A stretch of DNA of 50,146 bases from an uncultured Lachnospiraceae bacterium (lineage in GTDB: Bacteria > Bacillota > Clostridia > Lachnospirales > Lachnospiraceae). The stretch lies in contig CACYMQ010000010.1 of NCBI GenBank assembly GCA_902775555.1, positions 1 to 50,146 of the forward strand, read 5' to 3'. The notes under the pieces were generated by a model, which was not told the DNA's origin, searched no databases, and worked only from the letters and a program-made list of their open reading frames with translations. A program made the translations under genes and the position numbers. Positions 1 through 50,146 of the stretch are shown here, one piece after another. How positions within the stretch are numbered: the first letter of the stretch is position 1; the number at the start of each line of letters is the position of its first letter.

Positions 1-140
1 CTGCTTTGCAGTTCCTCTTCTTCCTTTTGTCATATCCATGACTCCTTTCTGTAGATTTAGCTACGATCACTATGATGATTTAAATATAACCGCATTCCAC
101 ACGGGAATATATCTTTTTTATTTCTCTTTTATCGTTTTCA

Positions 141-149
141 TGCTAAAAT
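141..149 (+). promoter_or_regulatory. extended -10 promoter of the AraC-family gene
   Basis: The bases TGCTAAAAT form an extended -10 element (TG, one base, then TAAAAT at 144-149). The hexamer 17 bases upstream (121-126, TTTCTC) is a poor -35, as tolerated for extended -10 promoters. Transcription would start near 156, just before the AGGAGG ribosome site at 164-169. The ATG at 148 lies inside this box, which argues against using it as the start codon. Bases 1-140 hold no gene that I can see. Confidence 0.55.
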
Positions 150-174
150 GAAAAAGGACCGGAAGGAGGTGCCC

Positions 175-915
175 ATGGATTTTGATAAGGAACTTTTCTA
201 CAAGGAATTCGTACAGCGTGAGGATGACTTTCTTCGCGCCCCCTATAACCCCGAGATCGAATTCTACAGCTGCATCAAATCCGGCGATGTGGAACGGGTA
301 CGGGAGCTCTGCAAGGACACGCTGAAGGACAAGCCCGGACTGGGCCGGCTCTCAAATGATCCTCTGCAGAATCTGAAGTATCATTTTGTCATCACCACCG
401 CTCTTGTGGCCAGATACTGCATCCAGGGCGGCATGGAGCTGTCCGACGCCTACGGGCTCAGCGACTATTTCATCCTGAAGGCCGACAACTGCCGGCGGCA
501 TCCGAAGATGAGCATCGAGTATGCCAAGCGGATGCGGGAGCTCCGGAAGAATTCCATCACCTCCGTGGAGATCGCCAGATGCATCGATTATATCTATGAC
601 CACCTGCACGCAAGGATCACCATCAAGGATCTGGCTTCCCATGTCCATATGAATGAAAGCCATCTGTCCAGGCAGTTCAAGAAAGAGGTCGGGATCCCCG
701 TCAGCAGCTATATCCGGCGCCGGAAACTGGAAACCGCCAAGAACATGCTGATATACTCCGACTATCGTCCCGCTGAGATCGCCAGCATCCTGGCCTTCCC
801 CAGCCAAAGCTACTTTACGGAGATCTTCCACAAGTATACCGGTATGACTCCCACTGACTACAAAAAGGCAAATTTCCGCCAGAGCATGGATGGTGTCGAG
901 GGCATATCCGATTGA
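175..915 (+). CDS. AraC-family transcriptional regulator
   Basis: A 246-residue cytoplasmic DNA-binding regulator. The C-terminal ~100 residues carry the two helix-turn-helix units of AraC/XylS proteins, with the pattern ITIKDLASHVHMNESHLSRQ followed by YIRRRKLETAKNML and a second recognition region ending FPSQSYFTEIFHKYTGMTP. The N-terminal ~135 residues (IKSGDVERVRELC, LSNDPLQNLKYHFV, GLSDYFI) match a helical sensor domain common in AraC proteins of clostridia; its ligand is unknown. I chose ATG 175 over the in-frame ATG 148 because AGGAGG (164-169) lies 5 bases upstream of 175 and 148 falls inside the likely -10 box. It directly precedes the hydrolase-ACP-ligase operon on the same strand, so local activation of that cluster is a reasonable inference but not shown. 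Confidence 0.9.
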   Translation: MDFDKELFYKEFVQREDDFLRAPYNPEIEFYSCIKSGDVERVRELCKDTLKDKPGLGRLSNDPLQNLKYHFVITTALVARYCIQGGMELSDAYGLSDYFILKADNCRRHPKMSIEYAKRMRELRKNSITSVEIARCIDYIYDHLHARITIKDLASHVHMNESHLSRQFKKEVGIPVSSYIRRRKLETAKNMLIYSDYRPAEIASILAFPSQSYFTEIFHKYTGMTPTDYKKANFRQSMDGVEGISD

Positions 916-940
916 CTCTGCCCCCTAAAACTGATACTAT
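912..940 (+). promoter_or_regulatory. promoter of the hydrolase-ACP-ligase operon, with a GC-rich leader
   Basis: TTGACT (912-917) is separated by exactly 17 bases from TACTAT (935-940), which also has an extended TG at 932-933. The -35 contains the TGA stop codon of the AraC gene. The roughly 110-base leader that follows (about 947-1055) is GC-rich and contains short inverted repeats (CTGCC/GGCAG, GGCC-rich runs); I could not match it to a known riboswitch. This promoter would allow separate control of the hydrolase, carrier protein and ligase. Confidence 0.6.
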
Positions 941-1055
941 TATGTATGTGTGCGGTATCGCCACACCCTGCAACCCTGAGCTGCCAGCGGCCGGCAGAAG
1001 AAAACAGCCGGGGCCGGTCTGAGGGACATTTTCGGTAAAAGAAGGACGCGGCAGT

Positions 1056-1913
1056 ATGAAAAAACATTTTACATTAAGAGACGGAAATGTCCTTGCTTAC
1101 GAAGATATCGGGCAAGGAGCGGAAACCGTGGTCTTCCTGCACGGGTGGACCAGTAACCGGAAGATCTACCGGGAACCGGCGAAGATGCTGTCCCACGAGG
1201 CCAGATGCATCATTTACGATCAGCGCGGACACAGTGACAGCCGGAAGGCGGGCGGAACCGAGGAGGATCCCGTCACCATGGAGACCCTTGCCACAGACCT
1301 GCACGAGATCATTACCGGTCTTTCACTGGCTCCCGTCACACTCGTGGGCTGGTCCATGGGTGCAGGGGTGATCATGAACTATGTAAGGCTCTTTGGCTGT
1401 GAAGGGATCAAGCAGGTGATCCTCTGTGATATGACCCCGAAGCAGCTGAACGATGAGACCTGGAACCTGGGCCTCATGCGCGGGAAATACACCCGGGAGA
1501 AAATGGAAATGGATGAAGGTGTGAATTTCCATGACCTGTATCTGAAGTTTGCAAGAAAGGCCCTCTCCCAGAAGAAGTTCCATCCGGACTTCCTGCTGCG
1601 TATCGCTATCTGGAGAAAGCTGATGAACTACGATACCACGGTTTTGGAAACCCTTTCCAGATCCATGAAACTGCAGGACAACCGGGATGTGATCCCCACC
1701 ATCACCTGTCCCGTCACCTATTTCTACGCAGATCCCGGAACGATCTTCCTTCCGGGCCTGAAGGACTGGTACAGGGAAAATGTAAAGTCTGCCTACCGGG
1801 AGATCCCATTTCCGGACAGTTCCCATATGCTGGTGAGCGAATATCCTGTCCGGTTCGCCGAAGAGGTGGGAAAGAGCCTGGCCGTCTATCACAGACGCCG
1901 CCAGACAAACTGA
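1056..1913 (+). CDS. alpha/beta hydrolase, thioesterase-like
   Basis: A 285-residue soluble alpha/beta hydrolase fold protein. The oxyanion-hole motif HGWTSN lies at 29-34 and the nucleophile elbow GWSMGAG at 98-104, giving Ser100 as nucleophile. Asp226 (YADPG) and His257 (DSSHML) are the likely other triad members. The length is normal for the family. An AAGGA ribosome site lies 9 bases before ATG 1056. It is the first gene of an operon with an acyl carrier protein and an acyl-AMP ligase, so a role as a type II thioesterase that releases or proofreads acyl chains from the carrier is likely. The substrate cannot be read from the sequence; an ordinary esterase is the alternative. Confidence 0.85.
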   Translation: MKKHFTLRDGNVLAYEDIGQGAETVVFLHGWTSNRKIYREPAKMLSHEARCIIYDQRGHSDSRKAGGTEEDPVTMETLATDLHEIITGLSLAPVTLVGWSMGAGVIMNYVRLFGCEGIKQVILCDMTPKQLNDETWNLGLMRGKYTREKMEMDEGVNFHDLYLKFARKALSQKKFHPDFLLRIAIWRKLMNYDTTVLETLSRSMKLQDNRDVIPTITCPVTYFYADPGTIFLPGLKDWYRENVKSAYREIPFPDSSHMLVSEYPVRFAEEVGKSLAVYHRRRQTN

Positions 1914-1979
1914 TTAGGAAGTTCCGGGCAACCGTATACGCCCGATCAACCCCATAATATTGTTACAAGGAGGAGGAAC

Positions 1980-2225
1980 ATGGAGGAAAGATTTAAGAAA
2001 CTGGCCGCACAGTACTGTACGGTTGCTGCAGAAGACATGAAGGATGATATGCGTTTTCGTGAGGACATGGGATTCAGCTCGCTGGACCTCATGACATTTC
2101 TCGGTGATCTCGAGGACGAATTCGATGTAGAACTTTCCCTGGAGCAGAATGCCGATAAGCTGGCACAGCTGCAGACAGTGGGCGGTGCCATCGCATATCT
2201 GAAGGAAAAGATGGAGGTTCAGTAA
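1980..2225 (+). CDS. acyl carrier protein
   Basis: An 81-residue acidic, helical carrier protein. The motif DMGFSSLDLM at 29-38 corresponds to the usual D-S-L site, so Ser34 should receive 4'-phosphopantetheine. The usual Asp before the Ser is replaced by Ser, which is tolerated in stand-alone carriers. A strong AAGGAGGAGG ribosome site precedes the ATG. The gene ends in TAATG, sharing one base with the start of the downstream acyl-AMP ligase, so the two are translationally coupled and probably act as a loading pair. It is dedicated to this cluster rather than the housekeeping fatty acid carrier, judged only from context. No phosphopantetheinyl transferase gene is visible in the window. Confidence 0.88.
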   Translation: MEERFKKLAAQYCTVAAEDMKDDMRFREDMGFSSLDLMTFLGDLEDEFDVELSLEQNADKLAQLQTVGGAIAYLKEKMEVQ

Positions 2226-3778
2226 TGGAGAAAACGATTTACACTTTATGGAATACCAGCGTTGAGAAGCATGCCGACCTCCCCGCCATCCGTTGGCTGG
2301 AAGGCAAAGAGGTAAAGGAGATCTCCTACGGCGCGCTGAATGAAAAGGCCCTCAATGTCAAGAAGGGACTTGCAGCAAAGGGCTTCTCGGGTGCGCACCT
2401 CGCCCTGATCGGCGTAAGCAGCGTAGAATGGATGCAGACATATCTCGGTATCACAACCGGCGGAAATGTAGCGATCCCCCTGGACATCCTGCTTCCCCCG
2501 AAGGAACTGATAGAGCTTCTGGTTCGTTCGGATTCCGAAGGCGTATTCCTGGATCCCCGTCTGGCTCCGCTGGCACCGGCCATCAAGGCATCCTGCCCGA
2601 AGATCCGCGGTATCTGGTTCTTCACTCCCGTGGAGGGTGCCGAGACCGTGCAGGACCTGGCAGACGCAGGTGCTGCAGCCGGTGATGTTGCCCTGACAGA
2701 ACCTCTCGGTTCCGATATTGCCACCATCGTATATACCTCCGGAACCACCGGAAAGAGCAAGGGTGTTCTTCTCACCCAGGAGAACCTCTATTCAAATGTA
2801 GAAGCCATCATTTACAACGTGGATCCCGGCGTGGTCTTCATGAGCGTACTTCCGGTCCACCATGCATTCTGCCTGGTCATGGACTGGATGCAGGCCTTCT
2901 GGATGGGTGCCGTTGTATGTATCAACGATTCCTTCCTTCATATGGTACGGAACATGTCCATCTTCAAGCCGGACGTTATGCTGATGGTTCCCCTGATGAT
3001 CGAAACCATTTACAAGCGTCTGAAGGCTGCCGCAGATCCGAATATCCCGCCTGCCCTCATCGGACAGAAGGTGTTCGGCGGAAAGCTGAAGCACGTCTTC
3101 ACCGGAGGTGCTCATCTGGAGCCCTTCTATATCGATGAATTTGCAAAATACGGCGTAATGGTACTGGAAGGCTATGGCATGTCCGAGTGTTCGCCCGTCA
3201 TTTCCTCCAACCGCGTCAGGTCCTATAAGCCCGGTTCCATCGGACGTCCTCTCCCCGGCGTGGAGATCTCCTTTGCCGACAACGGCGAGATCCTTGTAAA
3301 GAGCGCCAGTGTCATGAAGGGCTACTACAAGATGGAAGAAGAGACAAATGAGGCACTGAAGGACGGCTGGCTCCATACCGGAGACAAGGGCTACATGGAT
3401 GAGGACGGTTTCCTCTTCATCAACGGCCGTGTAAAGAACCTGATCATCCTCTCCAACGGCGAGAATGTATCCCCGGAGGAGATCGAAGGAACGCTCTGCT
3501 TGAATGATCTGATCGAAGAAGTCGTAGTCATGGGCGAAGGAAACGGCCTTACCGCTCATATCTATGCTTCTCCCGAGCTGACAGAGGGCTGGGCCCCCGA
3601 GAAGGTACAGGAAGAGCTGCAGAAGATCCTCGACAAGTTCAATGAAGAGCAGCCCTCTTACCGCCGCCTGACGAAGCTGGTGGTAAGAAAGAACCCCTTC
3701 ATCAAGAATGCAACGAGAAAGATCCTGCGCCACGAGGCACACAGGGATGAGCCGGTTGCTCCTCCTGCTCAGGGCTAA
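2225..3778 (+). CDS. acyl-AMP ligase / AMP-dependent synthetase (FadD-like)
   Basis: A 517-residue adenylate-forming enzyme that activates a carboxylic acid with ATP. Motifs in order: P-loop YTSGTTGKSKG at 170-180; LPVHHAFCL near 209-217, in the place where fatty-acyl ligases have PL-H-F; GYGMSECSP at 316-324; TGDKGYMDEDG at 385-395; and RVKNLIILSNGENVSPEE at 402-419. A C-terminal lysine in NATRKILR is the likely catalytic Lys. There is no Asp typical of amino-acid-activating domains in the A4 region, so an acyl or aryl acid substrate is more likely than an amino acid. It is coupled by overlap to the carrier protein and is paralogous to the A domain encoded at 5926-9522. Loading of Ser34 of the neighbouring carrier is the inferred role. 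Confidence 0.88.
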   Translation: MEKTIYTLWNTSVEKHADLPAIRWLEGKEVKEISYGALNEKALNVKKGLAAKGFSGAHLALIGVSSVEWMQTYLGITTGGNVAIPLDILLPPKELIELLVRSDSEGVFLDPRLAPLAPAIKASCPKIRGIWFFTPVEGAETVQDLADAGAAAGDVALTEPLGSDIATIVYTSGTTGKSKGVLLTQENLYSNVEAIIYNVDPGVVFMSVLPVHHAFCLVMDWMQAFWMGAVVCINDSFLHMVRNMSIFKPDVMLMVPLMIETIYKRLKAAADPNIPPALIGQKVFGGKLKHVFTGGAHLEPFYIDEFAKYGVMVLEGYGMSECSPVISSNRVRSYKPGSIGRPLPGVEISFADNGEILVKSASVMKGYYKMEEETNEALKDGWLHTGDKGYMDEDGFLFINGRVKNLIILSNGENVSPEEIEGTLCLNDLIEEVVVMGEGNGLTAHIYASPELTEGWAPEKVQEELQKILDKFNEEQPSYRRLTKLVVRKNPFIKNATRKILRHEAHRDEPVAPPAQG

Positions 3779-3781
3779 CCC

Positions 3782-3924
3782 ATGTCATCCTGAGCGTAGC
3801 GAAGGACCTTGCGACTCATGTCATCCTGAGCGTAGCGAAGGATCTTTACAGATAGATTCTTCGGCCTAACGGCCTCAGAATGACACCACTCGTCATCCTG
3901 AGCGTAGCGAAGGATCTTTACATA
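3782..3924. repeat. hairpin repeat cluster R1 (three type A copies, one inverted type B copy)
   Basis: Three copies of GTCATCCTGAGCGTAGCGAA-type sequence start near 3783, 3819 and 3891 and read on the + strand. Between them, at about 3853-3885, lies a type B copy (GTCATTCTGAGG ... GAAGAATC) on the opposite strand. Each copy can fold as a short hairpin with outer arms ATCCT/AGGAT (type A) or ATTCT/AGAAT (type B), a GA/GA tandem mismatch and an inner GC or GGCC stem. The cluster begins four bases after the ligase stop codon. It forms the left border of the GIY-YIG gene, and its type A copies are inverted relative to those in the cluster at 4303-4517. Confidence 0.9.
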
Positions 3925-3933
3925 TCAGTAACA

Positions 3934-3980
3934 GAAAAAGAGATCGAAAGGACATTCCATCCTTCCGATCTCTCTTTTTC
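3934..3980 (+). terminator. probable bidirectional rho-independent terminator
   Basis: An imperfect inverted repeat pairs GAAAAAGAGATCGAAAGG with CCTTCCGATCTCTCTTTTTC and ends in a T-rich tract. It can stop the + strand operon ending at 3778. The A-rich left arm would also serve the - strand GIY-YIG gene ending at 4004. A truncated type B repeat (GGGCAAAGCCCGA, 3984-4002) lies between the hairpin and the GIY-YIG stop codon. Confidence 0.6.
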
Positions 3981-4003
3981 TTTGGGCAAAGCCCGATGAA
4001 TCA

Positions 4004-4288
4004 TTATCCGTAATCTGATAATTCCTTCCACTCCGGATTCAATGATTCTACCAATTGGTTCTTTTTTTCTCTTTTCCAGCCTTTGATCTCTTTTTCTCTG
4101 GATATAGCATCGATTATGCTTCCACAGTCTTCACAGTATACAAGTTTATGAACGTTATACTTTTTTGTGAAACCATCGACCAGACCATTCTTATGCTCAT
4201 ATAATCGTCTGTTTAGGTCGTTTGTGACGCCGACATACATCACCTTATTATTCCAGTTTGTCAAAATGTATACATAGTAGTTATTCAT
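4004..4288 (-). CDS. GIY-YIG domain nuclease, small stand-alone type
   Basis: A 94-residue protein that is essentially one GIY-YIG domain. The N-terminal strands read YYVYILTN then MYVGVTND, equivalent to the GIY and YIG elements. The conserved Arg lies in DLNRRLYEH and the catalytic Glu in ISREKEIKGWKREKK. The size fits the compact UPF0213-like members, whose biological role is not settled; related domains cut DNA in homing endonucleases and repair enzymes. An AAAAGGA ribosome site lies about 7 bases before the ATG. The gene is an island: repeat cluster R1 and a repeat fragment that touches its stop codon lie on one side, and cluster R2 (starting 15 bases upstream) lies on the other. That suggests a functional or mobilising link with the repeats. 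Confidence 0.85.
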   Translation of the reverse strand: MNNYYVYILTNWNNKVMYVGVTNDLNRRLYEHKNGLVDGFTKKYNVHKLVYCEDCGSIIDAISREKEIKGWKREKKNQLVESLNPEWKELSDYG

Positions 4289-4302
4289 GCATTAATCCTT
4301 TT

Positions 4303-4517
4303 AAGATCCTTCGCTTCGCTCAGGTTGACAACACCTTGTCATTCTGAGGGCGAAGCCCGAAGAATCCTATCTTGTAAAGATCCTTCGCTTCGCTCAGGAT
4401 GACACGGGTAGCAGGATACTTCGCTTCGCTCAGGTTGACATAAAGTTTTTGTAAAGATCCTTCGCTTCGCTCAGGATGACATGGACGCAGGATGACATGG
4501 GCTCAGGATGACAGGAT
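4303..4517. repeat. hairpin repeat cluster R2
   Basis: Type A copies read on the - strand at about 4303-4330, 4376-4404, 4413-4440 and 4453-4482. One type B copy reads on the + strand at 4337-4367, with inner stem GGGC/GCCC and loop GAA. Two truncated ends (GCAGGATGACATGG and GCTCAGGATGACAGG) follow to 4517 and run up to the condensation-protein stop codon. The orientation is opposite to cluster R1, so the two clusters bracket the GIY-YIG gene as inverted repeats. Confidence 0.9.
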
Positions 4518-4521
4518 GGTA

Positions 4522-5910
4522 CTATACGGTTCCCATCAGCTCACCCAGGGTGATGGAGGGGTTCTCGATCCCCTTGAACATCACTCTCATCATGTAATAA
4601 TACAGCACCTCCATGTCCTGTTCCGTAAGGTCCGCCGTCTGGTAATGGTACGAGAATTCCATCTCTCCCTTGGGGGTATGGGATACGGTCAGATACATCT
4701 TCTTCGTAGCTGCTCCGTTGGCAAACCACTTGAAGTATACCGGGATCCCTCCGGTTCCCTTTCCGATGGCATCTGCAGTAATGGGCTGATAGGTAAGATA
4801 ACAGCTGACATAGGTGGTATGCTTCGGTGTCTTATATCTCCTGCGCATCTCCTCCCTGAGGAGCTCAGGGTCATAATTGGCATGCATGTAGGTGAGATTC
4901 TGTAGCTGCTGCAGCTCCTTCAATGCATCCATAAAGCTCATGTCCGCCGAAAAAACGGTCCTGCAGGGGAAGGTAATGGTACGGCTTCCTCCGGATGCCC
5001 ATTCATCCTGGGTGGACCTTCTGGAAAGGAAGTTCTCCACCGTGATATCCTCCTGTCCTCCGTTCACCTTGGAAAGGTAGGTCCGCATGGTAAGAAGGAT
5101 CAGATTCGTGGGTGAGATCTGATTCGTCTTGCAGAAATCGATCACCCGGCTCACCGGTTCCGGCTCCAGATAATAATTCTTTACTGTTACAAAGAGATTC
5201 TTTCTCTCGATATCCGCAGCCCGAAGCTCCGGCTTGCGGTGCTTCTTTCTGGCCTTCTCCAGAGGTCCGGGGCCCTGGATATCGGAATACAGGGGCTCTC
5301 CGTACTTATCCAGCTGCGATTCCCAGAACTTCCTGTCCTTCTCCCGGCGCTTCGGATTGTTGGCCTTGTCCAGTTCCTTCACCAGCAGCTGCTCGAAATC
5401 CGCCGGATCCTTCGGCATCGGTTTTCCCAAAGCCAGGTGGGCATAGATCCCATAGAGATCCGCAATGATCACATAGAGTCCGCTGGAATCGATCAAACGA
5501 TGGTCCATATGAAGGAAAATGCCATGATATCCGTCCGGCAGATGCATCAGCTTAAACTCACACATAGGGATATCATTTCCGTCAAATGTATGATATGCCC
5601 ATTCCTGCATGATGGCTTCCGCTTCCTCACGGGTCTTGTCCGACAGATCCACCGTCGGGATCTCTCCCATATCCGTATCCTCGGGTACAAAATACTGCTG
5701 CACATTTCCCTTCTTATCCGGCGCCGTGAACTGCAGCCGCATGCATCCCTGCCGCTTATACAGCATACGGATGCTCTGCTCCATCAGATCCATCTGCATG
5801 GGGATCTGAAGGGCGGATACGATGGACAGTCCCGCCACCTGCTGGGTCCCGTATTCATTGATCCACAGATTATGCATATTCTCCGCCGGTGTAAGTGGAT
5901 AATAAGTCAT
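4522..5910 (-). CDS. stand-alone condensation-domain protein (NRPS-like acyltransferase)
   Basis: A 462-residue protein made of one condensation/CoA-dependent acyltransferase fold. The start YYPLTPAEN resembles the C1 motif of condensation domains. The active-site HHxxxDG appears as DHRLIDS at 136-142: the second His (137) and the Asp (141) are kept, the first His is Asp, and the Gly is Ser. A second structural half follows with NFLSRRSTQDEW and ITFPCRTVFSADMSFMDALK. It lies 15 bases downstream of the A-T-C gene on the same strand with a GGGGG ribosome site, so the two form an operon. It likely transfers an acyl chain from a carrier to an amine or alcohol acceptor; whether it makes an amide or an ester is unknown. 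Confidence 0.82.
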   Translation of the reverse strand: MTYYPLTPAENMHNLWINEYGTQQVAGLSIVSALQIPMQMDLMEQSIRMLYKRQGCMRLQFTAPDKKGNVQQYFVPEDTDMGEIPTVDLSDKTREEAEAIMQEWAYHTFDGNDIPMCEFKLMHLPDGYHGIFLHMDHRLIDSSGLYVIIADLYGIYAHLALGKPMPKDPADFEQLLVKELDKANNPKRREKDRKFWESQLDKYGEPLYSDIQGPGPLEKARKKHRKPELRAADIERKNLFVTVKNYYLEPEPVSRVIDFCKTNQISPTNLILLTMRTYLSKVNGGQEDITVENFLSRRSTQDEWASGGSRTITFPCRTVFSADMSFMDALKELQQLQNLTYMHANYDPELLREEMRRRYKTPKHTTYVSCYLTYQPITADAIGKGTGGIPVYFKWFANGAATKKMYLTVSHTPKGEMEFSYHYQTADLTEQDMEVLYYYMMRVMFKGIENPSITLGELMGTV

Positions 5911-5925
5911 TTCAAAAGTCCCCCT

Positions 5926-8900
5926 TTATTTGAGTATATTAATAAATTTCGGCACCATGGCCTTCTCGTCATCCTTCTTCAGCTGCTCGATGATCGCTTC
6001 TGCCGTAAGCTCTTCTTCCTCCCTGATATCCGCTGCAAGAGACATCTCATTGATCTCGGTATCAAAGGTCATGTAGCACTTCGCCTCGGTGATGGCCGGC
6101 AGTGCCAGAAGGCTGTCTTCCAGCGCCTTCAGATCATAGTATACACGTCCGTGCGCTCCGTCGGTCAGGACCTTACGTCCGGCATCCTCAAGGAAGTCCA
6201 CGGTTCCGTCCGGAAGGATCCTTGCGGTCAGTCCGGTATTGTATACCATACCCGGTCCGAAGGGATACTGATGAACCTCCGTATAATGGGACGGTTCATA
6301 ATCCATGATGCAGAGGCTTCCCCATGCACCGAAGGGTTTCTTTCTGTACTCGTCATCCAGGATATAGATCCGTACCGGATCCTCCTCTCCGGTAGCGGGA
6401 AGAAGCACTTCCTTCGCCGCCTCATTCAGCCTGCCTGCCGGACAGTAGAAATGCTTCGGGTAGGCATCTGCCGGTATATGCTTCTTCAGGCATCGTACCG
6501 AAGGCTCCGAGAGCATGGCCCGGAGGATCTCCTCGAAGCAGGTAAGGAACAGCTCCAGTACACTCCGGTCAAAACGGTTCTCCCAGTAACGAAGCTCCAA
6601 ATAATATCCCTTATCATCATTCATTACCTGCAGATGGAAGGGAAGGGAATCCAGCTGTACATGGATCCTCTCCGTATCCTTGCCGCCGATCTGGTCTACC
6701 TCAAGGATGTCTCCCTGGAACTGGAAGAACATCTCCCCCTCTCTCGGGCAGCTGGTGACGGACTTCATGGTGGACAGGATCTGCTTTCCGGTCCTCTTCA
6801 GAAGCTCATCCACCGTCTCGTGCGGGATCCGGTTAAACCGGCTGTAATAGGTCCGGAAGATGGATCCGGCCAGGCGGTTCCACCGGCTGTCGGTACGACC
6901 ACTGTGGATGGAGGAACAGAAGACATCCTCCTCATCCGAGAAGAGGTGGATACAGTAATTAAATGCGGTGATGAAGTACACATTTTCGGATACACCGTGT
7001 TCCTTACCGAAGTAAAGCACTTTCTTTCTGGGTACCCGGGACAGCCGCCGGCGGATGGAACCGTAAACACCCTCGGACAGATCCTGCTCTCCGCCCCTCG
7101 CCAGGATACTTCTGGAGAGTCTCAGATCCTTCATCAGTTCTGCCGTAGCCACAACATCCTTTGCACGCTTTCCGTTCTGTGCCGTCGCACAGTTATCCAG
7201 GATATATTCATAACCCGTGTATTCTCCCTCGGGTTCGACCGGCTTGCCCTCGTAGGCCTTTGCCAGATCCTCCAGAAGGATATTCATCGTCATACCGTCG
7301 CCCATAAAATGTGCCACATCAAAGAAGAGATAGGTATGCTCCTCACCCAGGAAGATGCGGATATGTACCAGATCATCATCCTCCCGGAACCGGAAGGGCA
7401 CGATGGTCTTCTGAATGATCTCCTGCGCTTCTTCATCCTTGATCTCTTCCACCGGAATATCGATCACACGGTCGTCATGCCGGTAGATCCCCAGATACCG
7501 GGTCTCCGTCGGCTTAACGATGGCCTTCAGTGTAGGATGGGCATCCAGCACATCATAAATGGCCTTCTTCAGCCGTTCCACATCGATATCCTTTGACATC
7601 TTAAATGCAAAGGGCAGATTGCCCGTAGTATTTCCCGGGATCACATATGCAAAATACATCTGCATGCTGGTAAGCGGATATACATCCCTCTTCGAGAGAT
7701 CCGTCTTCACCTCTTCTGCTCCGCCGGTAAAGAATTCTTCCAGCTTCAGGATGGACGAATGATCCATCAGTTCCGAAAGGGAGATGGTCAGGTTCAGTTC
7801 GTCCTTGATACCGGAGATCAGCATGGTGGAGCCGAGGGAATCCAGTCCCACATCGTACAGGTCGTCGTCGACGGAGAAGTTCTCCGTTCCCAGTTCCCTT
7901 GCAACCAACAGGAAGAGCTTCTTCTGCAGCTCCGTCTCCGGAAGCTTCCGTACCTTCTCCTTCTCTTCGGCTTTCGCCTTCTCCTCAAAGAGTTTGTTCC
8001 TTGCGATCTTCTTGGACGAAGTCTTGGGGAACGGATGATTTCTGAGCGTCACCTTTGCGATCCGTGCATAAGGCGGAAGCTCCTCATTATGCTTTGCCAC
8101 GATCTCCTCCACCACGGGAGCAATATCGGTAATTCCTGTCTTCTCCGCATATTCAAAGTTCGGATATACTTCCGCAACGATCCGGTCACCCTCGCCGTAT
8201 GCAACGATATCCTCCACGATCCGGTCGGAATCGAATTTATTCTCGATCAGCTCCGGAGATACATTCTCACCGTTGGAGAGAATGATCAGGTTCTTGATCC
8301 GTCCGTTCAGGAAGAGGAATCCGTCCTCATCCAGATAACCGGTATCTCCCGTACGAAGGAAACCGTCTTCCAGAAGTACTTCCTTCGTAAGCTCTTCGTC
8401 ATTATAATATCCCTGCATGACAGAGGGACTCTTCACCTGGATCTCCCCGTCCACGATGCGGATCACTGCGCCGGTCACGGGGCGTCCTACGGACTCGATC
8501 TTCTCGGGATGCTCATAATCCGGAATGGTGATCTTCGGTGCACACTCGGACATACCATAGCCCTGTGCTGCCGTGATGCCCAGCTCCATCAACTGATGGG
8601 ACAGCTCGCCGGACAGATATCCTCCGCCGCTGACCAGCCGGTTCAACCGGTCTCCCATTACTTCGGCCCGGAGCTTCAGGACGGACTCTTCAGGGCGCTG
8701 CTGCTTCAGCATGGCTACACGGTTGCAGAGCATTTTCGCCATCATGGGTACGACACGCATGACCGTAGGCCGGAAGAGCTTCATGTAATACAGCATCCGG
8801 GACAGGTCATTGCACTGGCAGAGCGTACTGCCGTAACGCATCACCAGAAGCACATCACTGCTGATACAGAAGATGTGATGGATCGGAAGTACATTCAGGC

Positions 8901-9522
8901 AGACCTCCTGATAGTCGTCCACACAGAACAGGTTATCGATCAGATTGCCATGGGACAGCATAACGCCCTTTCCGTGTCCCGTGGTCCCGGAGGTGAAGAT
9001 GATCATGGCCGTATCCTCCGGGCGGATCCTCCAGGAGGTATCCTGTCCGCGGTAAACCCGATGGATCATGGGCACGCTCCTGATATTCTTTACTACCTGC
9101 ATAGCAACAAAACGCTTGATGAATTTACATTTCTTCTTTATCACATCAAACTGGGATTTAAAGGAATAATCGAGGAACAGGATATCCACATCCGCTTTCT
9201 TCAGATTCTCGATCAGTGTATCCGTGGAAGCCTGGATATCAAGCGGGATCGACACACCGCCGCCACAGGGCGTTCCCAGCAGGACCGTCAGGTATTCATA
9301 GCTGCATTTCCCCAATAATGCAACATGGGCGGGATGCCCGTATTTTTCGCTCTGGGCATGGATGTAACAGGCCACTGCCAGCGTGTCCTGCACAAAAGTA
9401 CCGTAACCCCTTTCATAGATCCTGTCATCTCTTTCATACCGGTAGAAAATGTTGTTCTCAAAATCATCTCCCACACGACGGACCAGATCCTTCAACGTTT
9501 TCGTGTTATTATACGTGATCAT
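5926..9522 (-). CDS. NRPS-like A-T-C protein with a second adenylation-domain remnant
   Basis: A 1198-residue cytoplasmic megaenzyme. Residues 1-515 are an acyl-ligase-like adenylation domain: P-loop FTSGTTGHGKG 176-186, LPIHHIFC 212-219, GYGMSECAPK 321-330, TGDTGYLDEDG 391-401, RIKNLIILSNGENVSPE 408-424, and a catalytic Lys in KTSSKKIAR. Residues 530-600 are a carrier domain with Ser562 in VGLDSLGS. Residues 612-1010 are a condensation domain whose HHxxxDG reads AHFMGDG (His738, Asp742), with the first His replaced by Ala. Residues about 1048-1198 align in order with the end of a second adenylation domain (RIYILDDE, GPGMVYNTG, LPDGTVDFL, LPAITEAK, MVPKFINIL) but lack its ATP-binding core. 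It has its own strong promoter. The A domain is paralogous to the ligase at 2225-3778, pointing to acyl rather than amino acid activation. Confidence 0.85.
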   Translation of the reverse strand: MITYNNTKTLKDLVRRVGDDFENNIFYRYERDDRIYERGYGTFVQDTLAVACYIHAQSEKYGHPAHVALLGKCSYEYLTVLLGTPCGGGVSIPLDIQASTDTLIENLKKADVDILFLDYSFKSQFDVIKKKCKFIKRFVAMQVVKNIRSVPMIHRVYRGQDTSWRIRPEDTAMIIFTSGTTGHGKGVMLSHGNLIDNLFCVDDYQEVCLNVLPIHHIFCISSDVLLVMRYGSTLCQCNDLSRMLYYMKLFRPTVMRVVPMMAKMLCNRVAMLKQQRPEESVLKLRAEVMGDRLNRLVSGGGYLSGELSHQLMELGITAAQGYGMSECAPKITIPDYEHPEKIESVGRPVTGAVIRIVDGEIQVKSPSVMQGYYNDEELTKEVLLEDGFLRTGDTGYLDEDGFLFLNGRIKNLIILSNGENVSPELIENKFDSDRIVEDIVAYGEGDRIVAEVYPNFEYAEKTGITDIAPVVEEIVAKHNEELPPYARIAKVTLRNHPFPKTSSKKIARNKLFEEKAKAEEKEKVRKLPETELQKKLFLLVARELGTENFSVDDDLYDVGLDSLGSTMLISGIKDELNLTISLSELMDHSSILKLEEFFTGGAEEVKTDLSKRDVYPLTSMQMYFAYVIPGNTTGNLPFAFKMSKDIDVERLKKAIYDVLDAHPTLKAIVKPTETRYLGIYRHDDRVIDIPVEEIKDEEAQEIIQKTIVPFRFREDDDLVHIRIFLGEEHTYLFFDVAHFMGDGMTMNILLEDLAKAYEGKPVEPEGEYTGYEYILDNCATAQNGKRAKDVVATAELMKDLRLSRSILARGGEQDLSEGVYGSIRRRLSRVPRKKVLYFGKEHGVSENVYFITAFNYCIHLFSDEEDVFCSSIHSGRTDSRWNRLAGSIFRTYYSRFNRIPHETVDELLKRTGKQILSTMKSVTSCPREGEMFFQFQGDILEVDQIGGKDTERIHVQLDSLPFHLQVMNDDKGYYLELRYWENRFDRSVLELFLTCFEEILRAMLSEPSVRCLKKHIPADAYPKHFYCPAGRLNEAAKEVLLPATGEEDPVRIYILDDEYRKKPFGAWGSLCIMDYEPSHYTEVHQYPFGPGMVYNTGLTARILPDGTVDFLEDAGRKVLTDGAHGRVYYDLKALEDSLLALPAITEAKCYMTFDTEINEMSLAADIREEEELTAEAIIEQLKKDDEKAMVPKFINILK

Positions 9523-9568
9523 GTTCCCCTCTCCTTCCTTCTACATCGATCAACGCCGTCTATACAAA

Positions 9569-9597
9569 ATTATAAAATTTACCCCTCTATATTTCAA
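9569..9597 (-). promoter_or_regulatory. sigma-A-type promoter of the A-T-C operon
   Basis: Reading the - strand, TTGAAA (9597-9592) is followed after exactly 17 bases by TATAAT (9574-9569). The transcript would start near 9562, about 40 bases before the ATG at 9522. The GGAAGGAGAGGGG ribosome site precedes that ATG. The -35 abuts the terminator of the upstream EAL gene. Confidence 0.75.
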
Positions 9598-9634
9598 CAA
9601 AAAAAATCAGCCGGAACAAATAAATCCGGCTGAT
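9598..9634 (-). terminator. rho-independent terminator of the EAL gene
   Basis: A perfect 10-bp stem, ATCAGCCGGA (9606-9615) with TCCGGCTGAT (9625-9634), has a 9-base loop. On the - strand it is followed by a run of eight or nine T (the A run at 9598-9606). It lies downstream of the gene ending at 9684 and insulates the next promoter. Confidence 0.85.
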
Positions 9635-9683
9635 CTTTCTGTCTGTTTTATCCCCCGGGAACGGATGCTCCCGATAACCCTTA

Positions 9684-12600
9684 TCATCCCCAAAGAGTTT
9701 CCTGATTCACTCCGTTCAGATCATGTCCCTGGATCACACTGATCATCCTGGTCCGGTCTTCCTTCAGATAGGTTATGATACCCGGATCATTCTGTATAAA
9801 CGTCCTCAGCTCCACATTATCCAGATACAGATCCGTATCCTCATTCATTCCGCCCAGCACGATGCAGCCGGTACCGGTTCCCCGCAGTGCAAGATTCGCC
9901 TTCTCCACGTGAATGCTGCTCTCCCCGTTCAGGGCACCGATCACCGTTCCGATATCCGCCCCCTGACTGAGGGACAGATTGGAATTGACAACGGACAGAT
10001 CCATTCTCTTTCCATGACTGGTACCCAGCATGGTGATCTCATGTCCTCCGAGATTACATTTCATGGAGGTCTGTGAGATCTCCAGTTTCACGGAGCCGTC
10101 CATGGATCCGATCCCCACACCTTCCGTAGGCGACATATCGATCTCCATGTGACATTTATGAATATGGAAATCCATATCTCCCGTCCAGGCCCCGACACCG
10201 ATACAGCGGTCGCCGTTTCCTTCCAGAGTGTATTTTCCCCGTTGGATGGCAAGTTTTCCTCCCAGGCCGGATCCGATGCAGATCCCTTCCCTGCCCTTCG
10301 TCACGATATGAAGCTCGCCGTCCTGATTCAGTGTGATCCCGCCGTGGCCTTCTCCGGCGTAGTTTCCGATCCCGAAGGCTCCCGACTGGTTCAGTATGAT
10401 CTCCAGATCTCCTTCACCCTCCAAAGTGAACTGCGCGGATTCCGGCACACGGATGCCGCCGTCATTGAAATGGTTCTCGCCCCTCAGTACGAGATTCACC
10501 TTCGAATCCCTTCCCAGCTCGATACAGGGGCGGTTCTTCACATTCGAGAAATACACATTCTCCAGCGTGATCCTTCCCTCATAGCCGGGTTCCACGATCA
10601 TATGGATATCGGTCTTAAGACCCGGTGTCCCGATGACGGAGATATCCTTATATACCATATTCTCGGCACCGACGATGATATCCGTGTTCCCGTCCCTCAC
10701 CAGGACATTCAGAGGGATGCGGTTCGTCCGGCCGGCCTTGTAGATATGCTTCTTCTGACCATCCATCTGCTCCTGCTTATAGGACACGATCTCTCTGCGG
10801 ATCTTCTCATCGATCTCCCGGACCACCTCCGCCGAAGGACGCGCGGTATAGAAGCCCTGGATGAGATCGGCTCCCAGATGGATCACCATCTGCAGCTCCT
10901 CCGGGGTCTCAACGCCTTCGGCCAGTGCCAGGATGCCATTTGCATGACAGAACTCTATGATCTCTCTTACAAAATGCTGCTTCTGCGGTTTGATCTGGAT
11001 CTCCGAAAGAAGCGAGCGGTCGATCTTCACATAATTCGGCATGTACCGGAGCAGGTTGCTGACATTCGAATAACCGGTGCCGTAATCGTCAACCGCCAGC
11101 TCGATGCCGAGGCTGCGGTAATGCTCCTTCGTTGCCTCCAGTTCTTCATCGGAGAGTTCCGCCTCTTCGGTCAGTTCCACGACCACGGTCTCCGAATTCC
11201 GTGTCAGATAGGCGTCCACCTTCTCCCGGTCTTCCCCTTTTAACCAGGTTCCCGGGATACTGTTGATGAAGACCTTTCTGTCCCTGAACAGTTCCTCCTG
11301 ACTGTCCACCCTGTCCAGTATATTCAGGAAGGTAGCTCTCTCCACATCCTCCATCCGCCCCATCATTCCCGCATAACGGATAATGGTGAGGGGAGGGATC
11401 TTCTTCTCCGTATCGGAGCGCATCAGGGCTTCGTAGGAATAGATGCTTCCGTCCGTCGCACGGACGATGGGCTGGAAATGATACGTGAACAGATTATGAT
11501 CCAGGAGATTCTCCACCAGATAATACTCCTGCTTCTCCTCGTCGGACAGTTTCTCATCCCTCCGGCCGGATTCGAACTTGTTGACCGGATGATTTCTCTC
11601 TTCAAGGATCCGGATCACCAGATTTCTGCGGACGCTTTCCAGACCACAGGAGATCTGGCCCATCCACAGACGATAGACCTCATCATAGCACCTGGGATTA
11701 TCTCCGTACCCCACAACCGCATAGCCGAAGCACTTGTCCTCGTAGTAGAAGGGCGTGAAGAAGAAGGCTTTCGGACGTTCCGAGGGATCCTCCAGTTCCG
11801 GGAGCATCTCCGATGTATCAAAGCTTTCCGTCAGGCCTGCCACATTTTCCAATCCGTCCTTCCGGTAACTGACCGCACGGATCATCCGCTTTGCATAACC
11901 CATGTTGGTGGAATGGATCTCGGCGCTTTCTTCCATATCCTTCCACTGTTCCGACAGACACAGGACAAAGCCCACAACATCCGTCAGCTGATACAGATAG
12001 GAATAAACCCCCTGAAGATAGCCGGTAAGGGTATCCTCGTTCATGAGATTCGGGAGCATGGAATTGTAGACTGACCGGAAACCTTCCTCGGAGATCTCGG
12101 TCTCCCAGCGGTCACGCCGGAATTCCCGGTCCGCCGAACCCGATCTCATCTGACAGCCGCAGCTCTCACCGATGAAGAGCTCCGTACTCACCTTATATTC
12201 GGGAACCTCCGTTCCCCGGATCTTCGCATCCAGATACTCCGCTGCATATCGTCCGTTGGCACCCGCCGGCATAATGGGAGAAGTGATGGGTTTCGGGCTC
12301 CTCCGCCCTTCCTCCGTACAGTCAAAGCCCACCACCGCCACGTCCTCCGGCACGCGGATCCCCCGGTTGGTAAGGGATCTGCACAGCCCGATGGCCATAC
12401 AGTCATTTGCACAGGCCACTGCCTCCGGCAGCCCCCGGGGAGAGCCGAGCAGCTGCTTTGCGCAGATCTCTCCGCTGGTATACCAGAAGTCTCCGAAGAT
12501 CACCCTGTCCTCCGATACTTCCAGTCCATGATCCTTCATGGCATCCCGATAGGCACTCAGTCTCTCTTTCGCATGCTCATGCCACTTCTTTCCGGACAGA

Positions 12601-13013
12601 TAGGCTATATCCTTAAAGCCGTGATGTTCGATCAGGTGCTCCATCAGCCGGTACGTAGGCTGATATCCGTCCGTCATGATGCTTTCGAAGTGATCACTCT
12701 TTCTGTCGATCACGAGCACCGGTCCGTGAAATGTATTATGAAGTCTGGTCTCTATCTCTTCCGCAAGCCGCGGGGTCTGTACCGAATCCTTCAGGAAGAC
12801 GATCCCGTCCAGCTTCTCCGGATTGATCAGCCGGAAGATATTTCCTTCCGCGATCTCCCGTTCCACGGAATCCTGATATTTCCTGTACATGGAAAAAACG
12901 CAGACATCCATATCCGACGCAAATGCCTGCTCCAGAAAGCCCTCTATGAAATGTCTCTGGTATTCCTCGTCCGCCTGTCCTGTGATAACCCCCAGTCTCT
13001 TTCTGTAACCCAT
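9684..13013 (-). CDS. LacI-type sensor / EAL phosphodiesterase / beta-helix fusion
   Basis: A 1109-residue protein with three parts. Residues 1-285 form a periplasmic-binding-protein fold of the LacI/GalR type (LGVITGQADEEYQRHFIEGF start, AVACANDCMAIGL, VPEDVAVVGFD) but without the usual N-terminal helix-turn-helix and without a signal peptide, so it is an intracellular ligand sensor. Residues about 490-745 form an EAL domain with EAL at 528-530, FINSIPG, VVELTEE, DDYGTGYSN at 642-650, KIDRSLL, LAEGVETP and QGFYTARP; the key acidic residues are present, so c-di-GMP hydrolysis is expected. Residues 760-1109 are a repetitive Gly/Ile-rich region (IGNYAGEGHG, ICIGSGLGG, CIGVGAW, VGIGSM) typical of a parallel beta-helix. 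AGGAGGGA precedes the ATG. I know of no standard name for this architecture. Confidence 0.85.
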   Translation of the reverse strand: MGYRKRLGVITGQADEEYQRHFIEGFLEQAFASDMDVCVFSMYRKYQDSVEREIAEGNIFRLINPEKLDGIVFLKDSVQTPRLAEEIETRLHNTFHGPVLVIDRKSDHFESIMTDGYQPTYRLMEHLIEHHGFKDIAYLSGKKWHEHAKERLSAYRDAMKDHGLEVSEDRVIFGDFWYTSGEICAKQLLGSPRGLPEAVACANDCMAIGLCRSLTNRGIRVPEDVAVVGFDCTEEGRRSPKPITSPIMPAGANGRYAAEYLDAKIRGTEVPEYKVSTELFIGESCGCQMRSGSADREFRRDRWETEISEEGFRSVYNSMLPNLMNEDTLTGYLQGVYSYLYQLTDVVGFVLCLSEQWKDMEESAEIHSTNMGYAKRMIRAVSYRKDGLENVAGLTESFDTSEMLPELEDPSERPKAFFFTPFYYEDKCFGYAVVGYGDNPRCYDEVYRLWMGQISCGLESVRRNLVIRILEERNHPVNKFESGRRDEKLSDEEKQEYYLVENLLDHNLFTYHFQPIVRATDGSIYSYEALMRSDTEKKIPPLTIIRYAGMMGRMEDVERATFLNILDRVDSQEELFRDRKVFINSIPGTWLKGEDREKVDAYLTRNSETVVVELTEEAELSDEELEATKEHYRSLGIELAVDDYGTGYSNVSNLLRYMPNYVKIDRSLLSEIQIKPQKQHFVREIIEFCHANGILALAEGVETPEELQMVIHLGADLIQGFYTARPSAEVVREIDEKIRREIVSYKQEQMDGQKKHIYKAGRTNRIPLNVLVRDGNTDIIVGAENMVYKDISVIGTPGLKTDIHMIVEPGYEGRITLENVYFSNVKNRPCIELGRDSKVNLVLRGENHFNDGGIRVPESAQFTLEGEGDLEIILNQSGAFGIGNYAGEGHGGITLNQDGELHIVTKGREGICIGSGLGGKLAIQRGKYTLEGNGDRCIGVGAWTGDMDFHIHKCHMEIDMSPTEGVGIGSMDGSVKLEISQTSMKCNLGGHEITMLGTSHGKRMDLSVVNSNLSLSQGADIGTVIGALNGESSIHVEKANLALRGTGTGCIVLGGMNEDTDLYLDNVELRTFIQNDPGIITYLKEDRTRMISVIQGHDLNGVNQETLWG

Positions 13014-13077
13014 GGCAAGTCCCTCCTCTGTCTGATGTCTTCCGTCCCTTAAATGTGATAGGAAATGTCCTGTGTTC

Positions 13078-13107
13078 AGTATAGCAGAAAGCGCCGGTCC
13101 TTTACAA
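13078..13107 (-). promoter_or_regulatory. promoter of the LacI-EAL gene
   Basis: On the - strand, TTGTAA (13107-13102) and TATACT (13083-13078) are separated by 18 bases, with an extended TG one base before the -10. It lies about 65 bases upstream of ATG 13013 and just beyond the stop codon of the Hsp70-like gene. The EAL gene can therefore be transcribed independently of the GGDEF operon. Confidence 0.55.
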
Positions 13108-13120
13108 CCTGAAGCGCATA

Positions 13121-14167
13121 TCAGTTGAGGACCTGCCGTGGGAAAATGATCTGCTTCTTATTGTCCAGGACCACATATTCCACGACTCCCTCCGCAGTAA
13201 GCGTGATCTTGACCTGGATCATCTGACCCCTGTACTGATCCGGGATCCTGCAGGTCCCTATGGGCACGTCATATTCACGGTTCCTGTAATTCCCGGAATA
13301 GAAGCAGAGTACATTATCGTGGGACGCCAGAAGGTCCACGATATTCTGCATGGGAAGCGGGCGGTTCCGCCGGAACACCTCAACCAGTTCCCCTCCAACG
13401 CCGGAGGATATACTGATCCCTTCCATACTGCTGTCCACCAGATAGCACTTACGCATCCCGTCGTAGGAGACATCCTCCAGTTTCAGCAAATGATACATGG
13501 CCCCGCGTACGGATTCATTTTCCATGATCTCGGCTTCCCCGTCAAAACAGCCTTCCAGACTTTCTTTAAAAAGCTCCCCTGCAGCTCCGGCATATTCGTC
13601 AACCGTGAGATACAGCTTCTCCGCCCTGTCCTCAAAGGACATTTCCTGTTCCGTATACAGGGCTTTCAGTTCGGACTGCAGCCGCTTCGTGAGCTGCTCC
13701 GCGGTGGGAAGTTCCCTCAGCATGAGATTTGCCGACCCTTTCACCGTCAGCACATCTCCGTCTGCCTGGAACAGCAGAAGCTCCGCATAGTCGGAGTAAA
13801 CGCATCCCAGCAGCACATTTTCCTGCTCCTGTCCCATGGTCTGATACATCTGCAGCGCGGCAGCCAGGGATCCACGCATGAGAAATCTGAGCTTCAGGCC
13901 GCATTCCTCCGCAGCGGTCTTGATTCGCTCCCTCTCCGCATAACTGCAATAGGCGGGAACCACGCAGATCGCCTCGGATATGGTGATCCCGCTGAATCCG
14001 ATCATATCCTTCGTCATTCGGAGCAGCCCCGAAAGCGCTCCCGGGATCGTAAAGAGTTCCTTCGTCCGGAATCCTCTTGTATTCGTAAGTACCTCTGTTT
14101 CAATGGTTTTTCCGTCAAAGTAGGAATAGGAGATCATATCCCCCGTAAGATCCAGGCCTGCTAACAT
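13121..14167 (-). CDS. Hsp70/actin-fold-like protein, divergent
   Basis: A 348-residue protein with a DnaK-like outline but divergent motifs. It begins LAGLDLTGDMISYSYFDG, in the position of the DnaK phosphate loop but lacking the G-T-T-N signature. AICVVPAYCSYAERERIK followed by LRFLMRGSLAAALQM parallels the DnaK V-T-V-P-A-Y ... A-A-A-L segment. Near the end, VPIGTCRIP and IQVKITLTAEGVVEYVVLDN parallel the start of the Hsp70 substrate-binding domain. It is much shorter than DnaK (about 610) and lacks the helical lid. It sits between a GGDEF gene and an EAL gene on the same strand, with GGGAGGG before the ATG. Its function is unknown; an actin-fold scaffold or signalling partner is more likely than a general chaperone. 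Confidence 0.6.
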   Translation of the reverse strand: MLAGLDLTGDMISYSYFDGKTIETEVLTNTRGFRTKELFTIPGALSGLLRMTKDMIGFSGITISEAICVVPAYCSYAERERIKTAAEECGLKLRFLMRGSLAAALQMYQTMGQEQENVLLGCVYSDYAELLLFQADGDVLTVKGSANLMLRELPTAEQLTKRLQSELKALYTEQEMSFEDRAEKLYLTVDEYAGAAGELFKESLEGCFDGEAEIMENESVRGAMYHLLKLEDVSYDGMRKCYLVDSSMEGISISSGVGGELVEVFRRNRPLPMQNIVDLLASHDNVLCFYSGNYRNREYDVPIGTCRIPDQYRGQMIQVKITLTAEGVVEYVVLDNKKQIIFPRQVLN

Positions 14168-14239
14168 AAATACCCTCCCGTTAACTCATAATACAACTAC
14201 CTGATCACTTCTCTTCGTTCCCTGTCCCGGGCCGGTCGT

Positions 14240-15310
14240 CTAGTACACCACCCGGTTACGTCCGCTTGTCTTGCCCAGATACAGCTTCTCATCCGCTTCC
14301 TTGATCGTTGCCTCCGTATTCCCGCTGAAATCGTATTCCGTAAGGCCGAAGGTCATGGTCACATGGATCCCGGCATCTCCCACAGGGATGATCATCTTCT
14401 CTATGTGAGATCTCAGATCCTCCAGGATCACGCGGGCCTCATCTCCGTTCAGCCCCTGGAATACCATCAGGAACTCTTCTCCTCCCCAGCGGGCCACAAG
14501 GGATCCTTCCGTTCCGCAGGTCCGAAGAGCATCCGCGATTGCCTTCAGCACCGCATCCCCCGCGTCATGTCCGTATCTGTCATTTACCTTCTTGAAGAAA
14601 TCGATATCTCCCATGGCCACACTGACTGCCGGAAGATTGGAGGACTGTTCCAGGCTCCCAAGGTACTCACTGACATACCGCCGGTTGTAGAGCCCCGTCA
14701 GCTGATCCGTATTGGCTTCCCGTACCAGACGGGTATTGTACTTCATAAGTTTGGATTCTTCGAGAGTTTCTCTATGACCGTAGATATAGGAAATGATCAC
14801 CACCGACAGAAATACGGCCGAGATATTGACACTCTGGATCAGCTTGCCCGAGACTTCACTGATCTTCACCTCGGAAGGCGTCCCGCTGTAAATGAAGATC
14901 GTAAAGATGCGGGCAGCCAGGACGATCACCGTCAGGATGATCTTGAAGGACAGGCTCCCATGGACGGCGAAAAAACTGATCATGAGTATGATGATGAAAT
15001 AATTCTGCATGCCGGCACTCCAGCCGAAGCATGGGATCATCGAAAGACTGTAGCAAAATGCAAACAGCAGAAACAGGAACAGCGAGACAGCTGTCCTGAA
15101 AAAGTACGTACATATAAAAAGTATGGGGATACTCAGAAAGATGAGCGTGATCCGGACCGGAAATGCTTCAAGCACAGGAAAGCCCGCAAATATCAGATTC
15201 AGGATATCTGCAAGCAAAATGATGATATAAAAGATCCGTACCGTGACCACGCCCTTCTTGGTCTCATTTTCGAACCGGACATCTCTCTTGATCAGATCAA
15301 CAATTCCCAT
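14240..15310 (-). CDS. membrane diguanylate cyclase (GGDEF)
   Basis: A protein of about 356 residues. The N-terminal ~190 residues contain six or seven hydrophobic segments, so it is an integral membrane sensor. The C-terminal ~165 residues are a GGDEF domain: DQLTGLYNRRY, AMGDIDFFKKVNDRYGHDAGD, the active-site loop RWGGEEFLMVF, and a closing LYLGKTSGRNRV. GGEEF is a functional variant, so synthesis of c-di-GMP is expected. I see no RxxD inhibitory site at the usual place before the GGEEF. ATG 15310 is preferred over the GTG at 15319 because AGGGG sits only two bases before the GTG. A lipoprotein gene lies just upstream, and the Hsp70-like and EAL genes follow, so one locus holds both synthesis and breakdown of the messenger. 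Confidence 0.88.
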   Translation of the reverse strand: MGIVDLIKRDVRFENETKKGVVTVRIFYIIILLADILNLIFAGFPVLEAFPVRITLIFLSIPILFICTYFFRTAVSLFLFLLFAFCYSLSMIPCFGWSAGMQNYFIIILMISFFAVHGSLSFKIILTVIVLAARIFTIFIYSGTPSEVKISEVSGKLIQSVNISAVFLSVVIISYIYGHRETLEESKLMKYNTRLVREANTDQLTGLYNRRYVSEYLGSLEQSSNLPAVSVAMGDIDFFKKVNDRYGHDAGDAVLKAIADALRTCGTEGSLVARWGGEEFLMVFQGLNGDEARVILEDLRSHIEKMIIPVGDAGIHVTMTFGLTEYDFSGNTEATIKEADEKLYLGKTSGRNRVVY

Positions 15311-15343
15311 ATTGATCACTACCCCTGTAAAGACACTACCCCA

Positions 15344-15721
15344 TTAATTATCTTTATCTACCTCAAATACCAGTGTGGCGGTTCTTGTCTCATTGATGAG
15401 TACCAGTGTGTCCTCTTCGATATCCGCCTCCATCTTCGGAGCCTTACCTGCGAAATCGATCATGAAATGCTTGGGATCGCTTCCTTCCACCGTACCGTCA
15501 AGTGCCATTTCCTCGATCACGACCTTGCAGGTCTTTCCGTCTGTGGAGAAGGACGGGATCGTCGGATTCTCCATCTTGGAATACACTTCCATGGTCATGG
15601 TCTTCCCGTTGATGGTGGACTCCACGAATTTCCACTTGGATGTGATCGGCTGATCCTTTCCGCAGCCGCAGAGCAGTACCAGTACCATCGAAAGCAGCAG
15701 ACCCAACACTCTCTTCTTCAT
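15344..15721 (-). CDS. small lipoprotein of unknown function
   Basis: A 125-residue secreted lipoprotein. The N-terminus MKKRVLGLLLSMVLVLLCGC is a type II signal peptide with lipobox LLCGC, giving a lipidated Cys at about residue 20. The mature part is a small beta-rich domain (KWKFVESTINGKTMTMEVYS, TLVLINETRTATLVFEV) like many lipocalin-like lipoproteins of clostridia. I start it at ATG 15721 after GGGGGG rather than at the longer in-frame start at 15793, because only the short form places the signal peptide at the N-terminus. It lies about 33 bases upstream of the GGDEF gene. It might report on the envelope to the cyclase, or be an immunity factor for the nearby peptide exporter; neither is shown. 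Confidence 0.75.
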   Translation of the reverse strand: MKKRVLGLLLSMVLVLLCGCGKDQPITSKWKFVESTINGKTMTMEVYSKMENPTIPSFSTDGKTCKVVIEEMALDGTVEGSDPKHFMIDFAGKAPKMEADIEEDTLVLINETRTATLVFEVDKDN

Positions 15722-15783
15722 TTTTTCATTCCCCCCAATATACTTGTAGTGTTCACCTTTGATTCTGAAAAGAACCACATTGT

Positions 15784-15812
15784 ATTGTATCACGTAACGC
15801 CCTTTGCATCAA
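15784..15812 (-). promoter_or_regulatory. promoter of the lipoprotein-GGDEF operon
   Basis: On the - strand, TTGATG (15812-15807) and TACAAT (15789-15784) are 17 bases apart with an extended TG before the -10. It lies in the 124-base gap between the sigma factor stop codon and the lipoprotein start. The c-di-GMP genes can therefore be expressed apart from the export locus. Confidence 0.6.
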
Positions 15813-15845
15813 ATAAAAAAAAGTACACCAAGGACAACTGCGAAC

Positions 15846-16316
15846 TCATAACTCTCTCAGCTTCCATAGGGCACTTCTGTGGCCTCTTTTTATGATACTG
15901 TAGGAAACACCCATTTTCTTCGAGATATCCGCCAGAGAGACTCCCGAATAATAATGCAGAATGATGATATCTCTTTGGAACTCGGGAAGCTCCTTCAGTG
16001 CTCTCCCGAGTTCCTTAAGTGTTTCCTCTCTCAGCAGTTCTTCCGTGAAATCCGGAAGAACCGGTTCAAAATGCTCCAGGGGCAGGGTTTCTTTCCTCGT
16101 CCGGTAATAATCCGTAAGTGTATTTCTGGAGATCACGTAGAGATAGGACGAAAGTCCCGTATCCCTGTTCTTCTCCAGATGCTCCCACGCCTTTCGGAAG
16201 ACTTCACTGCAAAGATCATCCGCGTCCTCTTTCGAGTCGACATGCCCCTGAAAATAGGAATGGATCTTAGGTTGGAAGGTATGCCATGCCTCCTCAAACC
16301 TTTCTCTGTCCGTCAT
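15846..16316 (-). CDS. ECF-type RNA polymerase sigma factor
   Basis: A 156-residue sigma-70-family factor with only regions 2 and 4. Region 2 includes DADDLCSEVFRKAWEHL and LSSYLYVISRNTLTDYYR; region 4 includes LKELPEFQRDIIILHYYSGVSLADISKKMGVSYSIIK with its helix-turn-helix. The start overlaps the end of the preceding small gene by 23 bases in another frame, so the two are translationally coupled. It is the last gene of the peptide export locus and probably controls it or its precursor peptide. I could not find a clear ECF-type promoter upstream of the locus genes; the ones I see look sigma-A-like. No classical membrane anti-sigma gene is adjacent. Confidence 0.88.
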   Translation of the reverse strand: MTDRERFEEAWHTFQPKIHSYFQGHVDSKEDADDLCSEVFRKAWEHLEKNRDTGLSSYLYVISRNTLTDYYRTRKETLPLEHFEPVLPDFTEELLREETLKELGRALKELPEFQRDIIILHYYSGVSLADISKKMGVSYSIIKRGHRSALWKLREL

Positions 16317-16491
16317 CCTTTCTCTCCCTCATGTCAGCGAAACCTGCCGCGACCATTTCCAGTGCATCATCATCGATCGGTACCGGATTGGAATCGTATC
16401 TGCCCAGGGAATCATCGATCATTCTCTGCAACGCAGAGTTCTGCTCAAACCTCTGATAATCAAAGAGAAGTTTCAGTCTTGTTTTATCCAT
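16294..16491 (-). CDS. small acidic protein coupled to the sigma factor; leader-like
   Basis: A 65-residue protein with a GGGGGAG ribosome site 7 bases before ATG 16491. The first half is helical (LFDYQRFEQNSALQRMIDDSLGRY). The second contains PIDDDALEMVAAGF, which mirrors the EISDDALDEVAGG leader motif of the neighbouring precursor peptide. It may be a second exported peptide with an AAG rather than a GG cleavage site. Alternatively it may be a small partner or anti-sigma-type regulator of the sigma factor whose start it overlaps. The family is not one I can name. Confidence 0.65.
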   Translation of the reverse strand: MDKTRLKLLFDYQRFEQNSALQRMIDDSLGRYDSNPVPIDDDALEMVAAGFADMRERKDDGQRKV

Positions 16492-16532
16492 AGATCTACT
16501 CCCCCGGTCTCACCGATACAGGCATCAGCCCG

Positions 16533-16757
16533 TCAGACCGACCGGATCCCGGACGAACCGTCATTGTAGCGGTTTCTCTGGCCGGTAGCTTTCTTGATCT
16601 CCTCGGCTGCTTTCCGTAAAACATTGTCGGGGCTTGTGTTAAACACCGCTGCTGCGCTCTTGGGTTTCAGATTATTTGTAACCGATAATCCTCCTGCCAC
16701 TTCATCAAGTGCGTCATCACTGATCTCAACCAGATCGTTCAGTTTCTTTTCTTCCAT
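16533..16757 (-). CDS. double-glycine leader precursor peptide
   Basis: A 74-residue precursor. The leader (residues 1-23) reads MEEKKLNDLVEISDDALDEV then AGG, a double-glycine motif of the kind cut by C39 peptidase-containing ABC exporters. The remaining 51 residues (starting LSVTNNLKPKS and ending NDGSSGIRSV) are hydrophilic, helix-prone and contain no Cys. A lanthipeptide or sactipeptide crosslink is therefore not possible in the core, and I see no modifying enzyme nearby. AAAGGAGG lies 8 bases before ATG 16757. The longer in-frame start at 16877 is rejected because it would span the promoter. It lies directly downstream of the two ABC exporter genes and is the likely cargo, either a bacteriocin or a signalling peptide. 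Confidence 0.8.
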   Translation of the reverse strand: MEEKKLNDLVEISDDALDEVAGGLSVTNNLKPKSAAAVFNTSPDNVLRKAAEEIKKATGQRNRYNDGSSGIRSV

Positions 16758-16848
16758 AATGCGATCCTCCTTTTGAATCCATTTTTCTCTCTCTATATGT
16801 TTATACGATGAAATCACCCCACGGGACGAAAAAAATGTATCTTTTTTT

Positions 16849-16877
16849 ATAGTATACTCAGAGCCCGCCGAAATCAA
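16849..16877 (-). promoter_or_regulatory. promoter of the precursor-peptide / sigma operon
   Basis: On the - strand, TTGATT (16877-16872) and TACTAT (16854-16849) are 17 bases apart. The -35 includes the TGA stop codon of the ABC gene upstream. This gives the precursor peptide a separate, probably stronger, transcript than the exporter genes. Confidence 0.55.
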
Positions 16878-19072
16878 GCATTCTTCGGAGAAAGATCCGG
16901 CAGCTGCCGGGCAACCAGATCGGAAAACATTCCCTTCGCTTCCATCAGCTGCTCATAGGTTCCTTCTTCCATGATCCGTCCATGCTCCAGCACCAGGATC
17001 CTGTCACAGTGCCGTATGGTGGACAGTCTGTGAGCGATCACGATCCTCGTGCACTTCAGCGCATCCAACGCCTCGGATACTTTCCTCTGTGTCTTATTGT
17101 CGAGCGCACTTGTGGCCTCGTCAAAGATCAGGAGCTTAGGCTTCGGGGCTACGGCTCTGGCGATCATAAGCCTCTGCTTCTGCCCGCCGGAGATCCCTCC
17201 CTGGCCTTCGGAGATCATGGTATTCATTCCCATGGGCATCTCACGGATGTCATCCGCGATCCCTGCGATCTCCGCAGCCTCCCACGCCTCCTCAAGCCCC
17301 AGCTGAGGCGCCGAGATCACGATATTGGAGTAGATGTCCCCCTGAAACAGACTTCCGTCCTGTGTGACCACTCCGATCTGTGACCGGAGAGACTTCAGAT
17401 CCAGTTTGGACATATCCCTGCCATCATAGTAGATCGCTCCCCGTTCCGGTTTCTCAAAACCGAGAAGAAGTCGGAGCAGCGTGGTCTTGCCGCATCCGGT
17501 GGATCCCACCAGCGCGATATACTCTCCGGGGCGGATCTTTAAGTCCATCCCGTCTACAACATAAGGGGAGGATTCCTTATACCGGAAGAAGACATTACTG
17601 AGCTCGATCCTTCCGGATAAGGAAGTAAGGACCTCCTTGTTCCCGGAGGTTTCCGGTTCCGTATTCAGGATCGGTTTTGCCATATCCAGGATCGGTTTGA
17701 TCCCTGCAACGCTGATCGCCACAGACGTCAGGGATCCGAAAGCACCCATCAGGACACCGAAGGCCGCATTAAATGCCAGATAATCCGCAGGTGACACGCC
17801 GGACTCCACCGCCCGATAATACAGGATGATGGTCGTCGCAAGGGTGATCCCGAGACTGATGGCCGGATTCACGATGAGCAGAACCGGTTTATCGTAGGTA
17901 TATCCGGCTGTTTCCGAATACTTTTTTGCCCAGCGCGCAAAAGCTCTCTTCTCCGCTCCTGCCAGCCGGATCTTCTGCATCCCCGTAATGAGAGCGAACG
18001 CAAGCCCGTCGCTCTTCGCACGGCTCTCCATGGCCAGTCTTGTGTATTTGATCTGAACCAGGGAAGAAATGACACTGACCAGCAGCGTCAGCACCACACA
18101 AAGGATCGCCGGTGTGGCAAGCGCCGGAGCAAAGCCCGTGATCTGTATCAGATACAGAAGTGAGATCAGGGCTGTAACACCTGTGTCCAGGACACTTCTG
18201 AGAAGAAGGTCCGTAAGCTCCGTAACCGCCTCGACCCGGTTGGACAACTCGCCTGAGGAATGCTCCCGGAAGAAAGCCGCCGGAAGATTCATCAGCCGCG
18301 CCATGGTCGCCGCTTCCACGGATATGGATGCTTTCGTGATGATGCGTTCCATCCCGAGACTTTTTGAGGAATCGATCAGAAGGGTGGATATGGTGACACA
18401 TATCATAAGCACCGCGCTCCCGACAAGAAAGGATATCCTGCCACTCTCCAGGACCCGTCCCGTCAGATCTCTGGTGATGTACGGCATCAGCATTCCCACC
18501 AGGGTCGCAAAGACCGTGAGCACCAGATACAGGGCGATATCCCGGACAGAGATGCAGCCCTTCATGAATTTCAACAGATCCCGCGGTCCCAGCGCCTTCT
18601 GCGGCAGCGGCCGGTAGAAGCAGATCGCTTCCCCGATAAAGAGATCCTTTGTCTTCTTCCCGACCTTGCAGTATCTGCCGGTCACCGGATCACGGAACTG
18701 ATATCCCGAGACCCTCCCCGGAAGCAATGCCACCGGAAGCCCGTCCTCCTTTCGAAAGGCCAGGAGCGGACCGAAGCTGTCCCTGTACCAGTTCCCGGCA
18801 AGATGCACATTTCTCCTCATGATCCCGTGAGGACGCATACAATACTCCAGCTGCGCCTCGGGATCCACGATCTTGTCCGGGATCTCCGCCGGCTTGTAAT
18901 GATAGTATTTCAGGATCTCTCCTATGGCTTCCCGGGTCACGATCCTCTCATCGCCTGCTATGCCGGAATCGCGCTTACCCAGCACTACGGAAGCCATGCG
19001 GAATATGGAATCTTCGAATTCCTCCTGATCCTTCTTTTTTATCTGTCTGATCTGTTCGTCAAACCAACCCAT
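16874..19072 (-). CDS. NHLM-type ABC exporter, permease/ATPase (second subunit)
   Basis: A 732-residue half-transporter. An N-terminal domain of about 170 residues (IRQIKKKDQEEFEDSIFRMA, RPHGIMRRNVHLAGNWYRDSFG) is the unusual pre-domain seen in the second ABC protein of NHLM bacteriocin systems and replaces a peptidase. The membrane domain follows (about 175-455, six predicted helices). The nucleotide-binding domain has Walker A GSTGCGKTT, signature ISGGQKQR and Walker B LLIFDEATSALD. Its start lies 11 bases after the stop of the C39-peptidase ABC gene, so the two form an operon and probably a heterodimer. It exports the double-glycine peptide encoded just downstream. Confidence 0.85.
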   Translation of the reverse strand: MGWFDEQIRQIKKKDQEEFEDSIFRMASVVLGKRDSGIAGDERIVTREAIGEILKYYHYKPAEIPDKIVDPEAQLEYCMRPHGIMRRNVHLAGNWYRDSFGPLLAFRKEDGLPVALLPGRVSGYQFRDPVTGRYCKVGKKTKDLFIGEAICFYRPLPQKALGPRDLLKFMKGCISVRDIALYLVLTVFATLVGMLMPYITRDLTGRVLESGRISFLVGSAVLMICVTISTLLIDSSKSLGMERIITKASISVEAATMARLMNLPAAFFREHSSGELSNRVEAVTELTDLLLRSVLDTGVTALISLLYLIQITGFAPALATPAILCVVLTLLVSVISSLVQIKYTRLAMESRAKSDGLAFALITGMQKIRLAGAEKRAFARWAKKYSETAGYTYDKPVLLIVNPAISLGITLATTIILYYRAVESGVSPADYLAFNAAFGVLMGAFGSLTSVAISVAGIKPILDMAKPILNTEPETSGNKEVLTSLSGRIELSNVFFRYKESSPYVVDGMDLKIRPGEYIALVGSTGCGKTTLLRLLLGFEKPERGAIYYDGRDMSKLDLKSLRSQIGVVTQDGSLFQGDIYSNIVISAPQLGLEEAWEAAEIAGIADDIREMPMGMNTMISEGQGGISGGQKQRLMIARAVAPKPKLLIFDEATSALDNKTQRKVSEALDALKCTRIVIAHRLSTIRHCDRILVLEHGRIMEEGTYEQLMEAKGMFSDLVARQLPDLSPKNA

Positions 19073-19083
19073 AGCCTTTGCTC

Positions 19084-21258
19084 CTACTCACTGGTGATAA
19101 GCTCGGTATAAACTCCGCCCTTTGCATAGAGTTCCTCATGCGTTCCGCGTTCGACTACCGTACCTTTGTCAAGAACGATGATCTCATCACAGTCCCTGAT
19201 GGTTGACAGCCGGTGCGCAATGATGATGCAGGTGATCCCCCGCGCCTTTACGGACTTGATCAGCTCATATTCCGTTTTGGCATCCAGGGCACTCGTTGCC
19301 TCATCCAGGATGATGACGGAGGGATCCTGCGCCAGTACACGGGCGATCTCGATCCTCTGTCTCTGTCCTCCGGAGAGGTCTCTGCCTCCTTCGGTCAGCT
19401 TCCCTTCGAAGCCTCCGTCCCTGGCTATGATATCATCATAGATCTGAGCATCCCTGGCAGCCAGGATCACTTCGAAATCCTCTATGGAATGATTCCACAT
19501 CCGGATATTTTCCTCGATACTGTCTTCAAAAAGCACGATGTCCTGATCGACGACCGCGACGGAACCCGTAAATACAGCCCGGTCGATCTCCTCCTGCTTC
19601 TTCCCGTCAAAAAGGATCTCCCCGCTCCAGGGCTGATACAGCCCCGAGATCAGCTTGGAAAGTGTGGACTTGCCGGAGCCGGAGCCCCCAACGAAAGCAA
19701 TACTCTGTCCCGTCTTCAGGCTCATGGAGAAATCCCGGATCAGAGGCTCGGCCAGTTTGGAATAACCGAAGGTCACATCCTTCAGCTCCAGATTTCCCTT
19801 CAGTTTGCTGTAATCCACATCCTCCAAAACAGGCTCATCCCTGTAATTCACATCCGTCGGATATTCCATCACATCCTCAACGCGTTCCATCTCGGTCCGC
19901 ATCTCCTGGATCGTCTGTCCCGCGGATACGAGCATCATGGCCGGATTCATGAAGCATGCCAGGAAGCCCTGAAATGCCAGGATGGAACCGACGGTGAATT
20001 CTCCCTGCATCGCAAGCCAAACCCCGAGGATCAGAACCGTAACATTTGCCAGGGAAGACATCAGTTCCGGGATCGTCCCGAGGATCAGATTCAGGCGGGT
20101 ATATTTCACTCTCTGGGTATTCACGGAGGCCTGGTAGCCGGCCCATTTCCGGTAATATCCGTTCTCCGCTCCGCTCGCCTTTATGGTCTCCACCATCTGG
20201 ATCCCGGATATGGTCGAAGCCGAAAGCTTTCCCTCGTCCCGCATCTGTATTCTGGTGAGATTGACCCTTTTGGTCGAAATGATCCGGGATACCAGCAGAT
20301 TGATCATGATGGTACCGATCCCCACGATGGTCAGCATTACGCTGTATCGGAGCATCACAAAGAGATAGATGAACATCATGATGGTATTGATGAGAAGCGG
20401 GGTAAAGGTATTCACCAGCGTTGCGGCGATAGAGGCATTCAGCCCCTGCCTCTGCAGGATATCACCGCCCAGGCGCTGGGAGAAGAATTCCATGGGCATC
20501 CGCAGGATCTTCCACATATAGACCCCTGACCCTACCAGATCCATCTTTCCGTTCAGCTTCATCTGATAGATACACTGAACCCACGCCGCTGTCACCTGCA
20601 GGATCAGAAGCAGGACCATGATAGTGATAAAGGGCGACAGGAGTTCCCTGTTCTCCCCCGTCAGAAGCCGGTCCACAAGAAATCTGGAGAGCACCGGATC
20701 TATGATCCCGAAGATATAGGCGATGACGGAGGATATGACGAGAAAGACGATAGCCGTCCCTGCACCCGTCAGCCGCTTTGCCGCGAAGGCCAGAGTGCTC
20801 TTTCTCTTGCCGGTGGGTTCAAATGTGTCACCCGGCTCAAAGGTAAGGCAGATCCCCGTAAATGCCCGGTCAAACTCCTCCATGGAAACCTTTACCTCTC
20901 CTCTTTCGGGATCATTCAGGAAGGCATAGTTTCCCTTAAAACCGTTTAATACCACGAAATGGTTGAAATTCCAGTGGATGATACAGGGAAATGCGATCTT
21001 CTCCCGTATGGCGGACAGTTCGCACCGGAATCCTTTGGCGATCAGGCCGTAATTTCTGGCCGCTCCCAGTATATTTTTTGCTTTTGACCCGTCACGACTC
21101 ACACCGCAGTCCGAACGAACCTGCTCCAGAGGGATCCATTTCCCGTAATAAGCCAGGATCATGGCCAGACAGGCAGCTCCGCATTCCAGAGCCTCCATCT
21201 GCATGATCACAGGGACCTTCGCTCTGCCTTTTGTGACCGGTTGTTTCCTATCCTTCAT
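19084..21258 (-). CDS. C39-peptidase-containing ABC exporter (PCAT)
   Basis: A 724-residue bifunctional exporter. Residues 15-140 are a C39 cysteine peptidase: catalytic Cys26 in ALECGAACLAMI, His100 in HWNFNHFVVL and Asp116 in FLNDPERG. A six-helix membrane domain spans about 165-440. The ATPase domain has Walker A GGSGSGKST, signature LSGGQRQR and Walker B VIILDEATSALD. It would cut leaders after a double glycine and translocate the core. It lies 9 bases downstream of the HlyD-like gene and 11 bases upstream of the second ABC gene, the standard order of NHLM bacteriocin export systems. Confidence 0.92.
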   Translation of the reverse strand: MKDRKQPVTKGRAKVPVIMQMEALECGAACLAMILAYYGKWIPLEQVRSDCGVSRDGSKAKNILGAARNYGLIAKGFRCELSAIREKIAFPCIIHWNFNHFVVLNGFKGNYAFLNDPERGEVKVSMEEFDRAFTGICLTFEPGDTFEPTGKRKSTLAFAAKRLTGAGTAIVFLVISSVIAYIFGIIDPVLSRFLVDRLLTGENRELLSPFITIMVLLLILQVTAAWVQCIYQMKLNGKMDLVGSGVYMWKILRMPMEFFSQRLGGDILQRQGLNASIAATLVNTFTPLLINTIMMFIYLFVMLRYSVMLTIVGIGTIMINLLVSRIISTKRVNLTRIQMRDEGKLSASTISGIQMVETIKASGAENGYYRKWAGYQASVNTQRVKYTRLNLILGTIPELMSSLANVTVLILGVWLAMQGEFTVGSILAFQGFLACFMNPAMMLVSAGQTIQEMRTEMERVEDVMEYPTDVNYRDEPVLEDVDYSKLKGNLELKDVTFGYSKLAEPLIRDFSMSLKTGQSIAFVGGSGSGKSTLSKLISGLYQPWSGEILFDGKKQEEIDRAVFTGSVAVVDQDIVLFEDSIEENIRMWNHSIEDFEVILAARDAQIYDDIIARDGGFEGKLTEGGRDLSGGQRQRIEIARVLAQDPSVIILDEATSALDAKTEYELIKSVKARGITCIIIAHRLSTIRDCDEIIVLDKGTVVERGTHEELYAKGGVYTELITSE

Positions 21259-21267
21259 AACTTTCCC

Positions 21268-21690
21268 TCAGTTCCCAAACAGAAACTCCAGCACCCGGGT
21301 CTTCTTATAACAGACCTTCACATTGTAAACCCCGTCAGCCATGGTGGTTTCCGCCACCGCATAGTTTTTCCCGTCCGGTCCGGTCTCGACCCGGGTGATC
21401 ACAGCGGAGCCGTCCCCGGCTTTCACTTCCATGCCTTCCTCCACCTTTGCAGCATCGGCGTCATCGTCAAAGGAAATGACCATGGTCCTGCCGCCCTTCA
21501 CCTCTCCCGTTCCGGACACATTGCTTCCGATATAAGTGAGGGCGGCCCATACAAAAAATCCCGCCAGCAGCAGGATGATGGCGATCAGCACCACCCATAC
21601 CGTCGTCTTGGTCACCTTCAGATAATCATTTAGCTGCTCCGGCGAAGAGATCCGGTCCATGCTTTTTTCTCTGTATAACTGTTCTGCCAT
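21268..21690 (-). CDS. HlyD-like secretion accessory protein (NHLM type)
   Basis: A 140-residue protein with a short cytoplasmic N-terminus (DRISSPEQLNDYLKV), one transmembrane helix at about 33-52 and an extracytoplasmic beta-rich domain (GTGEVKGGRTMVISFDDDAD, VKAGDGSAVITRVETG) resembling the lipoyl/barrel-sandwich part of HlyD proteins. It is far shorter than a full membrane-fusion protein, as usual for monoderm NHLM systems. It is the first gene of the exporter operon, with AGAGGA before the ATG and a TATAAT-like -10 at 21715-21720 next to a hairpin repeat. Confidence 0.8.
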   Translation of the reverse strand: MAEQLYREKSMDRISSPEQLNDYLKVTKTTVWVVLIAIILLLAGFFVWAALTYIGSNVSGTGEVKGGRTMVISFDDDADAAKVEEGMEVKAGDGSAVITRVETGPDGKNYAVAETTMADGVYNVKVCYKKTRVLEFLFGN

Positions 21691-21719
21691 ATGCTTGTCC
21701 TCTTATTTTCTATAATTAT

Positions 21720-21769
21720 AAAGATCCTTCGCTTCGCTCAGGATGACATGGTTGCTCAGGATGACATGG
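21720..21769. repeat. hairpin repeat cluster R3
   Basis: One full type A copy reads on the - strand (about 21720-21747) and is followed by a truncated copy (TTGCTCAGGATGACATGG, 21752-21769). It lies 30 bases upstream of the HlyD-like start codon, overlapping its likely promoter region. Confidence 0.85.
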
Positions 21770-22093
21770 TGGTTACCATAATTTTACACTTTCTTCAAAT
21801 TCCATAGCATTTTATTCATATTTCGTGGTTTTTTCTTCATAGTTCATATATATTCCTTCAAATTTTCACACTTTTTATCCTCATTCCTACACAGTTCGGA
21901 AGGAAAAAAGGTTCATGAAAATTATACCATAATATGAAAGCAGATGCCAAACAAACAATTTCCGATGTGTCCATGCCTTCAGAAAAGCACGATTTTCCGT
22001 GGTTTTTCGATTTAGGATACATAAGATCGGCTTTTGTACAATATGCTCAAATAAGTTTGTTCACTATTTTTTCATATTTATAGGGATCGCCCC

Positions 22094-22122
22094 TTGAAAA
22101 ATTGTGAACGCCGATATATAAT
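22094..22122 (+). promoter_or_regulatory. strong promoter of the pseudopilin gene, in an AT-rich intergenic region
   Basis: TTGAAA (22094-22099) and TATAAT (22117-22122) are exactly 17 bases apart. The start site would be near 22129, leaving a ~107-base 5' UTR ending in AGGGGGT before ATG 22236. The rest of the gap (21770-22235) is AT-rich with short direct repeats (TTCAAATT, GTGGTTTTT) but has no reading frame. I found no GEMM-type riboswitch core. Confidence 0.75.
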
Positions 22123-22235
22123 TTGAACGAAATATGAACAAGATATTAACAAACAAGAGATTGTATGTGAATATTCGTCAGAATTCCGTGAAATATCAGT
22201 GAACTATCGATCATCTTTTTTAGGGGGTAATAAAA

Positions 22236-22919
22236 ATGCTCAATCGTAAGCGAAATCATGTAAACAAAGGTTTCACATTGGTCGAACTGATCATAACGAT
22301 TGCGATCATCGCAGTACTTGCTTCCGTAGTCGGACTTTTCATCATCCATTATCTGGAAAGATCCAGGATCGCCGTGGATGTTCATAATGCAGCCCTGATC
22401 AGGGACGCACTGAACGTCTATCCGTTCCCCAGCGATTTCCAGGGCCGGGTCGTAAATTATACAGATCCCGAGACCGGAGATACCGAGAGCTACAAGCGTG
22501 GCTGGGTATATGTAGATAAGGATGAGATCCGCTGCTCCGACCAGAGCTGTGCACTTGCACTGATCGATGCCGGCCTTGTATATGTAAGTCCCGAAACCGC
22601 AGCCAAAATCGCTGCAAACGAGGAAGACCCCAACAGATGGTTCCCCAGCGGACCGGACGGCGACTACATCCGGAGAAGCGGTATCGACGAGTATGTATTC
22701 CGCAACAACCTGATTGTAAAGGCCAGAACAACCTGGAACACCTACCAGCTGGATGTCTATATCGACAATGCCGGAGAGATCCACCTGGGCGGCAGCGCAT
22801 CCAACGCGATCCGTACCAACGGACATGCAAAGGATAATGAGGCAGCTTCCATCTTCTCACATAAGGTCGGTTTCGAACACGCCTTCATCACTCCCATCGG
22901 CGAACAGTACAGACCGTGA
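22236..22919 (+). CDS. pseudopilin-like protein with type IV prepilin leader
   Basis: A 227-residue protein with a class III signal: MLNRKRNHVNKG, then FTLVELIITIAIIAVLASVV. Cleavage by a prepilin peptidase is expected between Gly12 and Phe13, with Glu at +5 present and a single hydrophobic helix. The globular part holds two Cys close together (IRCSDQSC) that could form a disulfide, and a DVYIDNAGEIHLGG strand region. Most pilins are 130-200 residues, so this is on the large side. No prepilin peptidase, assembly ATPase or platform gene lies within the window, so it is an orphan here and must rely on a distant system. It has its own strong promoter and a following hairpin. Confidence 0.82.
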   Translation: MLNRKRNHVNKGFTLVELIITIAIIAVLASVVGLFIIHYLERSRIAVDVHNAALIRDALNVYPFPSDFQGRVVNYTDPETGDTESYKRGWVYVDKDEIRCSDQSCALALIDAGLVYVSPETAAKIAANEEDPNRWFPSGPDGDYIRRSGIDEYVFRNNLIVKARTTWNTYQLDVYIDNAGEIHLGGSASNAIRTNGHAKDNEAASIFSHKVGFEHAFITPIGEQYRP

Positions 22920-22958
22920 TCCACAGACCATAACCATAAACAGTATATCATAACAAAG

Positions 22959-22989
22959 ACGCCCGTGCCACATCCTATGGCACGGGCGT
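22959..22989. terminator. bidirectional hairpin between convergent genes
   Basis: A perfect 12-bp stem (ACGCCCGTGCCA with TGGCACGGGCGT) has a 7-base loop. It lies 40 bases after the pseudopilin stop and 50 bases after the histidine kinase stop on the other strand. The T tracts are short on both sides, so efficiency is uncertain. Confidence 0.7.
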
Positions 22990-23039
22990 TTCCGTCACGT
23001 TGTTTCCATCATTCCATTTTCATCATTTCGTTTCTGTCA

Positions 23040-25727
23040 TCATCCCTTCGTCAGTCCTATCTTTCTCGCAAGCTCCCGGACCTCCGCAACGAAGTCCCGG
23101 TGATGTACATTCAGATATTCCACATTTCCTTTCTCGGCCGATTCCTCAAGGATCCGGGCCCTGTCGGACAGCTCTCCGGCTCCGATGGTCCGCAGGTTGC
23201 TCTTCATGGCATGGACCTGGACCTCATACTGGCGGAGGTTATCCACCTCGTAATATCCGTCCAGAAGTCCCGTTCGTTCCGCTGCCGTGGATACGAAATC
23301 ATCCAGGACTTCAAAGTAGAATTCCCTGTTTCCCGCGCAGTAACGGAGTCCCGTTTCGGTCTTCAGCCCCACTTCGTTCAGCTTCTGAAGGTCGTACTGC
23401 TTCTCCTCCGCCTTCTCTTCCGTGCCGGGGACAAATTCCAGGATCTCCGGTTCTTCCTCCGGGAAGAATTCCAGGATCTCCGCCTCATCCGGTCCCCCGC
23501 TCTTCTCCTGAGTACGTTTCATCTCATACGCCTTTGCCGGAAGATACTTCCTCAGCTGCCGGATCAGTTCACCAAGATCGATGGGCTTGGAGATATAATC
23601 CCGAAAACCGGCTTTCAGGTAAGTTTCCCTGGAGCCGACCACTGCATTTGCGGTAAGCGCGATCACTGCGGTGCCTTCCGGGATCAGATCCTCTTCCTGC
23701 AGCCGTTTCAGCGTCTCGATCCCGTCCAGTCCCGGCATCATATGGTCCAGAAGAACCACATCATAGGTATTCTTTCGCATCTTCTCAATGGCCGTCTCTC
23801 CGGAGGTTACCAGTTCCGGTTCGATCTTGCAGAGTCTCAGGAGATTCCGCGCCACCTTCAGGTTCATATGATTGTCATCCACCACCAGGATCCGGGCGCC
23901 GGGTGCCGAGATCAGTTCCTCCTCATCTCTGCCCCGACGGCTGTTCCGTACCCGCTCCTCATAATTGCCTATGGGCGTCGCATCCGCGATGGTCTGTTCC
24001 ACTACAAAGGAGAATGTGGAGCCCTCTCCGTAGGTACTTTCCACCTGCAGGGAGCTTCCCATCATGCCAAGCAGACTCTTCACGATACTGATCCCGAGTC
24101 CGGTTCCTTCAATATTGTGATTCCTTATCTCATCCAGACGTTCGAAGGACAGGAACAGTTTCCCGACATCCTCCTCCCGTATACCGATCCCCGTATCCTT
24201 TACAGCGATATAGAGCAGGATCCGGTCTTTCCTGCATTCTTCCGTCCGGATCGTCAGGGTGATGCTTCCCTTTTCCGTATACTTTACCGCATTGGTCAGC
24301 AGATTCATGACCACCTGCGAAAGCCGGACATCGTCTCCCACCATAGCCGCAGGAAGACTGTCATCCACCTCTGCCCGGAACGCGAGTTCCTTTGCTTCCG
24401 CCCGCTGCAGAACGGAATTGACCAGATCATTGATAAAGGACGCCGTATCATACTGCACCGGGATGATATCCATCTTTCCGTCCTCGATCTTGGAGAAGTC
24501 CAGGATACTGTTGATCAGCGTCAGCAGTGTATTGCCCGCGGAATCGATATTCTCCGCATATTCCAGGATCTCCTTCTCCTTGGTCTCCCGAAGGATCATT
24601 TCATTCATGCCGAGGACCGCATTGATGGGAGTACGGATCTCATGGGACATCTGTGCCAGGAATCGGGTCTTCGCCTGGCTGGCGATCTCCAGACGGTTTG
24701 CCGTAGCCATCTCTTCGGTCACATCTACAAAGACGCACATATAACAGAAGGGGTCTCCGTAGTCATCCTCCACCGCCTTTACACGGACGGAAAAGATGCC
24801 GGCTCCCTTCTTATCCCAGAACCGGCCGGCATAGATCCCGTCATGTGCTTCCGCATAGATCTTCTCCTCCTCATCCGGTTCCAGCTTAAAGAAGTCGGAA
24901 AGCGTAATATCTCCGGTCTCCTTCTGCTCCTCATACTGCATCGCATAACGGTTTACAAGAGAGAGCTTCCGGTCCATATCCATTACGATGATGCCCGCTT
25001 CCATGAAATCAAAGATCTTATCCTTGATACGTCCCATACGGATATCGAAGGAAGTAAGCTGTGTTGCTCCGTACCACATGACGATGGCACACAGAGCCCC
25101 TCCGATCCCGGAGGTAGAGACCGCACGAAGCCCGAAAATGGGAAATACGAAATCAGGTAGTGTAAAGAACAGCATGCCGCAATTGGACACCAGTGCCATA
25201 AAGAGAAAACGGCGATGGCGTTTCAGCCGGCTGTTCCGGTTCCAGATGATCCACAGGATGAGCAGCACCAGAAAGCCCGTCGTGATAAAACCGGTATGGA
25301 TCCAGCGGTTCAGGGCATACTCCGGATTGGAGTTCCAGGTCGTCCAGTTCTCCTCCCTGATGAAGATATCCACTCCGCTCTTTGCATAAAATGCGCAGTC
25401 GACCACGCAGATCACGATCATACACCACCGGATCAGTGCAGAAGTCTTCCTTTTTATGCCGGACATTTCCGTGGCAAGCAGGACCTCCGTGAAAAAGAAG
25501 CTCACATATCCGAAGACACCGAACTTCCGGATCACCTCACAGACTTGAAAATCATCCGAGATCCCCACCAGTCCGTAACTGATACACCATATGGCGGAAG
25601 TGATGCCGTAACAGAAAATATAGAGCCGGATCTTACCTGCAGCCTCCCGGTTTCTGAGATAGAAACTGATGCCCATCACGGCGGCAACCGTTCCGACCAT
25701 CAACAGAATACAATTCATTATCCACAT
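23040..25727 (-). CDS. hybrid histidine kinase (7TM-PAS-HisKA-HATPase-REC-Hpt)
   Basis: An 895-residue membrane sensor kinase. About seven hydrophobic segments span residues 1-225. A PAS-like domain lies at about 235-340. The phosphoacceptor His362 is in SHEIRTPINAVLG. The ATPase domain has N-box NLLTNAVKY (475-483), DTGIGI (511-516) and EGTGLGISIVK (540-550). A receiver domain carries VVDDNHMN, acceptor Asp661 in LLDHMMPGLDG and Lys714 in YISKPID. A C-terminal Hpt domain has His839 in VHAMKSNLRTIGA. All phosphorelay steps except the final response regulator are therefore in one chain. The output partner is not encoded next to it. It lies just downstream of the LtaS/MdoB-like gene on the same strand. 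Confidence 0.93.
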   Translation of the reverse strand: MWIMNCILLMVGTVAAVMGISFYLRNREAAGKIRLYIFCYGITSAIWCISYGLVGISDDFQVCEVIRKFGVFGYVSFFFTEVLLATEMSGIKRKTSALIRWCMIVICVVDCAFYAKSGVDIFIREENWTTWNSNPEYALNRWIHTGFITTGFLVLLILWIIWNRNSRLKRHRRFLFMALVSNCGMLFFTLPDFVFPIFGLRAVSTSGIGGALCAIVMWYGATQLTSFDIRMGRIKDKIFDFMEAGIIVMDMDRKLSLVNRYAMQYEEQKETGDITLSDFFKLEPDEEEKIYAEAHDGIYAGRFWDKKGAGIFSVRVKAVEDDYGDPFCYMCVFVDVTEEMATANRLEIASQAKTRFLAQMSHEIRTPINAVLGMNEMILRETKEKEILEYAENIDSAGNTLLTLINSILDFSKIEDGKMDIIPVQYDTASFINDLVNSVLQRAEAKELAFRAEVDDSLPAAMVGDDVRLSQVVMNLLTNAVKYTEKGSITLTIRTEECRKDRILLYIAVKDTGIGIREEDVGKLFLSFERLDEIRNHNIEGTGLGISIVKSLLGMMGSSLQVESTYGEGSTFSFVVEQTIADATPIGNYEERVRNSRRGRDEEELISAPGARILVVDDNHMNLKVARNLLRLCKIEPELVTSGETAIEKMRKNTYDVVLLDHMMPGLDGIETLKRLQEEDLIPEGTAVIALTANAVVGSRETYLKAGFRDYISKPIDLGELIRQLRKYLPAKAYEMKRTQEKSGGPDEAEILEFFPEEEPEILEFVPGTEEKAEEKQYDLQKLNEVGLKTETGLRYCAGNREFYFEVLDDFVSTAAERTGLLDGYYEVDNLRQYEVQVHAMKSNLRTIGAGELSDRARILEESAEKGNVEYLNVHHRDFVAEVRELARKIGLTKG

Positions 25728-25784
25728 AACATTTCCCCATCGTTTTCCATTCCATACAATCGGGTAACCATGTTCTACAGCACA

Positions 25785-27938
25785 TCAGTCCGGGCATAAT
25801 ATCCTGTCATAGTAATCGCTTTCCTTTTCCAACTGCTGCTTATATTCCTCCTCACCGAGTTCCTCACTCAGCGTTTTCGTATCCGAGAAAAGATCGGTCC
25901 CGAGTCCCAGCCTGTCTCCCTTTATCTCTACACCGATGGCAGAAAGCGTTGTAGGAAACATATCCAGGGAAGAGAAGCTGCGGTCTTTGGTACGGACCGG
26001 AGTCTTCGCCGGGTTGATAAAGCAGTTGTAGGTCGTACGAACATAACCCTCGTCGATATCGACCAAGGATGTCTTCTGGTTTCCGAGGTGATCCCCCACA
26101 AGGATCACGGTCGTATTCTCATAGAACGGCTGCTGCTTTACCCAGTCTACGAATTCCGCCGTCTGTCTCGAAGTACAGTTCACTGCCGCAAGATAATCGC
26201 TGCCTATCGTTTCGTCACAGAGTTTGCAGCGATGGCCGCACTCAAAGGAGTGGGTATCCATGGTGTACATGGTAACGAAAAACGGCTTATCCTCCTTCGA
26301 TGCCTCCGTGATCAGTTCCTTTGTCACATCAAAAAGCTTTCGGTCCTCGATGCCCCATTTCCAGATATAATCCTCCTCTTCGGAAGCATATCCCTGATCC
26401 ACCAGTGCTTTTCTGTCATAGAGCTTACTGTCATCATATCTTGCCACATACCGGTTGTACATGGAGAATTCGCCTTTTGATCCTTCGATGTACAGCTGAT
26501 TGTATCCATTGTCATGCAGGATATCCTCCAGACGGATCATGGTGGGATATTTCACCTCCCCGTTCTGGGGAAAGATCAGTGTATTCAGCGAGATCCCGGA
26601 GGTCTGGGCTACGGTGGAGCCCTGGGTATATGTAATGGAAGGCACAAAAACGGAGGCTCCTCCGAGCTTATCCGTATTTGAAAAATGTACGCTGTCCTTC
26701 TCACCGGCCAGAGCCGTCAGCTCCGGCAGATAATCCTGATCCTGGGATCCGCCCTTTTCCCTGGATGTATACGTGGTCTCGTAGGATTCCAGATAGATGA
26801 AGATCAGATTCCTCTTCTTCTCAGGAAATGTAAGGACGCTCGCATCCGGCTTTACATAGTGATCCTCGTAAATGGTCGACTTATCACTCTTCATGCTCAT
26901 ATAATGCAGGAAATTCGTCTGCAGGGCAAAGAATGTGAAGCAGGCAACCATCAGAACCGCGGACAGAACGATATGGATCGCTCTTTTTTTGCCGGTCATC
27001 ACAAGGGTATACTCACCGTTCCTGTCGGAATCCGCCACCACATAGGAATCGTTGCGGAAGCATTTGATAAGATTATAACTGATAAATCCTGCGATCACCA
27101 CGAAAAGCAGCGTATATTCCGTACCGGCGATGATATCCTCTGCCGCCAGTCCTCCTTCCGCAAAACGGATCGTAAAGAGGATCGCCTCGAACTCCATATT
27201 GGAGTATACATTAAAAAGGAACAGAGCGACAACGAAGATGAAGACTCCGAGAGCGACCATAAGGATGCACAGGCCTGCTGCGACCCATTTGCCCTTCCCT
27301 TCTCTCTTCTTGGCCCGGAGCTTCTTCTGCGGCGTATACATGACCGCAAGATCGTACAGCTGCCGGACAGACAGCGTATCCCTGCCTGCACATCTCTTCC
27401 CAATATACTCAAACAGCCGGAGAAGCGCATATACCACGAGCATTCCCAGCACCCAGACCGATACCCACCTCAGCAGGAAGCTGCCGAAGAAATCCTTCGT
27501 ATAGTCCGCCGTCTGATTGAAGTCGTAGAGGGCGAAAAGCAGAAATGCCGGGATCGTCGGCGCCACGATACAGTAGAAGCACTTGCTGAAACGGAACACG
27601 GAACGTTCCGGGATCCTGACCAGCAGGAAGAACGGGAACAGGACCGCCAGCGGAACAAGGAGAAGCACTGCCCATGCCGCCGGAGAGAGCTCCGAAAGAT
27701 GCAGGGGCGCTCTGACCACGCCAAGCCCCGTGATCAGAAGGGATCCCAACAGTGACAGGCAGACCCGCTTTCCGGTGAGTCTCCTGCCTGTTTTTCCTTC
27801 GTCCTTCATCCCATCATTCGTATCTTGTGTTGTCTCATTTATATCTTTCATTGCAGATATTGCCTTTTCTATCAGTCTCTGCCCGCTTTCTTTCACGGGA
27901 ACACGACATATGGTATCATATTTCTCATGATTTGGCAC
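25785..27938 (-). CDS. LtaS/MdoB-like phosphoglycerol transferase (sulfatase fold)
   Basis: A 717-residue membrane enzyme. The N-terminal half has about five to six transmembrane segments. The extracytoplasmic C-terminal half is an alkaline phosphatase/sulfatase-type domain: NLIFIYLESYETTY supplies the metal-binding Glu, TYTQGSTVAQTSGISL supplies the nucleophilic Thr in the MdoB-like arrangement, and MDTHSFECGH and VILVGDHLGNQ supply further metal ligands. It would transfer glycerol-phosphate from phosphatidylglycerol to a lipid or glycan outside the membrane. The only start giving the full frame is GTG 27938, with a weak ribosome site; ATG 27851 is a plausible shorter start. It is divergent from the acyltransferase/glycosyltransferase operon that could make its glycolipid acceptor. 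Confidence 0.85.
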   Translation of the reverse strand: MPNHEKYDTICRVPVKESGQRLIEKAISAMKDINETTQDTNDGMKDEGKTGRRLTGKRVCLSLLGSLLITGLGVVRAPLHLSELSPAAWAVLLLVPLAVLFPFFLLVRIPERSVFRFSKCFYCIVAPTIPAFLLFALYDFNQTADYTKDFFGSFLLRWVSVWVLGMLVVYALLRLFEYIGKRCAGRDTLSVRQLYDLAVMYTPQKKLRAKKREGKGKWVAAGLCILMVALGVFIFVVALFLFNVYSNMEFEAILFTIRFAEGGLAAEDIIAGTEYTLLFVVIAGFISYNLIKCFRNDSYVVADSDRNGEYTLVMTGKKRAIHIVLSAVLMVACFTFFALQTNFLHYMSMKSDKSTIYEDHYVKPDASVLTFPEKKRNLIFIYLESYETTYTSREKGGSQDQDYLPELTALAGEKDSVHFSNTDKLGGASVFVPSITYTQGSTVAQTSGISLNTLIFPQNGEVKYPTMIRLEDILHDNGYNQLYIEGSKGEFSMYNRYVARYDDSKLYDRKALVDQGYASEEEDYIWKWGIEDRKLFDVTKELITEASKEDKPFFVTMYTMDTHSFECGHRCKLCDETIGSDYLAAVNCTSRQTAEFVDWVKQQPFYENTTVILVGDHLGNQKTSLVDIDEGYVRTTYNCFINPAKTPVRTKDRSFSSLDMFPTTLSAIGVEIKGDRLGLGTDLFSDTKTLSEELGEEEYKQQLEKESDYYDRILCPD

Positions 27939-27987
27939 GATTTTTCTTGATTTTGCATCATATTCTTAAAGATATTTCTCAAAAAGT

Positions 27988-28072
27988 GTGATATAATGGC
28001 GAAGGGTTTGTGCGTTTCGTGAACACGGCCGTCTCCCGGACCCACCTTTTATGAAGGGGCAAATGCATTAAA
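27988..28072 (+). promoter_or_regulatory. extended -10 promoter and leader of the PlsC-GT8 operon
   Basis: TGATATAAT (TATAAT at 27992-27997) is an extended -10 with a poor -35. A leader of about 70 bases ends in GAAGGGG upstream of ATG 28073. It lies in the divergent gap shared with the LtaS/MdoB-like gene. Confidence 0.55.
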
Positions 28073-28855
28073 ATGGACAAACGGAAGGTTATATATTATA
28101 CTGACGAAAGTACGGATGAGTTCTCCGTAGCAGAGATCGAACCGCGCGTAATAGATGAGAACTATGTATATATCCATACCTCCCGTTTCAAGAAGTTCAC
28201 GCATTTTTTCTGGTACCGGGTGGTTGCCACTCCCATCGCCTTTCTGTACGACAAGCTCGTATTCGGACATAAGGCAAAGGGAACACACAAGCTGAAAAAG
28301 CATCGGAAGGACGGGTACTTTCTATACGGAAATCATACCCAGGACATCGCAGATCCTTTCATCCCGAATATGATCTGCTTTCCGAAAACCACATATATGA
28401 TCGTGCATCCCAACAATGTCTCCATGCCGGTCCTCGGAAAGATCACACCTTCACTGGGTGCTCTCCCGGTCCCGGAGGGCATGAAGGCCTATAAGAATTT
28501 CCTGGAGGCCGTAGAGACGCGGATCTCACAGGGGCACGTGGTGGTCATATATCCGGAAGCACATATATGGCCTTATTATACAAAGATCCGGAACTTCCCG
28601 GACACCTCATTTACCTATCCGGCGAAGCAGGGTGTCCCGGTTTACTGCTTTACGAATACCTACCATAAACGGCGCTTCTTCCGGCATCCGAGGATCATAA
28701 CCTATATCGACGGTCCTTTCTACCCCGATATGGAGAAGCCTCTGAAAGCCCGCAGACAGGAGCTGCGCGATACGGTGTACCGATTTATGTGCAAACGCGC
28801 GGAGAAATCCACGCATGTACAAATACAATATATCAAACGGGAGAATACGCAATGA
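28073..28855 (+). CDS. PlsC-like acyltransferase
   Basis: A 260-residue glycerolipid acyltransferase-like protein. The first block reads YGNHTQDIADPF, holding the catalytic His and nearby Asp residues in a slightly shifted version of the HX4D motif. GALPVPEGMKAY resembles the glycerophosphate-binding block, and VIYPEAHIWPYY replaces the usual FPEG motif. It probably acylates a glycerol-phosphate or glycolipid at the membrane face; the spacing change makes the exact substrate uncertain. Its stop overlaps the start of the GT8 gene by four bases (ATGA). A related acyltransferase domain is fused to a GT8 domain in the third gene of the operon. Confidence 0.82.
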   Translation: MDKRKVIYYTDESTDEFSVAEIEPRVIDENYVYIHTSRFKKFTHFFWYRVVATPIAFLYDKLVFGHKAKGTHKLKKHRKDGYFLYGNHTQDIADPFIPNMICFPKTTYMIVHPNNVSMPVLGKITPSLGALPVPEGMKAYKNFLEAVETRISQGHVVVIYPEAHIWPYYTKIRNFPDTSFTYPAKQGVPVYCFTNTYHKRRFFRHPRIITYIDGPFYPDMEKPLKARRQELRDTVYRFMCKRAEKSTHVQIQYIKRENTQ

Positions 28856-29685
28856 TAGATATTCTGTTCTGCGGAAATGATGGTGTATTCGACGGTGTTC
28901 TGACTTCCGCGCTGTCGATCCTTATGCGCACCACGACCAAAGAACCTTTCTGCTTTCATATATTTACCATGGATGTGTCTCATCTGGATGAGAAATACGT
29001 CTGTATATCGGAAGACCACGTCCGGACCCTGGAGGAAACCGTAAGATCCTTCCATCCCGAAAACAGCGTAAAGCTGTATGACGTGACCCGCTACTACATG
29101 AAAGCCTTTTCCGGCTGTCCGAATGAAGGCGCCTACTGCTCCCCCTATACGCTGATCCGTCTGTTCGCGGATGTGGTGAAGGGGATCCCGGATAAGCTTC
29201 TGTATCTGGATGCGGACATCATGTTCAACCGTGATATCCGTCTGCTCTGGGATACCGACCTTACGGGATACGAATATGCTGCAGCACGCGATCATTACGG
29301 GAAATACCTGCTGAATCCGAATTACATCAACGCAGGTGTCCTGCTCTTCAATATGAAGCTGTCACGTGAGACAGGGCTGTTCCGTAAAGCCCGGAAATGG
29401 ATCAAACGAAAGAAGCTGACCTTTGCAGACCAGAGTGCACTGATCCGCTCCACAACCAGGAAGAAGGTCCTTCCACAGCGTTTTAACGACCAGAAATTCC
29501 TGCACCGCCATACAGTCATCCGGCATTTTTCAAAACGCCTGTTTTGGCTGCCTTATCCTCATACGGACAATATCAAGCAGTGGCATATCGATAAGGTTCA
29601 TTCCATTTTTAAATACAATCAGTTCGACGATATTTATGATGAGTATCTGAAAATAACCAGTACACCAAAAAAGGAACAATCATGA
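28852..29685 (+). CDS. GT8-family glycosyltransferase
   Basis: A 277-residue glycosyltransferase of the GT8 (LgtC/glycogenin-like) type. It starts IDILFCGNDGVFDGVLTSAL. The metal-binding DxD is in LLYLDADIMFNRD, and NYINAGVLLFNMKL is the second conserved block. ATG 28852 is chosen because it overlaps the preceding stop by four bases; the longer in-frame start lies inside the acyltransferase gene. Its end overlaps the GT8-PlsC fusion gene by four bases. The sugar donor is probably UDP-glucose or UDP-galactose by family habit. With the flanking acyltransferases it should glycosylate a lipid. Confidence 0.88.
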   Translation: MIDILFCGNDGVFDGVLTSALSILMRTTTKEPFCFHIFTMDVSHLDEKYVCISEDHVRTLEETVRSFHPENSVKLYDVTRYYMKAFSGCPNEGAYCSPYTLIRLFADVVKGIPDKLLYLDADIMFNRDIRLLWDTDLTGYEYAAARDHYGKYLLNPNYINAGVLLFNMKLSRETGLFRKARKWIKRKKLTFADQSALIRSTTRKKVLPQRFNDQKFLHRHTVIRHFSKRLFWLPYPHTDNIKQWHIDKVHSIFKYNQFDDIYDEYLKITSTPKKEQS

Positions 29686-31505
29686 AAGAACAGATCATTC
29701 CAATCTTTTACGCCTGTGACGATGCATTTGTAAAGTTTACCATTGTCTCCATGCATTCACTGATCAGAAATGCGTCAAAAGAATATCAATATGTCATACA
29801 TATCCTTCACACGGAGATCTCCGAACAGATGAAGGACACGGTACTCCGGCTTGCCTGCGAGAATGTCGAGATCCGGTTCATAGATGTGACCGAGTATCTT
29901 CAGTCCATTTCCGACAAGCTTCCGCTCCGGGACTATTATTCCAAGACGACCTACTATCGTCTCTTTATCGCGGAAATGTTCCCGCAGTACTCCAAAGCCC
30001 TGTACCTGGACAGCGATACGGTCATCCGCGGAGACGTCAGCAAGCTGTATCTCACGGAGATCGGTGACGCTTACCTCGGTGCCTGCCATGAGCAGGTCAT
30101 GGTGCAGAGCCGCGAGTTCGGTAATTACGTTGAAAAGGTGGTGGGCGTATCCCGCTACAATTTCTTTAACGCAGGTCTGATGCTGATCAACTGCGAACAG
30201 TTCCGGCTTCATTTCGTTCTGGATAAATTCATCGACTATCTGCATTACTACAATTTCGTGGTCACACAGGATGAGGACTATCTGAACCTGATCTGCAAGG
30301 ATCATGTATACTGGCTGGATCAGCGTTGGAACACGGAGACCTTCGGTGTGATCCCGCATCCGCCGGAACAGGCGGAAATGATCCACTACATCATGACGAA
30401 TAAGCCCTGGCATTACGAGGGCTGTATCCTCGGTGACATTTTCTGGGAATATGCCAGAGAGACCGAGGTCTACGAGGAGCTTCTGTCGATCCGCCGGAAC
30501 TACTCCGATGAGGAGAAGGAACGGGATGCCGCATCCTCCGACCGGCTCACCCAGATCGCCATCGACGAGACGAACCGGGAAGACAACTTCCTCAATCGGA
30601 TCAACCGGGACAAGAGAGATAAGGACCGCGTTGAGATCCTGCATAAGATCGACCAGTTCGAACTGGAAGGACGCTTTGACGAGGATGTCGAGAATGATCC
30701 TCCCGGACGGATGCTGATGCCGGATGAGATCGAATATGTAAGAAAAACCAGAGCCGAGAAGCTGAAGACGAAATTCGCCTTCAAGATGGCGCACAAATTC
30801 ATAGACGAACTGGTTGAGGATCGAAAATTCATCATCAAGGAGATCAAGGGTGTTGAGCATTTCAAGAATCTGGAGTGCGGAGCCGTGATCACCTGCAACC
30901 ACTTCAATGCATTTGACAGCTTCGCCATTCAGATGGCCTATGAGGCTGCCGACCAGCCGGACCGTAATTTCTGGCGCGTGATCAGGGAAGGAAATTACAC
31001 CTCCTTCCCCGGATTCTACGGATTTCTGATGCGTCATTGCAACACATTGCCGCTTTCCTCAAATGCGGTCACCATGAAGAAATTCTTCCGTGGTATCTCG
31101 GAGCTGCTTGAAAACGGAGACTATGTACTCTTCTATCCCGAGCAGAGCATGTGGTGGAATTATCGTAAGCCGAAGCCTTTAAAGAGAGGCGCTTATCAGT
31201 GTGCCGCAAGGAGCGGTGCCCCGATACTTCCCTGTTTTATCACCATGAAGGATTCGGATGTCATGGGAGAAGACGGTTTCTTCGTTCAGGAGTATACCAT
31301 CCATATCTCACCTCCGATCTTCCCTGAGCCGGATCTTCCGGTCCGTAAGCAGGCTGAGCTCATGATGTATAAAAACTACGAAGACTGGAAAGAGATCTAC
31401 GAAACGGAATATCATATCCCGCTTTCCTATACGACACGCGAAGACTGCATGTCCCAGCTGGAAGGCTTCGTGAAGAAGGAGGAACCGTCCGATACTTCCG
31501 AATAA
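29682..31505 (+). CDS. GT8 glycosyltransferase - PlsC acyltransferase fusion
   Basis: A 607-residue two-domain enzyme. Residues 1-270 are a GT8 glycosyltransferase (IPIFYACDDAFVKFTIVSMH, DxD in LYLDSDTVIRGD, FFNAGLMLINCEQF, closing KPWHYEG). A charged linker of about 75 residues follows. Residues about 345-560 are a PlsC-type acyltransferase with a canonical HX4D (CNHFNAFDSF), a block ending MRHCNTLPLSS and LFYPEQSMWW in the FPEG position. The fusion suggests sugar transfer and acylation of the same glycolipid. It overlaps the preceding GT8 gene by four bases and is followed immediately by a perfect terminator. Acyltransferase, glycosyltransferase and fused gene together look like a dedicated glycolipid assembly line. 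Confidence 0.87.
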   Translation: MKEQIIPIFYACDDAFVKFTIVSMHSLIRNASKEYQYVIHILHTEISEQMKDTVLRLACENVEIRFIDVTEYLQSISDKLPLRDYYSKTTYYRLFIAEMFPQYSKALYLDSDTVIRGDVSKLYLTEIGDAYLGACHEQVMVQSREFGNYVEKVVGVSRYNFFNAGLMLINCEQFRLHFVLDKFIDYLHYYNFVVTQDEDYLNLICKDHVYWLDQRWNTETFGVIPHPPEQAEMIHYIMTNKPWHYEGCILGDIFWEYARETEVYEELLSIRRNYSDEEKERDAASSDRLTQIAIDETNREDNFLNRINRDKRDKDRVEILHKIDQFELEGRFDEDVENDPPGRMLMPDEIEYVRKTRAEKLKTKFAFKMAHKFIDELVEDRKFIIKEIKGVEHFKNLECGAVITCNHFNAFDSFAIQMAYEAADQPDRNFWRVIREGNYTSFPGFYGFLMRHCNTLPLSSNAVTMKKFFRGISELLENGDYVLFYPEQSMWWNYRKPKPLKRGAYQCAARSGAPILPCFITMKDSDVMGEDGFFVQEYTIHISPPIFPEPDLPVRKQAELMMYKNYEDWKEIYETEYHIPLSYTTREDCMSQLEGFVKKEEPSDTSE

Positions 31506-31508
31506 CCG

Positions 31509-31537
31509 AAAGAACCCCGCGATCGCGGGGTTCTTTT
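31509..31537 (+). terminator. rho-independent terminator of the PlsC-GT8 operon
   Basis: AAAGAACCCCGCG pairs with CGCGGGGTTCTTT around a minimal AT-containing centre, giving a long GC-rich stem and a TTTT tail. It starts three bases after the stop codon. The first hairpin repeat of cluster R4 begins at its last base. Confidence 0.93.
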
Positions 31538-31720
31538 GTCATTCTGAGGAGTGGAGCCGCCGGTGTCATTCTGAGGAGCGCAGCCACCGGTGTCATTCTG
31601 AGGAGCGCAGCGACGAAGAATCTTTATGTCCGAAAGATCCTTCGCTTCGCTCAGGATGACATGATGGATCCTTCGCTTCGCTCAGGATGACAGGCATGTT
31701 GACGGATCCTTCGCTTCGGG
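31537..31720. repeat. hairpin repeat cluster R4
   Basis: Three type B copies or part copies on the + strand start near 31537, 31564 and 31591. Only the last is complete, and it has the longer inner stem with GGAGC/GCGAC. Two type A copies on the - strand (31633-31662, 31666-31693) and a truncated one (31704-31720) follow. The type A copies run into the 3' end of the MFS gene and supply its stop codon. Confidence 0.9.
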
Positions 31721-32968
31721 ATGCGCTGCCTCTGTTGTCTTCTCGAGGGATTTCAGCCTGCGGATCCGGAGCATACCCACGGCGATCAGCGCCAGGCAGA
31801 TCCCGGAGAAGGTGATCGTAAGGGATGCGCCCTTTCCGACACCGCCGCCGGTCACGGCTCCCACTGCATCTGCCGTGATCCCGGACAGTGCATAGGATAC
31901 CACATAACCAAGCTGCGAGATGAAGCCGATGAAGCCCCAGGCTCTGCCCTGATACTCCTCCGGGATATTTGTCCTTGCCAGGTAATCCAGGCTGTTATTC
32001 GCAATGGGAAGCGCAGCAAAGAAGAGAAAACCAAAGAGCGCTATCACCACCGTATTCTGAAAGACACTGAAGAATGCCATACCGATGCCGGAGAAGAAAA
32101 GCCCGATGCAGAGCATTTTCACGAAATTCCTGTGAATGCCTCTGATACCAAGGAGCACTCCTGTAAAAAGCATCCCGGAAGCCGCAACCGTTTCAATGAT
32201 ACCAAGGGCTTTCGAGTCCGAGAAGGACAGGATAAAGGGCTCTCCCAGGACCTGGAACACGCCCATGAACATGGTAACCGCTGAAGAGACCAGGATCAGA
32301 AGGAGCATGCCTTTCTTTCCCGTGATCACCTTCCATCCTTCCTTCATGCTCTGAAGGAAGGGGGTTCTATCCCGGACCGGCTTCACTGCGATCCCCTTTC
32401 TAACGACTGCCGCAGAAAGGATCGTCAGGAAAAATGTACAGATATCAATGATCAGGATCACCTTGATATCACTGAAGGCCAGGATAAAGCCCGCCAGGAT
32501 CGGTGAGAAGAGATATCTGGAGCTGCCCGCCATGGAAACCAGCCCATTTGCCCTGGAATACTGTTCCTTCGTCAGAAGATCCGTGATCGTAGCCGTAAAT
32601 GCGGGTTCCAGAAGTGCAGAGAAAACCGAGCTTACGATCACGCCCAGGTAGATCTGCCAGAGCTCTGCTTCACCGCTCAGCATGCAGAGCAGGATGAAGA
32701 GCACGCCCAGACCCGAGCATCCGTCGCCGATCATCATAAGCAGCCTTCTGTCATATCTGTCCGCCAATACGCCTGCAGGAACCTTCAGCAGAAGACCCGG
32801 AAGAAATGCCAGAAGCATCATCAGCGCCATACCGGAGGCATTTCCCGTTTTCTGGAAGATATAGATCCCCAGACCGAAGCTGGTCAGTCCTCCTCCGATG
32901 GATGACACCAGCTCTCCCGCCCACAGGAGCATAAACTTTCTATAATTGCTTTTCTTTTGATCATTCAT
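31682..32968 (-). CDS. MFS transporter (EntS/macrolide-efflux-like)
   Basis: A 428-residue major facilitator with about 12 transmembrane helices. It begins FMLLWAGELVSSIGGGLTSF, and GVLADRYDRRLLMMIGDG is the conserved loop between helices 2 and 3 (G-x-x-x-D-R-x-x-R/K). Overall it resembles the EntS and Mef-type drug or siderophore exporters; the substrate is unknown. AGGAGAGG precedes the ATG. The last 12 residues (PEAKDPSTCLSS) and the stop codon are encoded by the type A hairpin repeats of cluster R4, so the native C-terminus was probably replaced when the repeats landed. Most of that tail lies in the soluble end and may not disturb function. Confidence 0.88.
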   Translation of the reverse strand: MNDQKKSNYRKFMLLWAGELVSSIGGGLTSFGLGIYIFQKTGNASGMALMMLLAFLPGLLLKVPAGVLADRYDRRLLMMIGDGCSGLGVLFILLCMLSGEAELWQIYLGVIVSSVFSALLEPAFTATITDLLTKEQYSRANGLVSMAGSSRYLFSPILAGFILAFSDIKVILIIDICTFFLTILSAAVVRKGIAVKPVRDRTPFLQSMKEGWKVITGKKGMLLLILVSSAVTMFMGVFQVLGEPFILSFSDSKALGIIETVAASGMLFTGVLLGIRGIHRNFVKMLCIGLFFSGIGMAFFSVFQNTVVIALFGFLFFAALPIANNSLDYLARTNIPEEYQGRAWGFIGFISQLGYVVSYALSGITADAVGAVTGGGVGKGASLTITFSGICLALIAVGMLRIRRLKSLEKTTEAAHPEAKDPSTCLSS

Positions 32969-32980
32969 TGTTCCTCTCCT

Positions 32981-33019
32981 AAAAAATGAAGCCTAAAGAT
33001 TTTCACCTTCAGGCTTCAT
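32981..33019 (-). terminator. rho-independent terminator of the S41 protease gene
   Basis: ATGAAGCCTAAAG pairs with CTTCAGGCTTCAT with one mismatch and an 8-base loop. On the - strand it is followed by six T. It lies about 70 bases after the protease stop codon, directly before the MFS ribosome site. Confidence 0.85.
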
Positions 33020-33087
33020 TATAGAAAGGAATTATTAAATAAACATTAATCTCTGACGGAAATCAGATGAAAGTCATCCCATGTGCA

Positions 33088-35634
33088 TTATTCCGCAAGA
33101 TAGCCCGCCTTATCAAAGGTATAGCTCTTACCGTCGATCACATAGGATCCGCTCTTTGCATACCATTTCTTATTTCCATACCACCAGCGGTTCCCGGACT
33201 TCTTCCATGCATATTTCGCAGCATCCGTACTAAGCCCGTTCTTTCCTGCCCAGGTACCCTTCACGAACTCATTTGAGGCCATGTATCCTGCCTTGTTGAA
33301 GTAATACCTCTTACCATCGATGACATAAGAGCCGTTCTTCGCATACCATTTCTTATTCCCGTACCACCAGCGGTTTCCGGACTTATGCCAGGTATACTTT
33401 GCCGTATCCTTCCATGCACCGCTCTTCTCAAGCCAGTAGCCGTCCACGAACTCGCCGGAAGCCATGTAGCCCTTCTTATCGAAATAGTACCAGGTTCCGT
33501 TGATCTTCATCCAGCGGTCCTTAAGATAGCCCATCCGTTTTCCTTCTTTTGCAAGCTCATAATACCAGCCCGTTTTGTCCTTCTTCCATCCGCCGAGCCT
33601 CACCTGTTCATTGCAGGATCCGTTCTTTGAAATAGTATAGCCGTCACGGATCGCATCACTTTCCATGATGCCGTTCTTATCAAAGAAATACCGCACTCCG
33701 TCGATCCTCTGCCACTGGTTCTTTGCGGACCAGCCGGTGTCATCCCTGAACGTCCAGCCCTTTGCGGTCTTAACCCATTTGCCGGTTACCTTGGTGTTTG
33801 CCTTTCCGTCCTTGTCATACCAGATCCCGTCTACCCATTCATTTGCATAATCCTTATAATAGTCACGGATCGATTTACGGAGGGTCGACAGTTTAAAGCA
33901 ATCGGAGTAATCCAGCTCATAGGGCACCGGTTCTTTTACCAGCAGGTAATCCGGTGCCGCACCCAGATCCACCTCCGTGTCATCCGCCAGGCATAATGTG
34001 ATATTTCCGGAGATCTGATAGCGGAATCCACCCGGCATATAGAACATTGACATGATGCATCCGCCACCGCCGGAGGTTTCCCCAATGATCGGGATCCCGG
34101 CCGCCTTCGCCATTACGGGAAGATAATTTGCCGAGGAAAATGACACTCTTGTCGTAAGGATCGCAAAGTTCAGATCATAACCGAATGCCTTATCCTTCTC
34201 ATCAAAGTTTCCATCCAGATTCAGATCCATTGCCTTCACATCCCTGATCTTCTCATGGGTTGTAGTGACAGTATAATAGGCATCGTACTGATTGTCGGTC
34301 TTACTCCTGTTCTTCATAAGGGTGACCATATACTCGGCGATTTCCGTGGATCCCCCGCCATTCGTACCAAGATCTACGATGAAATTCCGGATCCCGTTTG
34401 CCTGGGCATAATCACAGGCCTCTTTAAATGCCGGTACCACAGGATTCAAAAAATCATCGAAGTAGAAGATTGCCGTGTCTTCCGCAGTAAAAAGCGCTGC
34501 CGAAGCGTCCACCCACGTCCTGGCCAGTTTCCAGTCCTTCATACCGGTCTGTCTGGCCTCATTGATCTTTTCTATATACATGCTTCTTTCTTCAAGCAGA
34601 CTGGTTGTTTTGATCATCGCTATATTATCGGGATCCAGCAGGTCCTCCATTTCCTCCTGGAGGGCCGTTGCGAAAGAAGAATCCGGATATGTATCCATGC
34701 AACTTGCAGTTTCAAATATGAGATTGGTATGTCCACCGTCATGCATCTGTACCTGAACCGCAGCCAGTCCCTTTGTAAACTCGATCACATTCGTGGAATG
34801 AAGCAGTTCTTTCGCACGCTTCAGGGCATCGCTGCTGTCCAGCGCCCTGTCAAAGCCATATTCCCTTATCGTTTTGGCGAGAGGCGCTCTGGGCGGTGCA
34901 CCATAGAAATTGTCGATCGTAAAGCAGATTTCATTATAGGTAAATTCTGCTTCTGCCGGATCTCTTTCCAGTTTCTCATAAAGGGCCTCCGTTGTATAGT
35001 AGGCTTCCCCGTTTGCGATCAGATCGGAGACATGAAAATAGTATAACTGACCTTCATAATACTGACCGATATTGTAAGTAACAGCGGTCATATCCCGGAT
35101 CGTCGAAAGCGGAAAATACAGCCGGCCGTTAACATCCATCAGATCGATCGAATACTTTGACAGATCAAATATGACCGAAGGCTTTCCTGAAACGGACGTA
35201 TTGGAGATCTCCTTCGCATAAGGCGAGTCTAACGCTGAACCCGCATCAGTTTCCTGGTTGACGAAGGACGCAAACTTCTCCGAAGTGATCATGTCCTTCT
35301 CTGTATCAACCTCCATGGTTGTCCCGGACGGGCTCGTGATAACGAAGAATCCGTCTGACAGCTTTTCAACAACAAAATCCTTCGTGTAGATCGTATCCAG
35401 ATATTTATCTACATCGATATAAGGAACGGTGGGAAGATCACTTCGAAACAGCAGTTTCGTCTTCTCCGTCGTATCCTCGTCATAGACGTAGGTCGTGACC
35501 TCCCGGATCTCCGTGCTCACCTCTCCCGCTTTCAATCCCTCTCCCCCAGCCGTTTCAGCATGTGAGGTCACCGGGATCATAACCCCGGAAAAGAGAGCCG
35601 CCGCGATTGCCAGTCGTAACAGTTTCTTTCTCAT
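33088..35634 (-). CDS. secreted S41-family peptidase with choline-binding-type wall repeats
   Basis: An 848-residue exported protein. The N-terminus (KKLLRLAIAAALFSGVMIPVTSHAETA) is a Sec signal peptide cut after the Ala-x-Ala region near residue 26. The centre (about 330-560) is an S41 tail-protease-like fold with FIVDLGTNGGGSTEIAEY and ILTTRVSFSSANYLPVMAKA, where the Ser in FSSAN is the candidate nucleophile, and IIGETSGGGGC. From about 610 to the end come CW-binding repeats (GWYYELAKEGKRMGYLKD, TWYYFDKKGYMASGEF, and two nearly identical NRWWYGNKKWYAK-containing units). It should process proteins or peptides at the cell surface while attached to wall polymer. It lies 22 bases downstream of moeA but is functionally unrelated to it. 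Confidence 0.85.
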   Translation of the reverse strand: MRKKLLRLAIAAALFSGVMIPVTSHAETAGGEGLKAGEVSTEIREVTTYVYDEDTTEKTKLLFRSDLPTVPYIDVDKYLDTIYTKDFVVEKLSDGFFVITSPSGTTMEVDTEKDMITSEKFASFVNQETDAGSALDSPYAKEISNTSVSGKPSVIFDLSKYSIDLMDVNGRLYFPLSTIRDMTAVTYNIGQYYEGQLYYFHVSDLIANGEAYYTTEALYEKLERDPAEAEFTYNEICFTIDNFYGAPPRAPLAKTIREYGFDRALDSSDALKRAKELLHSTNVIEFTKGLAAVQVQMHDGGHTNLIFETASCMDTYPDSSFATALQEEMEDLLDPDNIAMIKTTSLLEERSMYIEKINEARQTGMKDWKLARTWVDASAALFTAEDTAIFYFDDFLNPVVPAFKEACDYAQANGIRNFIVDLGTNGGGSTEIAEYMVTLMKNRSKTDNQYDAYYTVTTTHEKIRDVKAMDLNLDGNFDEKDKAFGYDLNFAILTTRVSFSSANYLPVMAKAAGIPIIGETSGGGGCIMSMFYMPGGFRYQISGNITLCLADDTEVDLGAAPDYLLVKEPVPYELDYSDCFKLSTLRKSIRDYYKDYANEWVDGIWYDKDGKANTKVTGKWVKTAKGWTFRDDTGWSAKNQWQRIDGVRYFFDKNGIMESDAIRDGYTISKNGSCNEQVRLGGWKKDKTGWYYELAKEGKRMGYLKDRWMKINGTWYYFDKKGYMASGEFVDGYWLEKSGAWKDTAKYTWHKSGNRWWYGNKKWYAKNGSYVIDGKRYYFNKAGYMASNEFVKGTWAGKNGLSTDAAKYAWKKSGNRWWYGNKKWYAKSGSYVIDGKSYTFDKAGYLAE

Positions 35635-35656
35635 GTAGCTATTTCCTTTCTCTTTC

Positions 35657-36865
35657 TTATATCATAAAAACTTCGATCAGTGATCCGCTCTCCAGAGGCC
35701 CGGTCACACCATTCAGTATCCCGTAGGCATCACATCGGATCGCACTGCTGATCACCTGATTTCCCTGTGCAGTGGGAGCTTCAAACAGAAGCTCACCATT
35801 TCTTACGACCATACGGCCCCGGACAAAACGGGTTCCATGCCCTCCGGTCTTCACGATGGTCGTTCCGAGCTTTGCGGTGTATACCATGTGCCCGTATTCC
35901 CCATATCCCGCCAGCTTTCGAAGTGCCGGATAACAGATACACTGAAGGTTGGTCAGCGAGGACGCCGGATTTCCCGAAAGCCCGAGCATCACCCGGTCCT
36001 TCTTCACTCCGTATGCACAGGCCATACCCGGTTTCATTCCCACGCCCTTCACCGGGATCTCATATCCGCATTCCAGCATGGCATCCGGAACCAGATCATA
36101 GTCACCGGCACTTACGCCTCCTGTGGAGACCAGAAGGTCACAGGCTTCTTCGCCCCGGAGGATATGTTCCTTCAGATCTGCGATCGTATCCGGGCTGTGT
36201 CCCAGGCTGACCGTATCATATCCGATCCTTTCCAGTGCCGCTGCGATCATATAGCGGTTGGAGTTTCGGATCTTCCCATGAGGAAGCGGCTCACCCGGTT
36301 CCACCACCTCATCTCCCGTGGAAAGGATCCCCGCAACGGGTCTTCTGTATACCGGTACCTCCGTTATCCCCAGGGAGGCAAGCGTACCCACCATCCCGGC
36401 ATCGATCCGATAGCCTTTCTGCATCACTTCCGTACCGGGGCAGATATCCTCTCCCGCTTTCACGATATTCTCCCCGGGATGGTAGCTCCGGGAAAGCGTG
36501 ACCTGCTCCTTCGTAAATACCGTATCCTCGTACTTGCATACGGCATCCGCGCCCTCCGGTATCGGCGCTCCCGTCATCAGCCGGACTGCCGTACCGCTTT
36601 CCACCTTCTTCCCGGGTGTCTGTCCCGCACGGATCTCCTCGATGACGGAAAGAGTGACCGGTGCTTCCTTAGATGCACCCGCCGAATCGGAAGCCCGGAA
36701 GGCATATCCGTCATACGGGGAACGATCGAATCCCGGGATATTTTCCCCGGCAACGATGTCTCCTGCCAACACCCGGCCGTAGCACGCTTCCAATGGGATC
36801 CGTTCCCTTCCTACGGGACTGACACTATGTGTCAGTAGTTCCATCGCCTCTTTCCAATCCATCAT
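35657..36865 (-). CDS. moeA: molybdopterin molybdenumtransferase MoeA
   Basis: A 402-residue MoeA, which inserts molybdate into adenylylated molybdopterin. The N-terminal region has the family block ENIPGFDRSPYDGYAFRA. The central MoCF domain carries GILSTGDEVVEPG, KIRNSNRYM, LVSTGGVSAGDYDLV and LGLSGNPASSLT, and a C-terminal domain IV follows. The length is typical. AAGGAG lies 8 bases before the tandem ATG ATG. It is separated from the MOSC-MoaB gene upstream by about 300 bases of hairpin and tandem repeats. Confidence 0.93.
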   Translation of the reverse strand: MMDWKEAMELLTHSVSPVGRERIPLEACYGRVLAGDIVAGENIPGFDRSPYDGYAFRASDSAGASKEAPVTLSVIEEIRAGQTPGKKVESGTAVRLMTGAPIPEGADAVCKYEDTVFTKEQVTLSRSYHPGENIVKAGEDICPGTEVMQKGYRIDAGMVGTLASLGITEVPVYRRPVAGILSTGDEVVEPGEPLPHGKIRNSNRYMIAAALERIGYDTVSLGHSPDTIADLKEHILRGEEACDLLVSTGGVSAGDYDLVPDAMLECGYEIPVKGVGMKPGMACAYGVKKDRVMLGLSGNPASSLTNLQCICYPALRKLAGYGEYGHMVYTAKLGTTIVKTGGHGTRFVRGRMVVRNGELLFEAPTAQGNQVISSAIRCDAYGILNGVTGPLESGSLIEVFMI

Positions 36866-36916
36866 CTTCTTCTCTCCTTACCGGAGGATCAACCTTCCGG
36901 TATCTGTAAATCGTCT

Positions 36917-37080
36917 AAAGATTCTTCGTCGCTGCGCTCCTCAGAATGACATCGACTTGTCATCCTGAGCAAAGCGAAGGATCTTGGATCATAAGATTCT
37001 TCGGGCTGTAACGTGTCATCCTGAGCAAAGCGAAGGATCTTGGATCATAAGATTCTTCGGGCTGCGCCCTCAGAATGACA
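36917..37080. repeat. hairpin repeat cluster R5
   Basis: A type B copy on the - strand (36917-36951) is followed by two tandem units with a 56-base period, starting at 36958 and 37014. Each unit joins a type A copy (+ strand, loop AAA) to an inverted type B copy by the spacer TTGGATCATAA. The second inverted B copy is complete, with inner stem GGGC/GCCC and loop GCA. The cluster fills the moeA - MOSC-MoaB gap. Confidence 0.9.
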
Positions 37081-37164
37081 CATGTGTGTGTCAGAATGAC
37101 ACATGTGTGTGTCGGAATGACACATGTGCGTGTCGGAATGACACATGTGTGTGTCAGAATGACA
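37071..37164. repeat. 21-bp tandem repeat extending from a hairpin repeat end
   Basis: Four units of 21 bases (CAGAATGACA plus CATGTGTGTGT, with single-base variants CGGAATGACA and CATGTGCGTGT) and a fifth partial unit. The CAGAATGACA half is the terminal sequence of the type B hairpin repeat next to it, so the array seems to have grown from that end. The array stops nine bases before the stop codon of the MOSC-MoaB gene. Confidence 0.93.
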
Positions 37165-37172
37165 AGCTCGGG

Positions 37173-38135
37173 TCAGTCCGGGCGGGCGCACTCGGATACG
37201 CCCCCGCGCAGTACGCGAAGCCCGTGTTCCAGTCCGCCCAGGATAAAGCCCAGGCACTCTTCCACGGCCTTGGGGCTGCCGGGCAGGTTCACGATCAGGG
37301 TATTGCCACGGATCACGGACGCACCTCTGGTGAGCATGGCCCTGTCCGTGATCTCCATCGACTTCATGCGGATATACTCCGCGATCCCCGGAGCACTGCG
37401 CTCGGCGATCTCCAGCGTAGCCTCCGGCGTACAGTCCCTGGATGAAAATCCGGTCCCACCGCTGGTAATGATCAGATCCGCTTCCCGTCCGTCACTGAGA
37501 CGGATCAGCTCCGCCCTGATCCTTCCGATCTCATCCGGTATCACCACGGTTTCGATCACCTCATAGCCATTCTGAACCAGGATCTCCGCTGCCTTCGGTC
37601 CCGAAAGATCCTCTCTTTTTCCCGTAGAGGCCTTGTCGCTCATTACGACGACAGCCGCACGAAACGGCCGGTCAGGCTCCGGATAGATCACCGAAAATGT
37701 ATCTCCCTTTTTGATCGTACCACCGGCCAGGACCTCCATAAAGGTTCCCTGACGGGGCATGATACATTCTCCCATCCGCTTATAGATCGTGCAGTGGGTA
37801 TGGCATTCCTTGCCCTTCTGCGTGATCCGGAGACGCACCGGATGCTCTCCGTCACCGATGCAGAAAACGCTTCCTACCGGGAGGGTTGACGGGTCCACTC
37901 CGTCTATGATCAGATTCTCCCCGAACGCCCCGCTTTCAACATTTGCGCCTCTTCGATTGAAATCATCGATCCGGAAACCGGAAAGGGTGCTCACCTGCCT
38001 GTGCCATTTGCCGGCGTGAGCATCTCCCTGTATGCCCTCACCCTCGATCAGCACAGCCGATCCCACTTCTTTTTTCTCAACACCGCGCTTCTCGCTTACG
38101 CAGATTGCACGGATCCTACCTGTGATCGTATCCAT
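37173..38135 (-). CDS. MOSC domain - MoaB/MogA fusion (molybdenum cofactor)
   Basis: A 320-residue fusion. Residues 1-150 are a MOSC domain (EGIQGDAHAGKWHRQVS, GAFGENLIIDG, and the Cys-containing KECHTHCTIYKRMGECIMPR), a sulfur-carrier domain linked to the cofactor. Residues 157-315 are a MoaB/MogA molybdopterin adenylyltransferase domain (VVVMSDKASTGKREDLSG, IITSGGTGFSSRDCTPEAT, VNLPGSPKAVEECLGFIL). The combination is seen in clostridial cofactor loci. It lies 28 bases downstream of moaA on the same strand. It should adenylylate molybdopterin before MoeA acts; the MOSC part may deliver or sense sulfur. Confidence 0.9.
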   Translation of the reverse strand: MDTITGRIRAICVSEKRGVEKKEVGSAVLIEGEGIQGDAHAGKWHRQVSTLSGFRIDDFNRRGANVESGAFGENLIIDGVDPSTLPVGSVFCIGDGEHPVRLRITQKGKECHTHCTIYKRMGECIMPRQGTFMEVLAGGTIKKGDTFSVIYPEPDRPFRAAVVVMSDKASTGKREDLSGPKAAEILVQNGYEVIETVVIPDEIGRIRAELIRLSDGREADLIITSGGTGFSSRDCTPEATLEIAERSAPGIAEYIRMKSMEITDRAMLTRGASVIRGNTLIVNLPGSPKAVEECLGFILGGLEHGLRVLRGGVSECARPD

Positions 38136-38164
38136 CTCCCACTCCTCATCCGATGTAAGTCTTC

Positions 38165-39136
38165 CTAACCGCCGATGGTGTACATCTCATGTTCCTCCGA
38201 GATTCCTTCCGGCCGGTTGAACTGATGTGCTTCCGGTTTCTCATAGATACACTGTTCCAGCCCCTGACGGATCGCGTCACACCGCTCCTCTCCGGTCAGA
38301 CCTCCCCGCAGGATCCCCTTCATATCAACCCCGCGGTCATAGCATAAACAGCTTTTCAGGTATCCCCTCGACGTAAGGCGGATCCGGTTACAGCTGTCAC
38401 AGAACTTCCCATGGATCGCACTGATGAGTCCGATACTTCCCTGCAGACCCGGAACCCTGTAATAGACAGCCGGCCCATTTCCATGCGGTGTATCATCCGG
38501 TTCGAAGCCGTCCAGCCTCTCCCGGAGCAAAGGTATCAGTTCACTATGGGATATCCCCGGATAGTTCTTTCCCATCCCGATGGGCATCATTTCGATAAAA
38601 CGGACGTCCACCGGCAGATCCCGGGCGATATCGATCATGGAAAGGACATCCTCCCGGGCGATGGAAACTGCATTGACCTTGACTGCGATCCCTTCCGCGA
38701 TCGTGGCCTTCATTCCCCTCAGCACCGCATCCAGCGCATCGGATCCGGTCACATCCCGGTATCTTACGGGGTCCGTTGTGTCCAGGCTGACATTGATCCC
38801 GTCGATCCCGGCGGCTTTCAGCGCTTTGCATCTTTCTTCCAGCAGCACGCCATTTGTCGTCAGCGTCACCTGTTCGATCCCGGGTACCTTCTTCAGCATC
38901 CCGATCAACTGCTCCACGCCTCTTCTGACCAGCGGTTCCCCTCCCGTGATCTTGACCCTGTTGATCCCAATGGCAGCCGCCTGCTCCGCAACCTCCAGGA
39001 TCTCCTCATAGGAAAGGATCTCCTTCATCGGAACAGCCTCGATCTTCTCCGGCATGCAATACCGGCATCGCAGATTGCACCTGTCCGTGACGGATATTCT
39101 TATGTAGTTGATCAGTCTTCCGTACCTGTCTTTCAT
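38165..39136 (-). CDS. moaA: GTP 3',8-cyclase MoaA (radical SAM)
   Basis: A 323-residue radical SAM enzyme that starts molybdenum cofactor synthesis from GTP. The N-terminal cluster motif is CNLRCRYC, followed by VKITGGEPLVRRG and LTTNGVLL. The C-terminal cluster is CDSCNRIRLTSRGYLKSCLC, which binds the second 4Fe-4S. Family members end with a double glycine, and this one ends YTIGG. I start it at ATG 39136 (KDRYGRLINYIRISVTDRC), which matches the usual family N-terminus; a TTG at 39178 inside the decarboxylase gene would add 14 atypical residues. moaC, moaD, moaE and molybdate transport genes are not in the window. Confidence 0.93.
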   Translation of the reverse strand: MKDRYGRLINYIRISVTDRCNLRCRYCMPEKIEAVPMKEILSYEEILEVAEQAAAIGINRVKITGGEPLVRRGVEQLIGMLKKVPGIEQVTLTTNGVLLEERCKALKAAGIDGINVSLDTTDPVRYRDVTGSDALDAVLRGMKATIAEGIAVKVNAVSIAREDVLSMIDIARDLPVDVRFIEMMPIGMGKNYPGISHSELIPLLRERLDGFEPDDTPHGNGPAVYYRVPGLQGSIGLISAIHGKFCDSCNRIRLTSRGYLKSCLCYDRGVDMKGILRGGLTGEERCDAIRQGLEQCIYEKPEAHQFNRPEGISEEHEMYTIGG

Positions 39137-39164
39137 AGGACCGTTTTCCTCAGGGAACTCTTGA

Positions 39165-39890
39165 TCATCCCTTTTCAACCTTATTTATCTCTTCCTCGGA
39201 CACATTTTTCAGAGAATACGTGTCAAATGCCGCATCCTTCGGAAGATAGATCTCGACCCGGTTGATCTTATCCAGCCGCACGGTTCCTTCCTTTATGGAC
39301 ACGTCAAAGACATGACCGCCCTTCGTTCTGTCATCGGACAGAAAATGCAGATGCCAGCCGGGCATATTGATCCCGTCCATATGATCCGGGAAATATACCC
39401 CCACCAGGGATCCGCGGATGTTCTCGAAGACAAATGCTGTCTGATTCGAATCCAATACGGTCTTCAGGGTAACATGATGCGACCGGTACGGAGCCTCCGA
39501 TCTTGCATCCACTTTCTCAAACAGACCATCGATCCGGATCACATGCATGCTGTTCAGGCCGAAACGTTCTTCGATCTTTCTGGTCAGCTCTGTCCGGATA
39601 GACTGTATATCCTTCATATTCTCCAGAGGAAATTCTCTTTCTCCGCGAAGCTTCGCAACCGCCGAGAAAGGAACTCCCGCATCCGGCTCCACTTCGATCA
39701 CCGACCCGTCCTGTTTTGCCCTGTAGCAGTGTCCGTCCAGGACGATCATCTCTCCGTTTACATCCTCATAGGTCCCAAGACCGGTATCCCCCTCCTCCAG
39801 CAGCTCGGCCACCGTGATCACGGATCTGGAATAACCGAGGGCCAGCGCCTGAAGTGTAGAAACCTGAAACATTTTATTCTCTTTATCCAT
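39165..39890 (-). CDS. budA: alpha-acetolactate decarboxylase
   Basis: A 241-residue cytoplasmic enzyme converting acetolactate to acetoin, the second step of the acetoin/butanediol branch from pyruvate. Conserved elements are MFQVSTLQALALGYSRS at the start, GLGTYEDVNGEMIVLDG, SHHVTLKTVL, and the zinc-binding region GWHLHFLSDDRTKGGHVFDV with its three His. AAAGGAG lies before ATG 39890. It immediately precedes moaA on the same strand (28-base gap), an odd partner, since no molybdoenzyme is needed for acetoin formation. No acetolactate synthase gene is nearby. Confidence 0.93.
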   Translation of the reverse strand: MDKENKMFQVSTLQALALGYSRSVITVAELLEEGDTGLGTYEDVNGEMIVLDGHCYRAKQDGSVIEVEPDAGVPFSAVAKLRGEREFPLENMKDIQSIRTELTRKIEERFGLNSMHVIRIDGLFEKVDARSEAPYRSHHVTLKTVLDSNQTAFVFENIRGSLVGVYFPDHMDGINMPGWHLHFLSDDRTKGGHVFDVSIKEGTVRLDKINRVEIYLPKDAAFDTYSLKNVSEEEINKVEKG

Positions 39891-39955
39891 TTTACTACTC
39901 CTTTCACCATCACTTTCGTTATTGTATCACATTTATAAGGTGCTTGTATGGTTTT

Positions 39956-39984
39956 TTGACAGTTCCTCTCTTTTTGGGTATAAT
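39956..39984 (+). promoter_or_regulatory. consensus promoter of the VanY-like gene
   Basis: TTGACA (39956-39961) and TATAAT (39979-39984) are separated by exactly 17 bases. The start site near 39991 leaves a ~55-base leader with AGGAGG at 40032-40037, nine bases before ATG 40047. It is divergent from budA, whose - strand -10 is probably TGATACAAT near 39921-39929. Confidence 0.88.
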
Positions 39985-40046
39985 TTACACATATTGTGGG
40001 GACGGAACTCCGATCCCCATATCTTTTTATCAGGAGGACTATCCAT

Positions 40047-40787
40047 ATGAGAAAGTGCGTAAGAACGAAACTTCTAACCTGTGCTCTCGCTGCAACCACC
40101 TGCTTTATGCTGGCCGGCTGCGGAAAGAGCGAGACGTCAACTACAGCTGCACCGGCAGCCGGAACCACCGCAGCTGCTTCGAATGCAGCCACCGAAGCAA
40201 AGAAAGACAGCAAGGCAGCCTACGATTATATGATCCTTGTAAATAAGAGCCACAAGCTCCCGGATGACTGGGAAAGCACCGTAGTCCTGAAGGAAGCCAC
40301 CAATCGTTACGGCGAAAGCTACAAGGTGGAGGAGAAGGCCCTGGAGCAGTTCCTGAAGCTTCAGAAGGAGCTGGCAGATGAGGGCATCTACATCGAGCTG
40401 GACAGCACCACACGAAGTGTTGCAGAACAGCAGAAGCTTTGGGATGACTGGACCGTGGAAAAAGGCGAGGACTACGTAAAGAAGTACGTGGCAGTACCGG
40501 GCTATTCCGAGCATCATACAGGTCTGGCCATCGATGTATGTCTTGATAAGGACGGAAAGCGGATCGATGACAACGACGAGATGATCGCCGAGAAGGAGAT
40601 CTTTGCAAAGGTACACGAAAAGCTTCCGAAGTATGGTTTCATCCTTCGTTATCTGGATGGGAAGGATGACAAGACCGGTTACAGCTATGAGCCCTGGCAT
40701 TTCCGTTACATCAATGATCCTGCGCTTGCAAAGGAGATCATGGACAAGGGAATCACCCTTGAGGAATATCTGGGAGAATCCAAATAA
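40047..40787 (+). CDS. VanY-like D-alanyl-D-alanine carboxypeptidase lipoprotein (M15)
   Basis: A 246-residue lipoprotein. The signal peptide ends in MLAGC, with the lipidated Cys at about residue 27, followed by a Thr/Ala-rich linker. The M15B peptidase domain has STTRSVAEQQKLWDDW, the zinc motif SEHHTGLAIDVCLD (His and Asp ligands), and the closing EPWHFRYI with catalytic Glu and zinc His. It would trim D-Ala from peptidoglycan stem peptides or precursors outside the membrane. The start at ATG 40047 is fixed by AGGAGG; an earlier in-frame start at 39996 would place residues before the signal peptide. No vanR/vanS-type genes are near, so a resistance role is not suggested. Confidence 0.92.
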   Translation: MRKCVRTKLLTCALAATTCFMLAGCGKSETSTTAAPAAGTTAAASNAATEAKKDSKAAYDYMILVNKSHKLPDDWESTVVLKEATNRYGESYKVEEKALEQFLKLQKELADEGIYIELDSTTRSVAEQQKLWDDWTVEKGEDYVKKYVAVPGYSEHHTGLAIDVCLDKDGKRIDDNDEMIAEKEIFAKVHEKLPKYGFILRYLDGKDDKTGYSYEPWHFRYINDPALAKEIMDKGITLEEYLGESK

Positions 40788-40795
40788 CGTAGAGT

Positions 40796-40850
40796 AAAGA
40801 AAGAGGATGACATCAAACCTGTCCGGCACGATGTCATCCTTTCTTTCATA
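40796..40850 (+). terminator. rho-independent terminator of the VanY-like gene
   Basis: AAAGAAAGAGGATGACATC pairs with GATGTCATCCTTTCTTTC around a 15-base loop. It begins nine bases after the stop codon. The stem contains GGATGACA, the end sequence of the type A hairpin repeats, so the terminator may derive from a repeat pair. Confidence 0.75.
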
Positions 40851-40889
40851 TCCGTTCCAGTATGAGGATCCTGTTTTACATCCCCATGC

Positions 40890-41321
40890 TTACTTGTTGG
40901 TCATTTTCTTCGATACTTTGTCAAACTGCTCCTTCAGCACATCGCCGAATTCGGTATCGCTCATATCTGCCGGCTTAGCATCCATAGCCTTTGTAACGAA
41001 TCCGATCAGACCCGTTGACTTAAATCCTTCCGCACCTGCGGATACAAATGGAACATCACCCATCTCATCAGCGGTCTCCTTCAGCTTTGTAGCAAAGGAA
41101 CCAAGTCCCAGCTGAAGAAGCAATGAAATAACGATCCCAACACATCCGCATATGATAGCACCGATCTTTTTGGGTCCCTCTTCCGACTCTTTATTCTTCT
41201 TGATCCTGAAGAAGATTGCAAGTCCGCCCAGGATAACTGCGATAACAACGCCGATCCATCCTGCGACAAAGGTTCCGATCAGTCCTAAAACAATAGCCAA
41301 AACTCCTAATAATGTAGCCAT
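40890..41321 (-). CDS. small membrane protein of unknown function
   Basis: A 143-residue protein with three hydrophobic segments: two closely spaced at about residues 3-37 (LLGVLAIVLGLIGTFVAGWI, then GVVIAVILGGLAIFF) and one at 52-76 (IGAIICGCVGIVISLLLQLG). A positively charged loop (RIKKNKESEEGPKK) lies between the second and third. The remaining ~65 residues are soluble and end in FGDVLKEQFDKVSKKM. AGGGAGGA precedes the ATG. It resembles the generic DUF-type membrane proteins of clostridia with a Gly-rich hairpin; I cannot name a family or function. Its neighbours are a VanY-like lipoprotein on one side and a SpoIIE-type phosphatase on the other. Confidence 0.75.
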   Translation of the reverse strand: MATLLGVLAIVLGLIGTFVAGWIGVVIAVILGGLAIFFRIKKNKESEEGPKKIGAIICGCVGIVISLLLQLGLGSFATKLKETADEMGDVPFVSAGAEGFKSTGLIGFVTKAMDAKPADMSDTEFGDVLKEQFDKVSKKMTNK

Positions 41322-41440
41322 ATTCTTTTCTTCCTCCCTAAAACTTTACGTTTGTTTTACAACCATTCCATATAATATATGAATTCCGGTCGACATGCAA
41401 ATAGTATCAGATGAATTGTCACAGAAATGTCACATTTTTC

Positions 41441-41510
41441 GTCAATGCCTGTCAATGCCGTCAATGCCCGCCATTTTCCCGCATTTGCCATCAATGCCTG
41501 TCACTGCCCT
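41441..41510. repeat. short direct repeats (TCAATGCC) across the phosphatase stop codon
   Basis: At least four degenerate units built on GTCAATGCC lie at about 41441, 41451, 41460 and 41489, with a further variant TCACTGCC at 41501 that contains the phosphatase stop codon. They look like local slippage. No further gene or hairpin is evident in the 41322-41500 gap. Confidence 0.6.
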
Positions 41511-43396
41511 CCATCCATGTCCGTACTCTGTCCGATATACCTGACACACAGCATCGTCAGATCATCAAACTGCGGCGCGGAACCGACAAAATCCGAGATT
41601 GCCCGGTCCATGACATCGATCACCTCACGGGGATGCCCGCAGGGATGGGTATTCAGCGCTTCCAGCATACGGTCTGTGCCGAACAGCTGCTGCTCTGCAT
41701 TTGTCGCCTCTGCAGCCCCGTCGGTATAAACGAAAAGGATCCCACCTTTTCCCAGCTCCAGCTCGTATTCCCGGTATTTACTCATCTCCATACCACCGAG
41801 GACAAAGCCGTGCCGGTCTTTGATAAGGCTGAATTCCTCACCCTCCTTCCGAAGGATCGGGAACTCATGTCCTGCGCTTGCCGCTACGATCTTCCCGTTT
41901 GTGCGGTCCAGGATACCGAACCAGGCGGTAACGAACATATCATTTTTGTTATTGGAACACAGGGTCTGATTTGCCCTTGTAAGTACCTCCGCCGGAGACA
42001 GTCCGGTTCTGGCATATTCGCGGATCAGAACCTTCGCGATCATCATAAAGAGAGACGCCGGAACACCCTTTCCGGACACATCTCCGATGACAAGTCCCAC
42101 ATGGGCAGGATCGATATCAAAGAAGTCATAGAGATCTCCACCCACTTCCTTTGCCGGATTCATGGATGCATAGAGTTCATAGTCCGGAGCATCCGGGAAA
42201 TCTCCGGGCAGGAATCCCTTCTGAATATCAGCAGCCAGCGACAGTTCCGCCGCCACCCGCTCACGGTCCTTTGTCAGCGTAGTCACCTCTTCAGTATATC
42301 GGTCGATCTCGACTGCCATCTGTGTCACATCATCCGCCAGCGCACCGATCTCATTTCGCTGTTTGATGTCCTTCAAATGATCATAAACCTTCAGGCTGTC
42401 CTTGGTCTCCATATACTCCCGGACACCCTTCTGCACCTTGCCCAGGGGCCGGATCGCCGAACGGTTGATGAAATAAAGCAGCAGTACGGCTGAAAGAGCA
42501 AGAACCAGCGCACTGATCCCGACGATCCACAGTACCTTCTTAATGACGTTTGAGTGGAAATCGCTCCAGTCATATACCAGAAGCTGTACAGCCCTTACCC
42601 CGTCCTGGTCTAAGACCGGTGAGATATAGACATAATAATAGTTTCCGTTCTTCGGAGAATCATAACGCTGGAACATGGGCCGCCCGGTGGCTATCACCTT
42701 CTTTACGCCTTCCAGATCATTCAGCAGATAACTGTAATCCTCCCCCAGCATCGTAGTGAATTCACTGAGATTTACATCCTCCCTGAGGAGATCCCCCATG
42801 AACAGGATCATGGTTCCCCAGTGCTCATCGCTGACATCGATCTCCATACAGGACAGGTTCCGCATCAATGCATAACTGAGCATCTGCTCCATGTATATAT
42901 CCGTATAGACGTATGCCGCCAGGATCTTCTGCATCCCGGGTTCCAGCTTTTCCAGGTCTGCATCTTCATAGATGGGCAGATTGGTATCCTCATCAAAAGA
43001 AAATTTTGCTTTCAGCGCCTGGTAATTCGGATCTTTTTCATCTCTCTCAATATACATTTGTTCGATATCGGGATTATTCTCCCAATAATCGATAAACCAC
43101 CCGAGTTTCGTCGTGGCATCCAGATTGAGCTGCTGGCGGTCCGCCAGAGGTCTCATATACTCTTCCTTGGATTCCAGATAGGTCCGGATATTTCCCTTTA
43201 TCAGGATCAGGGCGGTTACACCGATCACGATCAGAAAGATAAATGAAACGATCAGTCCGACATGCACCAGGAGTTTCCTGTCCCGCCTGATCTTCGGCAG
43301 CCTGATCTTTCTTTTCTCCCTGGCCGGCGCCGTATCCTTCGGTTCCGCGTATTCCACGGTTTCCGGCGTGGTATCCGGAGTCTTCTCACTTGCCAT
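41501..43396 (-). CDS. membrane SpoIIE/RsbU-type serine phosphatase with HAMP domain
   Basis: A 631-residue signalling protein. A Pro/Glu-rich cytoplasmic N-terminus is followed by a transmembrane helix at about 44-68, an extracytoplasmic sensor region of ~215 residues, a second helix near 285-308, and a HAMP-like region (NRSAIRPLGKVQKGVREYME). The C-terminal PP2C domain carries SLAADIQKGFLPGDFPD, NPAKEVGGDLYDFFDID, GLVIGDVSGKGVPASLFM, LFVYTDGAAEATN and DDLTMLCV, with all metal-binding Asp in place. It would dephosphorylate an anti-sigma antagonist in response to an outside signal. AGGGAG precedes the ATG. A decayed relative lies about 500 bases upstream. Confidence 0.92.
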   Translation of the reverse strand: MASEKTPDTTPETVEYAEPKDTAPAREKRKIRLPKIRRDRKLLVHVGLIVSFIFLIVIGVTALILIKGNIRTYLESKEEYMRPLADRQQLNLDATTKLGWFIDYWENNPDIEQMYIERDEKDPNYQALKAKFSFDEDTNLPIYEDADLEKLEPGMQKILAAYVYTDIYMEQMLSYALMRNLSCMEIDVSDEHWGTMILFMGDLLREDVNLSEFTTMLGEDYSYLLNDLEGVKKVIATGRPMFQRYDSPKNGNYYYVYISPVLDQDGVRAVQLLVYDWSDFHSNVIKKVLWIVGISALVLALSAVLLLYFINRSAIRPLGKVQKGVREYMETKDSLKVYDHLKDIKQRNEIGALADDVTQMAVEIDRYTEEVTTLTKDRERVAAELSLAADIQKGFLPGDFPDAPDYELYASMNPAKEVGGDLYDFFDIDPAHVGLVIGDVSGKGVPASLFMMIAKVLIREYARTGLSPAEVLTRANQTLCSNNKNDMFVTAWFGILDRTNGKIVAASAGHEFPILRKEGEEFSLIKDRHGFVLGGMEMSKYREYELELGKGGILFVYTDGAAEATNAEQQLFGTDRMLEALNTHPCGHPREVIDVMDRAISDFVGSAPQFDDLTMLCVRYIGQSTDMDGGQ

Positions 43397-43470
43397 GATT
43401 TTTCTCCCTGTTTTACTGTACTACATCTGCTTTCCGTTCTTCTTCCGAATGCGCATGATCCAAAAAAGAT

Positions 43471-43923
43471 TTAAGCCCTGTCAGGTGCCTTACGCTGCGG
43501 AGGCATCCCATCGGGACGGCTCACCTTTGAGACCAGGTTCAGGGCATCCACCACCTGCTGCTTTCCGTATACCAGAAAGATCTGATCACATACCCATTGA
43601 TAAAGGGTTCTGTCTTCCTCCGACAGCTTCATCTCCCGGTCCAGATAGTAAACCACCTCTACGATCCCGCCCATTGCGACCGCATAACGAAAGGGGATCT
43701 CCTCTCCCGGTTCTCTTCCGGAATCATAAATGATCCGGGTGATATTATTCGCAGCTGCAAACATCCCCTCCGGGAAATCCAGCCTGAGGCTCGTTTTTGC
43801 AAAGCCCATATCCTTTGACAGCTGCACATAATCCTCCGGCTTCGGATAAGTAAGGGCTGCATCATGCGTATATTTATAGATAAATGCACTTATGTCCGTA
43901 TATACCTTTTCTCTGTCGATCAT
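43471..43923 (-). CDS. uncharacterised 150-residue protein in the phosphatase locus
   Basis: A 150-residue soluble, acidic protein rich in aromatic residues (DISAFIYKYTHDAALTYPKP, IPFRYAVAMGGIVEVVYYLD, LYQWVCDQIFLVYGKQQVVD), predicted mostly helical. It has no signal peptide and no membrane segment. I do not recognise a family. Its ATG overlaps the stop of the truncated phosphatase frame upstream by four bases, so it is translationally coupled to that remnant. The intact SpoIIE-type phosphatase gene follows 74 bases downstream. It may be a regulatory partner of these phosphatases, but only the location supports that. Confidence 0.7.
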   Translation of the reverse strand: MIDREKVYTDISAFIYKYTHDAALTYPKPEDYVQLSKDMGFAKTSLRLDFPEGMFAAANNITRIIYDSGREPGEEIPFRYAVAMGGIVEVVYYLDREMKLSEEDRTLYQWVCDQIFLVYGKQQVVDALNLVSKVSRPDGMPPQRKAPDRA

Positions 43924-44395
43924 TTCGTTCCTTTCAGATCTCCCGTCCTGCTTTCGGATCCACTGTCGGGTTCGCTTTCGGATCCACTGTGGGGTTCACT
44001 ATCGGATCCACTGTGGGGTTCACTATCGGATCCGGCCTTCGGGGCGCCCAGATATGTGAAGCTCACCATGGTCATGTCGTCGTATTGCGCTTCCTCTCCT
44101 GCAAAAAGATCCACTGCTGCTTTCACCCGGAGGATCAGTGAGTCATTTCCGATCTCCCGGTCATCATTCAGTGCATCCACCAGACGATCATTTCCGAAGC
44201 GCTCTCCCTCGGGATTCTTTGCCTCGGTAACTCCGTCCGTATACAGGAAGATCCGGTCCATATCCGCTCCAGGATCTCCTTCAGCTTTTTTGACCTGATC
44301 TTTCTCTCCTGCCCCAGTTCGAACATCTCATTCTCACTTTGGCCATAGACCACCTTACATGTGGAATAATACGTTTCCGTCTGCGGGACGATCAC
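43920..44395 (-). pseudogene. decayed SpoIIE-type phosphatase, C-terminal remnant
   Basis: The - strand frame 44261-43920 encodes the last part of a PP2C/SpoIIE domain: RIFLYTDGVTEAKNPEGERF, a short LVDALNDDREIG segment and EEAQYDDMTMVSFTYLG. Everything before the Y-T-D-G block, including the metal sites G-D and D-V-S-G-K-G, is missing. Upstream the same frame runs only to a stop at 44328-44330. A second frame from a GTG at 44395 (start IVPQTETYYSTCKVVYGQ) overlaps it and may be the original N-terminal part after a frameshift and deletion. The end carries an 8-residue Ser/Glu-rich repeat made by a 24-bp tandem repeat. Confidence 0.6.
43952..44036. repeat. 24-bp in-frame tandem repeat in the phosphatase remnant
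   Basis: Three units of 24 bases built on CGGATCCACTGTGGGGTTCA and a partial fourth unit, starting at 43952, 43976, 44000 and 44024. On the - strand each encodes eight residues of the type GSDSEPHS or GSESEPDS, so units stay in frame. The sequence differs from the 24-bp repeat at 49035-49094. Confidence 0.9.
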
Positions 44396-44492
44396 TGCTA
44401 TCTCTTTTATTTCGTTCCTCTCCCTGCCGGCGCGATCCCATACATAGTTATTTTACCATAATACCCATGAGAATTCATCCTGTTTCTAACGG

Positions 44493-44515
44493 AAAAAGGA
44501 GCTTCCGTCCTTTTT
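44493..44515 (-). terminator. short hairpin at the end of the kinase-like gene
   Basis: AAAAAGGA (44493-44500) pairs perfectly with TCCTTTTT (44508-44515) around the 7-base loop GCTTCCG. It overlaps the stop codon of the kinase-like gene. On the - strand the T-rich arm serves as the tail, so it may act as a terminator. Confidence 0.55.
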
Positions 44516-46892
44516 ACAAATGCATCCCCTTTCCGGCTTTCGGGACGGTATGCGACTTCCCGGAGTTCTTTATATCTCCCGGCTTCTGCTGCTGCATTCT
44601 GATGATCCGTACCATATCATCCGTCTGACGGCGCTGGTTCTGCTGCAGCTGCTTTCTCTCCCCTTCGGACAGAGTGGTCAGTCCGCTTACATGCGTATGA
44701 ATTGCCTTCACGACTTCCTTCATTTTTTTCATCCGGCGGACATCCGCTGCGTTTCCGCCCTTAGCGTTCAATTCTGCTTTCGCATTATTATAATACTGCC
44801 TCGCCGCTTCCTTTATCTTTTTTGCCACATCCGTAAGGGTGGTCAGGTCCGAATGCGATATATAACGGCCGGTCACCGCCTCCGGAGAATAGTCCTTCTT
44901 CTTCCGTATCCTGATCGTAGACGCTTTGATCCGTTCGCGGATCGCTTCCATCTTCTTTCGATAATCCTCTACGGCATTCTGCAGTGCACGGTAATCATCC
45001 GTAGCATACCCGGGCTTTCCGACAGCTTTAGCAAGATCCTTCCCGAATGCGCCTGCAGTTTTGATCTCCCCGAGGAGTCCTGTATACTCAGCCCTGTTGT
45101 TCGTTTCCGCATCTGAGAGCTTCGGAGCATTATAACCCAGGCTGTCGTACACCCGTGTGATCTTCGGAAACCCCTCCCGGATCGACCGGAAGAGATTATT
45201 ATGCTTCTCATCCCGAAGACCTTCCAGGATATCCGGCCGCGTCCACTCATTGTCCGCAACTTCACGGAGATAAGGATATTTGAGTCCCTTATCATCCCCG
45301 GCGATATTCTTTCGGCCGGTCAGGATCGCTTCCTTCATATTCTCCAGTCTTTCAACTGCTCCGTGGATCTCATCTTCACCAAGCTGTCCCCGAAGAGCGA
45401 ATTTCAGCTGTTCCGGCTGCAGCTTCAGGATGCGTTCTGCCATCTCTTTGCTGATGGCTCCCATATTCTCGGGAACCACCATTTTACATACATTTTTACC
45501 CCGCGCTTTTTTCCCGGCTGACCCGAAGGATGTATCATTATCGATTCCCTGAATGCCGGTCACATTGCCATTTTTGTCGATCTTATAAAAAAGATTCTGT
45601 GCGTGTCTGTCCATATTTCCGCAGATATAATCCAGTGCCTGCAGTTCAGATATCTTTTTCAGAGAGGTTCCGTCCTTCCCGATGAGCAGTTTCTCCCGGT
45701 TTTTGTTCCGAATGGCCTCAACGTATTGCGGATCCGGATTGCAAGGATCCAGTCCCTCTGCGGAGGCCATAAAGGTCCCCTTTACCACCGAGCCGTCATC
45801 CCGGATCATCTTCATAGGTTTGGCATAGCATACAATTTCCGAAATACCAAGCATATCCGCCACCGTACTCATGGCCGAATTCCGGTTATCCTTTCTGGCA
45901 CCCTCACGGATCCCGCCGTTCAGGCAATAGGAGTAGACCGACATGGCGACCCTTCCCTGTTCATAGAGGGTATTCAGTGCATTCGATCCGCATAGCCGTA
46001 CTACGTCATTTTCTGTCACATCATGAATATATGCCAGTTCTTTGACCAGCCGCTTCTTCGATATCTTGTAGATACCTTTCTCTTTCTCGCTGATATTCTT
46101 AAGAAACTCGATAGCGGAATTATAGTCCTGATTTTGAGCACGCTGATGGTTTTCTCTCAGGTGTTTGGAATAATAATTCAAATAATCCCGGTAGAAGGTT
46201 TCCAGCATGATACGGCCCTGTTGGGTTTTCGCTGATCCTGCCGCTGCCTTTCCCATTTTATGAAACTCTTCGACCAGGCTGAAATGATCCTCTGACGTAA
46301 AGAATCCCCGTATCTCTTTCCCGTCCGAACGCGTCATCCGTATGGGGATCCTCTCGGAAATAGCCCCCTTCATGGTCTCCGCTTTCTTCTTGTCGATGCG
46401 GATCTCCTTCGTTCTTCCATCCTCCAGGACCGTAAGAAAACTCTGTTTCTTCCGGGGATCATACGCTTTCAATACCCGGAAATCATCTGCGAGAATATGG
46501 CTGAGTTTTTCGGCAGTTTCTCTTATCCCTTTTTCTTTCCCTGCCTTCTCTTCCTCTTTCCCTGCTATCTCTTCCTTCCCGGGCTTCCCGTCCTTCAGGA
46601 ACTTCTCGAGTTTTTCTCCAACCCGGGTATATTGCCGGAGCAGGTCATCCTTTCTCATCTGATCCAGGATCGGCCATCCGTTCTTCGTAGGCAGCAGGAG
46701 TTCCCGCATGGTCTCATTTAACTCCCGTAAGGAAGCATTGAACTCCTCATCCAAAACGGAGTCACGCTCTGCCTCGGAAAGCTCCGCCATCAGTTTCTGC
46801 CTGGTTCTGTATTCTTCCGGCTTCTGCTCTTCGGGAATCTCTATTCCCGCCGATGCATCTTCTATCACTAAAGTATCATCAACTTCCTTCAT
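44514..46892 (-). CDS. large protein with a PI3K/HipA/Fam20-like kinase signature
   Basis: A 792-residue soluble protein with charged, coiled N- and C-terminal regions. The centre shows a kinase-like set: NRNSAMSTVADMLGISE (about 336-352), then LQALDYICGNMDRHAQNLFY with Asp428, His430 and Asn433, then GIQGIDNDTSFG with Asp451/453. This order (G-N-x-D-R-H-x-x-N, then I-D-x-D/F-G) is that of the catalytic and metal loops in PI3/PI4-kinase-like, HipA-like and Fam20-like kinases. No signal peptide is visible. ATG 46892 is chosen because GGAGG lies eight bases upstream; the frame itself is open to 46937. The long helical C-terminus (KKMEAIRERIKASTIRIRKK onward) has no family I recognise. The substrate is unknown, and a non-kinase member of the fold is possible. 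Confidence 0.6.
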   Translation of the reverse strand: MKEVDDTLVIEDASAGIEIPEEQKPEEYRTRQKLMAELSEAERDSVLDEEFNASLRELNETMRELLLPTKNGWPILDQMRKDDLLRQYTRVGEKLEKFLKDGKPGKEEIAGKEEEKAGKEKGIRETAEKLSHILADDFRVLKAYDPRKKQSFLTVLEDGRTKEIRIDKKKAETMKGAISERIPIRMTRSDGKEIRGFFTSEDHFSLVEEFHKMGKAAAGSAKTQQGRIMLETFYRDYLNYYSKHLRENHQRAQNQDYNSAIEFLKNISEKEKGIYKISKKRLVKELAYIHDVTENDVVRLCGSNALNTLYEQGRVAMSVYSYCLNGGIREGARKDNRNSAMSTVADMLGISEIVCYAKPMKMIRDDGSVVKGTFMASAEGLDPCNPDPQYVEAIRNKNREKLLIGKDGTSLKKISELQALDYICGNMDRHAQNLFYKIDKNGNVTGIQGIDNDTSFGSAGKKARGKNVCKMVVPENMGAISKEMAERILKLQPEQLKFALRGQLGEDEIHGAVERLENMKEAILTGRKNIAGDDKGLKYPYLREVADNEWTRPDILEGLRDEKHNNLFRSIREGFPKITRVYDSLGYNAPKLSDAETNNRAEYTGLLGEIKTAGAFGKDLAKAVGKPGYATDDYRALQNAVEDYRKKMEAIRERIKASTIRIRKKKDYSPEAVTGRYISHSDLTTLTDVAKKIKEAARQYYNNAKAELNAKGGNAADVRRMKKMKEVVKAIHTHVSGLTTLSEGERKQLQQNQRRQTDDMVRIIRMQQQKPGDIKNSGKSHTVPKAGKGMHL

Positions 46893-46984
46893 GACCTTTA
46901 CCTCCGTCTGCCATTGTCCGGTTATGATCCTGCACATCGTCTGATCCGAATACAGAGCATTCGATCCGGGACCCGACAGGATCC

Positions 46985-46990
46985 ATTATA
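46985..46990 (-). promoter_or_regulatory. candidate -10 of the kinase-like gene
   Basis: TATAAT on the - strand lies about 93 bases upstream of ATG 46892. No good -35 is at 16-18 bases (nearest are TTTTGT at 15 and TTGCGC at 21). It is divergent from the stronger promoter at 47063-47092. Confidence 0.35.
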
Positions 46991-47062
46991 CTCCACTCCA
47001 CCGCAACAAAAGCGCAACAAGCACGAAAATTCCCCTGCCGCCGGATCATGGGAATCCGTTTC

Positions 47063-47092
47063 TTGACACAGTTTCTACAATACGGGTATAAT
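47063..47092 (+). promoter_or_regulatory. promoter of the DUF1295-like gene
   Basis: TTGACA (47063-47068) and TATAAT (47087-47092) are 18 bases apart. A start near 47099 leaves a short leader with AAGGAGG at 47122-47128. Confidence 0.8.
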
Positions 47093-47135
47093 ATATCATG
47101 ATACAGTATAAATACTGCTTTAAGGAGGATATGAT

Positions 47136-47927
47136 TTGAGTTATTGGATCTTACTTATCGTCAGCCTGCTTGCCTGCTCCATCGGTTTCCTCAAATACCT
47201 TTGGTTTATTTCCGTGGGGTACGGACTGTCGATCTCCGCCATCGGAGTTGCTTTGGCAATCGGTTTCCACGATATCATGGGACTGCCGGAATGGCTGTTC
47301 TGCATTGCTTTCATGCTCTACGGACTGCGCCTCAGCGGTTATCTTCTGATCCGTGAGATAAAGAGCGCCGGATACCGCAAGGTCCTGAGTCCGGAGCTGG
47401 AGCGAAGCAAGCATATTCCCATCTTTGTCAAATTTTCATTATGGGTTTCCTGTGGCTTACTGTACACGCTGATGACCATCCCGGTGTATTTCCGCCTGCT
47501 CAACAACGCGCCTGCGGATGCCATGCTCTGGGTCGGTTTCGTGATCACGGTATGCGGGCTCATCATGGAAACCACAGCAGATCTGCAAAAAACCGCCGCC
47601 AAGAAGAAGAACATCCACCGGTTCGTAGATACCGGTCTGTACCGCTTCGTACGGTGCCCCAATTATCTGGGTGAGCTCCTGATCTGGCTGGGAGTCTTCC
47701 TGTCGGGAACAACGGTTCTGCAGGGTGTATGGCAGTGGGTGCTGTCCATTCTCGGATTCCTGCTCATCGTCTGGATCATGTTCAGCGGCGCACGCCGTCT
47801 GGAGATCCGTCAGGACCGGAATTACGGAGAGGATCCGGAATATCAGAAATACGTCACCACCGTACCGATCCTTATTCCTTTTATCCCGCTCTACAGTGTA
47901 AAGAAGCATAAATTCCTGGTAGCATAG
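47136..47927 (+). CDS. DUF1295 / steroid 5-alpha-reductase-like membrane protein
   Basis: A 263-residue integral membrane protein with about six to seven helices. The C-terminal half has the ICMT/DUF1295-type signature: DLQKTAAKKKNIHRFVDTGL followed by YRFVRCPNYLGELLIWLGVF, then ARRLEIRQDRNYGEDPEYQKY. Family members are related to isoprenylcysteine carboxyl methyltransferases and steroid 5-alpha-reductases and use SAM or NAD(P)H; the substrate here is unknown. The start codon is TTG 47136, seven bases after GGAGG. The only ATG near the ribosome site (47131) reads two codons and then stops. It is monocistronic, with its own promoter and terminator. Confidence 0.82.
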   Translation: MSYWILLIVSLLACSIGFLKYLWFISVGYGLSISAIGVALAIGFHDIMGLPEWLFCIAFMLYGLRLSGYLLIREIKSAGYRKVLSPELERSKHIPIFVKFSLWVSCGLLYTLMTIPVYFRLLNNAPADAMLWVGFVITVCGLIMETTADLQKTAAKKKNIHRFVDTGLYRFVRCPNYLGELLIWLGVFLSGTTVLQGVWQWVLSILGFLLIVWIMFSGARRLEIRQDRNYGEDPEYQKYVTTVPILIPFIPLYSVKKHKFLVA

Positions 47928-47942
47928 ATCCGTTATATCAAA

Positions 47943-47995
47943 AGAGAAGGCCGCAAATATTACAGGTTGCAGCCTTCTCTTCTTTCTCTTCTTTT
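47943..47995 (+). terminator. rho-independent terminator between convergent genes
   Basis: AGAGAAGGCCGCAA (47943-47956) pairs with TTGCAGCCTTCTCT (47967-47980) with one mismatch and a 10-base loop. A T/C-rich tail ending CTTTT follows on the + strand. It lies 16 bases after the DUF1295-like stop codon. Confidence 0.82.
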
Positions 47996-48782
47996 AGGAC
48001 TGTATATCCTTCTTCGTATATTTAATATATGCGATCACGATCCCCGCGATCAGAAAGCATAAGCCCGGAAACATATACTTCATATCGATCTGATGGAGGT
48101 TTGCAAGGGTTGCACCATCGGTATAACCATAGGGTGTGATGTATTTCAGGAATTTCATGTTGGGCGTGAGGTTGCTGATGATGTTCATGAAGTAGAATAC
48201 AGCAGCCACACCGATCCCGATCCCGGCACCAAGCTTACTGATAAAAGCGGAGATCCCGAAGCAGATCCCTGCGATCTCAAACTGCAGGATCAGATATGCG
48301 AAGTGGAACAGGATCATGGTTCCCCAGGATATTTCCGCATTTACGATGAAAATGGGAATTGCAGCACATACAAATACGATAAGATTCATGATGACTATGA
48401 TCGCATAGACGCTGATCAGTTTTTCAGTGACCACCCGGATCCTGGAAACCGGATGGGTGAGAAGAAATTCTGCCGTTCGGTCCCGTTCCTCCTTCATCAG
48501 AGCGGAAATTGCAATAAATGCTGCAAAGAATGCCCCGCCGATCCCCAGTATATTTCCACACTCAATGGCGTAGAAGCCGGTCATGGTCTGAAAATTCAGC
48601 TGATCCATACCGAAGGCCTTCGTCAGGCCTCCCAAGGATGACATCATTTCATTGATATTGTCCATCTGTGACTGCATTTCCGGATAGACAAAGATACAGA
48701 CACCCACCATGATCCCGATGGCCAGTCCCCAGATCAGGATCGTCAGCTTCTGGGATAGTATTTCTCGTTTCAGGATTATCAT
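47994..48782 (-). CDS. ABC-2 type transporter permease
   Basis: A 262-residue membrane subunit with six helices, typical of ABC-2 permeases of the BcrB/NatB kind. It begins MIILKREILSQKLTILIWGL and contains EERDRTAEFLLTHPVSRIRVV, the conserved cytoplasmic loop after the second helix that contacts the ATPase. The frame is open to 48869, but the first ~16 added residues (KHVILSEACHPERSEGSC) are a translation of hairpin repeat R6. GGAGG at 48794-48790 lies seven bases before ATG 48782, so I start there. It is paired with the ATPase gene upstream; the substrate may be a peptide antibiotic or an ion, which cannot be read here. Confidence 0.88.
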   Translation of the reverse strand: MIILKREILSQKLTILIWGLAIGIMVGVCIFVYPEMQSQMDNINEMMSSLGGLTKAFGMDQLNFQTMTGFYAIECGNILGIGGAFFAAFIAISALMKEERDRTAEFLLTHPVSRIRVVTEKLISVYAIIVIMNLIVFVCAAIPIFIVNAEISWGTMILFHFAYLILQFEIAGICFGISAFISKLGAGIGIGVAAVFYFMNIISNLTPNMKFLKYITPYGYTDGATLANLHQIDMKYMFPGLCFLIAGIVIAYIKYTKKDIQS

Positions 48783-48814
48783 ATTCATTCCTCCGTACTG
48801 AATCGTATGTCCGC

Positions 48815-48862
48815 AAGATCCTTCGCTTCGCTCAGGATGACATGCTTCGCTCAGGATGACAT
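48815..48862. repeat. hairpin repeat cluster R6
   Basis: One full type A copy on the - strand (48815-48842) is followed by a truncated copy (GCTTCGCTCAGGATGACATG). It lies between the ABC ATPase stop codon and the permease ribosome site, inside the operon. Confidence 0.88.
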
Positions 48863-48865
48863 GCT

Positions 48866-49876
48866 TCATTCATAGTAATTCATGAAGATCTCTTCCAGCG
48901 TCGGCTCGGTGATGCTGACATCCCGTGGCTTTTCCTCCGCCAGAAGCTTAAGCAGCCGGGACATATCTCCGTTATACAGGAACGCCGTATTTCCTTCTCC
49001 GATCTTGAGATCCGTGATACTATCCGCACTCGTTCCCCGGTTCTCCCCGGATCTGCCTCCCCGGTTCTCCCCGGATCTGCCTCCCCGGTTCTCCGTGGAC
49101 CCCGTTCCCTGCGTCTCTTTCGATCCTTTTCCGCGTTTCTTCCCGGTCTCTTCCATGCGGCGAAGCTCCTGCAGAAGCTTCTCACTGAGTACCCCCTTCA
49201 GGATGATCTTCTTCGCTCCTGCTTCCTCCATCTTTTCCACCTTATCGGAAATGATGATCCGCCCGTCCTTGATGAAGGCGGCCGTCCGGCAGTGGGCCTG
49301 CACCTCGGATAAAATATGGGAGGAAAGGAAAATGGTGGTTCCCTTTTCGTTCAACTCCTTCAGGATATCGAAGAACACCTTCTGCATCAGCGGATCCAGC
49401 CCGGAGGTCGGTTCATCCATAATGAGGAGCTCCGGTTGATGCTGGATGGCACAGATGATCCCGGCCTTCTTCCGGTTTCCGAGGGAAAGATGGTCCACTC
49501 GTTTTTCCGTGTCCAGTCCGAGACGTTCGATGTATTCCGCCGCTGCCTTGCTGCAATCCTTCTTTCTGAGGGACGCTGAATACCTGATGGTATCCCGCAC
49601 CTTCATCCCGGCATAGAAGTTGATCTCGGATGGAAGATACCCCACGGATGCAAGGATCTCATTATGTCCGGTCACGATATCATGCCCCAGCACCGATGCA
49701 CTTCCGCCGGTAGGCTGTATCAGCCCCAGCAGTGTCCGGATACAGGTGGACTTTCCGGCTCCGTTCGGCCCGATAAATCCAAAGAAATCTCCCTGCTCCA
49801 CCGAAAGATCAAGGTCTTCGATCCCCTTAAAGCTTCCATAGTATTTTGTCAGTTTTCTCGTTTCGATCACGTTCAT
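48866..49876 (-). CDS. ABC transporter ATP-binding protein (BcrA-like)
   Basis: A 336-residue ATPase subunit. Walker A is GPNGAGKST, the signature is the variant LSLGNRKKAG, Walker B is LLIMDEPTSGLD, and the switch His is in FLSSHIL. The N-terminus MNVIETRKLTKYYGSFKGIE is typical of BcrA/ABC-2 partners. After residue ~225 comes a linker that has expanded by a 24-bp tandem repeat encoding GGRSGENR units, and then the C-terminal segment ending EPTLEEIFMNYYE common to these exporters. It drives the permease encoded just downstream; 83 bases with hairpin repeats separate the two. Confidence 0.92.
   Translation of the reverse strand: MNVIETRKLTKYYGSFKGIEDLDLSVEQGDFFGFIGPNGAGKSTCIRTLLGLIQPTGGSASVLGHDIVTGHNEILASVGYLPSEINFYAGMKVRDTIRYSASLRKKDCSKAAAEYIERLGLDTEKRVDHLSLGNRKKAGIICAIQHQPELLIMDEPTSGLDPLMQKVFFDILKELNEKGTTIFLSSHILSEVQAHCRTAAFIKDGRIIISDKVEKMEEAGAKKIILKGVLSEKLLQELRRMEETGKKRGKGSKETQGTGSTENRGGRSGENRGGRSGENRGTSADSITDLKIGEGNTAFLYNGDMSRLLKLLAEEKPRDVSITEPTLEEIFMNYYE
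49035..49094. repeat. 24-bp in-frame tandem repeat in the ABC ATPase gene
   Basis: Two full units of CCCCGGTTCTCCCCGGATCTGCCT-type sequence (described as 24 bases starting CCCCGGTTCTCC at 49035 and 49059) and a half unit at 49083. On the - strand they encode GGRSGENR repeats in the linker between the ATPase core and the C-terminal segment. Confidence 0.92.
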
Positions 49877-49994
49877 GGCTTTTCCTTTTTTTTAATTGTT
49901 TTTTGGATGCGGGTTATCTGAAAATGATTCCCGTCGCTCCGGAATCGGGTGATATCTAAAGCTTAACAACATTTGGCTATTTTCTATTTCGTGG

Positions 49995-50047
49995 TTGACA
50001 GGAGAACAGGTGTTCGATATAATCATATTATCGAACGCCTGTTCTCC
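49995..50047 (+). promoter_or_regulatory. consensus promoter with two LexA-type operator boxes
   Basis: TTGACA (49995-50000) and TATAAT (50018-50023) are 17 bases apart. The spacer holds GAAC-AGGT-GTTC (50004-50015), and GAAC-GCCT-GTTC lies at 50033-50044 just downstream of the start site. Both fit the Firmicutes LexA/DinR operator form GAAC-N4-GTTC. The two boxes sit in 19-bp inverted arms (50001-50019 and 50029-50047) with a single mismatch. A repressor bound here would block the -35/-10 spacer and the start site, as expected for a damage-inducible gene. The strand upstream (49877-49994) holds only the ATPase gene leader and a small GATTCC/GGAATC hairpin. Confidence 0.8.
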
Positions 50048-50061
50048 TGGAGGCCACGTAT

Positions 50062-50146
50062 ATGTCAGAACTGAAAGAAGTCATAACTTCATACAATAAC
50101 CTATCATTCTGTGACCGTATTGTTTTTTACACAACCATCTCAAATG
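50062..50146 (+). CDS. start of a gene behind a LexA-type promoter (partial)
   Basis: The first 28 codons of a frame that runs off the window. TGGAGG lies eight bases before ATG 50062. The visible protein begins MSELKEVITSYNNLSFCDRI and continues through FYTTISN without a stop. It is too short for me to identify. Its promoter suggests expression under DNA damage. Confidence 0.55.
   Translation, partial: MSELKEVITSYNNLSFCDRIVFYTTISN

Follow-up and report, generated by a model that had tools for sequence, protein, structure and literature searches.

Among the closest described systems is Ssn of Neisseria, which a 2025 study is said to have identified as a GIY-YIG nuclease that cuts single-stranded DNA at NTS repeats, and which reportedly modulates transformation and has many homologues. 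The NTS repeats of Neisseria are present in hundreds of copies. A second point of reference is the pairing of REPs with RAYT transposases, the REPtron, in which, as presented in the portion of PMC3733652 used here, a small gene for a Y1/HUH processing enzyme goes together with inverted hairpin repeats that carry a GTAG tag, flank the gene and are scattered through the genome. The same portion defines the CGTC-tag REPs, names dRS3 of Neisseria as one of them and, as of 2013, reports that they lack a dedicated transposase or other enzyme.

Here we analyzed a 50,146-nt stretch of DNA (the window), which is contig 10 of a 3.0-Mb, 96-contig genome of an uncultured Lachnospiraceae bacterium, and in which a gene for a GIY-YIG nuclease is the sole gene between two clusters of hairpin repeats, R1 and R2. 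The initial annotation of this locus had likened it to REP-RAYT pairs, a likeness we can support: a small gene for a candidate processing enzyme is accompanied by inverted hairpin repeats both at its flanks and across the genome, although the enzyme is GIY-YIG rather than Y1/HUH and the tag reads GTCAT, not GTAG. Calling it a system of a new kind was too strong, because the Neisseria homologue was reportedly described in 2025 as Ssn. Most likely, the locus represents an Ssn-type nuclease/repeat pair in a variant with tandem-GA hairpins, and its nuclease a candidate enzyme for CGTC-tag REPs.

A lone nuclease gene between opposed repeat clusters

In a Pfam profile search, the 94-aa protein matches PF01541 with E=1.4e-16; its profile matches comprise GIY-YIG and the overlapping T5orf172 model only, and none is of the Y1/HUH type. 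An AlphaFold2 model (mean pLDDT 92.9) has as its closest solved folds the UPF0213 protein 1zg2, Slx1 and the N-terminal domain of UvrC. Among 54 members of the group, Y18, G20, T22, R28, H32, G39, F40, K48, L49, E65, K66, K69, K76, L79, N84 and W87 are invariant. GIY-YIG active sites are expected to contain a tyrosine, an arginine and a glutamate, and all three are found among these residues. By eye, extra residues at the nuclease C-termini of four homologous loci (L039, L053, L097 and L112) resemble the translation of a neighbouring repeat that extends into the end of the gene.

The window genome holds one gene of this nuclease group, the second listed match standing at E 0.058. Membership in UPF0213, whose proteins share its size and closest solved fold (1zg2), was rejected: relatives of its own group are 57-74% identical, whereas UPF0213-like genes, recognized as such by eye, show 30-37% identity to the two query proteins and are not flanked by such repeats. 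We also rejected a role as a defence-system protein, for which PADLOC returned weak matches only (best E 0.0043).

As annotated, the gene, which is on the minus strand, stands alone between clusters whose type A copies point in opposite directions, those of R1 being all on the plus strand and those of R2 all on the minus strand; each cluster also contains a type B copy (R1, minus; R2, plus) (Table 1). The clusters indeed butt against both neighbouring genes, filling the gaps from 4 bases after the stop at 3778 to just before 4522. A truncated type B copy had been placed at the nuclease stop codon, and ends one base away from it, while the closest upstream repeat begins ~16 bases above the start codon.

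Table 1. Nuclease gene and repeat features of the window
Feature	Position	Strand	Basis
Type A, 3' arm imperfect (R1)	3784-3808	+	motif scan
Type A, hairpin with tandem GA mismatches (R1)	3820-3844	+	motif scan
Type B, longer hairpin (R1)	3855-3884	-	scan
Type A (R1)	3892-3916	+	motif scan
Terminator-like inverted repeat with T-run	3933-3981	.	by eye; not called by terminator scan
Type B remnant, truncated, one base from nuclease stop codon	3984-4002	+	by eye
GIY-YIG nuclease gene, 94 aa	4004-4288	-	PF01541, relatives in genome contigs, AlphaFold2 model
Type A, GTCAA variant, copy closest above start codon (R2)	4305-4329	-	motif scan
Type B (R2)	4338-4366	+	scan
Type A (R2)	4379-4403	-	motif scan
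Type A, GTCAA variant, imperfect arms (R2)	4415-4439	-	motif scan
Type A (R2)	4456-4480	-	motif scan
Partial repeat ends	4487-4515	-	by eye
Dispersed type A between long ORFs	21723-21747	-	scan
Dispersed cluster of one B and two A; long ORFs converge on it, and it overlaps last bases of one	31592-31691	.	scan
Dispersed cluster of four (B, A, A, B), long minus-strand ORFs on both sides	36920-37079	.	scan
Dispersed type A in first codons of mechanically called ORF, start unsure	48817-48841	-	scan

The repeats far exceed chance, which we rejected as their origin: with at most 3 mismatches allowed, 13 matches were counted in the 50-kb window, where 100 shuffles averaged 0, and with at most 2 mismatches the whole genome has 185 copies but none of a reversed control pattern. 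An RNA family was likewise rejected, with no Rfam match at 3600-4700 at the gathering threshold. Elsewhere in the window, overlapping tandem 21-bp units (TCAGAATGACACATGTGTGTG-like; 37070-37174) adjoin a type B repeat, suggestive of tandem amplification of a repeat end, and an 848-aa ORF contains two adjacent 183-nt direct repeats, 74% alike (33101-33466), which form an internal protein repeat. The surroundings of the cassette (148-9522) encode an AraC-type regulator, an alpha/beta hydrolase, an AMP-binding enzyme and a Condensation-domain protein, as well as two further ORFs, a small one resembling a carrier protein (1980-2225) and a large one of the adenylation type; this neighbourhood looks like a small NRPS-like cluster, judged from Pfam for five ORFs including the nuclease and by eye for the carrier and the large ORF.

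Hairpin architecture and relation to described repeats

The predicted fold of type A consists of 5 bp, a 2x2 G-A mismatch, 2 bp and a 3-nt loop. In DNA, tandem G-A pairs are unusually stable, as are GNA loops. Selecting by the core alone at 87 homologous loci plus the window, we found the 5-nt arms to be fully complementary in 51/93, 34/51 and 10/16 cases, against shuffle means of 10.6, 5.3 and 3.7, these 51, 34 and 10 cases corresponding to 4, 8 and 5 distinct sequences. Many of the remaining core-selected cases resemble longer forms in which the core is seated deeper. Under the same selection, the outermost stem pair is A-T in 55/93, 37/51 and 11/16 cases. The computed DNA fold of type A has an ordinary energy (-2.7 kcal/mol, z -0.35), while type B shows very little folding (z +1.47); since computed stability is not special, support for the hairpin comes from covariation, not from energy.

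With the CGTC-tag REPs, as defined in the portion of PMC3733652 used here, the window repeats share high copy number, a mostly intergenic location and clustering, as well as the unpaired tag (CGTC, TGTC or CCTC in those REPs) and the complementary AT at stem positions one and two. They differ in that the type A stem is shorter than 8-9 bp and interrupted, the loop has 3 rather than 4-5 nt, and the tail is T-rich instead of CCA-like. Because of these differences in stem, loop and tail, we regard the window repeats as related to CGTC-tag REPs and do not file them there. All repeats around the homologous gene of N. gonorrhoeae fit family 1 as defined there (8-bp stem, 4-nt loop; one sequence folded).

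The gonococcal homologue is 44.7% identical to the window nuclease over 85 aa and lies amid 16 CGTC-tag, dRS3-type repeats. We take this protein to be Ssn (site-specific single-strand nuclease). Both systems have a small stand-alone GIY-YIG protein, a cognate repeat adjoining its gene and many genomic copies of that repeat; they differ in the hairpin, which has tandem G-A and a 3-nt loop in the window and a plain 8-bp stem in the gonococcus, and at residue 75 of the nuclease, which is K in the window protein and not W. By homology and repeat adjacency, the window nuclease fits the Ssn family, and it is predicted to cleave single-stranded DNA. Our literature search found no link between GIY-YIG nucleases and these repeats among the matches listed, and the terms GTCAT, endonuclease and RAYT are absent from the portion of PMC12306157 used here.

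Repeats adjoin the gene across phyla

From genome contigs we collected 426 relatives of the nuclease and kept the best 80 of the 426 loci (57-74% identity, many phyla), picked by protein alone. At these 80 homologous loci, the repeats are 19 to 29 times denser beside the gene than further off, in line with the adjacency bias for which the initial annotation had proposed a check. A fixed motif yielded 59 copies in the 113.8 kb within 600 bp of the gene (0.518/kb) and 12 in the 665.7 kb beyond (0.018/kb). When repeats were defined by structure, that is, by GTCAT and a free 3-nt arm whose complement recurs before AT, there were 273 in 63.2 kb near and 162 in 700.6 kb far from the gene (81 loci, including the window). 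At least one such repeat lies near the gene in 79/81 loci and on both sides in 57/81, the window counted in both, with none near it at L063 (contig edge) and L110; these scans impose GTCAT and the 3-nt arm, and a few near matches (e.g., L061 and L070) are clearly chance. In a motif-free count, the 9-mers common to most loci beside the gene, such as TGTCATCCT, belonged by eye nearly all to this repeat family.

Five other matches from our phylum sample, unselected for similarity to the window, showed a flanking repeat in three cases (L152-L154) and none in two (L151 and L155), and no repeat was found within 600 bp of the gene in Novosphingobium (L142) and Sphingobium (L144). The comparison also took in six UPF0213-like GIY-YIG genes, of which four come from genomes that carry the repeats; none had such repeats beside it, two chance hairpins being all that was detected.

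Orientation provided a further regularity. Where the closest upstream repeat lies within 40 nt of the start codon, it is in the same sense as the gene in 35/38 cases (one-sided p 3e-8), and where the closest downstream repeat lies within 40 nt after the stop, it is antisense in 34/45 (one-sided p 4e-4), the limit of 40 nt having been set after inspection of the data. The GTCAT tags of these nearest copies face outward, which extends the inverted arrangement annotated at the window to its homologues. For closest copies more than 40 nt away, this bias vanishes or turns around, with 9 same-sense and 19 antisense copies upstream, and 12 and 13 downstream.

Residue 75 of the nuclease matches the hairpin class

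Lysine or arginine at residue 75 goes with tandem-GA hairpins at all 77 of the loci so classified, the window nuclease having a lysine, and tryptophan goes with plain hairpins at 12/12. The underlying table comprises 100 loci, 11 of them without a majority hairpin class; L095 (a 28-aa frame) and L163 were excluded from the table and from the tree. Plain-stem repeats with CGTC, TGTC or CCTC tags flank homologues in named proteobacterial records of N. gonorrhoeae, S. meliloti, A. lipoferum, Rhizobium, Shinella, Neorhizobium, Aeromonas and Photobacterium. In the best tree, tryptophan at residue 75 arose twice, with L105 (Bacteroidota) apart from the proteobacterial clade, and the two were joined in 0/200 bootstrap trees; a single origin is compatible with the well-supported branches alone, and the alignment is short and the bootstrap had not converged. 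Given this placement, the match between residue 75 and hairpin counts as one or two events, not twelve.

These regularities bear on the idea that another agent spreads the repeats and that intergenic arrays merely tolerate a small foreign gene. Many genomes do carry the repeats without the nuclease, as such hitch-hiking would have it, but the orientation of the nearest copies, the agreement of residue 75 with the hairpin class and the six UPF0213-like genes without adjoining repeats all argue against this idea, which we hold to be very improbable.

Patchy distribution and broken genes

In the phylum sample of 348 genomes (nuclease at E<=1e-15, repeat at up to 1 mismatch), we found the nuclease in 6, the repeat in 27, both in 5 and the nuclease alone in 1. 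The pairing is far above chance (Fisher p 1e-5; 1e-4 with the window genome excluded), yet most repeat-bearing genomes (22/27) lack the gene at that threshold, and a strict one-to-one co-occurrence was rejected on the strength of many such genomes in the phylum sample and the genus. The initial annotation had named two findings that would speak against it, namely repeats that are common in the absence of the nuclease and a lack of adjacency bias; with so many genomes having repeats without the gene (22/27, and a single-contig genome of the genus, G205), the first half is what we see, and the second is not, the adjacency bias being present.

Within a family sample of 200 genomes, at least 10 repeat copies occur only in the window genome (G000, 185) and in G052 (159), the latter retaining a 24-residue C-terminal remnant of the nuclease gene with an adjoining repeat. 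In the genus, 33/61 genomes have some copies. No homologue of this nuclease group was found in eight genus genomes with 29-97 copies, one of them the single-contig G205 with its 36. G205 also contains thirteen repeat copies at an exact 46-bp spacing (C1:1962249-1962821), a local tandem amplification. In G222, the second richest genome of the genus (99 copies), the nuclease gene is in two pieces on two contigs, the first of which continues into DNA encoding a Y1 transposase and an OrfB-IS605-type protein; we read this as a putative interruption by an IS200/IS605-type element. Matches in G001 and G247 were rejected as members since they look UPF0213-like by eye, which leaves the nuclease group with G000 alone in the family sample, and with G000 and the broken gene of G222 in the genus. 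Distribution and broken copies fit gain, amplification and then loss, an order that we infer.

A resident nuclease might instead serve its host by trimming incoming single-stranded DNA at the repeats and thereby tuning natural transformation, as is reported for Neisseria Ssn, with mobility being incidental. The position of the Neisseria homologue amid its 16 repeats would suit such a use, as would a ComEC-type gene in the window genome, except that ComEC is also present in 10/14 control genomes, so its presence is barely informative. The scattered occurrence of the gene and its broken copies in relatives do not resemble a function kept for the host, and we consider host use unlikely as the main explanation.

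The gene and its flanking repeats as a probable mobile unit

The annotation had further suggested movement as a small unit, of which there are signs at one Azospirillum site and in pairs of contigs from different phyla. Between sufB and sufC, A. lipoferum 4B has a ~520-bp unit made up of the gene and four CGTC repeats, of which one is imperfect; this unit is missing in four aligned Azospirillum relatives. Twelve records cover at least 80% of the stretch, one being 4B itself and the other 11 covering 82-89%; four of these were aligned and seven were judged by their shorter span alone, and several are strains of one species. By eye, the four aligned sites without the gene have no repeat there, and the alignment revealed no clean insertion junction.

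Proteins 80-88% identical were found in contigs of Zixibacteriota, Chloroflexota and Planctomycetota, which are metagenome bins and possibly mixed. In these cross-phylum pairs, the DNA match covers mostly the gene and a few tens of bases, and the flanks are mostly unlike: L039 and L055 have nothing else in common by ORF comparison, L040-L047 and L053-L066 have one further distant ORF in common each (48% and 28% identity), and L047-L055 have ~2.4 kb of flanking DNA in common at 69-70%. Two Omnitrophota contigs (L102 and L111) are 95% alike across the gene, the repeats on either side of it and a small ORF, and differ in the DNA outside. In both contigs (L111, 1441-1750), a small ORF that appears HTH-like by eye follows the cassette, and in one of them a serine-recombinase-like ORF as well. 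In Planktothrix agardhii (L141), the annotated neighbours of gene and repeats are an MmeI-type restriction enzyme on one side and the DISARM helicase DrmA on the other.

Movement does not seem to be frequent, since the related pairs L034/L041, L045/L046 and L072/L083 have the gene at the same place with long flanks in common. For the window locus, no useful empty site was found among relatives; where both were seen, genes like its two neighbours stand side by side on one strand (~54-63% protein identity). Sinorhizobium M103 was rejected as an empty site, because its gene occupies the position seen in S. meliloti, and the two differ only in flanking repeat DNA.

One alternative is a selfish gene of the homing type: the nuclease would break repeats at uninvaded sites and be copied in by recombination between flanking repeats, which would be pre-existing landing pads. 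Weak profile matches to homing endonucleases, repeats on both sides of the gene in 57/81 loci and two near-identical cassette copies in Methylophaga lonarensis (L104/L108), whose contig ends overlap as if in tandem, are compatible with homing. The absence by eye of any repeat from the four aligned Azospirillum sites without the gene speaks against it, and repeat presence tracks nuclease presence, as it need not for mere landing pads; on balance we think homing improbable, somewhat more so than host use.

A working model and its implications

The ~185 genomic copies and the same pairing in distant bacteria suggest that the enzyme probably has these repeats as its own targets within a small mobile unit. 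What we observed is the homology, the adjacency of gene and repeats, the orientation of the copies closest to the gene, the covariation of the hairpin arms, a single presence/absence case and the broken genes of relatives. We consider it likely that the DNA targets of this small GIY-YIG nuclease are the hairpin repeats around its gene and genome-wide, that the gene and the outward-facing repeats at its flanks make up a cassette of roughly half a kilobase able to move between genomes, and that the repeats multiply and stay whereas the gene is often lost later. The enzyme would recognize the repeat as a folded single strand and cut it, site-specific cleavage of single-stranded DNA being what is reported for the Neisseria homologue. 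More speculatively, repeats and cassette might spread when cuts made during replication or DNA uptake are repaired.

A broader version would make this GIY-YIG family the enzyme that the entire CGTC/TGTC-tag REP superfamily has been missing, across bacterial phyla; it is tentative and in our view has the odds somewhat against it. Such a transposase-free system would read the single-stranded hairpin through a residue-75 code (K/R for tandem-GA, W for plain), and the cut would set off the copying of both the repeats and the cassette.

REPs are common bacterial repeats, and in the portion of PMC3733652 used here their large CGTC-tag group stood without an enzyme as of 2013. A nuclease beside such repeats in many phyla gives the question of the CGTC-tag enzyme a concrete test that is cheap to perform in vitro, and the match at residue 75 offers a first hypothesis for how hairpin shape may be read.
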